This document shows, piece after piece, positions 1 through 53,969 of a stretch of DNA of 53,969 nucleotides. Within the stretch, counting starts at the first letter, position 1. Each line of letters starts with the position of its first letter. This DNA is from Deltaproteobacteria bacterium (lineage in GTDB: Bacteria; Desulfobacterota; Binatia; UBA9968): the NCBI GenBank assembly GCA_005879605.1, contig VBKE01000032.1, forward strand, positions 1 to 53,969, written 5' to 3'. The notes under the pieces are model-generated. The model was given only the letters and a program-made list of their open reading frames with translations, was not told the DNA's origin and ran no database searches. A program made the translations under genes and the position numbers.

Positions 1-152
1 AGACCCAGCAGTGGAGTGGTCAAATTCTCTGCACGTGCCGACATGAGCGCTTGCGAGTGGGTCCGCCATTGCGCAAACAGCAGGACGAAAACGCCTGTTG
101 CCGCTATAAACACGAACATCGTCTTCCGCACTCTAAGCTTGAGCGACTTCAT
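1..152 (-). CDS. N-terminal fragment of an unidentified membrane-anchored protein
   Basis: An open minus-strand frame begins with ATG at 150-152 and runs off the window edge after 50 codons without a stop. A G-rich ribosome-binding site (GAGGGGG) lies about 7 bases upstream. The visible peptide starts with a basic stretch (MKSLKLRVRKT) followed by a hydrophobic segment of about 17 residues (positions 12-28), then turns polar. This is the pattern of a signal anchor as found in sensor kinases, chemoreceptors and cyclases. Too little is present to assign a family. The gene diverges from the integrase remnant. Confidence 0.5.
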   Translation of the reverse strand, partial: MKSLKLRVRKTMFVFIAATGVFVLLFAQWRTHSQALMSARAENLTTPLLG

Positions 153-425
153 AGTTACCCCCTCTTCTCACCAAGTACTTCGTGTGCCTCTTCGTTCCTA
201 CCGGGCTTTGTCAGAGCAATCCAGGGATTTTTGCATCACCAAACTTTCCTGACGTCTTTCCAGTCTCTTGTGCTCGATTGCTCCTCCCAGCACAAACCAT
301 ATAGCCGAAATAGATACAGTGGCGCAATCGAATCCAACGACACGAGGATTTTGAATCCTCTGCGCGCACAGGATAGAACGTCATTGGCTGGACACCATTG
401 ACACCTATGGATAAAGTCGAGGAAC
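153..425. other. Intergenic stretch without a recognisable gene
   Basis: Frames here are short and unlike known proteins. The region holds the upstream side of the partial gene at 1-152 and leads into integrase-like sequence from about 402. It probably contains eroded remains of the element whose integrase tail survives at 426-690. Confidence 0.4.
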
Positions 426-746
426 GTGCGCGTGCGAAAGCCGTACACGATGCGTCATACGTTTATCTCTATGGGGCTCACCAAAGGAGTGAAGATCAGA
501 TGGCTGGCCGAGTATTGCGGAACGTCGGTAGCAATGATCGAAAAGCACTACGGGAAGTATCTTGGCGGCGACAGTGAGGAGCAGTTAAACCGGCTTTTAG
601 GGGCCGAAAGTGAAACCTTGAGTGAAACCTTTGGCACCCCTGGACCCCAGGAACAAGACCAAGCGGAGGAAATCATTAAGAAAGGTGAAAGTGGGCCCAC
701 CTGGATTCGAACCAGGGACCGACCGGTTATGAGCCGGTGGCTCTAA
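426..746 (+). pseudogene. Tyrosine recombinase (phage-type integrase) C-terminal remnant beside a tRNA gene
   Basis: The first 45 residues match the C-terminal catalytic part of tyrosine recombinases. They show an RHTF box (residues PYTMRHTF), a middle WLAEYCGTS segment where the G-H motif normally sits, and the nucleophile region (EKHYGKYL). The N-terminal arm-binding domain and first catalytic Arg are missing. The frame stays open upstream only to a stop at 399-401, and nothing integrase-like was seen before it. From about codon 89 the frame runs antisense through the tRNA gene, so the last residues (GPTWIRTRDRPVMSRWL) are a by-product of that overlap. It is most likely the decayed end of an element that integrated at the tRNA 3' end. 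Confidence 0.7.
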
Positions 747-766
747 CCAAGCTGAGCTATGGGCCC
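692..766 (-). tRNA. tRNA with CAT anticodon (elongator Met or lysidine-type Ile2)
   Basis: A complete cloverleaf folds on the minus strand. The acceptor stem is GGGCCCA/TGGGCCC, the D arm reads GCTC...GAGC, the anticodon stem ACCGG/CCGGT encloses CTCATAA, and the T arm is CCTGG-TTCGAAT-CCAGG. Discriminator A is at 692 and CCA is not encoded. CAT with this loop fits either tRNA-Met (elongator) or tRNA-Ile2, which needs TilS modification; sequence alone does not decide. It lies 59 bases downstream of rpoD on the same strand and is the probable attachment site of the adjacent integrase remnant. Confidence 0.93.
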
Positions 767-825
767 GTAATTTTTTTCGGCTGTCGGGTCGTGTGTTAGA
801 TTGCGGGAAGGCAAGAGAATAAAAT

Positions 826-2697
826 TTAGTTTTCCATGAAGCTCTTGAGCCGCTTGCTGCGGCTTGGGTGCCTGAGCTTCCGCAATGCTTTGGCTTCGAT
901 CTGGCGTATGCGCTCGCGCGTGACGGTAAACTTTTGACCCACTTCTTCCAAAGTATGATCGGATTTTTCGCCAATGCCGAAGCGCATGCGCAGTACCTGC
1001 TCCTCGCGCGGCGTGAGCGTGGCCAAAACCTTTCGTGTTTGTTCCTGGAGGTTGATATTGACGACCGCATCCGAAGGCGTGATGATTCGTTTGTCTTCGA
1101 TAAAATCACCCAGATGGCTATCTTCTTCTTCGCCGACGGGAGTTTCCAATGAGATCGGCTCTTTGGCGATCTTGAGAACCTTCCGCACCTTATCCAAAGG
1201 AATCTCCATCTTGGTGGCAATCTCCTCCGGGGTCGGTTCCCGTCCAATCTCCTGAACCAGATATCGCGAAGTACGGATCAATTTGTTGATGGTTTCAATC
1301 ATATGGACCGGGATGCGAATGGTTCGCGCCTGATCGGCAATTGCCCGGGTAATGGCTTGACGGATCCACCATGTGGCGTAGGTGGAGAATTTATAACCTC
1401 GCTGATATTCGAACTTATCGACCGCTTTCATCAAACCGATATTACCTTCCTGGATCAGATCCAAGAACTGCAGTCCCCGGTTGGTGTATTTCTTCGCAAT
1501 GCTTACGACCAAACGTAAATTGGCTTCGATCAGCTCTTTCTTTGCCAAATTCGCTTTGGTTTCACCTTCAATGATCGACCAGACGCGCCGCTTGATCTCC
1601 TCGGCCGGCATTTCCAAATCTCTCTCGATATGTTTGATGTCACGCCGCGCATTCTTGATCTCCTCCACCATGTTGAGAATCGCGTCGTGTCCCATGCGAA
1701 GCGAGCCCATGATCCGGTGCCAATCCCGCTTGCGCCCGTTAAGCCCTGACACCAGTTTTAGCACTTCGGTAGACGGTTTCCCGGTTTTCAACTCGAAATC
1801 CTTGATGCGTCGTTCAAAAGTCTGCATCCTATCCATCGCCTTCTTTAGTCCTTCGGCGATGGCTTCCGTCTGTCTGCGATTGAGCTGAAGCGCTTTCAGG
1901 CCATTGATGAGCTTTACTTGATTTTTAGCCAGGCTCTCCAGGAGCGCGTCGCGTCGTTGCGCCGAAAGCCTCCTTGCCTCCAGCTGCCTTTTGATTTTTT
2001 CTTTATCATTGGCGGTACGCCGAATTTTTCCTATTTGATCGAGCAACCGCTTTTCATGTACCTCTTCGTTCTCGAGATATTCGGCTTCTTCCTCGCCTTC
2101 CTCTTTAATAATCTCCCGGACACGGATCTCGTGCTGCGCCAGTTTTTCCCCCAGCTCAAGAACGTAAGTTAACGCCAACGGGCTTGATAGCACTTCATCG
2201 ATAACCTGTTTTTCTCCCTCTTCGATTTTCTTGGCGATCTCGACCTCGCCCTCACGGCTCAGAAGAGAGACCGTTCCCATTTCACGCAGGTACATCCGCA
2301 CGGGATCACCGGTCTTGCCGACCATATCGCCTTCAACGTCGCTATCGATTTCCTTTTCTTCTTCCTCCTCTTCGGCCAGCTCCTCGCCAGCGCTACCAAG
2401 ACTCACCCTTTGGTTGGCATCGACAACTTCAATGTCCATTTCCCCAAAAATGGACATGACATCGTCGATCTGATCGGGCGATACGACTTCGGCGGGGAGC
2501 ATGTCGTTGACGTCATCATAGGTCAAATAGCCCTTTTCTTTACCCAGATCGATGAGCTTCTTGACCTCCTTCATGTTTTTCTTCTCCACCGGCTGCCCGG
2601 CCTCGGCGGCCAATTTCTCTTTTCTTACCGGGTGGTGATCTTCGGTTCGGGCCTTCGGCGTTCTAGTTGGCGTTCTTTTCGTACGACGTCTTGCCAT
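826..2697 (-). CDS. rpoD: Primary sigma factor RpoD (sigma-70)
   Basis: Housekeeping sigma subunit that directs RNA polymerase to -35/-10 promoters. All regions are present in order: 1.1 (about residues 40-100), an acidic stretch, 1.2 ([14 protein letters not shown]), a non-conserved insert of about 200 residues, region 2 ([16 protein letters not shown], then [16 protein letters not shown] for -10 melting and recognition), region 3, and region 4 with the -35 helix-turn-helix ([20 protein letters not shown]). 623 residues is normal for group 1. The chosen ATG has an AAAGGA site 8 bases upstream but overlaps dnaG by 73 bp. An internal ATG at 2574 also has a GGAG site and would leave a 50-bp gap, so the true N-terminus could be 41 residues shorter. 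Last gene of the rpsU-dnaG-rpoD operon. Confidence 0.97.
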
Positions 2698-4427
2698 TCT
2701 AGTATCCTTTCTCTCTTGGCTTTCTCGTCTTTCTGTTCTTCCGCGGTGCGAATTGCGATCCGCAGATTTCGCTCCAACCCTCGTAGATGCTTTCGTCGCA
2801 AGTGCGCCAAGCAGTCAGCCGCCATCTTTGCACAATCAGCCTCAGGGATGGACTCCGCTTCCAAAGCCAGCGCCGCCATCTGAGCCGCCATATCCGGCGA
2901 TAACCCTTGGGTGACCCGAAACAGATCCAACCTACCTCGTTCTTGCCACTCGGAGAGGATCAGGTCAATAACCGGTTGCCATGGCTGTTCAATCCAGCGC
3001 CTAACTTCCTTCTCTTTCTCAACGTCTCCGATCACCGAAGGGAAGCGGAGCATTAAGCTGATCAGTGAACGCTCCGCTATATCCTCACGATTTTGGGCGA
3101 GCGATGATAGCGGAACCGCTGCCGTTCGAGCTGCCGGCGGATGACTTCCTCGGATAACATTCGGACGACGTAGAACCTCTTCGCGCACACCTAGAGTATC
3201 CACGGCACGGCGCACTAACAGATCAACTTCAAACGGGCTCCTTACCCTGGTCAAAACGCGACTGATCTCCGACGCGGTCTGACTCTTTCCCTCCAAGGTC
3301 TTGCCATAGCGGTCTTCCAACCATGAAAAGTAGTAATCCGCCAACGACACCGCCCGTTCGAGGATATCTTCGACGGCCGCCTTGCCATTGCGACGAACAA
3401 AAGTATCCGGGTCTTCGCCGCTCGGCAAAAAGGCGGCCCGTCCCAGCAATCCCGCTTCAACGAAAATCTCAAAGCTGCGCGCCGCCGCCTTGTGTCCGGC
3501 ATCGTCGCCGTCGAACAAAGCGATGATGTTTTTTGTGTAACGCGCAAGGACGCGGACGTGGTCAACAGTGAGAGCGGTGCCCAGAGTCGCCACGGCGTAC
3601 GAGACGCCGTATTGAAACAAGGCGATGACGTCCAAATACCCCTCCACGACAACGACTCGGTCGACTTTGCGAATTCCTTCCTTTGCTTGGAAAAGACCGT
3701 ACAGTGTTGAACCCTTATGAAACAGCGGCGTCTCGCTCGAGTTCAGGTATTTCGGCAACCCTTGGTCGAGGACACGCCCCCCGAAACCAACAACTTTCCC
3801 GCCGGCATTGACGATGGGAAACATCACGCGCGCAAAAAACTTCTCGTAAAACTGCCGGGGATTGCGCTGTCCCATGAGCCCCAGACGAAGGGTATCGTTG
3901 ACTGAGATCTTCTCTTTCTTGATCAAATCCAGCAAGCCCGACCCGTTTTGGGGTGTGTAACCAAGCATGAAGCTCCGGCCCGTAGTTTCATCCACGCCTC
4001 GTGATTTCAGATAATCCAGCGCCTTTTTTCCCTCTGGATGGCTATAAAGCAGGCTCTGGTAATGGGCTGCGACCCGCTCATTGATGCGATACAAGGATTC
4101 CCTTTCGCCCATTTCATTCGGCGCGCCTGCCCGCTCTGCCCGCCCGATGGTGATACCGTAGCGCTTGGCAACGCGCTCTACGGCCTCGGGAAAAGTCAGG
4201 TGATCGTACTGCATTAAAAACTGAAAAATGCTCCCGCCCGTCTGGCAACCGAAGCAGTGGAAAATTCCCTTTTCTTCATTGACGGTGAACGAAGGCGTCT
4301 TTTCCGAATGGAAGGGGCATAGCCCCATGTGGTTTCGGCCAGTCTTCTTGAGCGTGACATAATCCGAGATCACCTCGACGATCGAAGCGCGGTCTCGAAT
4401 CTCAATGATTTTGTCCTGGCTAATCAT
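2625..4427 (-). CDS. dnaG: DNA primase DnaG
   Basis: Makes RNA primers at the replication fork in concert with the DnaB helicase. The N-terminal zinc ribbon is visible as C37-x2-H40 ... C58-x2-C61. The RNA polymerase core follows, with the TOPRIM domain carrying the acidic metal-binding motifs ([11 protein letters not shown] and [13 protein letters not shown]). The C-terminal third is less conserved, as usual for the helicase-binding domain. 600 residues is typical. The ATG start lies 9 bp after the cvpA stop and the 3' end overlaps rpoD, consistent with one transcript. Confidence 0.96.
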
Positions 4428-4436
4428 CCGCGCCCG

Positions 4437-4970
4437 TTACACGACGAGAAGGCCGAGCAAATTTTGCGCCTCGTCATGCGCTTTGGGGAAAAGTTTTTCT
4501 CTACCGATCCGAAGGATACCTTCCCCGAGTCGAGATAAGGGTGATATGAGGTAGGCACCCTCGATCTCATCGCGAGTTGTATGCGGCACCCACGAGGCCG
4601 AGCTGACGAGCAAAACAATCAGAGCGGTCACCGCAGCGCCTTTGCCGATCCCGATAACCACACCGCCGACGCGGTTTAAAGTTTGGAGAAATAGTATTTT
4701 TTCAGAACGATGGAGCAGCCAACCAGTCAAGTTCAGGAGAAAATAGACGACAAAGAATAGTGTCACAAAAGCTACACCTTTGAGTACTAAAGGGGAAGCA
4801 CTCCAGTAAGCGCCTGCGACTGCAGCTATCGAGAGGTCATAACGAACCGCCACCAAGAAGCCCAGCACCAAACCGATCAAAGAAAAAATTTCTCGAAATA
4901 ATCCTTTGAAATAGCCGCGCACCCCGAAGAGAACGAGAATGGAAAGAAGGGATAGATCGATCCAGTTCAC
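4437..4970 (-). CDS. cvpA: CvpA-family inner-membrane protein
   Basis: 177 residues with four predicted membrane helices (approximately residues 5-22, 28-50, 64-86 and 100-123) and the N-terminal CvpA signature WIDLSLLSILVLFGVRGYFKG. The C-terminal 50 residues are polar and probably cytoplasmic. Relatives have been linked to colicin V export and to envelope or bile-salt stress, but a molecular activity is not established. It sits directly upstream of dnaG with a 9-bp gap, so it is co-transcribed. About 235 bp separate it from yqeY. Confidence 0.85.
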   Translation of the reverse strand: MNWIDLSLLSILVLFGVRGYFKGLFREIFSLIGLVLGFLVAVRYDLSIAAVAGAYWSASPLVLKGVAFVTLFFVVYFLLNLTGWLLHRSEKILFLQTLNRVGGVVIGIGKGAAVTALIVLLVSSASWVPHTTRDEIEGAYLISPLSRLGEGILRIGREKLFPKAHDEAQNLLGLLVV

Positions 4971-5206
4971 TGGCGGGGACCATTCAGACTAGGATACATT
5001 CAATCTTAATCCCAGAGCTGACGCCTCTGAAAAAGCACCGGCCAGATAAAATGCAACCTACGCCCGCCCCCAAAATCCGCAACATGGCCGTCATACGTCA
5101 GCTTTGAATTCCCGCTTGATTTCCGGCTCTTGTCAGACTCTGGCTAGGAGCGCACTAGTGCTCCACGCGAGGGATAACCTTTGGACCTCCTCTAAGTCTC
5201 ATGGCG

Positions 5207-5653
5207 TTATCCCCCGAGTAACGCCTTAGCCAACTCGTTGACCCGCTTGCCGTCGGTGCGTCCCGTGACTTTGGGCATCACGAGCTTCATGACCTTGCCT
5301 AGGTCTTGAACTCCGTGCGCGCCGGATTCGCTAATGCTTTCCCTAATGAGTGACTGTACTTCTTCTTCAGTCAGAGGTCCGGGTAAGTATCGCTGCAGGA
5401 TGCTAAGCTCGGCCGCTTCTTTTTGGGCCAAGTCGTCTCTTCCCGCTTTTGCAAAGAGGTCAATTGCCTCAGTCCGTTGTTTACACACGGTCGAGATGAC
5501 TTTATGAATCTCCTGGATGCTCAGCGCTCTGCGAACTCTTATCTCCTCGTTTTGTATGGCCGATAAAAGCAACCTCAATGTGGAAAGAGTCACCGCGTCG
5601 CCACTCTTCATGGCCCTTTTTACGGCCTCCTGGATCTCCACCTTGAGTTCCAT
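5207..5653 (-). CDS. yqeY: GatB/YqeY domain protein
   Basis: 148 residues spanning the whole YqeY family: an N-terminal helical part (MELKVEIQEAVKRAMKSGD, then TLRLLLSAIQNEEI) and a C-terminal region (LQRYLPGPLTEEEV ... KVMKLVMPKVTGRTDG) shared with the tail domain of amidotransferase subunit GatB. The tail domain of GatB contacts tRNA, and free YqeY is assumed to have a tRNA-related role that remains undefined. Placement between rpsU and dnaG is a recurring arrangement. A 38-bp gap separates it from rpsU. Confidence 0.9.
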   Translation of the reverse strand: MELKVEIQEAVKRAMKSGDAVTLSTLRLLLSAIQNEEIRVRRALSIQEIHKVISTVCKQRTEAIDLFAKAGRDDLAQKEAAELSILQRYLPGPLTEEEVQSLIRESISESGAHGVQDLGKVMKLVMPKVTGRTDGKRVNELAKALLGG

Positions 5654-5691
5654 ATGATCTCGCCTCTAATCTCACCGGTCCTGATCAAGGC

Positions 5692-5886
5692 TTAAAAAGA
5701 ATGACGCACGCGTCTCATCGCCCTTTTCTTAGCGGCAATGGCCTTTTTCTTTCTTTTCACGCTGGGTTTTTCGTAATGTTCCCGCTTGCGTAGTTCAGCT
5801 AGTATGCCCGCCTTCTCACAGAGCTTTTTGAAACGTCGAATAGCGCTTTCTATGGACTCATTTTCTCGAACTCGAACTCCGGTCAT
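5692..5886 (-). CDS. rpsU: 30S ribosomal protein S21
   Basis: 64 residues, strongly basic, with the S21 signature in full: [18 protein letters not shown], then [20 protein letters not shown], then a Lys/Arg-rich tail. S21 binds the 30S platform near the 3' end of 16S rRNA and helps initiation. It heads the rpsU-yqeY-cvpA-dnaG-rpoD operon, the extended form of the classical macromolecular-synthesis operon, behind the promoter at 5937-5964. Confidence 0.96.
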
Positions 5887-5936
5887 GAATGTAACTCACC
5901 CCCAATCACCTCAGGGCCGCTTTTTTAGCGCAATTG

Positions 5937-5964
5937 ATTTTAGCTTATTTGCTGTCCAAGTCAA
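5937..5964 (-). promoter_or_regulatory. Predicted sigma-70 promoter of the rpsU-rpoD operon
   Basis: On the minus strand TTGACT (5959-5964) and TAAAAT (5937-5942) are separated by 16 bp, each one mismatch from consensus. The expected start point is near 5930, about 44 bases before the rpsU ATG. The leader is A-rich and has a GGGGGTGAG ribosome-binding site. Confidence 0.6.
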
Positions 5965-6090
5965 GCAATTCACATGAAAAATGGAGTGCTTGGAGCTACT
6001 GAAAGCATGCCCGCAGGCATCTTTGAACGTGCAAAATTAACCCGCGGGTCTCTTTTGCTCGAGCGTCACAATCGCGCGCGTCCGCGACGG

Positions 6091-6825
6091 CTAGTTCGAT
6101 CTTAGTTTCAGCTTCCAGAATTTCTCAGGCCAATCGGAGACGAGACCTTGCACACCCAAAGAGGCAAATTTCTCCATATCGCGAACCTCATTCACCGTCC
6201 AAACATGAACATCCAGCCCGTCTTCCCACGCTTTGTCCAAAAACTCGCGGGTGGCGAGTTCCTTCTGAACGTGGATCGATCCAGCCTCTAATCGGCGCGC
6301 CGCTTCAAACGGATCTTCTTTGATACCTGATCCGAATAAGATTCCGACGCGCGATTCAGGTGCCAGCTCTCGGACCCGATCCAGGCACCGATAATCGAAC
6401 GAAGAAAAAATGGTGCGATCTAAATAGTCGTAGTGGCTGAGCGTGAACAAGAGCTTGAGCTCGATGCCTTGAAGGGAATGGGGAAAATGTTTGATATCAA
6501 GGCAGAGATCGACATTGCCGACGACAGTCTCCAGAACCTCCTCTAGAGTAAGAATCCGCTCCCCTTTGTAGGCTTTTTTCCGCCACTGGCCGACATCGAG
6601 TTTTTTCAACTGTTCGAGACTCCTGTCGCTCACCTTGCCGCGCACACCCGCCGTGCGCCTGAGTCGCTCGTCATGGAAGACAACCACATGACCATCCTGA
6701 GAGAGCTGACAATCCAATTCGATCATATCGACGCGAGCTTCGATGGCCTTTGCAAAAGCAAGGCGGGTATTTTCCGGAAAATTACCTGAAGCGCCTCGGT
6801 GAGCTACTTTGATAAACCCCGCCAT
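6091..6825 (-). CDS. Glycerophosphodiester phosphodiesterase family protein
   Basis: Hydrolyses glycerophosphodiesters, from phospholipid turnover, to glycerol-3-phosphate and an alcohol. The TIM-barrel GDPD motifs are intact: HRGASGNFPENTRLAF near the N-terminus with catalytic His and Glu, IELDCQLSQDGHVVVFHDE with the metal-binding Glu/Asp and the second His, CLDIKH, and the C-terminal VHVWTVNEV...VSDWPE. There is no signal peptide, so it is cytoplasmic like UgpQ. 244 residues is typical. The start is 54 bp downstream of the tlyA stop, so it may be the last gene of the xseA-to-tlyA run. Confidence 0.93.
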   Translation of the reverse strand: MAGFIKVAHRGASGNFPENTRLAFAKAIEARVDMIELDCQLSQDGHVVVFHDERLRRTAGVRGKVSDRSLEQLKKLDVGQWRKKAYKGERILTLEEVLETVVGNVDLCLDIKHFPHSLQGIELKLLFTLSHYDYLDRTIFSSFDYRCLDRVRELAPESRVGILFGSGIKEDPFEAARRLEAGSIHVQKELATREFLDKAWEDGLDVHVWTVNEVRDMEKFASLGVQGLVSDWPEKFWKLKLRSN

Positions 6826-6879
6826 TTGCCTTAATGAGCCAAAATCGCCAAGAGAATGAAACTCTACCGGACGAGCTGG

Positions 6880-7632
6880 CTAACTTTGCAATACTGAAGG
6901 AACAGTCAGATAGATAAGAAACTCCCGATTCCCTTTCGGACCGAGCAACGGCGACTCAATAACGCCCTGGACCTCAAAATCAAGCGCCGCGGCTGCAGCT
7001 TTAATCTCATCGATCACACGTAGATGCTCATCGGATGACCGCACCACGCCGCCTTTCCCTACCTTCCCTTTTCCGACTTCAAACTGCGGCTTGATCAGCG
7101 CCACGACTTCGCCGCCGCCAACCAAAAGCGCCTTAACTTGCGGTAAAACGAGTTTCAGAGAGATAAAAGAAACGTCGATGGTCGCCAGATTCGCCGGGCT
7201 CGGCAAATCGCCGGCCGCAAGATAGCGGATGTTGGTTTTCTCATAGATGACCACTCGCGGATCGTTTCTTAGTTTCCAATCCAGCTGGCCGTAACCAACG
7301 TCGACGGCATAGACTCGGATGGCCCCGTGAGCAAGCAAACAGTCGGTGAAACCACCCGTTGATGCACCGACATCGAGGGCGACTTTCCCGTTTGGGCTGA
7401 TGTGAAATTCTTGCAGTGCTTTTTCTAACTTCGTTCCACCCCGACTCACGTAGGGTGAGGCCTTGGTCTTCAATCGGATAGCGGCATTCTCGTCCACCAG
7501 GGTTCCGGCTTTGGTGACCGGCCGGTCATTCACCAGAACGTCGCCGGCCAATATTTTACCGCGCCCCTCCTCCCGACTGCCCACCAATCCGCGGTCGCAT
7601 AAAAGTTTGTCTACGCGCTCCCTCTTTCCCAT
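6880..7632 (-). CDS. tlyA: TlyA-family rRNA 2'-O-methyltransferase (S4 plus FtsJ domains)
   Basis: Expected to methylate riboses of rRNA (C1409 of 16S and C1920 of 23S in mycobacteria); some relatives were named haemolysins. The N-terminal S4 RNA-binding domain (RVDKLLCDRGLVGSREEGRGKILAG) is followed by an FtsJ/RrmJ-type methyltransferase with the SAM motif ALDVGASTGGFTDCLL, VDVGYGQLDWKLRND, and the catalytic-site motifs DVSFISL and LIKPQFE. 250 residues is typical. The first 22 bp overlap the end of dxs, indicating translational coupling, and dxs-tlyA is a common order. Confidence 0.94.
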   Translation of the reverse strand: MGKRERVDKLLCDRGLVGSREEGRGKILAGDVLVNDRPVTKAGTLVDENAAIRLKTKASPYVSRGGTKLEKALQEFHISPNGKVALDVGASTGGFTDCLLAHGAIRVYAVDVGYGQLDWKLRNDPRVVIYEKTNIRYLAAGDLPSPANLATIDVSFISLKLVLPQVKALLVGGGEVVALIKPQFEVGKGKVGKGGVVRSSDEHLRVIDEIKAAAAALDFEVQGVIESPLLGPKGNREFLIYLTVPSVLQS

Positions 7633-9527
7633 CCCTCCTTGTGTCGCTTCCTTTCGAACCGAACCACTTGCAGCGCGGTTTGGGTAATAGCCTCTCGGTC
7701 GAAGCCGCAGAGTTTTCTCAATTCATCCTGAGTTCCGTGAGGAATGAAACGGTCCGGAACACCCAAGCGCCGAACGCGCACATTGCTGATTCCCTCTTCG
7801 GCGAGAAATTCCAGAATCGCGGCGCCAAAACCGCCGGCGATGACATGGTCTTCGACGGTGATGATGTTGGGAACCCGTGTCAAGACGTCACGCAAAAGAT
7901 CCTTGTCCAACGGTTTCACGAAGCGAGCATTCACCACAGCAGCGTCAATACCCAACGGCGCCAGGTCCTGCGCCGCCTCCAGTGCAGGCAAAACCGTATG
8001 GCCGATCCCCAGAATCGCAACGTCCTTTCCTGGCCTCAAAAGGTCCGCCTTGCCGATCTCGATCCGCCGCAGTTCGCGGTCCATTTCTACGCCCCAACCC
8101 TCGCCGCGCGGATAGCGTAACGAAATAGGCCCGTCGTGCTCGATGGCGGTCTTAAGCATGTGCTGAAGTTCATTCTCATCCTTGGGCGCCATGATGACGA
8201 TATTGGGAATCGCACGCATATAGGCAAAATCGAACACGCCGTGATGGGTGGGCCCGTCCGCACCGACAAGACCGCCGCGATCCAGGGCGAAAACAACGTG
8301 GAGATTCTGCAAGCAGACGTCGTGCAGAATCTCGTCGTATCCTCTCTGGAGAAATGTCGAATAGATGGCCACCACCGGGATCAGACCTTCGGTTGCCATC
8401 CCCGCCGCAAAGGTCACGGCGTGCTGCTCAGCGATGCCGACGTCGTAGGAACGGTCGGGAATTTCCCTTGACAGTTTATCGATTCCGGTTCCGCTTCCCA
8501 TAGCGGCGGTGATGCCGATCACCTTCGGATTTTCTTTTGCCAAGCGAATAAGGGCGTGGGCAAATACATCCGTGTAACTCGGGGTGGCGCTCTTTTCCTT
8601 CTTTGGCTTGCCGGTGAGCACGTGAAACGCAGTCACGCTGTGATATTTGACCGGGTCTCTTTCGGCCGGCGCGTAGCCTTTGCCTTTTTTCGTCAGGACG
8701 TGAATGAGAGTGGGTCCGTCGATCTTCTTGACGTTTTCCAGGGTCGTCACCATCTCGGCAACATTATGCCCGTCGATGGGACCGACGTATTGGAACCCTA
8801 AGCTCTCAAAAAGAAATCCCGGCGTGACTAAGCCTAAAAAAGAATCCCTGAATTTGCGCGCTACGTATTTAAGGTTCTCACCGCTCGGCAAGTTGTGGAG
8901 CAAGGTCGAGAGATTCTTTTGCAATCGAACGCCAAGATCGGTGGTGAACTGTTTGCTGAGGAAGGAAGAGACGGCACCGACTCTGGGATCGATAAAATGC
9001 TCATTGTCGTTGAGAACAACGATCAGGTCTTTGTCTAGATGACCCGCCTGGTTGAGGCCTTCAAAGGTCAACCCCGCGCTGAGTCCGCCGTCGCTAATCA
9101 CCGCCACGACTTTTCGCGACGATCCTTCCAAGGTTTTCGCTTCCACCATTCCCAGGGCTGCGGATATGGACGTCCCGGCGTGGCCCGCGCCAAACACGTC
9201 ATATTTGCTTTCCTCTCGGCTCAAGAAACCACTGACGCCACCCAACTGACGGATGGTTGCGAGACGCTTGCGTCTGCCGCAAATGAGCTTGTGCGCGTAC
9301 GCCTGGTGTCCGGTGTCCCAGACGATGCGATCTTCGGGGGTTTTAAACACGTAATGAAGAGCCAGCGTCAGCTCTACCGCGCCGAGCGTCGAGGCCAAAT
9401 GACCACCGACTTCCGATACTACGGAGATGACCTCTTCCCGGATCTCCGTAGCCAGTTGAGGAAGCTCGTTTAGAGTCAACTTGCGAACGTCTCTGGGATA
9501 TTCGATACCATCAAGCAAACGTGCCAT
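7611..9527 (-). CDS. dxs: 1-deoxy-D-xylulose-5-phosphate synthase
   Basis: First enzyme of the non-mevalonate isoprenoid pathway; condenses pyruvate and glyceraldehyde-3-phosphate using thiamine diphosphate. 638 residues with the full set of family motifs: GHLASTLGAVELTLALHYVF, WDTGHQAYAHK, the ThDP-binding VISDGGLSAG...VLNDNEHFIDP, the transketolase pyrimidine domain (DVGIAEQHAVTFAAGMA) and the C-terminal domain. The start overlaps the ispA stop by one base (TAATG). The product feeds the prenyl synthase encoded directly upstream. Confidence 0.97.
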   Translation of the reverse strand: MARLLDGIEYPRDVRKLTLNELPQLATEIREEVISVVSEVGGHLASTLGAVELTLALHYVFKTPEDRIVWDTGHQAYAHKLICGRRKRLATIRQLGGVSGFLSREESKYDVFGAGHAGTSISAALGMVEAKTLEGSSRKVVAVISDGGLSAGLTFEGLNQAGHLDKDLIVVLNDNEHFIDPRVGAVSSFLSKQFTTDLGVRLQKNLSTLLHNLPSGENLKYVARKFRDSFLGLVTPGFLFESLGFQYVGPIDGHNVAEMVTTLENVKKIDGPTLIHVLTKKGKGYAPAERDPVKYHSVTAFHVLTGKPKKEKSATPSYTDVFAHALIRLAKENPKVIGITAAMGSGTGIDKLSREIPDRSYDVGIAEQHAVTFAAGMATEGLIPVVAIYSTFLQRGYDEILHDVCLQNLHVVFALDRGGLVGADGPTHHGVFDFAYMRAIPNIVIMAPKDENELQHMLKTAIEHDGPISLRYPRGEGWGVEMDRELRRIEIGKADLLRPGKDVAILGIGHTVLPALEAAQDLAPLGIDAAVVNARFVKPLDKDLLRDVLTRVPNIITVEDHVIAGGFGAAILEFLAEEGISNVRVRRLGVPDRFIPHGTQDELRKLCGFDREAITQTALQVVRFERKRHKEGWERGSA

Positions 9528-10465
9528 TAGAACTGGATCTCCGGTATTTTTGAATTCCTCTCTTCGTGTAAGGCCCGCCCCGCGACAAAATGAGCCATAG
9601 CTCTGAGATGCTCGGCCTCCGCGCCGAACCCGCTCAACTGCTTGAGCGATTGTTGTAATAGCTCTTTTAACCGTTCTTTCGCTTGCACCACGCCCACGAC
9701 GGCCGGATAGGTCGCCTTCTTCCGTTCCTTGCGTCCGGACTCCGGCCGCTCACCGGGCGGCGTTTGCCCTTTCACGTCTAAAATATCGTCGGCGATCTGA
9801 AACGCGAGCCCGAGAAATTCGCCGTAGCGAGAGACGCGGCGCAACTCCGTCCCCTTGGCCCCCGCCGCTCGGGCTCCGACTCGAATGGCGGTGAGGATCA
9901 GAGCGCCGGTCTTCCTGACGTGAATGTACTCTACGGTGGCAAGATCCACCTCTTTATTTTCGGCTTCCAGATCAAAAGCCTGTCCGCCCACGAGACCCGC
10001 CGCCCCGATCGCGTGGCCAATTTCATGGATCAAATCCAGGACTAACGCTGAAGGCACCGAGCGTGCCACCTGGGGCGCTGAAATTATATGAAAGGCCTCG
10101 GTCAACAGCCCATCCCCGGCGAGCAACGCCATCCCTTCGCCAAATACTCTATGAGCGGTCGGTTCGCCGCGCCGCAAATCGTCATCATCCATGGCCGGCA
10201 AATCATCGTGAATGATCGAGTAAGCATGGATCATCTCCAACGCGCACGCGAACGGCATCAACAACTTGTGCTTCGCGCCGAAGAGTTCGCCGGCCGCCAG
10301 GGTTAAAATCGGTCGAATTCTTTTTCCGCCGGGGAACAGCCCATATCGCATCGCCCGCCAGACTGCGTGCCCTTGGCCCTGCTGCTCTCCTACATATCGA
10401 TCTAAGGCACGATCAATCGCGGCTCGTCGGGTAGCCAAATAATGATTAAAGTCGAAACTCGTCAC
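9527..10465 (-). CDS. ispA: Short-chain polyprenyl diphosphate synthase (farnesyl/geranylgeranyl type)
   Basis: Elongates dimethylallyl diphosphate with isopentenyl diphosphate. The first Asp-rich motif is D87-D88-LPAM-D93 followed by DDDLRRG, with the bacterial two-residue insertion. The second is FQIADDILDVKG, and GGKRIRP and GGQAFDLEAE are also present. 312 residues is typical of IspA-like enzymes. Chain length (C15 or C20) cannot be fixed from sequence alone. It sits between xseB and dxs, the usual xseB-ispA-dxs order, although here a 154-bp gap precedes it. Confidence 0.92.
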   Translation of the reverse strand: MTSFDFNHYLATRRAAIDRALDRYVGEQQGQGHAVWRAMRYGLFPGGKRIRPILTLAAGELFGAKHKLLMPFACALEMIHAYSIIHDDLPAMDDDDLRRGEPTAHRVFGEGMALLAGDGLLTEAFHIISAPQVARSVPSALVLDLIHEIGHAIGAAGLVGGQAFDLEAENKEVDLATVEYIHVRKTGALILTAIRVGARAAGAKGTELRRVSRYGEFLGLAFQIADDILDVKGQTPPGERPESGRKERKKATYPAVVGVVQAKERLKELLQQSLKQLSGFGAEAEHLRAMAHFVAGRALHEERNSKIPEIQF

Positions 10466-10619
10466 GTGTGGCGTTGAAAACCGGCGCCGTTTGCCTCGTC
10501 AATGTATCACTGACCCACTTTGATCTTCAAACGCGGGGTTGCTTCGAACAACAACGCCAATGGTTGGCCGCGTCCCGCCCGTAACCGTTGCGCCGTCTAG
10601 GAAAGCAACGGCTACTCAA

Positions 10620-10889
10620 CTACTCCTCCGGCTCTTCATCCTCACCCCTGGATGCCATGTCCAGCGTTTTGAGCTGGAGCCTTCCCTCTTTGTCGTTGAG
10701 CAAAAATTCAACTTTCTTTTCCACTTCGGTTAATTTTTGATTGCAGTATTTAACTAACCCGACACCTTTTTCGAAGGCCGCCAGGGAATCCTCCAAAGAC
10801 AAGTCGCCGGATTCCAACCGCTCCACTACGTTTTCCAGCTCTTCCAGCGCCGCCTCGAATGGCTTGTTGATCTGATCCTTCTTCGTCAT
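10620..10889 (-). CDS. xseB: Exodeoxyribonuclease VII small subunit
   Basis: 89 residues. FEAALEELENVVERLESGDL followed by SLAAFEKGVGLVKYCNQKL is the XseB helical signature, ending in an acidic tail. It binds XseA to form the single-strand-specific exonuclease VII. The frame is open further upstream, but the ATG at 10889 has a GGAG site that overlaps the stop of the M23 peptidase gene (GGAGAAATAATATG), which fixes the start. The peptidase gene separates it from its partner xseA. Confidence 0.93.
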   Translation of the reverse strand: MTKKDQINKPFEAALEELENVVERLESGDLSLEDSLAAFEKGVGLVKYCNQKLTEVEKKVEFLLNDKEGRLQLKTLDMASRGEDEEPEE

Positions 10890-10890
10890 A

Positions 10891-11823
10891 TTATTTCTCC
10901 ACTTTATCGGCGGCGGCATCCGAACGGAAAGCTTTGTCGGACATCCCGCCCGATTTCTTGACTAATTCGAATGGATCTATGCGAGCGCCATTGAGACGCG
11001 CGCCCCAGTGGAGATGGGGTCCGGTGACCCGACCCGTCATTCCGGACAATCCGATCACCTCGCCTTTTCGCACTTCAGCTCCCTCCTGGACTCTGAATTC
11101 GGAAAGATGAAAATACATGGTGTATAGCCCGGCGCCATGATCCAATACCAAGCTATTGCCGCTGAAAAAAAAGTCCCCCACTAGAACGACTCGACCGTTA
11201 TTCACGGCCAGCACTTCGGTTCCCATGGGCGCCTTGAGATCGACCCCCGTATGCGGCGCGCGCGGCGCGTCATTGATCACCCTACGGTAACCGAACGAAG
11301 AACTGATATCACCCTGCACGGGTGCGATAAACGGGTTCTCCCATAACCGTTCCGGGACGGATGTCGAAAAGACGCGAGTCAGTTGTTCCTGCTCGCGGTG
11401 AATTCTTTCGAGCATCTCCGGACTCAGTTGGTCAAATTCTGGAGGAACAGAAAAGGATTCTTTCTCGAATGCCTTCGGTTTGATCTTAAGCGCGATTTGG
11501 GTCTCCCGATACCCGCCCGCCCGTTGCGTTCCCTTAACCAAGACTCTTGCCGGGCCCGGTTTGGCTTCCAAATCCACGCCCACCAGTGCGGAAAAAGTTC
11601 CACGCCCGCTCGGATAAAAGCGGACCGTCTCTTTCCCCAATTGGCCCTCGACTGCTGCCAACCCGATGCCAGACACTTTCAACTCCACAATCTCGCCCTG
11701 AAAAACTTCGATGGGTTTTACCGCGACCGACGGCGATCGTGATCCGCCAAAAGCGGCGCCGAAAAAAACCCCGAGCACAGCGATCGTGATCGTCACAATT
11801 CGACCCACGATTATCTCACTCAC
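10891..11823 (-). CDS. Exported M23-family peptidoglycan endopeptidase
   Basis: About 310 residues. A hydrophobic N-terminal segment (VGRIVTITIAVLGVFFGAAF) acts as signal peptide or anchor. A beta-rich domain follows (about residues 30-140). The C-terminal LytM domain keeps its zinc ligands: HTGVDL (H-x3-D), YFHLSE and GPHLHWG. It should therefore be an active hydrolase of peptide cross-links, unlike the EnvC-like protein at 14590. The longest frame begins at 11880, but a GTG at 11823 overlaps the xseA stop by 8 bp and places the signal peptide at the very start, so I prefer it. Its position between xseA and xseB is unusual. Confidence 0.88.
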   Translation of the reverse strand: MSEIIVGRIVTITIAVLGVFFGAAFGGSRSPSVAVKPIEVFQGEIVELKVSGIGLAAVEGQLGKETVRFYPSGRGTFSALVGVDLEAKPGPARVLVKGTQRAGGYRETQIALKIKPKAFEKESFSVPPEFDQLSPEMLERIHREQEQLTRVFSTSVPERLWENPFIAPVQGDISSSFGYRRVINDAPRAPHTGVDLKAPMGTEVLAVNNGRVVLVGDFFFSGNSLVLDHGAGLYTMYFHLSEFRVQEGAEVRKGEVIGLSGMTGRVTGPHLHWGARLNGARIDPFELVKKSGGMSDKAFRSDAAADKVEK

Positions 11824-13054
11824 ATTCCTCGACCTTACAGACGGATTTTCCTTTGGCAAAGCGGACGCGCAGTCGATCACCGATTTTCAAGGAGGCCGCA
11901 TCTTTGACGATGACTTCCTCGGGCAACTTATGGGCAATGCTGTAGCCGCGGTCCAACACCGCCAAAGGGCTTAAAGCATCGAGCCGTCCGGTGGCCTGGG
12001 CGAGTTGATCTCTCAATCGGCGCAGACGGTCTTGGAAGCGACGCAGCAAATCTATCGACAACTCATCCAGCCGTTGCTGATTCTCACGCAACTTCCGTCC
12101 CGGATCCGTGAGTCTTTTCACCAGACCACGCCAACGGTCATGCGCCATCTCCAGTTTCGCTTGTATGGCGCTGACAAGTGCGTCCTCGAAATTTACAAGC
12201 TGCTCGATGAGATCGGTTTTTCTGGGGATCACCATTTCGGCGCCCGCGGTCGGCGTCGGCGCGCGTCGATCGGCGACGAAATCAGCGATGGTAAAATCGA
12301 TCTCATGGCCAACCGCGGAAATAACCGGAATCGGCGAAGCAAAGATCGCCCGCGCTACGATCTCCTCATTGAAGGACCACAAATCTTCCAGCGAACCGCC
12401 TCCACGCCCGACGATCACCACATCGACGTCGCCGTACCGAGCCAACTCTGCAATGCCGGCGGCGATTTCCTGAGCGGCGCCCTCGCCCTGAACCTTAACC
12501 GGACGGATTACGATTCGGCGCTCGGGAAATCGGTCACCGATGATTCGCAGCATGTCATACAGGGCCGCTCCTTTATCCGACGTAACAATTCCAATGGATG
12601 CCGGCAAAAACGGCAAAGGCCTCTTCCGCTGCTGGGCAAAGAGCCCTTCTGCGCCGAGCTTCTTTTTTAGCTGTTCAAAGGCGAGGTAAAGAGCGCCCTG
12701 GCCCCTTGGCTCGATGCTTTCTACGTAGAGTTGGAGATCTCCCCGGGCCGAGTAAAGACTCACTCGTCCGAAGCAGAGCACTTCCATGCCGTCCTCAGGC
12801 AGGAACGACAGACTCGCCCCTTGCCGCCGGAACATGACCGCCGCAATCTGGCTCTTGTCGTCCTTGAGTGTGAAGTAAAAATGCCCCGAGGGTGGCACTC
12901 TAAAATTGGAGATCTCTCCCAAAACCCAAAAAGCGTCCAGTTGTGATTCGAGAGCGCTCTTTACAATCTCGTTGAGTTCGCTAACGGTGAGAAAACGCGG
13001 ACGTTCACCTGCAAACAACGGTAGGTCGGACACTTCGCTACGGTTTCTTGCCAT
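11816..13054 (-). CDS. xseA: Exodeoxyribonuclease VII large subunit
   Basis: Catalytic subunit of exonuclease VII, which degrades single-stranded DNA into oligonucleotides. The N-terminal OB-fold (LTVSELNEIVKSALE ... NFRVPPSGHFYFTLKD) is followed by the catalytic domain (GIVTSDKGAALYDML, VQGEGAAQEIA, VIVGRGGGSLEDLWSFNEE, PVISAVGHEIDFTIADFVAD) and a coiled-coil region, ending with a short barrel (LDRGYSIAHK). 412 residues is typical. The ATG lies only 23 bp after a strong terminator and no good ribosome-binding site is visible, so expression may rely on read-through. Confidence 0.95.
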   Translation of the reverse strand: MARNRSEVSDLPLFAGERPRFLTVSELNEIVKSALESQLDAFWVLGEISNFRVPPSGHFYFTLKDDKSQIAAVMFRRQGASLSFLPEDGMEVLCFGRVSLYSARGDLQLYVESIEPRGQGALYLAFEQLKKKLGAEGLFAQQRKRPLPFLPASIGIVTSDKGAALYDMLRIIGDRFPERRIVIRPVKVQGEGAAQEIAAGIAELARYGDVDVVIVGRGGGSLEDLWSFNEEIVARAIFASPIPVISAVGHEIDFTIADFVADRRAPTPTAGAEMVIPRKTDLIEQLVNFEDALVSAIQAKLEMAHDRWRGLVKRLTDPGRKLRENQQRLDELSIDLLRRFQDRLRRLRDQLAQATGRLDALSPLAVLDRGYSIAHKLPEEVIVKDAASLKIGDRLRVRFAKGKSVCKVEECE

Positions 13055-13077
13055 ATCGATGAACGACCTGGCTCGCG

Positions 13078-13109
13078 AAAAAAGTTAGCCCTCCCCAGGG
13101 AGGGCTAAC
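13078..13109 (-). terminator. Rho-independent terminator after ctpA
   Basis: On the minus strand a perfect 12-bp stem (GTTAGCCCTCCC pairing with GGGAGGGCTAAC, minimal loop) is followed at once by six T residues (13078-13083). It lies 43 bp past the ctpA stop and 23 bp before the xseA start codon. Confidence 0.9.
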
Positions 13110-13152
13110 TGAGACGACGCGCGGCGATCACTGGAAGAAGCGCTACAAAAAG

Positions 13153-14526
13153 CTAGGCCGCCTTCTTTTGCACTAACTGTTTGAATACGTCCCAGCTCTT
13201 GAGCAAATCGAGCGCCCGTTTGAGCTGGACATCGTTGTCGATGGTTTCGTCTCCCGTGGGAGCAGACGGCGGAAACAATTTTTCTTTCTCTTTTTCACCC
13301 GGGTCCTGCTGTTGCCCAGGTGCTTGCTGTAGGGGGTTCTGCAAGTGCCCGGGCAGATTCTCCTCGCGCAGGGGCAGGCCCGGACTCCGTTTCTTTTCTT
13401 CGACTTTTCCCTCTTGCTGCGGGGAGCCGTCGACCACGATATCCGGGACAATACCCGTCGCCTGGATCGAGCGGCCCTTTGGCGTAAAGTAACGAGCCGT
13501 CGTCAGCCGCAACGCGGAGTTGTCGTCCAAAGGAAGAATGGTCTGGACGGAGCCTTTTCCGAACGTCTTGGTGCCTAGAACCACGGCCCGCTTATGATCC
13601 TGTAAGGCGCCGGCGACGATCTCGGAGGCGCTGGCGCTGCCGCCGTTGACCAAGACTACGATCGGGAAATCCAGCCAAGAGCCTTCTTTTTGTGCGAAGA
13701 ATTTTTGTTTTTGCGACTCGATACGACCTTCCGTATAAACAATCAAACCGGAGTCAAGAAACAGGTCGGCAACGCGCACCGCCTGCGTAAGAAGTCCGCC
13801 GGGATTATTTCGCAAATCGAGAACGAGGCCTTTGAGCCCGCCTTTCTCCGCAGCCAGCTTCTCCAGCGCCTTCTGCACGTCGCGGTCGCTGCGCTCTTGA
13901 AATTGAGCGAGCCGAATATATCCATAACCCTCGTCCAGCCCGCGGCTGCGAACGCTTTGCACTCGAATGGTGTCACGCTCGAGCGTGTAGTCAATCAGCT
14001 CCGGGACACCCTCTCTTTTGATGGAGATTTTTATTTTCGTACCCTTGGGGCCGCGCATTTTTTTTACGGCATCCACAAGAGTCATATCCTTAGTGAATTC
14101 GTCGCCGATTTTGAAGATCATGTCGCCTGGTTTAATGCCGGCCTTGAACGCGGGCGTATCTTCAATGGGCGACACCACCGTCAGGACCCCGTTTTTGACC
14201 GTGATCTCGATTCCCAGACCGCCGAAGCGTCCCTGCGTATCCATCTGCAGTTCTTTGTAAAGTTCAGGGGTGAGATAGGCGCTGTGCGGATCGAGCGAAC
14301 TCAACATTCCGTTGATAGCGCCGTTAACCAAATTCTTGGTATCGACTTCTTCCACATAGCTTTTCTTGACGATGGAAAGAATGTTCGTAAAGGTTTCGAG
14401 GCTTTCATAATCCTGGCGCGGCACCGCCGCTACATTAGGTACCCAGTGACCGGCCAGAAAAAACCCAAGTGCCATTCCCACAAATAACAGGGCTACCGGC
14501 ATACCATGTTTTCCTACGAATCTCAT
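13153..14526 (-). CDS. ctpA: S41-family C-terminal processing peptidase with PDZ domain
   Basis: Serine protease that trims exported proteins or degrades cell-wall hydrolases. The N-terminal signal anchor (VALLFVGMALGFFLAG) is followed by the S41 N-terminal part (NAINGMLSSLDPHSAYLTP-like), a PDZ domain (GGLGIEITVKNGVLTVVSPI, then PGDMIFKIGD) and the catalytic domain with the Ser-Lys dyad: Ser in GGSASASEIVAGAL and Lys in GTKTFGKGSVQT. A Pro/Gln/Lys-rich linker occupies about residues 365-410. 457 residues is typical. It is the last gene of ftsE-ftsX-envC-ctpA, suggesting it controls a septal hydrolase. Confidence 0.95.
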   Translation of the reverse strand: MRFVGKHGMPVALLFVGMALGFFLAGHWVPNVAAVPRQDYESLETFTNILSIVKKSYVEEVDTKNLVNGAINGMLSSLDPHSAYLTPELYKELQMDTQGRFGGLGIEITVKNGVLTVVSPIEDTPAFKAGIKPGDMIFKIGDEFTKDMTLVDAVKKMRGPKGTKIKISIKREGVPELIDYTLERDTIRVQSVRSRGLDEGYGYIRLAQFQERSDRDVQKALEKLAAEKGGLKGLVLDLRNNPGGLLTQAVRVADLFLDSGLIVYTEGRIESQKQKFFAQKEGSWLDFPIVVLVNGGSASASEIVAGALQDHKRAVVLGTKTFGKGSVQTILPLDDNSALRLTTARYFTPKGRSIQATGIVPDIVVDGSPQQEGKVEEKKRSPGLPLREENLPGHLQNPLQQAPGQQQDPGEKEKEKLFPPSAPTGDETIDNDVQLKRALDLLKSWDVFKQLVQKKAA

Positions 14527-14589
14527 AGGCTGTCTCCTCGCTGAATTCCTTTCAATCGTTCGTATACTATCTTAACCGAATAGAAATAT

Positions 14590-15750
14590 CTATGGCTTCT
14601 TAAACCAGGGCAAAGGATCAACGGACCGGCCGTCCTTACGCATTTCGAAGTAGAGCGTTGCCCCCGCCAAGGAATCGCTGTCGCCGACCAATCCGAGGGT
14701 TTCCCCCCGTTTGATCGGGTTTCCCTTTTTCTTAAGAATTTCAGAGAGGTGGGCATAAATGGTATAGTACCGCTCTCCGTGATCGATGATGACCATGTTG
14801 CCATAACCGGAGAAGCGGTCCGCAAAAACCACCGTGCCTTTCTCCACCGCCTTGATCTCCTGACCCAGGGAAGCCTCAATGTCGATGCCGTTGCGAAAAA
14901 CTTCGGTGGCAAATTCCCGATGTCGGGTTCTGCCGAAGCCGCTTGTGAGCTCACCCCGAACAGGCCAATCCAATTTGCCCCTCATGGCCCCAAGTCCAAC
15001 ACCGGAAGGCACTTCCGGCGGCTTGCTGAGGGCTCGTTTAGCAAGCTCATCCATCATCTTTTGTAGGCGGAGCGCCGCCTGTTCTAGTTCTTTGAGAGCG
15101 CGAACCCGCGTCTCTTTTTCTTGTCGGATACTGGCAAGCATCTCTTTCTTCTTTTCGGCTTCTTTACGGACGGAATCTTTGGACTGGGCAAGCACTTGTC
15201 TTTGATCGCTCAGCTCTACTTTTTTACGCGCGAGCTCTTCTCGAAGCACTTCGTGCCGTTGCGCCTGTTCACTTAATTTCTCGACCAGCTCGCGATCGTA
15301 AGACACCGTCGTTTCCAAATAATGCTTGCGTTGCAAAAACGCGGTCAGGGAAACGTCTCCGTTAAGGATGACAAAAGGGCTTCCGCTGCGATACCAGCGA
15401 TAAAGCGCCGCGGCGCGTCGCTGCAACAGCTCCTGTCTATTTCTCATGGAATTCTTTATTTTTTCCGCTTCCGCCTCTTTCCTTTGTATTTCCGTCGAAA
15501 TGGAATCGAGCTTTGCGTTGGCGTCCTTTAACTCTCTCGTCTTCCTTTGCCAATCTTCTTCGATCTTTCCCAACGATTGCAGGATAGAACCCTCTTTTTT
15601 TTCCGTCTGCGAGATACCCTGTTTCTCTTTCTCGATTTTTTTCTTGATACCCTCGAGGTCTCTATCCACACTCGCCGCTTTAAGACCCAGCGGCACAAGA
15701 AGGGCTAAGGCAAGCGAAAAACCCAGCGTTCGCCAAGTCAGCCTCACCAC
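14590..15750 (-). CDS. EnvC-like murein hydrolase activator (coiled coil plus degenerate LytM domain)
   Basis: 386 residues. A signal peptide (LGFSLALALLVPLGLKA) is followed by about 200 residues of charged coiled coil with heptads and a C-terminal LytM/M23 fold. The usual zinc ligands are lost: the H-x3-D site reads RNGIDIEA and the final HLHFE motif reads ATLYFEMR. This matches EnvC-type proteins, which activate amidases at the septum without cleaving peptidoglycan and are gated by FtsEX. The GTG start overlaps the ftsX stop by 7 bp, so the two are translationally coupled and almost certainly form one complex. Confidence 0.92.
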   Translation of the reverse strand: MVRLTWRTLGFSLALALLVPLGLKAASVDRDLEGIKKKIEKEKQGISQTEKKEGSILQSLGKIEEDWQRKTRELKDANAKLDSISTEIQRKEAEAEKIKNSMRNRQELLQRRAAALYRWYRSGSPFVILNGDVSLTAFLQRKHYLETTVSYDRELVEKLSEQAQRHEVLREELARKKVELSDQRQVLAQSKDSVRKEAEKKKEMLASIRQEKETRVRALKELEQAALRLQKMMDELAKRALSKPPEVPSGVGLGAMRGKLDWPVRGELTSGFGRTRHREFATEVFRNGIDIEASLGQEIKAVEKGTVVFADRFSGYGNMVIIDHGERYYTIYAHLSEILKKKGNPIKRGETLGLVGDSDSLAGATLYFEMRKDGRSVDPLPWFKKP

Positions 15751-16643
15751 GTCTTAATAAACCTCCGCAGAGAGAATAGACTACCCGCGGCTCCAAGAAG
15801 CCACCCGATCGCAAGCATCAAGGCGATATGGCGCGCGTTGAGGAAGTGAAATTGGCTGAACGAACCCAAAAGACCGAAGGTTGGAATTTCATTGCGCAGC
15901 CATTGAAATGTAAACCAAAGCCCGATGATCGAGAGAGTCGCGCCGGCGATGCCCTGAATCATGCCCTCAACGACAAACGGCGCTTGAATCATGGCTTCCG
16001 ACGCGCCGACGAGCTGCATGATTTCGATTTCGTCTCGGCGCGCTAGGAGGGCGAGTTTCACCGTGCTTTCCACGATGAAGAAAGTCGCGAGGAAGAGCGC
16101 GCCGCCAAAAATCCATTTGACCCACTGGACGGCAAGCACCACAAGGCTCAACCGATCAACCCATTCCTGCGGATATTCGACGAGTGCGATGCCCTTTTCC
16201 CGTTTGAGTCGATTGACGAAATCCTCGATCATCGGTCCATCGCGGAAATTTTCCCGGATCTTAATTTCGAATGACGCCGGCAAAACATCCTGCGGAAGCC
16301 CCTCAAGCACACCCGACTGGGCTCCCAGAGCGGCTTGGAAGTCCCTCCAGGCTTGCTCTTGGGAGATATGGCGCACCCCTTCCACCTCGGGAAAGGTCCG
16401 CACCCGAGCCAAGAGCCTTTGAACGTCGGCGGCGTCCAGACTTTTGTCCAGATAGGCATTGACTTGGATTTGCTCACCCCAGGCCTTGAGAAGGTTCTGT
16501 AAATTTTCTTGCAAGAGCATAAAGGCCCCAAAGACAAAAAGGGTCGTCGCCATCGTTGCCGCGGTAAGCACGTGCGTCCAGGGTAATTCCCAAAGATTGT
16601 TCCTTACCCGGCGAACGACGAAGCCAAGTGGCGCCAACTTCAA
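15744..16643 (-). CDS. ftsX: Cell-division protein FtsX
   Basis: Permease half of the FtsEX complex, which transmits ATP hydrolysis across the inner membrane to the EnvC-like activator. 299 residues with four membrane helices (about residues 24-46, 170-195, 220-242 and 270-290) and a large periplasmic loop between helices 1 and 2 (about 47-165), the site that contacts Env[21 protein letters not shown] is the typical cytoplasmic FtsX motif. The ATG overlaps the ftsE stop by 4 bp. Confidence 0.95.
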
Positions 16644-17329
16644 TGCATGCCCTCGTGTCTTACGACCTTTTGCAGGTCATCGGCTACGAAACCATGCCGG
16701 AGAGAAATGATCCTTGTGCCGTATCGTTTAATCAATTCAAGATTGTGGCTCGCGATGATGATCGTGGTCCCCCGCTCTCTGATCTTGAGGAACATACGCA
16801 TCGTTTCGTCCGCAATCTCCGCGTCCAAGTTGCCCGTAGGCTCATCGGCCAACAAAAGCATCGGATCGTTGACCACAGCGCGCGCAATCGCCACACGCTG
16901 CTGCTCCCCGCCGGAGAGCGTCAGCGGCTTCGCCGTGTACTTCTCCTTCAACCCAAGCTCCCGCAGCAAATGATAGGCCTTGGTATGACTTCCATTTTTG
17001 GAGGTTCCGACCACCTCCGCGGCCAACGCCACGTTTTCCAGCGCCGTCAAGCGAGGCAACAACTTGAACTCCTGAAAGACTAAACCGATCTGTCGCCGTA
17101 GCCGCGCGACCCCGCGTCTATTCAGTCGGTTGATATTCTGGCCATTCAGCAAGATCTGTCCGTTGGTAGGCTCCTCCTCGCGAAAAAGCAGCTTGAGCAA
17201 CGTCGTTTTACCCGCGCCACTGGGGCCCGTAAGGAAAACGAACTCGCCTTTGTCAATTTCCAAACTAATATCGTTCAGAGCCTGGGAGTTTGGCGGATAG
17301 GTCTTGAAAACGTGGAACAGCTGAATCAT
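16640..17329 (-). CDS. ftsE: Cell-division ATP-binding protein FtsE
   Basis: ABC ATPase partner of FtsX. Walker [15 protein letters not shown], signature [16 protein letters not shown], Walker [13 protein letters not shown] and the switch His (IIIASHN) are all present in 229 residues. It is first in the ftsE-ftsX-envC-ctpA operon and divergent from the radical SAM gene, with 154 bp between the start codons. Confidence 0.96.
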
Positions 17330-17381
17330 GGGAACTGCGGTAAAAAAGCAGTCATGAACGTTACGCGCATGAAAAAAAGCC

Positions 17382-17410
17382 TTGACATGAAACAGAGTGG
17401 TTGTTACAGT
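17382..17410 (+). promoter_or_regulatory. Predicted sigma-70 promoter of the B12-binding radical SAM gene
   Basis: A perfect -35 box TTGACA (17382-17387) and TACAGT (17405-17410) are separated by 17 bp. The predicted start near 17417 leaves a leader of about 65 bases before the preferred ATG at 17484. Confidence 0.6.
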
Positions 17411-17483
17411 TTCAAAAATATTGATTTTACTCGCCTATTTATAAGAAATGCCGCACAAACTTACAAGTGCTCAGGAGGCAGAG

Positions 17484-19703
17484 ATGCCGAAGCCGTGGAG
17501 ATTCGAGAAATTTCGGATTGTGCTGATTAAGCCTTCCAAGTACGACGATGACGGGTATTTGATTCGGTTCTGGAAAGGTGTCCTTCCGAGTAACACACTC
17601 AATGTTCTTCACGGTCTGACGGATGATGTAAAAGAGCGCCGCGTGTTCGGCGACCTCCCCATTGAAGTCACGACCTTCGACGAAACCGCGGAAAAAGTTC
17701 CGATCAAGAAAATCATAAGGTGGAGCCGGGAGCCCGGCACGAAGCTTTTAGTCTGTCTAGTCGGCGTGCAAACCAACCAGTTTCCGCGTGCACTGGACAT
17801 GGCGAGGCTTTTCCGAGCCGAAGACATCGCGGTTATCATCGGCGGGTTTCACACCAGTGGGACGATCAACATGTTGGGTGAACAAGAGCCGGATATCCAA
17901 GAATTGGTTCGCGAGTCCATTTGCGTGGTTTCCGGCGAGGTCGAAGGCAAATGGGAGATGATCCTGTCCGATTTTCTCCACGATCAACTGAAACCCATTT
18001 ATAGTTTTGCCCAGGACTTGCAGAGCCTAGTCGATATTGAATCTTCTCCGCTGCCGAAGACCAGCCCCAAGACTATGGAGCATTTTGCCTATCCGACTTT
18101 CGGAACCGCGGATACTTCGCGGGGCTGTCCGTTTGCTTGCAGCTTCTGCACGATCATCAATGTGCAGGGACGCAAGATGCGCGAGCGCAGTCCGGAGAGC
18201 ATCGCGGCGCTCCTGCGTAGGAACTATTCGGAGCATGGCGTATCGTTTTATTTCTTCACCGATGACAATTTTGCCAGGAAGAAACTCTGGCGCGAGACTT
18301 TCGAAGCCATCATCAAACTCCGGCAAGAAGGCATTAAGGTCTCTTTTATGATGCAGGTGGATCTGGCCCGCAAGCCAAAGGATTTTGTCAGCTTGGCGGC
18401 TAAGGCGGGGTGTACTCAGGTCTTCATCGGCATGGAAAGCGTTAACCCGGAGAACTTGAAGGCCGAAGGTAAGAAGCAAAACAACGTCGAGGAGTATAGA
18501 GATATCATCGAAGAATGGCACGAGGCCGGAGTGGTGGTGCACACGGGATACATCATCGGTCTTCCTTGGGACTGCAAAGATCAAGTGCCGAACGACATTC
18601 GTTTTCTGATGGACGAAGTCGGGCCCGACCAAGCCTCTTTTTTCATGCTGACCCCACTGCCCGGTTCTCAGGACCATCGCGAAATGAGGCAACGCGGCGA
18701 GTGGATGGATCCCGATTTCAACAAACGCGATTCGTTTCACGCCACCATCCATCATCCGCGCATGACGGCCGAGGAATGGACCGAAGCCTACGAAAACGCC
18801 TGGAAGACTTTCTATAGCAAAGAGAATATGATCAAGGTCCTGTCGCGCTGGAGTGATAACGCGAAGAACTATTGGAACCTTATGTCGGTGTTCTTCTGGT
18901 ACAAAAACGCCGCTCTGATCGAAAAACAACACCCCATGGTTGCTGGCTTCTTCCGTTTGAAAGACCGCAAAGCCCGCCGTGCCGGATATGCCATCGATTC
19001 CCTGCCCATGCACGCCTGGAAGCGCGCCAAGGAAATTACCCAGCTGCTCATTTCCTGGGCCAAATTCATGAAGGAGATGGAAGAGGTTTGGCTACAGACT
19101 CGGAAAAAAAGTGAGACCGAAGAAAAATGGCTGGAGCAAATTCAAAGAGTCCAGGGTGACGTCTGGCAAGCCCTTCGCATCGGCGAGTTGCAAAGAATCT
19201 ATACCAACGCCAAAGAAGCATTACCGGAGAAAGCCCGAGCTCTGCTCGACCCACTGGAAGAGCTCTCCTCGAAAATCCTTTGGACTCGGAAGGATCTCAA
19301 TCGGTTTTTAAAACAATGGGAAAGTCTGAGGGGCAGAATCCAGGAGCTCAGGCTGCGCGAGGGAGACGCTGCGCGACGTTGGCTGGACGAGATGTATAAG
19401 ATTCAAGACGGCATCCGGCTCGGAGACCGCATTCACGAGTGGCAAGACGCCTACGGATGTTTGCGCAAATCTCTCCCTTCGAAAGCACGCTTGCGCCTGG
19501 TTAAATTCGACCCGTTGAATAACCGCGCCATCTACTCACGCCAGGAATTGCAACGCATCTGGACGCAGACGCTGGCAAACGCGCGGCAAATGCGGCTGTG
19601 GCAGATTCGGCCTTGGCAGCTTACCTCGGCGATGGTGAAGGACTTTTTTCTGACCACGTCATTCGCCTTCAGTTTTCGCGAGTTCTCGAAGCATCAGTTT
19701 TGA
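17484..19703 (+). CDS. B12-binding-domain radical SAM protein of unknown substrate
   Basis: About 739 residues. The N-terminal 170 residues form a Rossmann-like B12-binding domain (FRIVLIKPSKY, LLVCLVGVQTNQFPRALDM, AVIIGGFHTSG). The radical SAM barrel follows, with the 4Fe-4S motif C215-x3-C219-x2-C222 inside RGCPFACSFCTIINVQGRKM, then FFTDDNFARKK, QVDLARKPK, IGMESVN and GYIIGLPW. The last 270 residues are helical and charged and match no domain I know. The longest frame starts at 17448, but the ATG at 17484 has an ideal AGGAGG site, so I use it. The substrate is unknown; relatives methylate or rearrange unactivated carbons. It is transcribed alone, divergent from ftsE. Confidence 0.9.
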   Translation: MPKPWRFEKFRIVLIKPSKYDDDGYLIRFWKGVLPSNTLNVLHGLTDDVKERRVFGDLPIEVTTFDETAEKVPIKKIIRWSREPGTKLLVCLVGVQTNQFPRALDMARLFRAEDIAVIIGGFHTSGTINMLGEQEPDIQELVRESICVVSGEVEGKWEMILSDFLHDQLKPIYSFAQDLQSLVDIESSPLPKTSPKTMEHFAYPTFGTADTSRGCPFACSFCTIINVQGRKMRERSPESIAALLRRNYSEHGVSFYFFTDDNFARKKLWRETFEAIIKLRQEGIKVSFMMQVDLARKPKDFVSLAAKAGCTQVFIGMESVNPENLKAEGKKQNNVEEYRDIIEEWHEAGVVVHTGYIIGLPWDCKDQVPNDIRFLMDEVGPDQASFFMLTPLPGSQDHREMRQRGEWMDPDFNKRDSFHATIHHPRMTAEEWTEAYENAWKTFYSKENMIKVLSRWSDNAKNYWNLMSVFFWYKNAALIEKQHPMVAGFFRLKDRKARRAGYAIDSLPMHAWKRAKEITQLLISWAKFMKEMEEVWLQTRKKSETEEKWLEQIQRVQGDVWQALRIGELQRIYTNAKEALPEKARALLDPLEELSSKILWTRKDLNRFLKQWESLRGRIQELRLREGDAARRWLDEMYKIQDGIRLGDRIHEWQDAYGCLRKSLPSKARLRLVKFDPLNNRAIYSRQELQRIWTQTLANARQMRLWQIRPWQLTSAMVKDFFLTTSFAFSFREFSKHQF

Positions 19704-19723
19704 ACCGCTGACACACGCGCCCG

Positions 19724-20557
19724 CTAATGGATTTGCGTCACTTGCTTCGCTAAGTTCACGACCTGTTCTTTAATCGCCACCGCGTCTTCGGCGTCGGGGG
19801 CCATACGAAGATAGGTTTCAAAGTCCGCCAAGGCTTGGCTGAAACATTCAAGTTTTAAAAAAACCGCCCCGCGATCTCGTAAATCGTCCGCCGAGCCGGG
19901 TTCGAGAATCAGAAGGCGCTCGATAATCGAAAGCGCTTTTAAGAAATCATTCCGCCTCAGGTAAATCGCCTTGAGGTTGTAAAGCATCCGCCGAATGACT
20001 TGTTTCTTTGTCACTGGCTCGAGGAGATCAGCGTGCAGCACGATATTTCCGCCAAAGAGTTGGCGCAGAAGCGTTTCCAGGCTGTCCGTGGACAAAACCT
20101 CGCCACCGTTAAAGGGATCGATCACAATCTCCTGCTCGTCATCGATATATTTAACCAAAAAGTGTCCTGGAAAACCGACTCCAAGAAGAGGCAGTCCGAT
20201 CCGCTGTGCGACTTCCATGTAGAGAACCGATAGCGTGATCGGAATCCCTCTCTTGCGCTCCATGACCTCGTTTAAAAAGCTGTTCTTCGGATCGAAATAT
20301 TCAGAACGATTACCGCGATAACCGTGGCGTTGAAAGAGAACGTGGTTAAGGCCAGCAATGGAACGGTAAACATTTCTTTCCTGACCTATTCGCTCGGCGA
20401 CTTCTGCCGCCAGCAAGTCGATCCGCGAAAGGTATTCGGCGATAAGCAGGTTCGGATACTCGCCCGCCGCGATCGTCAGCGCCGCGCGCGCGAGCTCAAT
20501 TTTTTGGTCGGGGCATGCGACCGCGCGACGAAACTCTTCGTACGGATCGTTGGCCAT
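19724..20557 (-). CDS. SirB1-type transglutaminase-like protein with TPR repeats
   Basis: 277 residues. The middle carries the SirB1 core (FLNEVMERKRGIPITLSVLY, then VGFPGHFLVKY and DPFNGGEVLS), a circularly related transglutaminase fold. The C-terminal 90 residues are TPR-like (LYNLKAIYLRRNDFLKALSI, then LRDRGAVFLKLECFSQALAD). Homologues occur in most proteobacteria, often near prfA/prmC or ispE, with no settled biochemical role. The start is 16 bp after the stop of the thiamine-diphosphate enzyme, so it is probably the last gene of that operon. It converges on the radical SAM gene with 20 bp between stops. Confidence 0.88.
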   Translation of the reverse strand: MANDPYEEFRRAVACPDQKIELARAALTIAAGEYPNLLIAEYLSRIDLLAAEVAERIGQERNVYRSIAGLNHVLFQRHGYRGNRSEYFDPKNSFLNEVMERKRGIPITLSVLYMEVAQRIGLPLLGVGFPGHFLVKYIDDEQEIVIDPFNGGEVLSTDSLETLLRQLFGGNIVLHADLLEPVTKKQVIRRMLYNLKAIYLRRNDFLKALSIIERLLILEPGSADDLRDRGAVFLKLECFSQALADFETYLRMAPDAEDAVAIKEQVVNLAKQVTQIH

Positions 20558-20573
20558 GGGAAATGGCTCAAAT

Positions 20574-22355
20574 CTACCGTGGCTCTACAATGGCATCGAC
20601 CAGGTATGGCAGTTTCTTTTCTTTGACATATTGGAGCCCGCGCTCGAGAGCGGGCCTCACGTCCGCGGGCCGTTGAACCGGTCCTTCGGCGCTCACGCCA
20701 AACGACTGCGCCATCTTGGCATAATCAACGGCAGGATCATCCACATGGGTCCCGATGCCAGCGTTCTGCACCGGCCGGTTGCGGAATTTTGCGACTTCGA
20801 TCCCATGCTCCTCGGAATTATAAAAGGACTGGTTGTTGTGCATCACGATCAGCAACGGAATCCTGTGCTTTGCCGCCGTCCAAAGAGAACTGGACGTCAT
20901 AAGCAGGTCGCCGTCCGCTTGAATATTTACAGCGAGCTTGCCCGTGTCCTTGAGCGCCAGCGCAGCGCCGATGGCCGCACCCGAACCGTAACCAACGCCG
21001 GCGCCGCCGCTCGCCCCGAGATATTGGTTCGGTTTGGTGAAATCCCACAGGCGCCGGGCCCAACCGTTAGAACTTCCGTTCACCAGCACCCAGTCCTCTT
21101 TCCTGATAACCTCGCCGAGTTCCAGAGCCAACCATGCAGTCGATATTTCTTTTTGCGAGCCCTTGGCTTGCGCATCCGCCAGCCACTTGGCACGTCGAGA
21201 ACTGTGCTTTTCGGCGAGCTCCTTCTGCCTGGCTTCGATGGCAGCCTTTTTCCTGCCGTCGTTGCCGAGGAGTTCACGGCAGAGCCGGCTCAGTTCCGGA
21301 ACGGCGACCGAGGTGTCGGCAGACATCGGCAAATCCACGGCCTGCAGCGCTTGATAGTCGCCGGCCCAAGAATGCACCAACATGTCATGCATCCCGATGC
21401 TGATGAGCTTCACCCCAGGCGAGGTGACATATTCGCAGACGCGCGTTTGTTTACTGACCGTCGTCAGCGAGCCGAACAGGTCCGCCACATCGAGAGCCAA
21501 AATAACGTCGGCTTTTTTCAGTAAATCTCGCGCGCCGTCTGTCACATCCAGAGGATGGGTGGTGGGGAAATTGAAGCGCGCGCCTTTGTCAACGACCGGA
21601 ATTGACAAGAGCTCCGCCAATTCGATCAGCGCAGGCACGGTTCTTGGATTTCGTCCAAGCGTGTCGGCGATAATGAGCGCCGACTGCGCATTGACCAGCA
21701 ACTGAGCCGCTTTTCTGAGCGCTTCCGGATTCGCCTGCATCGGCGCTGGCGGCGCATACCGGCCGACGTCGGGAATCTCAGTCGGCGACGTGATCGAATC
21801 TTCCTGGATATCCGCATCGTAGTTGATGTAGACGGGCGCCATCGGTTCGGTCGTAGCAATGCGGTAACCGCGAATGAAAGAATCCGGCACGTCGGCCAGG
21901 GAGTACGGCTGATCGTCCCATTTCACGTAGTCTCGCACTTGGTTTCCCTGCACGAGGGCCGTGTGAATCCAATCGATGCGCGGCCGGCGGCGCTTCGTAT
22001 TCATCGGCCCGGTTCCGCCCAGGACCATGATCGGAACCCGGTCAATATAGGCATTGAAAATCGCCATGCTCGCGTGCTGCAAGCCGACCATGTTATGCAC
22101 GATGGCGATCATGGGCTTGCCTTTAGCCTTGGCATAACCGTGGGCAACTGCCACGGAAATTTCCTCGTGATTACAAAAAATAACTTCCGGTTTGTAATTG
22201 CCGCCGTAATTGACAATGGAATCGTGAATTCCCCGAAACGTCGCGCCCGGATTGAACGCCGCGTATTCGATATCAAAAGCTTTCATCAAATCGACCACGA
22301 CATCAGAACCGTACTCCGGCTGCTTTTTTTCCACTCGGCTTTGTGGTTTGGCCAC
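20574..22355 (-). CDS. Thiamine-diphosphate-dependent enzyme, acetolactate synthase/decarboxylase superfamily
   Basis: 593 residues with the three-domain layout of the ALS/benzoylformate decarboxylase superfamily. The pyrimidine-binding domain has the catalytic Glu in HEEISVAVAHGYAKA (E64), the central domain follows (about 195-340), and the C-terminal cofactor domain carries ADGDLLMTSSSLWTAAKH ... IVMHNNQ. Cofactor residues look intact, so it should be an active enzyme acting on a 2-oxo acid or similar compound. It is not the ilvB of branched-chain synthesis, since no ilvN or ilvC is adjacent and the sequence is divergent. The GTG start has an AGGAGG site. It follows a DUF1932 dehydrogenase by 59 bp, so the two may act in one catabolic route. 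Confidence 0.88.
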   Translation of the reverse strand: MAKPQSRVEKKQPEYGSDVVVDLMKAFDIEYAAFNPGATFRGIHDSIVNYGGNYKPEVIFCNHEEISVAVAHGYAKAKGKPMIAIVHNMVGLQHASMAIFNAYIDRVPIMVLGGTGPMNTKRRRPRIDWIHTALVQGNQVRDYVKWDDQPYSLADVPDSFIRGYRIATTEPMAPVYINYDADIQEDSITSPTEIPDVGRYAPPAPMQANPEALRKAAQLLVNAQSALIIADTLGRNPRTVPALIELAELLSIPVVDKGARFNFPTTHPLDVTDGARDLLKKADVILALDVADLFGSLTTVSKQTRVCEYVTSPGVKLISIGMHDMLVHSWAGDYQALQAVDLPMSADTSVAVPELSRLCRELLGNDGRKKAAIEARQKELAEKHSSRRAKWLADAQAKGSQKEISTAWLALELGEVIRKEDWVLVNGSSNGWARRLWDFTKPNQYLGASGGAGVGYGSGAAIGAALALKDTGKLAVNIQADGDLLMTSSSLWTAAKHRIPLLIVMHNNQSFYNSEEHGIEVAKFRNRPVQNAGIGTHVDDPAVDYAKMAQSFGVSAEGPVQRPADVRPALERGLQYVKEKKLPYLVDAIVEPR

Positions 22356-22414
22356 TTTCTTTTCCTCCTGTGCCTTTTTAATCCGACCTCAATACCAGGA
22401 ATTCCGCAGGATGA

Positions 22415-23344
22415 CTAGCCCACCGACGGGCTGGCTGACGTTGCCCTAGCGTTCGAGCTGTTTTGCAACAGTCCTTTTTGGAAGAACAGTTCAACTGTTC
22501 CTAAAAGATCTCCGTCACGCGCCCCGGTCTCAGAGGCTTTGCCGATCTCCAAAGCCGCGATGGATTGTAGAACCTTCTTAACGGCCGGCGCCATGAACGC
22601 ATCCATCCCGTAATGGTTAAAGGTCCGTTTCAGCTCATCCATCTCCTCCGCCCGTCTGCCCGCGTGGATGCGCAAAGCCACGATGCTCGAAGTCACCTTC
22701 TCCAGTAACCCTGGGAAGCTCTCTTCGTAACGCTGAAGAATTTCATCCAACAGACCAAAATTTTTCGCTCCCATGAAAAGTTCGACAAACAGCCCCTGAA
22801 GGCCCTTGGTCAAGCCGGCGTAAACGACCTTGAACGCGGAGGCTTGGGAGACCTTAGGCCCCAGTACCTTCACGGATAAGCCGTAGGAGTCCAACTCCTG
22901 CATGCGCGCCGCTTGAGGTCCGGAAACATAGACCACAGCTCCCTTGTCCATCTTCGCGGCAGAGCCGATAATGCAGCCATCGACAAAATTCACTCCGATC
23001 GCGGTCAACGTCTTGGCAATTTCATCGGCTGTCATCGGAGAAATGGCATTCGCGTCGAGATAGAGAAGATCCTTTCGACCCAACTTTGCGGTTGCCTTGG
23101 CGACCTTCGAAGCCACGCGCTTTGCCGCAAACGGGACCACGATAGATACAATAAGATCGGCGTCCCGGACAAGACGATTCATCGACGGAAGACATTTCAC
23201 GCCGATAGTCTCCGCTCGCTTGCGTGTGGTTTCGCTTCGGTCTTTGGCATAGGTCAGCACCTCAACGCCGCGGCTGGTTAGAATCCGCGCCCAATGATAG
23301 CCCATTTCACCGATGCTCAAGATAGCAATTCGCTGGAACGCCAT
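22415..23344 (-). CDS. NAD(P)-binding dehydrogenase with DUF1932 C-terminal domain
   Basis: 309 residues. The N-terminal Rossmann domain of the beta-hydroxyacid dehydrogenase superfamily begins ILSIGEMGYHWARILTSRGV (a variant of GxGxMG, here G-E-M-G) and continues with DADLIVSIVVP and LLYLDANAISP. The C-terminal helical domain matches DUF1932 (about residues 190-270), seen in proteins annotated as phosphogluconate-dehydrogenase-like. The catalytic Lys region reads FKVVYAGLTKGLQG. The substrate is unknown. It lies 16 bp downstream of the LOG gene and 59 bp upstream of the ThDP enzyme. Confidence 0.87.
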   Translation of the reverse strand: MAFQRIAILSIGEMGYHWARILTSRGVEVLTYAKDRSETTRKRAETIGVKCLPSMNRLVRDADLIVSIVVPFAAKRVASKVAKATAKLGRKDLLYLDANAISPMTADEIAKTLTAIGVNFVDGCIIGSAAKMDKGAVVYVSGPQAARMQELDSYGLSVKVLGPKVSQASAFKVVYAGLTKGLQGLFVELFMGAKNFGLLDEILQRYEESFPGLLEKVTSSIVALRIHAGRRAEEMDELKRTFNHYGMDAFMAPAVKKVLQSIAALEIGKASETGARDGDLLGTVELFFQKGLLQNSSNARATSASPSVG

Positions 23345-23360
23345 AGTCTGTTCCTCTTAG

Positions 23361-24395
23361 CTAATCTTCTTGATTGATAACGTCGATCATCTGCCTTAGG
23401 CGGGCAAAATCCTGTCGGTTAAAGTGGACGAGCAGGCGGTGCAGGTGCAATGTGTCCGGCTCGTCCGATTCATCCGGTAAGAGCTCAGTTTGCCGAACCT
23501 TTCCGTCACTCAGAATGTCGTGAAATTCTCGATTCAAGTGATCGATCAGCGTAGGCGAGGGTGGATGATTGAGGCGAATCACCAAGTTATGCCTCACAAA
23601 ACGGTAGGAGTGATAATTACGATAGAAGCTCTTGATCTCTCCAACCGCCGCGTCGACATCGTTGATGACCTTGAACAGGCTCAACTCCTCTTCAGAAATA
23701 TAGCCGCGGCTCAATATCGCACGGCGTACAAACCCTTCCCATTCACCCCAATAACTGTTGCCTGGCAGGTCCATGAGAATAATCGGCACCAGCTGGCTCT
23801 TGCCGGTCTGCGCCAACGTCAGCACTTCGACCAGTTCGTCTTGCGTCCCATATCCACCGGGAAAAAAAATAAACGCATCGGCTCCTTTGACGAACATCAA
23901 CTTGCGCGTAAAAAAGAAATGAAAGGTCATCAGTTTGGGGTCGTCTTGGATAAATCGATTGGCCTTCTGGGTAAACGGCAAACGGATATTGACTCCGAAG
24001 CTCTTTTCCCGACCGGCCCCTTCGTGACCCGCTTGCATAATCCCGGGTCCGGCGCCCGTGATGATCATAAACCCAGCCTCGGCGAGACCGCGGCCTAGAT
24101 TCTTGGCTAATAGGTAGTAGGGATCGTCTTCCGCTATGCGAGTTGAACCGAAAATACTGACCTTCCGCACCGAGCGATAAGGAGCGAAGATTCTGAAGGC
24201 ATAGCGCAGCTCTTTCAATGCCCGGTTGAGAATTTTTAAATCGCCGCGACTCGTTCCATCTCGGGTGAGTCTTATCACCGTCCGAAGCATCTCGGCGATA
24301 AAGGTCTCGTTGGCCCCGCCGGGCTGAGTCTCCAGCCATTCTACGATTTGGGCTTCGATGCCAGCCAAAGTCACCTTCGGTTGTTCCATGATCAT
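23361..24395 (-). CDS. LOG-family protein (TIGR00730-like, extended)
   Basis: 344 residues, longer than the 190-residue cytokinin-activating LOG enzymes. The Rossmann core is clear: SIFGSTRIAEDDPYY, IITGAGPGIMQAGHEGA, and the LOG signature FFPGGYGTQDELVEVLTLAQ with its catalytic Glu and Arg environment. Extra N-terminal (about 90) and C-terminal (about 80) segments place it in the long bacterial LOG-like group, whose members are nucleoside-monophosphate phosphoribohydrolases (PpnN-like) or uncharacterised. Two adjacent ATG codons (24395, 24389) could start it. First gene of a minus-strand run of four. Confidence 0.88.
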   Translation of the reverse strand: MIMEQPKVTLAGIEAQIVEWLETQPGGANETFIAEMLRTVIRLTRDGTSRGDLKILNRALKELRYAFRIFAPYRSVRKVSIFGSTRIAEDDPYYLLAKNLGRGLAEAGFMIITGAGPGIMQAGHEGAGREKSFGVNIRLPFTQKANRFIQDDPKLMTFHFFFTRKLMFVKGADAFIFFPGGYGTQDELVEVLTLAQTGKSQLVPIILMDLPGNSYWGEWEGFVRRAILSRGYISEEELSLFKVINDVDAAVGEIKSFYRNYHSYRFVRHNLVIRLNHPPSPTLIDHLNREFHDILSDGKVRQTELLPDESDEPDTLHLHRLLVHFNRQDFARLRQMIDVINQED

Positions 24396-24620
24396 TTTTC
24401 ACTCTATCACATAACACTCCCGGTTTTTAAAGGACTTTAGCTACGCGACGAAAGAGTTATTGGACGGTCGTGCATCTATTGCGGGTTGCCTAGAGCAAAG
24501 CCAAACGCGCTGCGGCTCAGTTCGTCTCGTAAAGAAGTCGACGAGAAGCTCAAAAGATTATGAAGGAAATCCACGGTGCTGGCTCGTGAATGACGCGCGC
24601 TAAATTGAATTCGTCAAATT

Positions 24621-25121
24621 TTAATCCAGAGCGGCCAAAACGCCTATTTTAGTCTGATTGATAAGGAATGTTCGAAGTTCAGATTGCACCGGCTTGAGCA
24701 GCCTTGCCTCTGTCAGAGGAACGAACCCGGTCTTGCCCGTCAAGACCTGTTGGGGCGTATTCCCGGGTAAGATGTGAATCGTTCCTTGGAGCCAAAAGGG
24801 GCCGACACTCAGCATGACTTTTCTGGCTTCTTTATCGATCCGCTCAAGATTCACTTCTGATGAACCGGCTTCCTCTGTTTCGCGCATGTCGGCGACCAAC
24901 ATCACTTCCGGTTTGTATATCAGAAATTCCCCAGAGTTGACCGCAAAGGGATGGCCGTCGAAATCTTCCGCGCTCGAGTCTTTGAGAGTGAAGCATTCGT
25001 AGCCGGCCGCCAAATTAAAATAGTCGCTTAGTCGCTGGTGCTTGGTAGGAAGCATCCCACTGACCATCACCGACTCAAGATAAACTCTTATCGGTTTGAA
25101 ATGTGGATTAACGTTGTCCAT
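24621..25121 (-). CDS. Uncharacterised protein with two similar beta-rich halves
   Basis: 166 residues from the ATG at 25121, which has an AAGGG site 7 bases upstream; the frame is open to 25229 but the added residues look like non-coding sequence. I do not recognise a named family with certainty. Two segments resemble each other: SVMVSGMLPTKHQRLSDYFN (about 18-37) and FWLQGTIHILPGNTPQQVLT (about 112-131). Both have a short strand, a Gly, a Leu-Pro turn and a polar helix, and both precede a strand ending near a charged turn (VPLTEARLLKP after the second). There is no signal peptide or membrane helix. A 225-bp gap without a gene separates it from the LOG gene, so it may be transcribed alone. 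Confidence 0.65.
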   Translation of the reverse strand: MDNVNPHFKPIRVYLESVMVSGMLPTKHQRLSDYFNLAAGYECFTLKDSSAEDFDGHPFAVNSGEFLIYKPEVMLVADMRETEEAGSSEVNLERIDKEARKVMLSVGPFWLQGTIHILPGNTPQQVLTGKTGFVPLTEARLLKPVQSELRTFLINQTKIGVLAALD

Positions 25122-25335
25122 GGCTGCCCTTTCGTCTACATCCGGCAGTATCTCCCTTGCGCTTATCGCAAGACCGCGAGCTTTCGAATCATTCTGCGGC
25201 GACCGCCTTGGCATTCCCTTTAAAGTCAATCTCGGAGATCAATCCCAATTTTCGCGAAAGTACCGGAGCCCGTTCGGTTTAGCGCGTAGTATAGCGGCCG
25301 CCGTGCAACAGCTCCACTGAAAAAGTTATTGATTT

Positions 25336-25395
25336 TGGTGCCCGGAGCCGGACTCGAACCGGCACGGACCCTTCCGGTCCTCGGGATTTTAAGTC
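25336..25395 (-). tRNA. 3' half of tRNA-Leu(TAA), detached from its 5' half
   Basis: On the minus strand this holds GACTTAAAA (anticodon loop with TAA), the 3' anticodon stem TCCCG, the long variable arm GGACCGGAAGGGTCC, the T arm GCCGG-TTCGAGT-CCGGC, the acceptor strand TCCGGGC, discriminator A and encoded CCA ending at 25336. No matching 5' half precedes it; the bases upstream (GGTAGTGGTGT) do not pair with it. The complementary 5' half lies 1.45 kb away at 26844-26882 on the same strand. Confidence 0.88.
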
Positions 25396-25427
25396 ACACC
25401 ACTACCCGATGCAACAACATCCACGAA

Positions 25428-25460
25428 CACCCAAACGCCCTAATTCCGGGCGTTTGGGTG
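25428..25460. repeat. Perfect 13-bp inverted repeat (hairpin)
   Basis: CACCCAAACGCCC, a 7-base loop, then GGGCGTTTGGGTG. No T run follows on either strand, so it does not look like an intrinsic terminator. It lies 33 bp inside the element's end next to the tRNA 3' half and may be a recombination or transposition structure. Confidence 0.8.
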
Positions 25461-25472
25461 CTGGTGTGTGCC
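25461..25472. repeat. Left copy of a 12-bp inverted repeat of the element
   Basis: CTGGTGTGTGCC directly follows the hairpin and is exactly complementary to GGCACACACCAG at 26775-26786 near the other end of the insertion. The copies lie 65 and 57 bp from the two junctions. Confidence 0.7.
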
Positions 25473-25885
25473 CTTTCATTTACTTGTCTATCGCCAGATT
25501 AGTTACAAAATCAGTTACAGTTTGGGATCACAGCAGATTGTCTTGACGAAGAATACAATTCAATCTTACGGCTAACGGCTTTGGGTGAGAGGCGCGGTCC
25601 GCCGCGTCCTTCTCAACCCCCATGGTTAGGCAATTGTGTCAATGAGCGGCAAAGTTCAGATAGATCCCGTACCACTAGAAACGAGATGAAAACGACCTAC
25701 TTGTCCTTGATCCCAAGCTCCTTCTACGCTCGCCCTAGCACCTTCCGTCTATCCCAGCATTGGCAAAACCGGCTTAGAAATGGACGGTTGAAGTCAAAAA
25801 TACCGGTGATTCGGTGGCATGCTTCATGCTCACCTGAGGCAGACTTGTAGAGGCAACACGGCTCGAACAAGCCGGCCTTCTGCCT

Positions 25886-26155
25886 ATGAAAGATTTCTCG
25901 AATTATACGGGACGATTCACAGTGGGAATTGTGCTGATAAGCGGCAGTTTCCTCGTCTATTTGGCGTATCCGGTCATCCTCCTGGCCTTGCCGTTCCCTG
26001 CGACGGTCAAAGTAGGTATGACGGTTGTCATCTGGGTCTTGAGCTGGGGCGTTTTCAGCGTCGGCATTTTTCTTTCAGGACCGGAAGGTATCGAATGGTT
26101 CAGAGGATTGTGGAAGCGCACAACTACCGGCAACGCTCACGAGAAACGTATATAA
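25886..26155 (+). CDS. Small two-helix membrane protein
   Basis: 89 residues with two hydrophobic helices (about residues 13-34 and 41-63), a short amphipathic middle, and a polar C-terminus (EWFRGLWKRTT). The codon pattern and clean topology suggest a genuine protein. No clear Shine-Dalgarno is visible, and I cannot name a family. The alternative frame starting at 25819 is a shadow. It is the only apparently intact gene within the tRNA-Leu insertion and would be cargo or captured chromosomal sequence. Confidence 0.55.
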   Translation: MKDFSNYTGRFTVGIVLISGSFLVYLAYPVILLALPFPATVKVGMTVVIWVLSWGVFSVGIFLSGPEGIEWFRGLWKRTTTGNAHEKRI

Positions 26156-26289
26156 GAGAGTAACCGAGCCGTTTCCAGGCTAATTGATCCGCAATAACAG
26201 CAAATTCAACACAACCACCCGCAACTGCAGGATGGAGAAATCGGTCAATCCCGCGATTGAGCTCGTAATCACCAGCTGAACGCGACAGG

Positions 26290-26578
26290 CTACTTAATCA
26301 CCTTGTCCGCCCGCAGCAGCACACTTGGCGAAATTGTTAGGCCGATTTGCTTGGCCGTCTTTAGATTTATCACCAGCTCGAACTTCGTCGGCTGCTCCAC
26401 AGGCAGATCAGCCGAGTTGGCTCCCTTCAAAATTCTGTCCACGTAAATATGCAACCCGTCGGTAGCTGTCCGCGAGGTCCGCCCCGCAGTACATGAGCCC
26501 GCCGCCGGCAACTAAAGATTCTCTTCTGGTGTACAGCGACGCTAACCGGCTCTTTAACGCAAAGCCCACAATCCGTTT
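26290..26578 (-). pseudogene. Frameshifted C-terminal fragment of an ABC-type substrate-binding protein (ABC_sub_bind family)
   Basis: Two reading frames together give the end of this family. One frame (26578 to about 26455) reads [19 protein letters not shown]...[12 protein letters not shown]. After a frameshift the other reads [18 protein letters not shown], then [17 protein letters not shown] and stops at 26290. The first 250 or so residues, including the signal peptide, are absent. The similarity ends where the integrase fragment begins on the opposite strand (26585), marking a breakpoint. Intact members bind small organic ligands for ABC importers. Confidence 0.75.
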
Positions 26579-26584
26579 TTGAGC

Positions 26585-26743
26585 GTGAGCGGCCATAAAA
26601 CTCGGAGCGTGTTTGACCGTTATAACATCGTGAGCGAAGAGGACTTGAAAGAGGCGGCGCGGCGAACGTGGGAACATGCGCAAAGCCAAGATAAGGCCGC
26701 GAACGTGGTCACGCTAAGATCGGGCCAAGAAACCAGGTGGTAA
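26585..26743 (+). pseudogene. Tyrosine recombinase C-terminal fragment
   Basis: The 52 codons read [20 protein letters not shown], then [11 protein letters not shown], and end at TAA 26741-26743. This is the end of a phage-type integrase, with the conserved His of SGHKTRS and the nucleophilic Tyr of FDRY. Upstream codons of the same frame are antisense to the ABC pseudogene, so the gene was truncated by fusion at about 26580. It points toward the tRNA-Leu 5' half 100 bp away, the usual position for an element's integrase next to its attachment site. Confidence 0.78.
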
Positions 26744-26774
26744 GTTACACTTCAGTTACAATTGGCTCAGGAAT

Positions 26775-26786
26775 GGCACACACCAG
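26775..26786. repeat. Right copy of the 12-bp inverted repeat of the element
   Basis: GGCACACACCAG, the exact complement of 25461-25472. It lies 31 bp past the integrase stop and 57 bp from the tRNA 5' half. Confidence 0.7.
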
Positions 26787-26843
26787 TCTTAAACTCCTGA
26801 ACGACTCGTTTTGGAGGCGTTGTTGCGTTCAAGGTGTACGTTT

Positions 26844-26882
26844 TTTTAAGTCCCGTGTGTCTACCAATTCCACCATCCGGGC
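26844..26882 (-). tRNA. 5' half of tRNA-Leu(TAA)
   Basis: The minus strand reads GCCCGGA (acceptor), TGGTGGAATTGGTAGACAC (D region), GGGA (anticodon 5' stem) and CTTAAAA, where the match stops and AAACGTACACC begins. Joined to 25336-25392 it would give a normal 90-nt tRNA-Leu with a perfect GCCCGGA/TCCGGGC acceptor stem and a CGGGA/TCCCG anticodon stem. The 3' half is displaced by the 1.45-kb insertion, so this copy cannot be expressed as a normal tRNA unless the insert is removed. Confidence 0.88.
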
Positions 26883-26958
26883 ACGGGATGGTCTTATCGT
26901 ACAAAAACCGCCACGGGATGGAAACAATAAATCATTCGATGGAGAATTTTGCATTAAA

Positions 26959-26989
26959 CGCAATGGTCGCTCCTTGAGCGACCATTGCG
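26959..26989 (-). terminator. Probable intrinsic terminator of hppA
   Basis: A perfect 14-bp stem (CGCAATGGTCGCTC/GAGCGACCATTGCG) with a 3-base loop sits 20 bp past the hppA stop. On the minus strand it is followed by TTTAAT, a weak U tract, so termination may be incomplete or Rho-aided. Confidence 0.6.
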
Positions 26990-27008
26990 CGAGAATTCGG
27001 TACAGTAC

Positions 27009-29141
27009 TTAGACAAACAGCGGCGCGAGCACCAGCGTGATCGTGCTGAGCAGCTTGATCAGTACGTGCAGGCTGGGACCCGCAGTGTCCTTGAATGGAT
27101 CCCCGACGGTATCTCCAACCACCGCTGCTTTGTGCGTCTCAGACCCCTTGCCGCCGTATTGCCCGCTCTCGATGAATTTCTTGGCATTATCCCAAGCACC
27201 GCCGCTGTTATTCAGAAACGTGGCCATTAAAATGCCGGCAATCGTCCCGACCATCAAGAGGGCCGCCACCGCCTCCGCGCCGACGCCGAATTGGCGGAAT
27301 ATAAGACCGACGACCACGGGCATAAAAACCGCCAGCAGCCCGGGGAGGATCATCTCTTTGAGCGCGCCGACGGTCACGATATCGACGCAGCGGCCGTAGT
27401 CCGGTTTGGCGGTTCCTTTCAGGATATTGGGATTCTCTCTGAACTGCCTTCTCACTTCATTGATGACGTAGTACGCCGCCTTGCCAACCGCGCGGATCGC
27501 CAGCGCGGAAAAGAGAAACACCAACATGGCGCCCAAAAGCCCGCCGACGAAGACTTCCGGCTTGGCGATATTGACCGACTCTAGTTTGCTTCCGTAGTGG
27601 GCCACCTCATCGAGATAGGCTGAGAATAGGAGAAATGCGGCGAGGGCCGCCGACCCGATGGCATACCCCTTAGTCAGTGCTTTTGTGGTATTGCCGACCG
27701 CGTCGAGCCGGTCGGTCTTTTGCCGCACCTCTTCGGGTTGGCCGCTCATCTCGATGATTCCTCCGGCGTTATCCGTGATCGGACCGAAGGTGTCCATCGC
27801 CAGTATATAAGCCGCGGTACCCAGCATGCCCATGGTCGCAACGGCAGTGCCGAAAAGGCCGGCGTGCTCAACACCGCTCATGTTGCCCAAGTAATAGGAA
27901 GCGATGATCGCAACTGAAATCACTACGACCGGAATCGCCGTACATTCTAATCCTACGGCAACACCGACGATAATGTTGGTCGCTGGACCGGTTTGAGAGG
28001 CTTCGGCAATCGCCTTCACTGGACGGTATTTGTATTCAGTGTAGTACTGGGTGATATAAACAAAGGCCTGAGCCATCCCTATACCGATGACACCGCACAG
28101 GAAAAAATAAAACCAGGCGTTCTCGGCCCCGGGGTGCGTCGCGGGATCGACGGTTAAAAGCCACTTCGTCGCGATGAAAAACCCAGCGATAGCCAGCGCG
28201 CTGGTCACGTAATACCCGCGATTCAATGCCGCCATCGGATCTCCCTTTTCTTCGGTTTTCACAATCACGACACCGATGATCGAGGCGATGAGGCCGAACG
28301 CGCGCGCGACCAGAGGAAACAGAATTCCTTTGAGGCCGAAATACGGATACAGCCCGACTCCGAGGATCATAGCACCGATGTTCTCCGCGGCAGTCGATTC
28401 GAATAGGTCGGCACCACGGCCCGCACAGTCGCCGACATTGTCGCCTACCAGGTCCGCGATCACAGCTGGATTGCGCGGATCATCTTCCGGGATCCCCGCC
28501 TCGACTTTGCCGACCAAGTCCGCGCCCACATCCGCCGCTTTGGTATAGATACCGCCGCCGAGTTGAGCGAATAGGGCGACAAACGACGCGCCGAAGCCGT
28601 AGCCCACGATGGTGAAAGGAATTTTCTGCGGATCGTGTCCCAGAGCATTGAGTAAGGCATACAGGCCGCCGACACCCAAAAGACTCATGGCGACGACGAA
28701 TAGTCCCGAGACCGCGCCGCCGCGCAATGCGATCCGCAATCCTTCGTTGAGACTCGACCGCACGGCCGCCGCAGTTCGGATATTGGCACGGATGGAAACC
28801 CACATGCCGATATATCCGGCGGTCACCGAGCACAAAGCGCCCAATACAAACGCCACCGTCGTCCAGAAGGCGAGCTCGACTGGAGGCACCGGATCAGCGG
28901 GATTGGGTGTGCGGACGTATGCATACAGGACAAAAATCAACACCGCCAGTAATGCAGACAGGGTGAGAATGGTCCGATTCTGTCGCGAAAGAAACGCCTC
29001 GGCGCCCTCCTTGATAGCGTTGGAAATCTCCTGCATATTCGCAGTGCCCATTTCGCGTTGAATGACGTAACGGGCAAGGTAAATCGCAAACAACAAAGAA
29101 AAACAACTAATCCCGATGACCAGTAGGATCATGACGTCCAA
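27009..29141 (-). CDS. hppA: Membrane-bound H+-translocating pyrophosphatase
   Basis: Couples pyrophosphate hydrolysis to ion pumping across the inner membrane. 710 residues, about 16 membrane helices. The catalytic motifs are intact: YTKAADVGADLVGKVEAGIP, DNVGDCAGRGADLFES and DTVGDPFKDTAGPS. The segment GNTTKALTKGYAIGSA has Lys where potassium-dependent enzymes have Ala, which assigns it to the K+-independent, proton-pumping class. The neighbouring gene is tatC, 37 bp upstream, and the broken tRNA-Leu follows the terminator. Confidence 0.97.
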   Translation of the reverse strand: MDVMILLVIGISCFSLLFAIYLARYVIQREMGTANMQEISNAIKEGAEAFLSRQNRTILTLSALLAVLIFVLYAYVRTPNPADPVPPVELAFWTTVAFVLGALCSVTAGYIGMWVSIRANIRTAAAVRSSLNEGLRIALRGGAVSGLFVVAMSLLGVGGLYALLNALGHDPQKIPFTIVGYGFGASFVALFAQLGGGIYTKAADVGADLVGKVEAGIPEDDPRNPAVIADLVGDNVGDCAGRGADLFESTAAENIGAMILGVGLYPYFGLKGILFPLVARAFGLIASIIGVVIVKTEEKGDPMAALNRGYYVTSALAIAGFFIATKWLLTVDPATHPGAENAWFYFFLCGVIGIGMAQAFVYITQYYTEYKYRPVKAIAEASQTGPATNIIVGVAVGLECTAIPVVVISVAIIASYYLGNMSGVEHAGLFGTAVATMGMLGTAAYILAMDTFGPITDNAGGIIEMSGQPEEVRQKTDRLDAVGNTTKALTKGYAIGSAALAAFLLFSAYLDEVAHYGSKLESVNIAKPEVFVGGLLGAMLVFLFSALAIRAVGKAAYYVINEVRRQFRENPNILKGTAKPDYGRCVDIVTVGALKEMILPGLLAVFMPVVVGLIFRQFGVGAEAVAALLMVGTIAGILMATFLNNSGGAWDNAKKFIESGQYGGKGSETHKAAVVGDTVGDPFKDTAGPSLHVLIKLLSTITLVLAPLFV

Positions 29142-29178
29142 TTATCCCCTCTCTCGGTTAATAGTGCATTCACAGACA

Positions 29179-29901
29179 TTATCGGCGCCAAACGTAAGCC
29201 ACCCCGATACTGGCGACATAAAGCAAGAGCATCGGTAAAGCTAGTAAGCACTGATTGATGATATCAGGCGTCGGCGTCAAGACAGCCGCGATGATAAATA
29301 TCGCAACGATCGCGTAGCGAAATGACCTGAGCATGAAACGATAGTCCCAAATGCCCAGACGCACCAAAAAAAAAGTAAAAACCGGCAACTCAAAGGTCAC
29401 GCCAAACGCCAAAACCATACGAAAAAAAAAACTAAAATAGTCGCCGATCCGGATAGCCGGCGTCACTCCCATCGTTCCGTATTGCTCAATGAAGTACTGA
29501 AACGCAACGGGCAGAACAATTCGATAGCAGAAATAGGCCCCGCCGACAAAAAATAGCGTCGCGAAAAGGACAAAAGGGAGAACCCGCTTCTTCTCACTGC
29601 CCGACAGACCTGGAGCGATGAAGCGCCAGATCTGATAGAAGATGAACGGACATGAGAACAAAACGCCGGCCGCCAGGGCGACTTTAATCTCAATAAAAAA
29701 TGCTTCAGTGACTCCAGTCCCGATCAAACTCTGTCCCGGCTGCAAGTTCTGCCGGAGCGGAGCCACGATAAAGCCGAAAATCAAATCGGAGAAAAAATAA
29801 CAGGCGCCGGAGGCGACGGTAATGGCAGCCAGTGATTTCAGCAAACACCAGCGGAGCTCTTCGAGGTGCTCCGTAAAAGTCATGTAGGTTTCGCTCGCCA
29901 C
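29179..29901 (-). CDS. tatC: Twin-arginine translocase subunit TatC
   Basis: Receptor core of the Tat pathway, which exports folded proteins. Six membrane helices are predicted, and the N-terminal signature MTFTEHLEELRWCLLKS plus the periplasmic FAPGLSGSEKK-like loop (FIAPGLSGSEKKRVLPFV) are clear. About 240 residues. Three starts are possible: TTG 29931 (inside the upstream terminator, unlikely), GTG 29901 (preceded by GGGAG) and ATG 29883 (no visible site). I prefer GTG 29901. No tatA/tatB is visible in the window. Confidence 0.93.
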   Translation of the reverse strand: MASETYMTFTEHLEELRWCLLKSLAAITVASGACYFFSDLIFGFIVAPLRQNLQPGQSLIGTGVTEAFFIEIKVALAAGVLFSCPFIFYQIWRFIAPGLSGSEKKRVLPFVLFATLFFVGGAYFCYRIVLPVAFQYFIEQYGTMGVTPAIRIGDYFSFFFRMVLAFGVTFELPVFTFFLVRLGIWDYRFMLRSFRYAIVAIFIIAAVLTPTPDIINQCLLALPMLLLYVASIGVAYVWRR

Positions 29902-29929
29902 AAAGCCACTCCCGCCCGGCCGGAATTGC

Positions 29930-29961
29930 AAAAAAGGGGAAGAGTCAAAACCCTTCCCCTT
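29930..29961 (-). terminator. Rho-independent terminator after the small lipoprotein gene
   Basis: On the minus strand a stem AAGGGGAAG/CTTCCCCTT with a 10-base loop runs into a T tract (CTTTTTTGC). It lies about 40 bp past the lipoprotein stop and just before tatC. Confidence 0.8.
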
Positions 29962-30000
29962 CTTCGGTTGCCGAAAAACCGCAGTAAGTTTAGCTCGTCC

Positions 30001-30249
30001 TTACTTGGTTTTAGCTCCCTCGTCTTTCTTCTCCATCGGGGCTCCACCCGGAGGCTGATCCGCCGGTGCCTTTTGGTCACCACCCGGGGCAGCCTGAGTA
30101 CCTGCAGGAGCCGCCGGTTCAGCCGGCGCTGGCGCTGCAGCCGGCGGAGGCGGAGGTGGTGCTGGTTCTTCCTTTTTACCGCATCCTGCAAACGTTAGAG
30201 TGAAAGCGAAGAGGGCAATTGCTGGCAATGACACGATGCTTTTTCCCAT
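30001..30249 (-). CDS. Small Pro/Ala-rich lipoprotein
   Basis: 82 residues. A short basic start (MGK) is followed by a hydrophobic signal (IVSLPAIALFAFTLT) and a lipobox FAGC near residue 23, so the mature protein would be lipid-anchored. The remainder is low-complexity Pro/Ala/Gly with a charged tail (MEKKDEGAKTK) and is probably disordered. The frame is open to 30318, but the ATG at 30249 has a near-perfect AGGAGGTG site. No specific function can be assigned; a spacer or envelope-stress role is conceivable. It has its own terminator and so is probably monocistronic. Confidence 0.72.
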   Translation of the reverse strand: MGKSIVSLPAIALFAFTLTFAGCGKKEEPAPPPPPPAAAPAPAEPAAPAGTQAAPGGDQKAPADQPPGGAPMEKKDEGAKTK

Positions 30250-30509
30250 CCTTAGTTCACCTCCTTTCCCGTCACACATCTTCGGAAAGCCGTATTTGCT
30301 AGAATTTTTATTGCACAAGTCCCGATGAGTTGCAAGGGGATTTTCACCGAAACTCAGTCTAGTTTACAGTGAAATTTCATCGTTGCAATGGCATTCGATG
30401 CCGCTCTTTGCTGAATTGACCGGCGAATTCGTCCTTCGTCGTGCTTACATTTCGGTAGATCACAATTCTTTCGCTTGGGATGAATTGGAACATGTGATCG
30501 GAGAAAAAG

Positions 30510-30707
30510 ATGAACCAGAGAGTCACGCTATTTCACGCCAGTAAAATTTCTTGGCACAAAATGACTCCCGTATACATGCGCGAGCAAAGACCACCCGCAG
30601 TCAACCGAAGCGAGATCACCTCGTTGATACCGGAAAAATTTTGTAAGCAAGGAATTCATCAAGAAAATTTCCCGCTAACCGATGAAAAGAAAAACGCGAT
30701 TGAGTAA
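30510..30707 (+). CDS. Doubtful small hypothetical protein
   Basis: 65 codons from an ATG with a GGAG site 8 bases upstream. The peptide is hydrophilic, with no signal peptide, helix pattern or known motif. It overlaps the end of another small frame (30398-30544). Composition follows the local A+T-rich background. It could be a genuine small protein, remnants of a gene, or chance. Confidence 0.22.
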   Translation: MNQRVTLFHASKISWHKMTPVYMREQRPPAVNRSEITSLIPEKFCKQGIHQENFPLTDEKKNAIE

Positions 30708-30722
30708 CTCGGCCCACACGAA

Positions 30723-30744
30723 TTGTTAATAAGTTGTTAATAAG
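30723..30744. repeat. Tandem 11-bp repeat (two copies)
   Basis: TTGTTAATAAG occurs twice in direct succession (30723-30733, 30734-30744). The sequence is A+T-rich and could be a regulator-binding or DNA-unwinding stretch; no DnaA boxes were seen nearby. Confidence 0.6.
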
Positions 30745-31128
30745 TGAATCGAGAGTCTAGCCGGAAGGCGAAAAATAGCATAGCTCAGCGAAATGCCTAA
30801 TTTCGCAGCAAAAAAAATCGCTGCATATTAATCAGTTAGCATTTTTTCCCAGTTAAAAGTATCTAGACAAGCACCTGTGTTGCCGACCAAATTCGTGTTC
30901 TTGGAATTTTTAAAATAGCTTGAACTACCGGTGTTGATGACTTGCTCGCACAGACGAATTCTTTAGAAAGGCTCCATGGTCTCACAGCAGCAGTTAAAAT
31001 GGCTAGCAAAGCCGATGAAAAAACAAATCGTCGCCTCAGGCGCTGGCGGCGCCGTGCTGATTTGTTATTCGCATTGACTCTAAAGGAAGGAGATGGTACG
31101 TAAAATGCACTAGTTCAAGGAGGGTAAT

Positions 31129-31401
31129 TTGGCAATTCACCCATCGGTGATCAAGCGGCACCGGCAAAGTTTAAAGCGAAGGGCAAGAAACATCGAGACG
31201 AAGTCAAAACTGCGGACGATGATTAAGAGGGCCCGGCAAGCCGTCGCGTCTAAAAGTTTAGAAACAGCTTCGATTCAGATTCGAGCCGTGGACAAAGCCT
31301 TAGGAAAGGCTGTAAGCAAAGGCATAATAAAACGTAACACCGCGTCTCGGTGGTTGTCCCGTTTGTCACGATCCGCAGCGCATCTATCCGCCGCTAATTA
31401 A
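31129..31401 (+). CDS. rpsT: 30S ribosomal protein S20
   Basis: 90 residues, basic and helical, with the S20 signature IHPSVIKRHRQSLKRRARN, KLRTMIKRARQAV and the C-terminal RNTASRWLSRLSRSAAHL. It binds the 5' domain of 16S rRNA. The start is TTG at 31129, preceded by AAGGAGGG with 4-5 bases of spacing. S20 genes with non-AUG starts are known, where the weak start is part of autoregulation. It is convergent with lptE. Confidence 0.95.
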   Translation: MAIHPSVIKRHRQSLKRRARNIETKSKLRTMIKRARQAVASKSLETASIQIRAVDKALGKAVSKGIIKRNTASRWLSRLSRSAAHLSAAN

Positions 31402-31463
31402 TCACGTAAGAATATGACACTGTGCCGCCCGGCAAAGGAAATGGCGACTCAGGCAAGACTCGC

Positions 31464-32078
31464 TCAAAACATCTCCATGAGTCTCTGATGGAGTTCCCTA
31501 GCAAAGCGCTCCATCAGCTGGTCGCGAAATTCCGTATTCTGGGTTTGCGTCAGTTGTATATCCGTCATTTGCCGAACATCAGCCGCATTTAACGTTCCCG
31601 TTTTGAATTCCGACGAGGTGGTCACGACTGCCGCCCGTGAACCGCTATGCAACCCCGTCAAGCGTGTCCCTTGGCCCCGCCAAATAATTTCATTGGGCTC
31701 GCGCCGGCGCAAGGTTACATCCAAGGTCATGACCGATTCATATTGGAGCGCCTCGTCCTTGCGGTTCACCGAAACAACCGAGCTATCCAAGGAGCGGACG
31801 ACCCCACTTAAAATAGCATCCGCCTGTTCCGACTGTTCAACCACTCGCAGCTGGCCTCTACGGTAGAACTCCCCTCGCAACGCGGTCGTTAGTTCTTTTT
31901 CAATTCCGACGTCACGACTTCGATTTATGAACGGCTCCACGTAAATGGTGTGAATATCCTTGGGTAGAAAGCTACTCTGACCGGAAAGCTGATAACCGCA
32001 GCCGGCTAAAAATAGCAGCAGCAATCGGCAAATCGCAAAAGCCATTCGCTGCGCGACGAGTCGAATTTTCTTTTCCAA
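31464..32078 (-). CDS. lptE: LPS-assembly lipoprotein LptE
   Basis: About 204 residues. The lipoprotein signal (AFAICRLLLLFLAGC) is followed by the LptE start (GYQLSGQSSFLPKDIHTIYV), then NRSRDVGIEKELTTALRGEF, DAILSGVVRS and a C-terminal helix. LptE plugs the LptD pore in the outer membrane and helps insert LPS. The longest frame starts at 32099 inside leuS; a TTG at 32078 has GGAGGG directly before it, in the leuS end, so I prefer it. An ATG at 32045 is the alternative. holA, which often follows, is not present. Confidence 0.88.
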   Translation of the reverse strand: MEKKIRLVAQRMAFAICRLLLLFLAGCGYQLSGQSSFLPKDIHTIYVEPFINRSRDVGIEKELTTALRGEFYRRGQLRVVEQSEQADAILSGVVRSLDSSVVSVNRKDEALQYESVMTLDVTLRRREPNEIIWRGQGTRLTGLHSGSRAAVVTTSSEFKTGTLNAADVRQMTDIQLTQTQNTEFRDQLMERFARELHQRLMEMF

Positions 32079-32082
32079 TCGC

Positions 32083-34560
32083 TTATCCCTCCACGACAAT
32101 GTTGACCAACCGGCGCGGTACGTGAACGATCCGCTGCACCTTTTTGCCGTTTAAAAAACCCATGACCTTCGGATCCGCCAGCGCCTCGGTTTCGATCCGT
32201 TCCTGCGTCACATCGGCGGGCACGGTGATTTTGCTGCGGATTTTTCCGTTAACCTGTACCACGATCAGCAATTGTTCTTCTTCGAGAGCTGCCGCTGAAT
32301 AGTCCGGCCACGCAACTCCATCGAGAGCGGCTTTATGGTTTAGCGCCTCCCATAGCTCGCTTGTGACGTGGGGAACAAATGGGTAGAGTAACACGATGAT
32401 GGTTTCCAGTCCTGCCTTGATGACCGGCGCGCCTCCTTCAAGCCCGGACTCATCTTGCGCGCTCGCGCTCAGAGCGTTGAAGAGCTCCATAACAGCAGCA
32501 ATTGCCGTATTGAAGTGAAATCTTTCCTCGATGTCTTCCGTGACCTTTTTGATGGTCCTATGAATCAGCCGGTACAAGTTCCTAATATCGGCAGAAAGCT
32601 CGTTTTGCGCAACGTTCGATCTAGCCGCGACCAAGATGTCCCGATGCTGGAAAGTAAAACGCCACAAACGAGTAAGAAAACGATAGCCTCCTTCCACTCC
32701 TTGATCGCTCCACTCCAAATCTTTTTCCGGCGGACCCGCGAAAAGTTCGAACAATCTTCCGGTGTCAGCGCCGTATTTTTCGCGGATCACGTCGTCGGAG
32801 ACGACGTTGCCCTTCGACTTTGACATCTTGGCACCGTCCTTAACGACCATGCCCTGGGAAAGCAGCGCCTTGAAGGGCTCGTCCACATTAACGAGCCCGA
32901 GGTCGCGCAGCACCTTGGTATAAAACCGCGCGTAGAGCAGGTGAAGCACGGCATGCTCGATACCGCCAATGTATTGATCCACCGGCATCCAGTACGCAGC
33001 TGCGTCCGGCGCCACCATCCCTTTGTTGTAATGGGGAGAACAGTAGCGAAGGAAATACCAAGATGATTCGACAAAAGTGTCCATGGTATCGGTCTCGCGC
33101 CGCGCCTGGCCACCGCAGCGCGGGCACTCGGCGCTGACGAAAGCCGGGTGGCCTGCCAGCGGCGAACCTCCCTTGCCGCTGATTTCCACGTCATGCGGCA
33201 AGACAACCGGCAGATTTTCCTCCTTTTCGGGCACCATGCCGCACGCATCGCAGTACATAACGGGAATCGGCGCCCCCCAGTAACGCTGGCGGCTAATCCC
33301 CCAATCGCGCAAGCGATAGTTGACCTTCCCTTCTCCGAAGCCGCGTTCGACCAGCCAATCGATGGCCCGCCGCTTCGCCTCGGCTACCGTGAGCCCATCG
33401 AGAAAGCCGGAGTTGATTTTGACGCCGTCGGCGGTGTACGCCTCGCCGGTCCAGTTCAGCGGCCGCTTGACGGTCTCGATGATGTCGAGGCCGTACGCTT
33501 TCGCGAAATCCCAGTCTCGCTGGTCCTCACCAGGCACAGCCATGATAGCACCGGTGCCGTAGATCATGAGCACGTAGTCGGCGATGAATAGCGGAATCTC
33601 CCTTCCGTTAAATGGATTGACCACGCGCGCAGACAGCCTGAGGCCACGCTTCGGGCGGTCTTCGGCTATGCGTTCCTGCTCCGATTGCTTGAGCACTTCG
33701 GCGCGGAAGCGTTCCACCTCGGCCTTCTCGTCGGCCGCGGTCACCAGCCGGTCCACCAGGGGATGATCAGGCGCGAGCACAGCATAGGTCATGCCGAATA
33801 CGGTGTCGGGCCGCGTGGTAAACACGCGGACCGTCAGGCCCGGGTGGCCCACTACCGGTAGATCGAACTCGGCGCCCTCGCTGCGGCCGATCCAGTTTTT
33901 CTGCATAGTGATGACGCGTTCGGGCCAGCCGGTCAGTCGATCGCACCAATCCAGCAGCTCTTCTGCGTAGCTGGTGATCTTGAAGAACCAGCCGTCGATG
34001 TCGCGCTTGGTGACCTCCGACTCGCACCGCCAACAACGGCCGCTCTCGACTTGCTCGTTAGCCAGAACCGTCTGGCACGACGGGCACCAGTTCACAGTGG
34101 AACGCTTGCGGTATGCGAGTCCCCGCTCGAGCATCCGGATGAAGATCAGCTGCTCCCACCGATAATACTCGGGATCGCACGTGGCGATCTCACGATCCCA
34201 GTCGTAAGAGATGCCCATCTTCCTCAGCTGATCCCGCATGTAGCCGATATTTTCCATCGTCCACTTTGCCGGGTGGATGCCGCGTTCGATCGCGGCGTTC
34301 TCAGCAGGAAGCCCAAAAGCATCCCATCCCATCGGATGGAGCACGTTGTAACCTCTCATCCGTTTAAAGCGGGCGAGCACGTCGCCGATCGCATACACGC
34401 GCACGTGGCCCATGTGGATGCGCCCCGACGGATAAGGAAACATTTCAAGGACGTAGTACTTGGGCTTGCCGACATCCTCCGTGACCCGGAAGGTTTTATT
34501 CTCCTCCCAGATTCGTTGCCACTTCTCTTCTATGGTTTTGGGTTGATACCGTTCTTCCAT
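32083..34560 (-). CDS. leuS: Leucyl-tRNA synthetase
   Basis: Charges tRNA-Leu isoacceptors. About 825 residues with the class I HIGH motif (FPYPSGRIHMGHVRVY), zinc-type insertions (CPSCQTVLANEQV, CWRCE), the CP1 editing domain (FTTRPDTVFGMTYAVLAPDH, with the conserved Thr-rich and Asp residues of post-transfer editing), KMSKSKGN and the anticodon-binding domain. The frame is open to 34596, but the family normally starts at MEERYQPKTIEEKW, giving ATG 34560 and a 13-bp gap to nusB. No strong ribosome-binding site is seen for either start. Confidence 0.97.
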   Translation of the reverse strand: MEERYQPKTIEEKWQRIWEENKTFRVTEDVGKPKYYVLEMFPYPSGRIHMGHVRVYAIGDVLARFKRMRGYNVLHPMGWDAFGLPAENAAIERGIHPAKWTMENIGYMRDQLRKMGISYDWDREIATCDPEYYRWEQLIFIRMLERGLAYRKRSTVNWCPSCQTVLANEQVESGRCWRCESEVTKRDIDGWFFKITSYAEELLDWCDRLTGWPERVITMQKNWIGRSEGAEFDLPVVGHPGLTVRVFTTRPDTVFGMTYAVLAPDHPLVDRLVTAADEKAEVERFRAEVLKQSEQERIAEDRPKRGLRLSARVVNPFNGREIPLFIADYVLMIYGTGAIMAVPGEDQRDWDFAKAYGLDIIETVKRPLNWTGEAYTADGVKINSGFLDGLTVAEAKRRAIDWLVERGFGEGKVNYRLRDWGISRQRYWGAPIPVMYCDACGMVPEKEENLPVVLPHDVEISGKGGSPLAGHPAFVSAECPRCGGQARRETDTMDTFVESSWYFLRYCSPHYNKGMVAPDAAAYWMPVDQYIGGIEHAVLHLLYARFYTKVLRDLGLVNVDEPFKALLSQGMVVKDGAKMSKSKGNVVSDDVIREKYGADTGRLFELFAGPPEKDLEWSDQGVEGGYRFLTRLWRFTFQHRDILVAARSNVAQNELSADIRNLYRLIHRTIKKVTEDIEERFHFNTAIAAVMELFNALSASAQDESGLEGGAPVIKAGLETIIVLLYPFVPHVTSELWEALNHKAALDGVAWPDYSAAALEEEQLLIVVQVNGKIRSKITVPADVTQERIETEALADPKVMGFLNGKKVQRIVHVPRRLVNIVVEG

Positions 34561-34573
34561 GGGCTTGTAGGAA

Positions 34574-34987
34574 TTAGGCTTTGATTGTGCTCGCATGCGC
34601 CACGTGATCCAGCACGCCGTTTATGAAAGTTGCCGAGTCGTCGGAGCCGAAACGCTTGCCGATCTCGATCGCCTCGTCCAAGCTTACCTGGAGGGGAATA
34701 TCCGAGCAAAAGACGAGTTCGTAGGTTGCCATGCGTAGAATCATCAAATCGACCTTGGCCAGGCGGATCAATTTCCAGTGTTCTGTGCATTGCGCGATCA
34801 GACCGTCGATCTCGGCTCGCTGACCGACCACTCCCGAAACTAAACGGCGGGCAAACTCCTTGGCTTTGGCACCGCCCTCGAAATGGTTTAGAAACAACTC
34901 GATAGCGTCGGCCGACGCATCTCCGGTCATCTCGATTTGATACAAGGCCTGAAGCGCCAACTCCCTGCCTTTGCGTCTCGTTCCCAT
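34574..34987 (-). CDS. nusB: Transcription antitermination factor NusB
   Basis: About 137 residues, all helical. The family signature begins RRKGRELALQALYQIEMTG and continues with FARRLVSGVVGQRAEIDGLI, LAKVDLMILRMATYEL and ISLDEAIEIGKRFGSDDS-like (VSLDEAIEIGKRFGSDD). With NusE it binds boxA in rRNA leaders. Longer starts at 35002 and 35026 (TTG) are possible; none has a convincing ribosome-binding site, so I chose the ATG that matches the family N-terminus. ribH-nusB is the standard order. Confidence 0.95.
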   Translation of the reverse strand: MGTRRKGRELALQALYQIEMTGDASADAIELFLNHFEGGAKAKEFARRLVSGVVGQRAEIDGLIAQCTEHWKLIRLAKVDLMILRMATYELVFCSDIPLQVSLDEAIEIGKRFGSDDSATFINGVLDHVAHASTIKA

Positions 34988-35069
34988 AACCGAGCCAACC
35001 ATTGGTTGTTCTTGATTCTCTATCAAAGATCGCTCTGAATTCTTCTGCCCAACGACCGCCGAACGTTTA

Positions 35070-35537
35070 CTATAGGATTTGTCGGATGACGTTGACCATC
35101 TCCACGGCCGTCAGTGCCGCCTCGTATCCCTTGTTGGAGTCTTTGGACCCGGCGCGTTCCATCGCCTGTTGCACATCGTTCGTGGTCAGGACTCCAAACC
35201 CGATAGGGATCTGGTGTTTCCGGATCGCCCTCCCGATCCCCCGAGTGACCGCATCGGAAACGTATTCGAAGTGAGGCGTATCACCCCGAATTACCGCTCC
35301 CAAACAGACCAGGGCGTCGTATTTACCGCTAGCCGCCATTCTTTCAGCAACCAGCGGAATTTCGAACGCCCCGGGAACCCGAACGATCGTAAGGTTGTCA
35401 TCTTCCCCACCATGACTCATCAATCCGTCCAACGCCCCTTCGAGGAGCTTTGCCGTGACGAATTGGTTGAACCGGCTTACGACAATGCCGATCTTCAGGC
35501 CTCGCGCATCGAAATTCCCTTCAATCGATTTGGCCAT
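35070..35537 (-). CDS. ribH: 6,7-dimethyl-8-ribityllumazine synthase
   Basis: Penultimate riboflavin step: joins 3,4-dihydroxy-2-butanone-4-phosphate to the ribityl-aminopyrimidine. 155 residues with the family motifs IGIVVSRFNQFVTAKLLEGA, VPGAFEIPLVAERMA, VCLGAVIRGDTPHFEYVSDA (catalytic His region) and PIGFGVLTTNDVQQAMERAG. It self-assembles into pentamers or icosahedral shells in relatives. The gap to ribBA is 24 bp. Confidence 0.97.
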   Translation of the reverse strand: MAKSIEGNFDARGLKIGIVVSRFNQFVTAKLLEGALDGLMSHGGEDDNLTIVRVPGAFEIPLVAERMAASGKYDALVCLGAVIRGDTPHFEYVSDAVTRGIGRAIRKHQIPIGFGVLTTNDVQQAMERAGSKDSNKGYEAALTAVEMVNVIRQIL

Positions 35538-35561
35538 GAAACTTAACGGGATAGTACGGGC

Positions 35562-36788
35562 TTAATGTCTGGTCGGCTTGGCTTCGAGATTGGACAAGAG
35601 ATGGCCAAGCTTACTCTGTTTGGTGCGGAGATAGTGAATATTCGTTTCCCGTGGCGGCACTTCCAGCGGCACGCGTTCCACGATTCTTAGGCCATAATTT
35701 TCCAGGCCGGCAATTTTCCGTGGATTATTGGTCAACAGCCGGACCTCTTCAATTCCAAGATCGCGCAGAATCTGGGCGCCGATGCCGTAATCTCTCAGAT
35801 CTTCCTTGAAGCCCAGTTCGAGATTCGCTTCTACAGTATCCCGACCCTGATCCTGCAAAGCGTAGGCTTTGATTTTGTTGGTAAGGCCGATGCCTCGGCC
35901 CTCCTGGTGCATGTAAATCAGTATACCTTTACCTTGCTCATCGATGAGTTTGAGCGACTGCCGTATTTGATCGCCGCAATCACAACGCTCCGATCCGAAG
36001 ACATCGCCGGTCAGACACTCGGAATGCATGCGCACCAACACGCTCTCCGCGCCGCTTATGTCCCCCTTTACCAAAGCCATATGTTCGGAAACGTCAACTT
36101 CGTTGCGGTAGACGATCGCCTTGTACATTCCCCCGTGAATCGTCGGGAAGACTTCTTCGGCCACGCGTTTGACCAGGCTTTCATTGCGCAGGCGATAAGC
36201 GATGAGGTTCGCCACTGAGACAATCTTCAGTCCCTGCCGTTCCGCCAGCCGCTCCAACGATGGCAGCGACGCGACCGAGCCATCCTCTTCCAAGATTTGG
36301 CAGATGACGCCAGCGGGCTTAAAGCCGGCTAAACGAGCCAAATCCACGGACGCGTCGGTCCGGCCCGACCGCGCCAGCACCCCGCCGTCACGCGCCTGAA
36401 GCGGCTGCACATGTCCGGGGACGACCAGGTCTTCACGCTTGGTTCGATCGGCGACGGCAGCTTGAATCGTGTGGGCTCGACCCTGAGCCGATACTCCATG
36501 CACGCCTTCCAGGCTCACCGAAAAAGGTGCCCCGCAAAGCAGTCCCCCTAAGCTACTGTTTTGCTCGGGGATCAGAGCAATACCCAGTTCTCGAATTCTC
36601 TGGTCGGTGAGGGTCACATAGATAATGCCACGACCGTGTTGCAGCATGTAATTTATGCTCTCGGCTGTAATCTTTTCTGCCGGCATACAGAAAAAGCCGT
36701 CGCTTTCGGGGGAGTCCTCGTTTACGAGGATCACCATGCGACCTGCCCGCAGCTCCGCGACAGCTTCTTCGATCGTTGAAAGTGACAT
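35562..36788 (-). CDS. ribBA: RibBA-type protein: intact GTP cyclohydrolase II with a degenerate DHBP-synthase domain
   Basis: 408 residues. The C-terminal half (about 205-400) is a normal GTP cyclohydrolase II with its zinc cysteines ([14 protein letters not shown]), [13 protein letters not shown] and [17 protein letters not shown]. The N-terminal half aligns over its whole length with DHBP synthase but lacks its signature residues. The RENEGD metal and phosphate motif reads PESDGF (27-32), SAxDR reads SAQGR (G103), GHTEA reads GRTDA (R143, D145), and the CEI metal-ligand Glu is Gln (Q164). The first domain is therefore probably inactive, and DHBP must come from another enzyme. It sits between ribE and ribH. 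Confidence 0.93.
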
Positions 36789-36798
36789 GAGCTATAAC

Positions 36799-37389
36799 CT
36801 AACGGCGGCTCAAAAAACGATGAACGTACTTGCCAATTAGATCAGTTTCAATGTTAACTTTAGCATCAACCCTACGGGCGCGCAAATTAGTGTGCTGCAA
36901 GGTAAATGGAATAATCGCCACGGAAAACCACTGCCGGCCGCATTCATTGACAGTCAGGCTGATTCCATCGATGGCGACTGAGCCTTTCGATACCAGCAAC
37001 GATCCTAGCTTGGCCGGCACCCGAAAACCAAAGAACGTAAATTCACCTTTTTTTTCTACGGAGGCCACAGTACCGAGACCGTCGACGTGTCCCGTAACCA
37101 GATGGCCGCCGAGTCGATCTTGAAGGCGCAAGGGCCGTTCGAGATTGACCAAGCTTCCGACTCCGAATTGTTTCAGATTCGTGCGCTTGAGAGTCTCTGG
37201 CGAAACATCCGCCGTAAATCGTCGCTGGCCTTTTTCTACGACCGTCAGACAGGCTCCGTTCACCGCGATGCTGGCGCCGATCTCCATCGCCCCGACGGGA
37301 AGATTTGTCTTTACCATCAGCCGCGCCGTTCGTTTATTGACCCTGAGAGACGCGATATTCCCGACGTCTTCGATCAGTCCGGTAAACAT
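36799..37389 (-). CDS. ribE: Riboflavin synthase alpha chain
   Basis: Dismutates two 6,7-dimethyl-8-ribityllumazines to riboflavin. 196 residues from the ATG that begins MFTGLIEDVG, the invariant family start; the frame continues upstream to 37527 into ribD but those residues are not homologous. The two lumazine-binding barrels are evident (about 1-95 and 96-190), with NGACLTV in the first and DGISLTVNE in the second. The gap to ribBA is 10 bp. Confidence 0.96.
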   Translation of the reverse strand: MFTGLIEDVGNIASLRVNKRTARLMVKTNLPVGAMEIGASIAVNGACLTVVEKGQRRFTADVSPETLKRTNLKQFGVGSLVNLERPLRLQDRLGGHLVTGHVDGLGTVASVEKKGEFTFFGFRVPAKLGSLLVSKGSVAIDGISLTVNECGRQWFSVAIIPFTLQHTNLRARRVDAKVNIETDLIGKYVHRFLSRR

Positions 37390-37426
37390 GGCCTTATTAT
37401 CAAGTTTCTTATCGCTCGTCGTGAGC

Positions 37427-38542
37427 TTAGAGATACCCTGTGACCAATAGGTCCGTTCCCGATCTCTCGACCTCCATCCTTTGGATCCGCAGCGCTTGTT
37501 TGACCCGCCGGATTCCCAAAGCGTCAATCATCGCCCGACCATCGCCTCCGAGAATTTTTGGCGCGTAGTAAAATCCGATTTTGTCCACCACGTTCTCCCT
37601 CAGAGCGGAGGCGGCTGTTGTCGCTCCTCCCTCGATCATCACGCTGACGATTCCCGATTGCGCGAGTTTTTTCAGCAGTGGCGCCCACGGAATCATCCCT
37701 TTTCGGCGAGAAAACGGCCACACCTGGGCGCCGAGCATTTGGATCGCACGGATTTTGTTTTGCGGGGCCCGTGTCGATGTAACGATGATGGTCTTGCCCC
37801 GATCACGCAGGTGTAAAACTCTGGCGGAGAGCGGTAAACGCAGACGGGCATCCAGCACTACGCGCCACGGATTCCGTCCAGAGGGAATTCTACAGGTGAG
37901 ATGGGGATCGTCGGTCACGGCCGTTCCGGCCCCTACGAGCACGGCGTCCAATTGATTTCTGAGCCGATGCACCCTGTTCCGTGAGTCGGCGTCGCTGATC
38001 CAACGCGCATCACCCGACGCTGCAGCGATCTTGCCATCCAAGGTGGCGGCCAATTTCAAGACCACAAACGGCCGTTGACGCGTAATAAATTTGCAGAAGG
38101 CTTCATTGAGCCGCCGACACTCCTGTTCCAAGATGCCGACGCGCACCCGGATTCCCGCTCGACGGAGTTGGCGAAATCCGCTCCCTGAAACGCGCGGGTT
38201 GGGATCTCTCATGCCCGCGACGACTTCCTTGATGCCGGCGCGAATCAGCGCGCGGCTACACGGGGGCGTACGCCCAAAATGGCTGCAAGGCTCCAAGTTG
38301 ATGTAAAGCGTCGCTCCTTGGGCTCTGGCACCGGCCCGCTTGAGTGCCGCGATCTCGGCGTGATCCCCGCCAGCGGCCTTATGGAAACCGCTCCCGACGA
38401 CTTGGCCATTTCGAACCAGCACCGCTCCGACCATCGGATTCGGGCTGGTCCGGCCGGCGGCCTTCAGCGCGAGCCGGCAAGCTATGCGGAGATAACGTCG
38501 ATCTGCCGAACTGCCCTCCGTCACGCTCGCCAACTCGCTCAT
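37427..38542 (-). CDS. ribD: Bifunctional riboflavin deaminase/reductase RibD
   Basis: Performs the deamination and side-chain reduction after GTP cyclohydrolase II. 371 residues. The deaminase domain has the zinc ligands HAE ([14 protein letters not shown]) and [11 protein letters not shown], with [10 protein letters not shown] before them. The reductase domain (about 145-365) shows [33 protein letters not shown] and [12 protein letters not shown]. It overlaps the nrdR stop by 4 bp. Confidence 0.97.
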
Positions 38543-39042
38543 TCCCGCCTTGAGCGCGGGGTACCTAGTTTTCCCGCCGGCACGCCTTTGCGCTCCTTGA
38601 TCAGTTCCTCCAACTCAACCATGAATTCGCTGATGTCCTTGAAGGAGCGGTATACGGAAGCGAACCGAACGTACGCCACCGGGTCGGTATCGTGAAGCTC
38701 GCGCATGGCGGCTTCTCCGATGACCGAACTGGGAATCTCCTTCTCTCCTCGCTCTTGCAGGCTCCGCTCGATCCGATCGGCAATGGCTTCTATCGTGTTA
38801 ATACTGACCGGGCGTTTTTCGCAGGCTCGTTTGAGGCCGTTGACGATCTTTAGACGATCATAACTCTCCCGCCGGCCATCTTTTTTGACCACCAACGGCA
38901 TCATTTCTTCGACTCGCTCGTAGGTGGTAAAACGGCGGCTGCACTTAGAACATTCCCGACGACGCCGGATCATGTTGCTGTCTTTACTGAGCCGAGAATC
39001 GATGACTCGATTATCGGTGTCGTGGCAAAAGGGACATTTCAT
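38539..39042 (-). CDS. nrdR: Transcriptional repressor NrdR
   Basis: ATP/dATP-sensing repressor of ribonucleotide-reductase genes. 167 residues. The zinc ribbon is C3-x2-C6 ... C34-x2-C37 ([30 protein letters not shown]), followed by an ATP-cone ([20 protein letters not shown] and onward). It is first in the nrdR-rib run and overlaps ribD by 4 bp. No ribonucleotide reductase gene is in the window, so its targets lie elsewhere. Confidence 0.97.
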
Positions 39043-39057
39043 GGCTAGCAGAGAAGA

Positions 39058-39130
39058 TCAAACATTGGGGATCGAGGATAGCACTCCGCAATTCGCGATC
39101 TTCTATCCTCTATCTTCGATCCTCGATGAT
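39058..39130. repeat. Degenerate GATCGAGGAT-type repeats with inverted copies
   Basis: In the glyA-nrdR gap the plus strand holds ATCGAGGATAG (39071-39081), then the complementary-sense run CTATCCTC/TATCTTCGATCCTCGATGAT (39103-39130). Variants of ATCGAGGAT and ATCGAAGAT thus occur several times in both orientations and can fold as a hairpin. It resembles dispersed intergenic repeats. Confidence 0.5.
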
Positions 39131-39156
39131 TATTCTGTCTCAGTCCTCAGCCTCTT

Positions 39157-40404
39157 TCAGGGAAGCCGATGCGGATAGACCGGGAACTTCTTGCAGAGCT
39201 CGCCGACCTCATCGGCAATTGAGCGGAGCATGGCTTCATCGCCCACATGCTTTAACGCGCGCACGATGAAGTCGCCAATCAGTTCCATCTCCTTCTCCTT
39301 CATGCCGCGCGTCGTCACCGCCGGCGTGCCGATCCGAATTCCGCTCGTCACGAACGGCGAGCGGGTATCGAATGGGACGGCGTTTTTATTCACGGTAATG
39401 CGCGCTTTATCTAAAGTTTCTTGCGCGACTTTTCCGGTCAATTCCGATTGGCGAAGATCAACCAGTAGCAGATGATTGTCCGTTCCACCTGAAGTTAGCC
39501 GGAACCCCTTGGACATAAGCACATTCGCGAGCGCTTGAGCATTTTTAACGATCTGTTGCTGATAGAGTTTAAAGTCCGGGCTGAGCGCTTCCTTGAGAGC
39601 CACTGCCTTAGCCGCGATGACATGCATCAGCGGCCCGCCCTGCATGCCGGGAAAGACTTTGCTGTCTGTAGTTTTGGCATGCGCGGCGCGGCACAAGATC
39701 ATACCTCCGCGCGGCCCTCTGAGTGTCTTATGGGTCGTTGTCGTGACAAATTCTGCGTAAGGCACTGGACTTGGATGCAAACCCGCCGCCACCAACCCCG
39801 CGATGTGAGCCATATCGACCATGAGCAAAGCTCCGACCTCGTCGGCGATCTGGCGAAACTTCGCATAGTCGATGATGCGCGGATAGGCACTGGCGCCGGC
39901 AATAATCAACTTGGGCCTATGCTCCTTCGCCAGTCTTTCGACCTCGTCGTAGTCGATGGTTTCAGTTTTTTCCGAGACTCCGTACGGGACGACTCGGTAC
40001 AGGATGCCGGAAAAATTCACCGGGCTGCCCATCGAAAGATGACCTCCGTGGGCGAGATTCATCCCGAGATAAGTGTCCCCCGGCTTGAGGACAGAGAGAT
40101 AAACCGTCATGTTGGCTTGCGTCCCGGAATGAGGCTGCACGTTCGCGTGCTCGGCGCCAAATAATTCCTTGGCGCGCGCGATCGCTAGAGATTCAACTTC
40201 GTCGACGAACTCACAGCCACCGTAATAACGTTTTCCCGGGTAACCTTCAGCGTACTTGTTCGTCATCACGCAACCCTGAGCTTCCAATACCGCTTCACTC
40301 ACCACGTTTTCCGAGGCGATCAACTCCAGGTTGCCTTCAAGCCTCTGCGTTTCTTTTTGAATTGCGGAAAAAACTTCAGGATCCGTTCGTTCCAGAAAAG
40401 ACAT
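39157..40404 (-). CDS. glyA: Serine hydroxymethyltransferase
   Basis: PLP enzyme converting serine and tetrahydrofolate to glycine and methylene-tetrahydrofolate. 415 residues with [56 protein letters not shown] and the PLP lysine motif [14 protein letters not shown]. The C-terminal domain has [17 protein letters not shown]. It is separated from acpP by about 300 bp with a predicted terminator, so it probably has its own promoter. Confidence 0.97.
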
Positions 40405-40574
40405 ACTGCATCCTTCCCCTTTAGTTCTTTATCGAGTTGGTAATGTGGACACTCAGATCATGCCCGATTCGCGTGATCTTATCGGAGAAAGCCAACTAGA
40501 AAGTCCTTGAGGTGACAGCGAATCGCAATCATTAGATCCTTCCGCCCAGCCATATCTGGATCAATTTTCCAGAA

Positions 40575-40627
40575 GATAAAGAAAATCGCAGAAGCGTGGG
40601 GAGTCTTACCACCACAACCCCTGCGAT
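40575..40627 (-). terminator. Possible terminator after acpP
   Basis: On the minus strand ATCGCAG pairs with CTGCGAT, with inner GGGG/CCCC pairing and a long loop, and is followed by TTTTCTTTAT. It sits about 75 bp past the acpP stop in the gap before glyA. The large loop lowers confidence. Confidence 0.45.
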
Positions 40628-40700
40628 TCCCGTTCGATTCGGGGTGATCCTTCCGGGCGATTACGAAGTCCTGGTTTGGTCCTTCGTTATCACTACCAAA

Positions 40701-40937
40701 CTAGCGGTGACTCTCGATATAGCTGATGACATCCTGGACGGTTTTGATTTTTTCTGCGTCCTCATCGGATATCTCCATCTCGTATTCTTCTTCGAGAGCC
40801 ATCACCAATTCTACGATGTCCAGAGAATCGGCCCCTAAATCTTCAATAAAGGAGGCTTCAGGGGTCACTTCCTCCTCGCTCACTCCCAGTTGCTCGCACA
40901 CGATCTCCTTTACCCTGGCCTGAACGGATGCCGCCAT
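40701..40937 (-). CDS. acpP: Acyl carrier protein
   Basis: 78 residues, acidic. The phosphopantetheine attachment Ser lies in the DSL motif of [20 protein letters not shown]. The helices [20 protein letters not shown] and [12 protein letters not shown] complete the four-helix bundle. The frame is open to a GTG at 40946 that lies inside the ribosome-binding site (AGGAGGTGATAAAG); the ATG at 40937 is the correct start. It follows fabG by 27 bp. The fabF gene that usually comes next is missing. Confidence 0.96.
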
Positions 40938-40964
40938 CTTTATCACCTCCTGATTACATTATCC

Positions 40965-41708
40965 TCACATGTATAGACCGCCGTTAACGTTTACTACCTG
41001 CCCCGTAATATAGCCGGCTCCAGGACCGGCAAGAAAAGCCACCAGTTCGGCCACTTCCTCACAAGTACCAAGCCGTCCGAGAGGTATGGAATGGAGAAAC
41101 TCCTCCTGGAGTTTGGCGGGCAACTGAGTGGTCATTTCGCTTTCGATGAAACCCGGCGCAACCGCGTTCACCGTAATTCCCCTGGAGCCCACCTCCCTCG
41201 CCATGGCTCTGGTGAATCCGAGAATACCAGCTTTGGTCGCCGCGTACAGCGACTGCCCCACATTTCCCATCTGCCCCACCACCGATGAGATATTGATGAT
41301 CCTGCCGTAACGCTGGCGGATCATAACGCGGGTCACGGCTTTAGTACAGAGAACGGTGCCCTTGAGATTGGTTCCGACGACCTGATCCCAGTCCTCCGGT
41401 TTCATGCGAACCAAGAGATTATCGTAGGTTACGCCGGCATTGTTGATCAGAATATCAATTTTTTTATGCCGGTCAACGATTTTTTTTACCGCTTCGTCGA
41501 CCTGGCTCTCATCGGCGACGTCAAACTGGCACAGCTCGCCGTGACCACCGCTTGCCGAGAGCTCCGCTAAGCTAGCTTCGGCTGCCGCCTGATTGTCGCG
41601 GTAGTTGATGGCGACGTAAGCGCCGAGGCGGCCGATAACCAGAACAGTTGCCCGGCCAATACCTCGGCTGCCGCCCGTCACGATGGCGATCTGTCCCGTC
41701 AAACTCAC
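40965..41708 (-). CDS. fabG: 3-oxoacyl-ACP reductase FabG
   Basis: NADPH-dependent reductase of the fatty-acid elongation cycle. 247 residues, short-chain dehydrogenase fold: cofactor motif VTGGSRGIGRATV, INNAGVTYDNLLVRM, catalytic Ser in INISSVVGQMGN and the YAATK motif (YAATKAGILGFTRAMARE). The ATG overlaps the fabD stop by 4 bp. Confidence 0.96.
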   Translation of the reverse strand: MSLTGQIAIVTGGSRGIGRATVLVIGRLGAYVAINYRDNQAAAEASLAELSASGGHGELCQFDVADESQVDEAVKKIVDRHKKIDILINNAGVTYDNLLVRMKPEDWDQVVGTNLKGTVLCTKAVTRVMIRQRYGRIINISSVVGQMGNVGQSLYAATKAGILGFTRAMAREVGSRGITVNAVAPGFIESEMTTQLPAKLQEEFLHSIPLGRLGTCEEVAELVAFLAGPGAGYITGQVVNVNGGLYM

Positions 41709-42619
41709 GCTCGTCCTCCGCCGACTTTGGCTAGATCCTGCGGGGTCTCGATATTATCCGTTTGCAATCCCGGGTCAATGCGCTTGATCAAACCTTTCAA
41801 CACCTTGCCCGGCCCGATTTCCCAGACCTGAAGGCAGCCCAACTGCCCTAACTTTCGCACCGACTCTTCCCAACGTACCGGTCGCACAGCCTGTTCCGTC
41901 AACAGCGACTTCACGCGGGCCGGATCGAGATTAACCTCCGCCTCAACGTTGGTTACCACACCGATGGAAAAAGGATGGACTTTCACGGCCGGGCGCATCA
42001 ACTCGCAGTGAAATGGTGCGCTGACAGGCAACTCCAATACTTTTTTGGCGCCTCGCTCTTTCGCCAGTAACATCGCGCGCGCCACGGCATTTTTACCACC
42101 TGCAATAACGACTTGCCCGCCGCCGTTGTAATTCGCTGGGGCAACGACCTCGGCGGCACTGGTTTCCTCGCAAAGCGATCGCACGGCATCCATCTCCAAG
42201 CCAAGAACGACCGCCATACTCCCCTCGCCTAGCGAAACCGCCTGCTGCATGAGCCGCCCCCGTTCTCGCACCACTTTGACCGCGTCTTGGAATGCAAGAG
42301 CACCAACGCAGACCAACGCGCTATATTCTCCGAGACTATGACCGGCGACAAAATCGGGACGCGACGGAGTTTCCGACTCGAGAACACGCAGGGCGGCAAC
42401 CGACGCCGTAAGAATCGCCGGTTGGGTATTTTCAGTCAGGTTGAGATCTGATTCGGGCCCGGAGAAACAAAGGCGACTAAGCGAAAACCCGAGCGCTTCT
42501 TCGGCTTCTGAAAATACCTGTTGCGCCGCGGAAAATTGCTCATAGAGTGCTTTTCCCATCCCCACATACTGAGACCCCTGGCCCGGAAAAACAAAAGCGA
42601 TCTTACTCTTCTCCGCCAC
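41705..42619 (-). CDS. fabD: Malonyl-CoA:ACP transacylase FabD
   Basis: Loads malonate onto acyl carrier protein. 304 residues with FVFPGQGSQYVGMGK, the nucleophile motif GHSLGEYSAL, an Arg in the RGRLMQQA segment and the catalytic His in PVSAPFHCELM. The start overlaps plsX by 17 bp. In most related genomes fabH lies between plsX and fabD; here there is no room for it. Confidence 0.96.
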   Translation of the reverse strand: MAEKSKIAFVFPGQGSQYVGMGKALYEQFSAAQQVFSEAEEALGFSLSRLCFSGPESDLNLTENTQPAILTASVAALRVLESETPSRPDFVAGHSLGEYSALVCVGALAFQDAVKVVRERGRLMQQAVSLGEGSMAVVLGLEMDAVRSLCEETSAAEVVAPANYNGGGQVVIAGGKNAVARAMLLAKERGAKKVLELPVSAPFHCELMRPAVKVHPFSIGVVTNVEAEVNLDPARVKSLLTEQAVRPVRWEESVRKLGQLGCLQVWEIGPGKVLKGLIKRIDPGLQTDNIETPQDLAKVGGGRA

Positions 42620-43703
42620 CCTCTCCCCCCTCTCTTTCGGGTTTGTCGCCTAACATCTTTGATTTAATCCGTTGCCAGATTTTACCCGGGAACCCGCCTG
42701 TTTCCTCACCCATGCCGGCTTCCGGGCCACTGAGAATCTCAGTGATATGACGATTCACGTCCTGCTCCACGGCATCTCTGCCCGCGCGGATAGCGTTCTT
42801 GATCGCGCGCGAATCGGAACCGCCATGGGCGATGATGGCCACTCCATCTAGACCTATCAAAGGTGCGCCGCCGTATTCGGCGTAATCCAAACGACAATAG
42901 GCCTCCCGTAAAGAATTACGGCTCATCAAGTAGCCCAAGCGACTGGCAAGGTTTTTCTGAAATGCTTCTCTCAGTACTTCCCCCGCAAAGCCAGCAGCTC
43001 CTTCCATGGTCTTGAGCGCTACGTTGCCAGTAAAGCCGTCACAGACGACGACATCGACGCGCCCGTTAAAAATATCACGCCCTTCCACGTAGCCGACGTA
43101 ATTGAGGGGCAAGCCGGAAATCAGCTCACTCGCCACCCGCGTCAGCTCATTACCCTTGCCCTCCTCTTCACCGTTACTGAGAACGCCGACGCGCGGGTTC
43201 GGAATCCCCAACACCCTCTCCGCATAAATGGAACCCATGAGTCCGAACTGGCCCAAATGATGCGGCTTGCAGTCGACGTTGGCGCCCGCGTCGATAATGA
43301 CCGTTCCCTTAGCGACGCTCGGCACGACAATCAGGATCGCCGGCCGAGCCACCTGGGATAGTTTGCCCACCACGAACATTCCGGTCGCCATCATGGCGCC
43401 GGAGTTGCCCGCGCTCACTACGGCCTGAATTTCGCCCCGTTTCATCATGTCGAAAGCGACCTTCATGGAGGAGTCCTTCTTCCTGAGCGCGCTGCTAGGA
43501 GACTCATGCATCTCGACGATTTGAGAAGCGGAAACGATTTCTAACCGGTGAGCGCCGTGACGGGTCAGCTCCTGCTCCACGACTTCCCTTTGACCGACGA
43601 GCACAACCTCTACGCCGAGCTCCTCGGTTGCGAGCATCGCTCCTTCGACTACGACTTCAGGGGCTCGATCTCCCCCCATCGCGTCAACGGCGATCTTTGG
43701 CAT
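42603..43703 (-). CDS. plsX: Phosphate acyltransferase PlsX
   Basis: Forms acyl-phosphate from acyl-ACP for phospholipid synthesis with PlsY. 366 residues. Family motifs include IAVDAMGGDRAPEVVVEGA, VVSAGNSGAMMATGMFVVG, DAGANVDCKP, SNGEEEGKGNELTR and VCDGFTGNVALKTMEG. The Gly/Glu-rich C-terminus overlaps fabD. It lies 9 bp after rpmF, the conserved yceD-rpmF-plsX order. Confidence 0.96.
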   Translation of the reverse strand: MPKIAVDAMGGDRAPEVVVEGAMLATEELGVEVVLVGQREVVEQELTRHGAHRLEIVSASQIVEMHESPSSALRKKDSSMKVAFDMMKRGEIQAVVSAGNSGAMMATGMFVVGKLSQVARPAILIVVPSVAKGTVIIDAGANVDCKPHHLGQFGLMGSIYAERVLGIPNPRVGVLSNGEEEGKGNELTRVASELISGLPLNYVGYVEGRDIFNGRVDVVVCDGFTGNVALKTMEGAAGFAGEVLREAFQKNLASRLGYLMSRNSLREAYCRLDYAEYGGAPLIGLDGVAIIAHGGSDSRAIKNAIRAGRDAVEQDVNRHITEILSGPEAGMGEETGGFPGKIWQRIKSKMLGDKPEREGGEGGGEE

Positions 43704-43712
43704 AGAAAAAAA

Positions 43713-43895
43713 TTAACTTTCTTCGGTTTGGATGACGACTCGTCCGCGATAGAATCCGCAATTGGCACAAGCACGGTGCGGTAAAACCGCCTCACCGCAT
43801 TTCGCGCAGGTACTCCACTGGGGCCTGGTCAGAGCATCGTGCGCGCGGCGTTGGTTCTTGACTCTTTTGGATGTTCTTCTCTTAGGCACAGGCAT
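43713..43895 (-). CDS. rpmF: 50S ribosomal protein L32
   Basis: 60 residues. The N-terminal MPVPKRRTSKRVKNQRRAHD is typical, and four cysteines (C30-x2-C33 and C43-x2-C46) make this the zinc-binding form. The tail GFYRGRVVI is conserved. A zinc-dependent copy implies possible paralogue switching under zinc limitation if a zinc-free copy exists elsewhere. Second gene of the yceD operon. Confidence 0.97.
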   Translation of the reverse strand: MPVPKRRTSKRVKNQRRAHDALTRPQWSTCAKCGEAVLPHRACANCGFYRGRVVIQTEES

Positions 43896-43959
43896 ACGCT
43901 TAGTCCTATCTTTCTCCGCCTATCGGCGGCAGATGCAAAATACAGAATATTAAGGAGAA

Positions 43960-44496
43960 TTAACGACCGACTTTGAGCGTTCGAAAAATCGCCATCCGCG
44001 GATCCTCCACGGACGCCGAACAGGCGCACGCCTCGTGATTGAGGTTGGCGCCGCAACCGCCGCAGAGCCCCCGACAGTTTTCGTTACACAGCGGACGCGT
44101 TGGGAGTGCCAACATGACCTGTTCCCTAATTAAGGGTGCGAGATTGATCTCCTCGGTCGAATAGTAGCTCAATCCTAAATCTTCGCGGCTCAGTTCTTCA
44201 ACTTTTTGATTCGACTTCGGCGGGTCGGGACTCAATACGAAATCGAATTTACTATCCAGGCTAAATACGTAACTTTCTAAGCAACGACTGCAACAACCCT
44301 CCAATTCCCCGACTAAGGAACCCTGAAAAAAAACCTCGTGGCCCGAACGATAATAGACCAGATCGACATCCAGCAACGGCGGAAAGCGAAAGTCGCGAAC
44401 ATTGCCCTTGACAAAAGCCTCGTTTAAATCCTCAATTCTTTCGGAGAAACGTATCTCTTTGGGAGATTGAGGAATATCATCAACGGGGATTTTCAT
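43960..44496 (-). CDS. yceD: YceD family protein (DUF177)
   Basis: 178 residues. The family core is DLVYYRSGHEVFFQGSLVGE, then CSRCLESY, with the C-terminal cysteine-rich stretch CNENCRGLCGGCGANLNHEA and CAC. The CxxC pairs suggest metal binding. YceD is nearly always encoded upstream of rpmF and is implicated in 23S rRNA accumulation in plants and bacteria. It heads the yceD-rpmF-plsX-fabD-fabG-acpP operon. Confidence 0.93.
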   Translation of the reverse strand: MKIPVDDIPQSPKEIRFSERIEDLNEAFVKGNVRDFRFPPLLDVDLVYYRSGHEVFFQGSLVGELEGCCSRCLESYVFSLDSKFDFVLSPDPPKSNQKVEELSREDLGLSYYSTEEINLAPLIREQVMLALPTRPLCNENCRGLCGGCGANLNHEACACSASVEDPRMAIFRTLKVGR

Positions 44497-44529
44497 CGAC
44501 GCAAGAGCGAGGTTGTTTAGTAGAGTATG

Positions 44530-44557
44530 AATATAGTCAAATTCTCCCTGTTGTCAA
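44530..44557 (-). promoter_or_regulatory. Predicted sigma-70 promoter of the yceD-rpmF-plsX-fab operon
   Basis: On the minus strand a perfect TTGACA (44552-44557) is followed after 16 bp by TATATT (44530-44535). Transcription would start near 44523, about 27 bases before the yceD ATG at 44496. Confidence 0.65.
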
Positions 44558-44736
44558 GCCGAGAGGCGATTCTGCGACTTCAAAAAGCTTGTGATTTTTT
44601 AGCCACTTCCACGCTCTTTGTGGCAGACCGGGTGCCGGCGGCGACAGCTGAATCACCCTCTCGCTCCCAGTTTTCACCGTAAAAATATTCCCTTGAGTGT
44701 TTGGAAGCTTTTTGTTAACTCTTTTTTATCCGCATC

Positions 44737-45741
44737 ATGAATTTTCCTATCGACTTACAGAATCGTTGGCACGGTAAGCGCTTCAACTCTTACAACCGCG
44801 TGCTGAAAGATACTTTTGCCGCACGGGTTTATAAAATCGGACTGCGGATGGACTTTACCTGCCCGAATCGAGACGGCAGAGTTGCGGTGGGCGGCTGCGC
44901 GTACTGCAACAACGCCAGTCACACACCCCAGGATTATCGCCCGCGCACTTCCGTAACCGAGCAGCTCCGACAAGGCGCAGCGGCCATCCGCAGGCGGCAC
45001 AAGGCGGAGCAATTTATCGCCTATTTCCAAAGCTACACGAACACGTACGATTCGGTGTCGAAATTGGAGAAACTCTATCGTGAAGCGTTGGAATTTCCCG
45101 AGGTGGTCGGCCTTTCCATTGCGACGCGCCCGGACTGTGTTCCCGACGACGTCCTCGACCTCATCGCCGATATCTCGCATCACACGTACGTTTGGCTCGA
45201 ACTCGGATTGGAATCGATCCATGAACGGACGCTTCGATGGGTCAATCGCGGCCACGGTGTGCAGGAATTCATCGACGCGGTTGAACGCTCCAAACGTCGC
45301 AACCTCCACGTTTGTACGCACCTCATACTGGGTTTCCCCGGGGAAACTCGCGACGATATGCTGCAAGCTCCGGCGCTGCTCAATAACCTTGATATCGATG
45401 GTGTAAAGCTTCACAATCTCCACGTCATTAAGAACACGGTTCTTGCAAAGTTTTATAGCGGGGGCCATTTCACGCTTTTCAGCCAAGCCGAATACGTTTC
45501 CCTGGTGGTAGATTTCCTCGAACTCTTAAACCCGGAAGTGATCGTGCACCGTCTCACCGGCGAGACCTATCGAGCGATAACGATCGCTCCCGATTGGTCC
45601 GTCAATAAAATCGGCGTACATAACGCCATTGTTAAGGAGCTCGAAGAGCGCGATAGCTGGCAAGGCAAGAGATATTCATCCGGGACCGTTCAAAAGCTCG
45701 GGCGAACGATCTCCCAATTCACTCAAGGAGCAGAGCTTTGA
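44737..45741 (+). CDS. TIGR01212-family radical SAM protein (YhcC-like)
   Basis: 334 residues. The iron-sulfur cysteines follow the spacing of this family: C42, C54 and C57 (TCPNRDGRVAVGGCAYC). QRWHGKRFNSYNRVLKDTF-like N-terminus, FIAYFQSYTNTYDSV, LSIATRPDCVPDDVLDL, LELGLESIHERTLRWVNRGH and THLILGFPGETRDDM are all conserved. The substrate is not established; tRNA-related roles have been proposed for relatives. Its TGA stop overlaps the TTG start of the next gene by 4 bp, so the two are translationally coupled. Confidence 0.93.
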   Translation: MNFPIDLQNRWHGKRFNSYNRVLKDTFAARVYKIGLRMDFTCPNRDGRVAVGGCAYCNNASHTPQDYRPRTSVTEQLRQGAAAIRRRHKAEQFIAYFQSYTNTYDSVSKLEKLYREALEFPEVVGLSIATRPDCVPDDVLDLIADISHHTYVWLELGLESIHERTLRWVNRGHGVQEFIDAVERSKRRNLHVCTHLILGFPGETRDDMLQAPALLNNLDIDGVKLHNLHVIKNTVLAKFYSGGHFTLFSQAEYVSLVVDFLELLNPEVIVHRLTGETYRAITIAPDWSVNKIGVHNAIVKELEERDSWQGKRYSSGTVQKLGRTISQFTQGAEL

Positions 45742-46640
45742 ACGGCCACATCGGCTTAATTCATTCAATTCTTCCCGCGACGGTAGACCTCCACGTCATC
45801 GTGCCTGACGGCCATCCCTCGGCTCGCAATTTGGGATCGGAGCGCGTGGGCTCCGGTACGATCATCGATCCCGACGGCACCATCTTGACCGTTCACTACG
45901 TCACGGTGGGAGCAACGTCCATCACGGTGACTCTCCCGGACGGCGCCCAATACCCAGGACACCTGGCTGCGCAGGACCAAGAAACCGGCCTTGCGCTCGT
46001 CAAAGTTTCGGCTCGAGATTTGCCTTTCCTTAAGCTTGCGCCCTCTGACTCACTGGCATTGGGTCAACCGGTGATCATGATCGCCAGCAGTGGACAGACC
46101 GACCGGCGCGTGAGCGGCGGATATGTGAGCTCCACGGAGTGTTATGATGGCCATTGGGAATATATGCTGGAAAAAACCATTCGCGTCACCACGTTCAATC
46201 CAGGGTTCGGCGGTGGCACGCTGGCAAATTTCAGGGGAGAATTGCTTGGCGTGGTGTCGCTTAATTTGAATGAGGTCGGCAAGTTCTCACTCGCCATCCC
46301 GATCGACTACTACCGAATTTACGAACAGGAGTTGAAACAGTATGGACAGGTGCGCAGCCGTCCTCGACGTCCGTGGTTGGGATTTTATCCCCAACCCATG
46401 GCTGGGCATGTCGTGGTCGGAGGCGTCGTGCCGGGCAGTCCGGCTGCAAGGTTTGGTCTCAAGGAGGGGGACATCATTATCAGTGTGGAAAAAAAAGAGA
46501 TCCGCTCTCGACCGGAGCTTTATCAGGAGATGTGGAAAAAGCGCCCGGGAGAACGGATCTCGTTTAGAATTCTGAGAGATGAGCAGTCTTTCGAACTGGA
46601 AGTAATCGGCGGAGACCGATCCGATCGCTACCGCTCCTAG
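45738..46640 (+). CDS. HtrA-like protein with PDZ domain lacking the Ser-His-Asp triad
   Basis: 300 residues. The trypsin-like fold of DegP/HtrA proteins is recognisable (GSGTIIDPDGTILTVHYVTV, TLPDGAQYPGHLAAQD), followed by a PDZ domain (about 205-295; VVGGVVPGSPAARFGLKEGD). The catalytic positions are changed. LTNNHVV reads LTVHYVT, so Tyr54 occupies the His site with a His one place earlier. TDLAV reads TGLAL (Gly84), and GNSGGPL reads GFGGGTL (Gly158 for Ser). No signal peptide is seen, so it may be cytoplasmic. The TTG start has AAGGAG 11 bases upstream and overlaps the radical SAM stop. Probably a non-proteolytic binding or scaffold protein. Confidence 0.85.
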   Translation: MNGHIGLIHSILPATVDLHVIVPDGHPSARNLGSERVGSGTIIDPDGTILTVHYVTVGATSITVTLPDGAQYPGHLAAQDQETGLALVKVSARDLPFLKLAPSDSLALGQPVIMIASSGQTDRRVSGGYVSSTECYDGHWEYMLEKTIRVTTFNPGFGGGTLANFRGELLGVVSLNLNEVGKFSLAIPIDYYRIYEQELKQYGQVRSRPRRPWLGFYPQPMAGHVVVGGVVPGSPAARFGLKEGDIIISVEKKEIRSRPELYQEMWKKRPGERISFRILRDEQSFELEVIGGDRSDRYRS

Positions 46641-47113
46641 TCGTCACCTCCGACTTTTTGGATTTTGCCTTTACCGATGACTTTTATCCCCAGCGCCGGT
46701 GTATAAGCCTCAGGCTCGTAATTGATCAAGGCTTGATCGGTCTCCTGGAGATCTCTCAATTTTACCTTGTTGCCGCCCTTTTCAATGTTAGTCTTATCGT
46801 CAACACCTACGACCTCTTCGCGCACTTTACCTTTTCGTTCAACTTGGAAGGTGATCGTTCGCTGTCCCACCCCGCTGATCACGCCTTCTACTTCAACAGC
46901 TTTCTTGGAAACCGCCTTTGTCTCCGGCTTGGTCGAGTCTTGTTTCCTGGGTTCTTCTTTCTTTACCTCGTCCTGTTTCGCTGGCGCCGGTTGTTGAGCG
47001 ACTGCCGGTGCAGCCGGTTCGGGCTGTTCTTCAACTGAACTGCAGGCTATCGCCCAGACGGCCAGTAGAACTGTTATGATTGACCCAATCGCGTAGTTGG
47101 CTGACTTCGTCAT
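46637..47113 (-). CDS. Putative lipoprotein with Lys/Glu/Pro-rich linker
   Basis: 158 residues. A signal peptide (AIGSIITVLLAVWAIAC) with a lipobox-like AIAC at residue 24 gives a lipid-anchored protein. About 45 residues of Pro/Lys/Glu-rich, probably disordered linker follow. The C-terminal 80 residues are a small beta-rich domain (VEVEGVISGVGQRTITFQVE, EVVGVDDKTNIEKGG), similar to small OB-like or DUF5666-type folds seen in other lipoproteins. A strong AAGGAGGG site precedes the ATG. Its stop overlaps the end of the convergent HtrA-like gene by 4 bp. Confidence 0.75.
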   Translation of the reverse strand: MTKSANYAIGSIITVLLAVWAIACSSVEEQPEPAAPAVAQQPAPAKQDEVKKEEPRKQDSTKPETKAVSKKAVEVEGVISGVGQRTITFQVERKGKVREEVVGVDDKTNIEKGGNKVKLRDLQETDQALINYEPEAYTPALGIKVIGKGKIQKVGGDD

Positions 47114-47169
47114 CCCTTTCCCTCCTTCTTTCCCCTACGACCTAGGGTTTGCAACATAATTTTTGAAAA

Positions 47170-47199
47170 CTTAAACCATACTTCAGTTTGCCTTGTCAA
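47170..47199 (-). promoter_or_regulatory. Weak candidate promoter of the lipoprotein gene
   Basis: A perfect TTGACA (minus strand, 47194-47199) lies 80 bp upstream of the ATG at 47113. The -10 candidates at 16-18 bp spacing (GTTTAA region) are poor. No gene is seen in 47114-47392. Confidence 0.3.
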
Positions 47200-47392
47200 G
47201 GCGCATACTCGCTCTGCTCCCAGCACTCGCATTGAGAAAGTCGCGAAAAAGAATTAGAAATAGAAACGGATAAGCAACCTGCGGCGCGCTTGAGCCATCT
47301 CACTTCTTATCGTGTCATATACCCAGACACCGACTAGATGGGCGTGGTCTGTTTAATACGATTCCGGACATGGCGTGAAGACGCCGTTCCGC

Positions 47393-48568
47393 CTATTCCA
47401 GTTTCTCTCCCGCCTCACCAGCCGCTGCCTCGGCCGCTGCGTTTTCCAGTTCCATTCGCACCTCAGAATCGTCCTCGACCTGCAGCCGCCCTTTTAACGC
47501 GCCCGTTGCCTGACGCGAACCGATCCGGCCCAAAGCCCACGCCGCATGGCCCCGCACCAGCGGTTCCTCATCGCCCAAAGCGCGAATCAAAGCCGGCACC
47601 GCTTCGAAACTGCGAATGTTACCGAGGGCAACGGCAACATTGCGCAAAAATCCGCGGCGCTTGGCTCGCATAATCGGACTTCCATGAAAGCGCTTGCGGA
47701 ACTCCTCGCGGCTCAGTGACAAGAGCGGAATCAAATCAGGAGCATGAAGGCCCGGTCTCGGTCGGTAGCCGGTTTCGGATGTCGGCTTTGCCTTCACGTT
47801 ATAGGGACAAACCTCCTGGCAGATATCGCAACCAAAAATATGATCGCCCATCAGGGGTCGAAGATGACGCGGAATCCAACCCTTGAGTTCAATGGTCAAG
47901 TAAGAAATGCAGCGGCGAGCGTCCAAGACATAAGGTCCTACGAATGCTCCCGTGGGACAGGCCTTGAGACACAAATCACACTTTCCGCATCGATCCCGAA
48001 TCGGGCGGTCATAAGCCAGCGGGATACTCAAAAACAATTCCCCAAGAAAAAACCACGAGCCTTTTTTCGGCGAAATAAGATGAGTGTTCTTCCCGATCCA
48101 GCCTACTCCCCCAACTCCGGCATAATCCCTTTCCAACACGGGACCCGAATCGACGAAAGCCTTTCCTTCAACAGGCGCGTGGCATAGATCGCGAATGATC
48201 GTCAAGAGCGATTCCAAACGACGACGCATTAAATCGTGATAGTCATCGCCCCAAGCATAGCGGGAAATCCAACCCTTGGGTTCACCCGGCATCACTGACC
48301 GCGGAAAGGGCGTAAAATAATTCATGCCGACCGAGACTAGGGAAAACGCCCAAGGGACGAGTTTCTGTGGATCTCGCCGCAGCTCCTCGGTTCGTCGCAT
48401 GTACGCCAACTCGCCTGCCAACCCCTTACGCAGCCATTCCGCGAAGGAGTTTTCATGAGGCGGGGGTTTGACGGGAGAAATACCAACCAATTCAAAGCCG
48501 AGTCGCTGAGCCTCTTCTTTGATTCGCAACGATAATGAGGCATCCGGCCGACTCATTTTAGAATTCAT
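47393..48568 (-). CDS. queG: Epoxyqueuosine reductase QueG with HEAT repeats
   Basis: Last step of queuosine synthesis in tRNA wobble bases, reducing epoxyqueuosine with cobalamin and two 4Fe-4S clusters. 391 residues: cobalamin-binding part (LGFELVGISPV, VSVGMNYFTP, DYHDLMRRRL, FVDSGPVLERDYA), ferredoxin-like cysteines CGKCDLCLKACPTGA and CDICQEVCPYN, and C-terminal HEAT repeats (about 300-375; ALIRALGDEEPLVRGHAAWA, LGRIGS). The start may be four codons later (MSRPDAS). It stands alone between the lipoprotein and DUF2203 genes. Confidence 0.95.
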   Translation of the reverse strand: MNSKMSRPDASLSLRIKEEAQRLGFELVGISPVKPPPHENSFAEWLRKGLAGELAYMRRTEELRRDPQKLVPWAFSLVSVGMNYFTPFPRSVMPGEPKGWISRYAWGDDYHDLMRRRLESLLTIIRDLCHAPVEGKAFVDSGPVLERDYAGVGGVGWIGKNTHLISPKKGSWFFLGELFLSIPLAYDRPIRDRCGKCDLCLKACPTGAFVGPYVLDARRCISYLTIELKGWIPRHLRPLMGDHIFGCDICQEVCPYNVKAKPTSETGYRPRPGLHAPDLIPLLSLSREEFRKRFHGSPIMRAKRRGFLRNVAVALGNIRSFEAVPALIRALGDEEPLVRGHAAWALGRIGSRQATGALKGRLQVEDDSEVRMELENAAAEAAAGEAGEKLE

Positions 48569-48656
48569 GATGACTTCTTTAGAATCAAACCGCTGTGCGG
48601 CCGCTATCGTGGCTCAAACGGGGCAAGAGAACACCTAACGGTTGCCAGGCTGGAAT

Positions 48657-49106
48657 TTAGTGATAAGAAGTATTGCCGTCAGGATCGGTTTCCTCGCCGT
48701 CGAGCAGCGCTCGCCGGCCGGCAAAGCCATCCTCGATGCGGTGCCAGTGGCCGACGCTGGTTTCACCAAGCTGCCAACAGAGGAACACGACCTCCGCCCC
48801 GAGCACGCAAGGGAAATCGATCAGTCCTTGTTCGATCCCCTTGCATATGCAGCCATAGCTGTGGATTTCTTCCACCCAGCCTTTGACCTGTTCCAACAGC
48901 CGGGCAATTTCTTCATCTTCACGCAGTCGGTCCATGAGGTTCGGCGCCTCCGGATCGAGCCGTTCGTTTCGAATCACAGTTTCACTTTTGCTTTTTAGTC
49001 GACGGATATTTTCCAGAATTTTGTCGATCAACGGGCGCACCGAGGGAAGCAAAGCATTCGCTTCGTTGACGGTAAAGAGACGGGGAAAGCTTGAAGACGA
49101 TACCAT
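48657..49106 (-). CDS. DUF2203 family protein
   Basis: 149 residues. The DUF2203 pattern is clear: RLFTVNEANALLPSVRPLID at the start, a helical middle, VEEIHSYGCICKGIEQGLID, and the acidic, aromatic VVFLCWQLGETSVGHWHRIE near the end. The conserved His, Trp and Glu suggest a ligand- or metal-binding site, but no function is known. It follows the REC-LpxC gene by 53 bp on the same strand and may be co-transcribed. Confidence 0.85.
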   Translation of the reverse strand: MVSSSSFPRLFTVNEANALLPSVRPLIDKILENIRRLKSKSETVIRNERLDPEAPNLMDRLREDEEIARLLEQVKGWVEEIHSYGCICKGIEQGLIDFPCVLGAEVVFLCWQLGETSVGHWHRIEDGFAGRRALLDGEETDPDGNTSYH

Positions 49107-49159
49107 ACGGATAAATTACCAACCCAACCGGCCCATCTTTCGGTGCCGACTGACCACGG

Positions 49160-50458
49160 TCATAAATTCATGCCGCTGCGCAGCTCGCGCAACAACGCAA
49201 TATTGTCGGAATGGCCCGTCATATGGGCCGTGACGGCCCCACGTATCGGTTTCCCGAGCAGATAGAAGTCTCCTAAGATGTCCAAGATTTTGTGGCGCGC
49301 AAGCTCATCCGGGAAGCGCAAATCCGTGTTGATGATTTTTTTATCGTCGATCAAGATGCAGTTATTGACTTTCCCACCGCTGACGAGGCCCATGCTCTGT
49401 AGCTTTTCAATATCCTTAAGAAACCCGAAGGTCCTTGCCGGCGCGATTTCAGCTTTGAAAAAATCCGGGCCTTTGAAAAAGTAGCTGTGCTCTTGCAGGC
49501 CGACCGGCTTCGGGTACTTCAGAACATAGCGGACCGAAAAGCGTTCGGCGGGTTCGATGCTGATGAATTCTCCCGCCTCGATTCCTACTCGATACGGCCG
49601 ATCCACAACGATTTCCGCCCACTCCTGTTCCTCTTCGTGGACACCGGCTTCTTCGATCAAATGACAAAACTCCACGGCGGAACCATCCAGAATTGGAATT
49701 TCTCCCTGGATTTTCACCAGCAAATTTGTGATCCCGTAGCTGTGCAATACGGCCAAAAAATGCTCGACGGTGCCGACCGCGAATCCCCTGGTCCGAAGTG
49801 AGGTGGCGTAACCCGTCGATCCCACATAATCCAGGTGGGCCGGAATCGTGACGTCGCCGGAAATTCCGGTGAACAAAATCCCGCTGTTCGGAGGAAGCGG
49901 ATGCAGGATCAGCCCTGTCTTGATCCCGGAGTGGAGCCCCTGCCCCGAAATGACCACGCTCTTTTTCAGAGTCTTTTGTCTGATCGGCTGCCCAGCCGCG
50001 CCGTTTTTCGCCGCGGCCGCGCCCGTCCTTGCGGTTTTTCGTCGCTTGGATCCGTTGCCATTCACTTTTTTGGCTTGGGGAACCGACAACTCGCCGAGAG
50101 CCCGCTGGACGGTCAAGAGCAAGCCATCCAGTGATACCGGCTTTTCAATGAAGTCAAATGCGCCGAACTTCGTGGCAGTCACCGCGGTGTGAATATTGCC
50201 ATGCCCTGAAACCATCACGACGTTAGTTTGCGGTTCCTGGCTCTTGATTTCCTTGAGCAGTCCGATGCCGTCGATGTGAGGCATCCAGATATCAAGGAGG
50301 ACGAGGCTCGGTTTTTCTTGTCTGATCAGTTCCAATGCACGAGTGCCATCCGCGGTATCCAACACGCGATAGCCCTCGTCGCTTAAAACTTCACGTAGCG
50401 ATTCCCTCACTCCATCTTCGTCGTCCACGACCAAGATCGTTTTTGCCTGCACTTTCAA
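49160..50458 (-). CDS. lpxC: Fusion of an NtrX-type receiver domain to UDP-3-O-acyl-GlcNAc deacetylase LpxC
   Basis: 432 residues in one uninterrupted frame. Residues 5-122 are a complete response-regulator receiver: acidic pair D12-D13, phosphoacceptor D56 (VLLDIWMP), S84 (VMVSGHGN) and K106 (FDFIEKP). The local wording matches NtrX receivers. Residues 123-158 are a Lys/Ala/Gly linker. Residues 159-432 are LpxC, starting IRQKTLKKSVVISGQGLHSG, with zinc ligands H233, H389 and D393, general base E232 (TVEHFLAVLHS) and H416 (GHSDN). LpxC commits UDP-acyl-GlcNAc to lipid A. The kinase gene upstream is 12 bp away. Phosphorylation could thus set LPS synthesis directly. Confidence 0.94.
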   Translation of the reverse strand: MKVQAKTILVVDDEDGVRESLREVLSDEGYRVLDTADGTRALELIRQEKPSLVLLDIWMPHIDGIGLLKEIKSQEPQTNVVMVSGHGNIHTAVTATKFGAFDFIEKPVSLDGLLLTVQRALGELSVPQAKKVNGNGSKRRKTARTGAAAAKNGAAGQPIRQKTLKKSVVISGQGLHSGIKTGLILHPLPPNSGILFTGISGDVTIPAHLDYVGSTGYATSLRTRGFAVGTVEHFLAVLHSYGITNLLVKIQGEIPILDGSAVEFCHLIEEAGVHEEEQEWAEIVVDRPYRVGIEAGEFISIEPAERFSVRYVLKYPKPVGLQEHSYFFKGPDFFKAEIAPARTFGFLKDIEKLQSMGLVSGGKVNNCILIDDKKIINTDLRFPDELARHKILDILGDFYLLGKPIRGAVTAHMTGHSDNIALLRELRSGMNL

Positions 50459-50470
50459 TGTTCCTCCAAG

Positions 50471-52702
50471 TTAAGAGTGCATGATTTGCCTCTTGATGTC
50501 CGCAGCGGCGACCGGCTCATGCACCGGCAACTCGATCGTGAACCGAGTGCCCCGCGGCTCGTTCGGTCGCACGCGAACATAGCCACGATGATCCTCGACG
50601 ATTTGGCTCACAATCGTGAGCCCCAAACCCGTCCCGTTCTCTTTCGTCGAAAAATAAGGCTCGAAGATTTTTGATTTTATATCGGGGGCCAAACCGCATC
50701 CGTCATCCGAGACTTCCAGACAGACGACCGCCCGCGAGCGATCATAGCTCGTGGCGAGTCGAATTTCACCCTTTTCCGCTACGGCGGCGACAGCGTTGTC
50801 TAACAGATTGATCAAGACCCGCTTGATCTGCTCTCGATCCAGCTCCACCGGCGGAATCACACCCCGGCGAAAATGGAAATGGACCTCCCTGTGGCCCTCC
50901 TTAAACAGGAACAGCGCCTCCTGAACGATTTCATTGAGATCGCTGGTCGCGAGTTGCGCCGACGGCAGCCGTGCGAACTGAGAAAATTCGTTGACTAAAT
51001 TCTTTAATTCCTCCACCTGCTGGATAATCGTGGACGTGCATTTGTCCAGAATCGCGCCGTTGCCTTCGAGCATTGGGGCGTAGCGCTTCCGCAGCCGCTC
51101 GGCGGAGAGCTGTATCGGCGTCAGCGGGTTCTTGATTTCATGGGCAATTCGCCGTGCCACTTCCCGCCAGGCTTCCATCCTTTGGACCTTTTGAATCTGA
51201 GTAATATCTTCGAGAAAAACCATCACACCCACGGTGCGCCCCTCGTCATCGCGCAAGGAGGCTGCGCTTACCATCGCGGTGAGATGCTGCTCCGACAGCG
51301 GAATCTTTATCTCGCGTTCGACGCTGCCGCGGTCCTCCACGCTTTCGACAATTTCGCGCATGACGTGAAGTGATTCCGACTCGAAAACCTCTTCGTAATT
51401 CCTTCCCAGCGCTCCCGCTGCGCTCAATCCCAACATCCGCTCGGCAGCCATATTCCACGTGGTGATTTGTCCCGCGGGATTCACCGAAATCACGCCCGCC
51501 GCGACGTTGGCAAGGAGCGTCTCAACGAATTTGCCTCTGCGTTCGAGTTCGGCTGTGATCTGTTTCAAATCGCCCGTCATTTGGTTAAACGAATCCACGA
51601 GCGTCCCGATTTCATCATCCCCTCCCGATTCGATCTTGTAGTCCCAGTTCCCATGAGCCACCTCATGGGTTCCTTCCGCCAACTTCTGAATGGGCACCGT
51701 AATGCCCTTGGCGAGATAGAGACCGAACCAGGTCGCGGCAAAGATGATAACGAGAGTGATGAGCAGCAAGGTCAGGATGTAACTGTTTTTGACCGGCGTC
51801 TTAAGAAAAGCCAGATGCTTGTACTGTTCGTAGGAGCGCGAGATTTCCAGCGCCCGTTTGGTAATACTCTTCGGCACGAAGTAATCGACGACGACCACGC
51901 CGATAATCCGTCGATCGGCGCTATAGAGGGGCACCCCGCCTCGAATGACGTCACTTTCGCCGAACTCTTGCGTTCGGGTCACTTCCAATCCCCGCAGCGC
52001 CCGATTGAGAAATTCCGATTCAGCTTTGATGGTGACTCCGGTCGGCACTTGGTCGTTGAAGGCCACCACGACCAAGCGCCGGTCAGGAGAAAACAACTCC
52101 ACCGTTCCGAGATTGTACTCTCGCTGTTTACTCTGGACGAACTCTTTAAGCTCGCCGAGTCGCTGCGCGTCAAAAAGTCTCTCTTGCGAAATGCGCTGGC
52201 TCAATTGCCGCGCGTAAAACAGGGCATTGTTGGCCGAGTTCTGGTAGTACGTTTGCCCGATTTCCAATGAGCCTTGCAGCGAATTTTCGACTTGAAGGTC
52301 GAACCAGCGTTCAAACGAGCGGGTGACGAATCCACCGGCGATTACAAACAGCAGTAAGCTCGGGACCAGGGACAACCCCACGAACGCCAAAACCAAACGA
52401 ACGCGCAGTCGGGAACCGAGAATCCTCCTTTTGCGCTCGAAGACGAGTTTCACGAGGTTTCGGACCACGAGAAAAACCAGCAGAACGAGCAGAATGATGT
52501 TGATGTTGATGAGGAGAAAGAAAGCGATATTGCCGCTCAGGGAATACTCAGGGGAAACGTCGGGCAGTTGCACCTCGAAGAAGGCGAATACGATCACCAT
52601 CAACGTGGTGACGAGGATCACTAGCGCTTCACGCTTGCGGCGCTTGGCCTCTTCCAGCTTCAGGCTCTCCTCAATCGACTTGGCGGTGGTTGCGAGTTCC
52701 AT
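50471..52702 (-). CDS. NtrY-like sensor histidine kinase
   Basis: 743 residues. Membrane helices lie at about 25-45, 58-82 and 100-125, with a periplasmic sensing region (about 126-310) and a further helix (about 312-335). HAMP follows (about 336-390), then PAS (about 395-505; LANVAAGVISVNPAGQITTW), HisKA with the phospho-accepting His in EVARRIAHEIKNPLTPIQLS, and HATPase with NLLDNAVAAV, DDGCGLAP and GTGLGLTIV. This is the NtrY layout, whose usual partner is NtrX. Here the next gene is instead the receiver-LpxC fusion, so that receiver is its likely substrate. It follows DUF2905 by 39 bp. Confidence 0.93.
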   Translation of the reverse strand: MELATTAKSIEESLKLEEAKRRKREALVILVTTLMVIVFAFFEVQLPDVSPEYSLSGNIAFFLLININIILLVLLVFLVVRNLVKLVFERKRRILGSRLRVRLVLAFVGLSLVPSLLLFVIAGGFVTRSFERWFDLQVENSLQGSLEIGQTYYQNSANNALFYARQLSQRISQERLFDAQRLGELKEFVQSKQREYNLGTVELFSPDRRLVVVAFNDQVPTGVTIKAESEFLNRALRGLEVTRTQEFGESDVIRGGVPLYSADRRIIGVVVVDYFVPKSITKRALEISRSYEQYKHLAFLKTPVKNSYILTLLLITLVIIFAATWFGLYLAKGITVPIQKLAEGTHEVAHGNWDYKIESGGDDEIGTLVDSFNQMTGDLKQITAELERRGKFVETLLANVAAGVISVNPAGQITTWNMAAERMLGLSAAGALGRNYEEVFESESLHVMREIVESVEDRGSVEREIKIPLSEQHLTAMVSAASLRDDEGRTVGVMVFLEDITQIQKVQRMEAWREVARRIAHEIKNPLTPIQLSAERLRKRYAPMLEGNGAILDKCTSTIIQQVEELKNLVNEFSQFARLPSAQLATSDLNEIVQEALFLFKEGHREVHFHFRRGVIPPVELDREQIKRVLINLLDNAVAAVAEKGEIRLATSYDRSRAVVCLEVSDDGCGLAPDIKSKIFEPYFSTKENGTGLGLTIVSQIVEDHRGYVRVRPNEPRGTRFTIELPVHEPVAAADIKRQIMHS

Positions 52703-52741
52703 CGTTAAAAGCCTCTACTCAGAGGTCAAAACACCAAAAGT

Positions 52742-52954
52742 TTACCTTCTGAAGAGGTAAAGGACAAGGCTAATAATAACGCTTATAAGGATGCACGTGG
52801 TCAGCGGGAAATAGAAAGTAAATCGCTCTCGTTGAATGTAGATATCGCCCGGCAAATGGCCCAGCCAAGGGATCTTTCCGCCGAATGAAAAGATCAAGCC
52901 CAGCGCCACCAATACCAGGCCTAAATAGATCAAAGCCCTTCCAAATCCAGTCAT
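52742..52954 (-). CDS. DUF2905 small membrane protein
   Basis: 70 residues with two membrane helices (about 6-24 and 46-67) around the conserved core GKIPWLGHLPGDIYIQRERF, typical of DUF2905. Function unknown. It is placed 38 bp after ruvB, a frequent neighbour in related genomes, and begins the stretch leading to the NtrY kinase. Confidence 0.88.
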   Translation of the reverse strand: MTGFGRALIYLGLVLVALGLIFSFGGKIPWLGHLPGDIYIQRERFTFYFPLTTCILISVIISLVLYLFRR

Positions 52955-52992
52955 GGTTTAGATTTTCGATCGCCGGTCGAAGTCCGCGCTAT

Positions 52993-53969
52993 TCAGAAAA
53001 GCGTCGGCTGACCTTTTGGGCCGTTTCCTTTGGGCGAGCCCGGAGTCCGCCCAAAATGCTCATAAGCCAAAGCCGTCGCCAAGCGCCCTCTCGAGGTGCG
53101 CTGCAGAAAACCCGCCTGAATCAAGAACGGTTCATAGACGTCCTCAATGGTGTCCTTTTCCTCGCCGATGGCGGCCGCCAGCGTCTCAACCCCGACCGGT
53201 CCGCCTGAAAACTTGTCGATCATTGTAAGAAGCAGCATGGTATCCATCTTGTCGAGCCCGATGGGATCCACTTCTAACATACGCAGCGCTTCCTCGGTGA
53301 CGGGCTTGGTAATTCTCCCGCCCGCCTTAACTTGGGCATAATCCCGGACCCGACGGAGAAGACGGTTCGCAATCCGCGGTGTTCCCCGAGAGCGACACGC
53401 TATTTCCGCAATTCCATCATCCTCGCCGGCGACGCCGAGAATTGAAGCGGATCGCTTCAAGATTCGCGTCAAGGCTTCGGGCGAATAGAAATCCAGTCGG
53501 AAGATCAGCCCGAACCGATCGCGCAGCGGCGATGTAAGCAGCCCCGATCGGGTGGTCGCGCCAATCAATGTAAACGGCTTCAGAGGTAACTTCATGGACC
53601 GGGCCTTGGGCTCTTGGTCGATCATGATATCGATCTGATAGTCCTCCATCGCCGGATAGAGCAATTCTTCCACGACGTGATTCAGTCGGTGGATCTCATC
53701 GATGAAAAGTACGTCTCCTTCTTCGAGGTTGGTGAGTAGTCCGGCAAGATCACCAGGCCTTTCGACGATCGGCCCGGAAGTCGCCTTGATATTTACGCCC
53801 ATCTCGCGGGCAATAATGTAAGCGAGAGATGTCTTACCCAATCCCGGCGGACCATGAAACAAGAGATGGTCCAGCACGTCGCTGCGGCCACGAGCCGCGG
53901 CGATCGCCACCCTGAGGTTTTCTTTCACCTGTTCTTGGCCGATATATTCGTCGAAGCCTCGTGGCCTAA
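52993..53969 (-). CDS. ruvB: Holliday junction helicase RuvB (5' end outside the window)
   Basis: Hexameric AAA+ motor that drives branch migration with RuvA. 324 residues are visible. The frame continues past the GTG at 53928 to the window edge, encoding [18 protein letters not shown], which is the conserved RuvB N-terminus, so only about 20-30 residues are missing. Walker [16 protein letters not shown], Walker [11 protein letters not shown], sensor [18 protein letters not shown] and the winged-helix C-terminal domain ([20 protein letters not shown]) are present. Confidence 0.97.

Follow-up and report, generated by a model that had tools for sequence, protein, structure and literature searches.

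The window analysed here, 53,969 nucleotides from a genome of the class Binatia, holds a gene pair in which an NtrY-type sensor histidine kinase is followed by a single reading frame joining an NtrX-type receiver to LpxC, the sole LpxC found in the genome. It is likely that NtrY phosphorylates this receiver and thereby sets the activity of the attached LpxC, in which case the two genes would encode a two-component system having as its output the enzyme of the committed step in lipid A synthesis. According to this mechanism, the Cache-like sensor of the membrane kinase would read an extracytoplasmic cue, and NtrY would phosphorylate or dephosphorylate D56 of the fused protein; the receiver, held on a flexible linker, would then shift its docking on LpxC, or the dimer state, and this change would alter the deacetylase activity, so that lipid A output would directly track the state of the kinase. 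On balance we also favour a wider reading, in which one ancient fusion made the lipid A enzyme the response regulator of NtrY and became the main control of LPS in Binatia, Nitrospinota and several families, working without transcription and replacing the LapB-FtsH route, with the long forms of the fusion described below recording the conversion.

The fusion gene (49160..50458, reverse strand, as are all its parts) starts with a TTG codon at 50458-50456, which is preceded by a GGAGG ribosome-binding site (50463..50467) with a spacer of 4 nt, and its frame is open over 432 codons. The sequence-only reading had described this frame as an NtrX-like receiver and a complete LpxC joined by a basic linker and had named the key residues of both domains, and in all these respects it proved accurate. 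Indeed, Pfam recovers almost the whole of both domains, with scores well beyond the curated cut-offs. The receiver occupies residues 8-117 (Response_reg, PF00072, 1.2e-31; 50108..50437), has NtrX as its top NCBIfam receiver match and carries the complete response-regulator signature, D12, D13, D56, S84 and K106, the predicted phospho-acceptor Asp56 being encoded by GAT at 50291..50293. The deacetylase domain extends over residues 157-432 (49163..49990), matches the LpxC profile at residues 161-426 (PF03331, 1.8e-80), exceeds the equivalog cut-off of NCBIfam TIGR00325 and retains all catalytic residues, namely E232, H233, H389, D393 and H416. Between the two lies a linker (residues 124-156; 49991..50089) that is basic and rich in alanine and glycine. 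Within the window protein there is no Pfam match to the sigma-54 AAA+ domain, nor an HTH_8 match that would denote a Fis-type DNA-binding domain. LpxB is present in the source genome, and lipid A synthesis is thus to be expected; judging by its residues, its single copy and the presence of LpxB, the window protein is predicted to act as a deacetylase on UDP-3-O-acyl-GlcNAc.

Structure prediction agrees with these assignments. The AlphaFold model of the fused protein, obtained with an alignment of 80 sequences, has a pLDDT of 89 and a pTM of 0.86, with only the linker core (residues 127-152) predicted to be disordered at pLDDT values under 50. The LpxC part superimposes on A. aeolicus LpxC with Z 39.4 and 1.5 A over 264 residues, and the receiver matches an NtrX structure with Z 22.7, the structural match to the Brucella NtrX receiver corresponding to 51% identity. 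The pTM of 0.86 exceeds what would be expected for two independently placed domains of such size, which hints at a preferred arrangement of receiver and LpxC.

The kinase gene (50471..52702, reverse strand, 743 aa) lies upstream of the fusion gene on the same strand and ends 12 bp from it, as the sequence-only reading had noted when it called the product NtrY-type. This designation is borne out by the domain content, as NtrY_N, HAMP, PAS, HisKA and HATPase are all found above the Pfam cut-offs, and the predicted phosphorylated histidine, His521 (51140..51142, reverse strand), lies in a conserved HEIKNPL motif (AHEIKNPL). Modelling of the kinase N-terminus by AlphaFold (pTM 0.52) followed by Foldseek matches to the sensor domains of WalK and CitA suggests an extracytoplasmic Cache/PDC-like sensor, a resemblance that speaks to the fold class and not to the ligand. 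From the gene order and the NtrX ancestry of the receiver we infer that the kinase and the fused receiver are partners. Upstream of the kinase gene in the window lies ruvB. A DUF4390-like gene stands directly upstream of ntrY in many lineages (L012, L009, L257, L259, L260, L262 and L264), irrespective of whether a fused gene is nearby; its product may assist NtrY in sensing. In the class of the window, no such gene was found next to the kinase.

The earlier reading had also proposed mapping the spread of the architecture and of its kinase neighbours, and a survey of the class, of its wider phylum (Desulfobacterota) and of Nitrospinota places the fusion in the whole class as sampled, in further families and in Nitrospinota. 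LpxC was found in 140 of 148 genomes searched within the class, once per genome with the exception of G129, and the frames in these 140 genomes are nearly all about 410 aa or longer; of the few that are far shorter than 400 aa, the three checked all sit at contig ends. At the sequence level, receiver and LpxC share one frame in every Binatia-class genome examined (90/90), and an NtrY-like kinase lies directly upstream in all 87 class loci whose available upstream DNA exceeds 60 nt. In the exception, G129, a contig of 3.1 kb (C171; L041, L243) bears an additional, stand-alone LpxC, which groups in the tree with LpxC from outside the class and is therefore likely a contamination. Elsewhere in the phylum, the short form occurs in families f24, f26, f27, f40, f43, f67, f68, f86, f93 and f99, as well as in f49, where it is a second copy: there (L218 and L219, from G390 and G348) a canonical stand-alone lpxC is accompanied by a very divergent receiver-LpxC paralogue, with a branch length of 1.65 and the catalytic residues retained. 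A long form, composed of receiver, AAA+ remnant and LpxC, is found in families f18, f20, f50, f64, f70 and f88, and it also occurs in Nitrospinota. Of 24 Nitrospinota genomes, 20 carry LpxC, with a receiver in the same frame in 19 of these; the twentieth sequence ends before the position of the receiver and retains an AAA-like part. In one Nitrospinota locus (L010) an unrelated gene at 2278-3036, HNH-endonuclease-like by eye, separates ntrY and the fusion, and one locus of the survey (L131) carries an LpxC-FabZ fusion.

Several families beyond the class lack a kinase next to the fused gene. NtrY is nevertheless encoded elsewhere in 9 of the 11 genomes with an unlinked fused gene, often after DUF4390, and in all nine there is no receiver gene beside it within the DNA fetched around the kinase; a lone NtrY of this kind is what one would expect if it worked in trans with the fused protein. 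NtrY was not found in the other two genomes, one of which is 68% complete.

Conservation and selection are informative with respect to the function of the receiver. D12, D13, D56 and K106 are the same in all of 144 distinct fused proteins, and so are W58 and the pair G85-H86; position 84 is always S, T or C, and the zinc and catalytic positions of LpxC are kept wherever the sequence reaches them. The fused LpxC clade moreover has conserved residues of its own (G182, K249, C265 and P340), and the kinase H-box, HE(I/V)(K/R)NPL, is present in 107 of 108 kinases. Comparisons of species within a genus or family give dN/dS values that lie mostly between 0.05 and 0.15 for the receiver, between 0.04 and 0.16 for the LpxC domain and between 0.06 and 0.25 for the kinase; those of the linker span 0.13 to 1.2, and one divergent pair (f16) is higher in all parts. 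The receiver is thus under purifying selection like LpxC, while the linker drifts: together with the conserved residues, this pattern is what a working phospho-relay would predict, contrary to a passive tether.

The trees relate the fusion to NtrX. In the receiver tree, the fused receivers cluster with canonical NtrY-adjacent NtrX receivers (95/88), and the other NtrC-type regulators of the source genome that were placed in this tree fall outside that group. A canonical NtrX elsewhere in the source genome was considered and rejected, as all matches to the NtrX profile are below the curated cut-off and the best eight of them lie outside the NtrX clade. In the LpxC tree, every fused LpxC of either form falls into a single clade (100/99) that excludes stand-alone LpxC; the only row there that bears the stand-alone label is a long form truncated by its contig. 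These trees support a single joining of NtrX to LpxC, which preceded the divergence of several deep lineages. The genomic setting before the fusion may be reflected in L012, a Desulfobacterota locus with a stand-alone LpxC and the gene order lpxC, DUF4390, ntrY, ntrX, the ntrX of which codes for a normal AAA+ domain together with a Fis HTH; since several further loci likewise have NtrY downstream of lpxC, about as far away, lpxC probably neighboured ntrYX before the two were joined.

The long forms, exemplified by L009 5146-7245, L010 3076-5139, L209 and L197, have a Sigma54_activat-like middle part that lacks the GAFTGA loop, the acid pair of Walker B and the R-finger, and eight of them give no match to HTH_8, which is present in the canonical control L012. 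Retained sigma-54 activity was accordingly rejected for these proteins, as the required motifs are lost, and they appear to be without plausible sigma-54 output. Walker A is mostly retained, so that their AAA+ part may bind nucleotide and a second input to LpxC is possible. The long forms look like survivors of a step between NtrX and the short receiver-LpxC form, and we infer an order of fusion, AAA+ decay and deletion; the LpxC tree requires repeated loss of the AAA+ part, or its regain, which seems unlikely. The sequence-only reading had held that the AAA+ and DNA-binding parts of NtrX were replaced by the enzyme. This evolutionary part of its proposal is well supported by the NtrX ancestry of the receiver, the absence of both parts in the window protein and the decayed AAA+ of relatives, although the word replaced is perhaps slightly off, as the long forms suggest that LpxC joined NtrX first and that the AAA+ part decayed later. 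The physiological part, according to which an envelope signal would tune LPS synthesis through phosphotransfer within seconds, is compatible with the conservation and with the gene linkage.

With this evidence at hand, other explanations can be weighed against control of LpxC activity by phosphorylation. An artefact of assembly or annotation, or a fused copy that is inactive while a normal LpxC does the work, is a possibility the earlier reading had itself named as fatal to its claim, and one that the nature of the source assembly (a fragmented metagenome bin of 6.6 Mb, 94% complete and with 7% contamination) would invite; the probability that we assign to it is negligible, as the same fusion recurs in 90 genomes of the class, in some cases on assemblies of one to six contigs, which rules out an in-frame junction made by assembly error, and no second LpxC was found in the source genome. 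Furthermore, two intact domains in one frame that are both under purifying selection do not come together by chance. Equally improbable is that the fused protein still regulates transcription, with LpxC as a passenger: the NtrX ancestry of the receiver would fit, but the window protein has neither the AAA+ nor the DNA-binding domain, and even the long forms, with their damaged AAA+ motifs, lack the HTH.

Two further explanations leave the receiver a function with respect to LpxC. One is that the receiver sets the amount of LpxC, phosphorylation exposing or hiding the protein for FtsH, ClpXP or Lon in replacement of the LapB/YejM-FtsH route of enterics, and response regulators that work via proteolysis, such as RssB, do exist. 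LpxC of E. coli is in fact controlled by proteolysis (PMC13333357), and no LapB match over the cut-off was found in 39 genomes, which leaves room for another control of LpxC. This explanation is however less direct, and the tight conservation of the receiver fits activity and amount alike; we regard it as rather unlikely. Still less probable is that the receiver mainly docks LpxC on the membrane kinase, or dimerises it, and so brings lipid A synthesis to the membrane, with phosphorylation being of minor importance. NtrY is a membrane protein whose gene adjoins the fusion, and dimerisation is common among receivers, but a scaffold would not require D12, D13, D56 and K106 unchanged across 144 sequences, nor a kinase that retains its H-box. 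Activity control through the NtrY phospho-relay thus remains the preferred reading.

Enzyme-output response regulators are already known: in CheB, PleD and RpfG a receiver precedes a catalytic domain that is regulated by phosphorylation. The outputs of these proteins are signalling enzymes, whereas the fusion has as its output a committed biosynthetic enzyme that is present as a single copy. The likeness to NtrY-NtrX comprises the kinase domains (NtrY_N, HAMP, PAS and HisKA), the order of kinase gene then regulator gene, and a receiver that belongs to the NtrX clade and is 51% identical to that of Brucella NtrX; the difference is that NtrX is a sigma-54-type DNA-binding regulator, while the fusion is devoid of AAA+ and HTH and has an enzyme as output. 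Effects of NtrYX on the envelope are known, and these extend indirectly to lpxC and LPS (PMC7240162). In Rhodobacter sphaeroides, loss of NtrYX raises the lpxC transcript 8.8-fold and increases LPS, an effect that is indirect there (PMC7240162), and for this reason we lean, weakly, towards phosphorylation restraining LpxC in the fused protein. Another two-component regulator, DVU2934 of Desulfovibrio vulgaris, is directed at lpxC (PMC3333781), but it works on the gene as a DNA-binding protein, unlike the fused receiver, which is joined to the enzyme itself.

With respect to LpxC, the fused form has the full-length domain with all catalytic positions, Z 39 to solved structures and the status of sole copy, and differs by its additional N-terminal receiver and linker and by its separate clade. 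Known control of LpxC is exerted by proteolysis or by bound proteins, LapB inhibiting and MurA stimulating its activity directly (PMC13333357), whereas the fused LpxC carries its own receiver. LpxC-FabZ bifunctional proteins are fusions too, but there the partner is a second enzyme and not a signalling domain. We found no published description of a receiver-LpxC fusion in the searchable literature, although an unremarked entry in architecture databases or in subscription papers may exist; LpxC as the output of a response regulator thus appears to be new within that literature.

It is still an open question how cells coordinate LPS synthesis with the other parts of the envelope, and it is only recently that direct control of LpxC activity has come to be recognised (PMC13333357). 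Here, an envelope sensor probably controls LpxC directly and not through genes, and as two neighbouring genes unite sensor, switch and committed enzyme over deep lineages, two proteins would suffice to test how a signal is turned into LPS output. The fusion also provides a well-documented case in which a transcription regulator appears to have shed its DNA-directed parts and become a regulated metabolic enzyme, and the interface between receiver and LpxC may expose an allosteric site on an antibiotic target.

Downstream of the fusion gene in the window follow, on the reverse strand, the gene of a DUF2203 protein (48657-49106) and, after it, that of a QueG with C-terminal HEAT repeats (47393-48568; Pfam). 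On the forward strand, 45738-46640 encodes an HtrA-like protein with Trypsin_2 and PDZ domains (Pfam), in which glycine occupies both the catalytic Asp and Ser positions (TGLALVKV and NPGFGGGTL), and which is thus probably a pseudo-protease.
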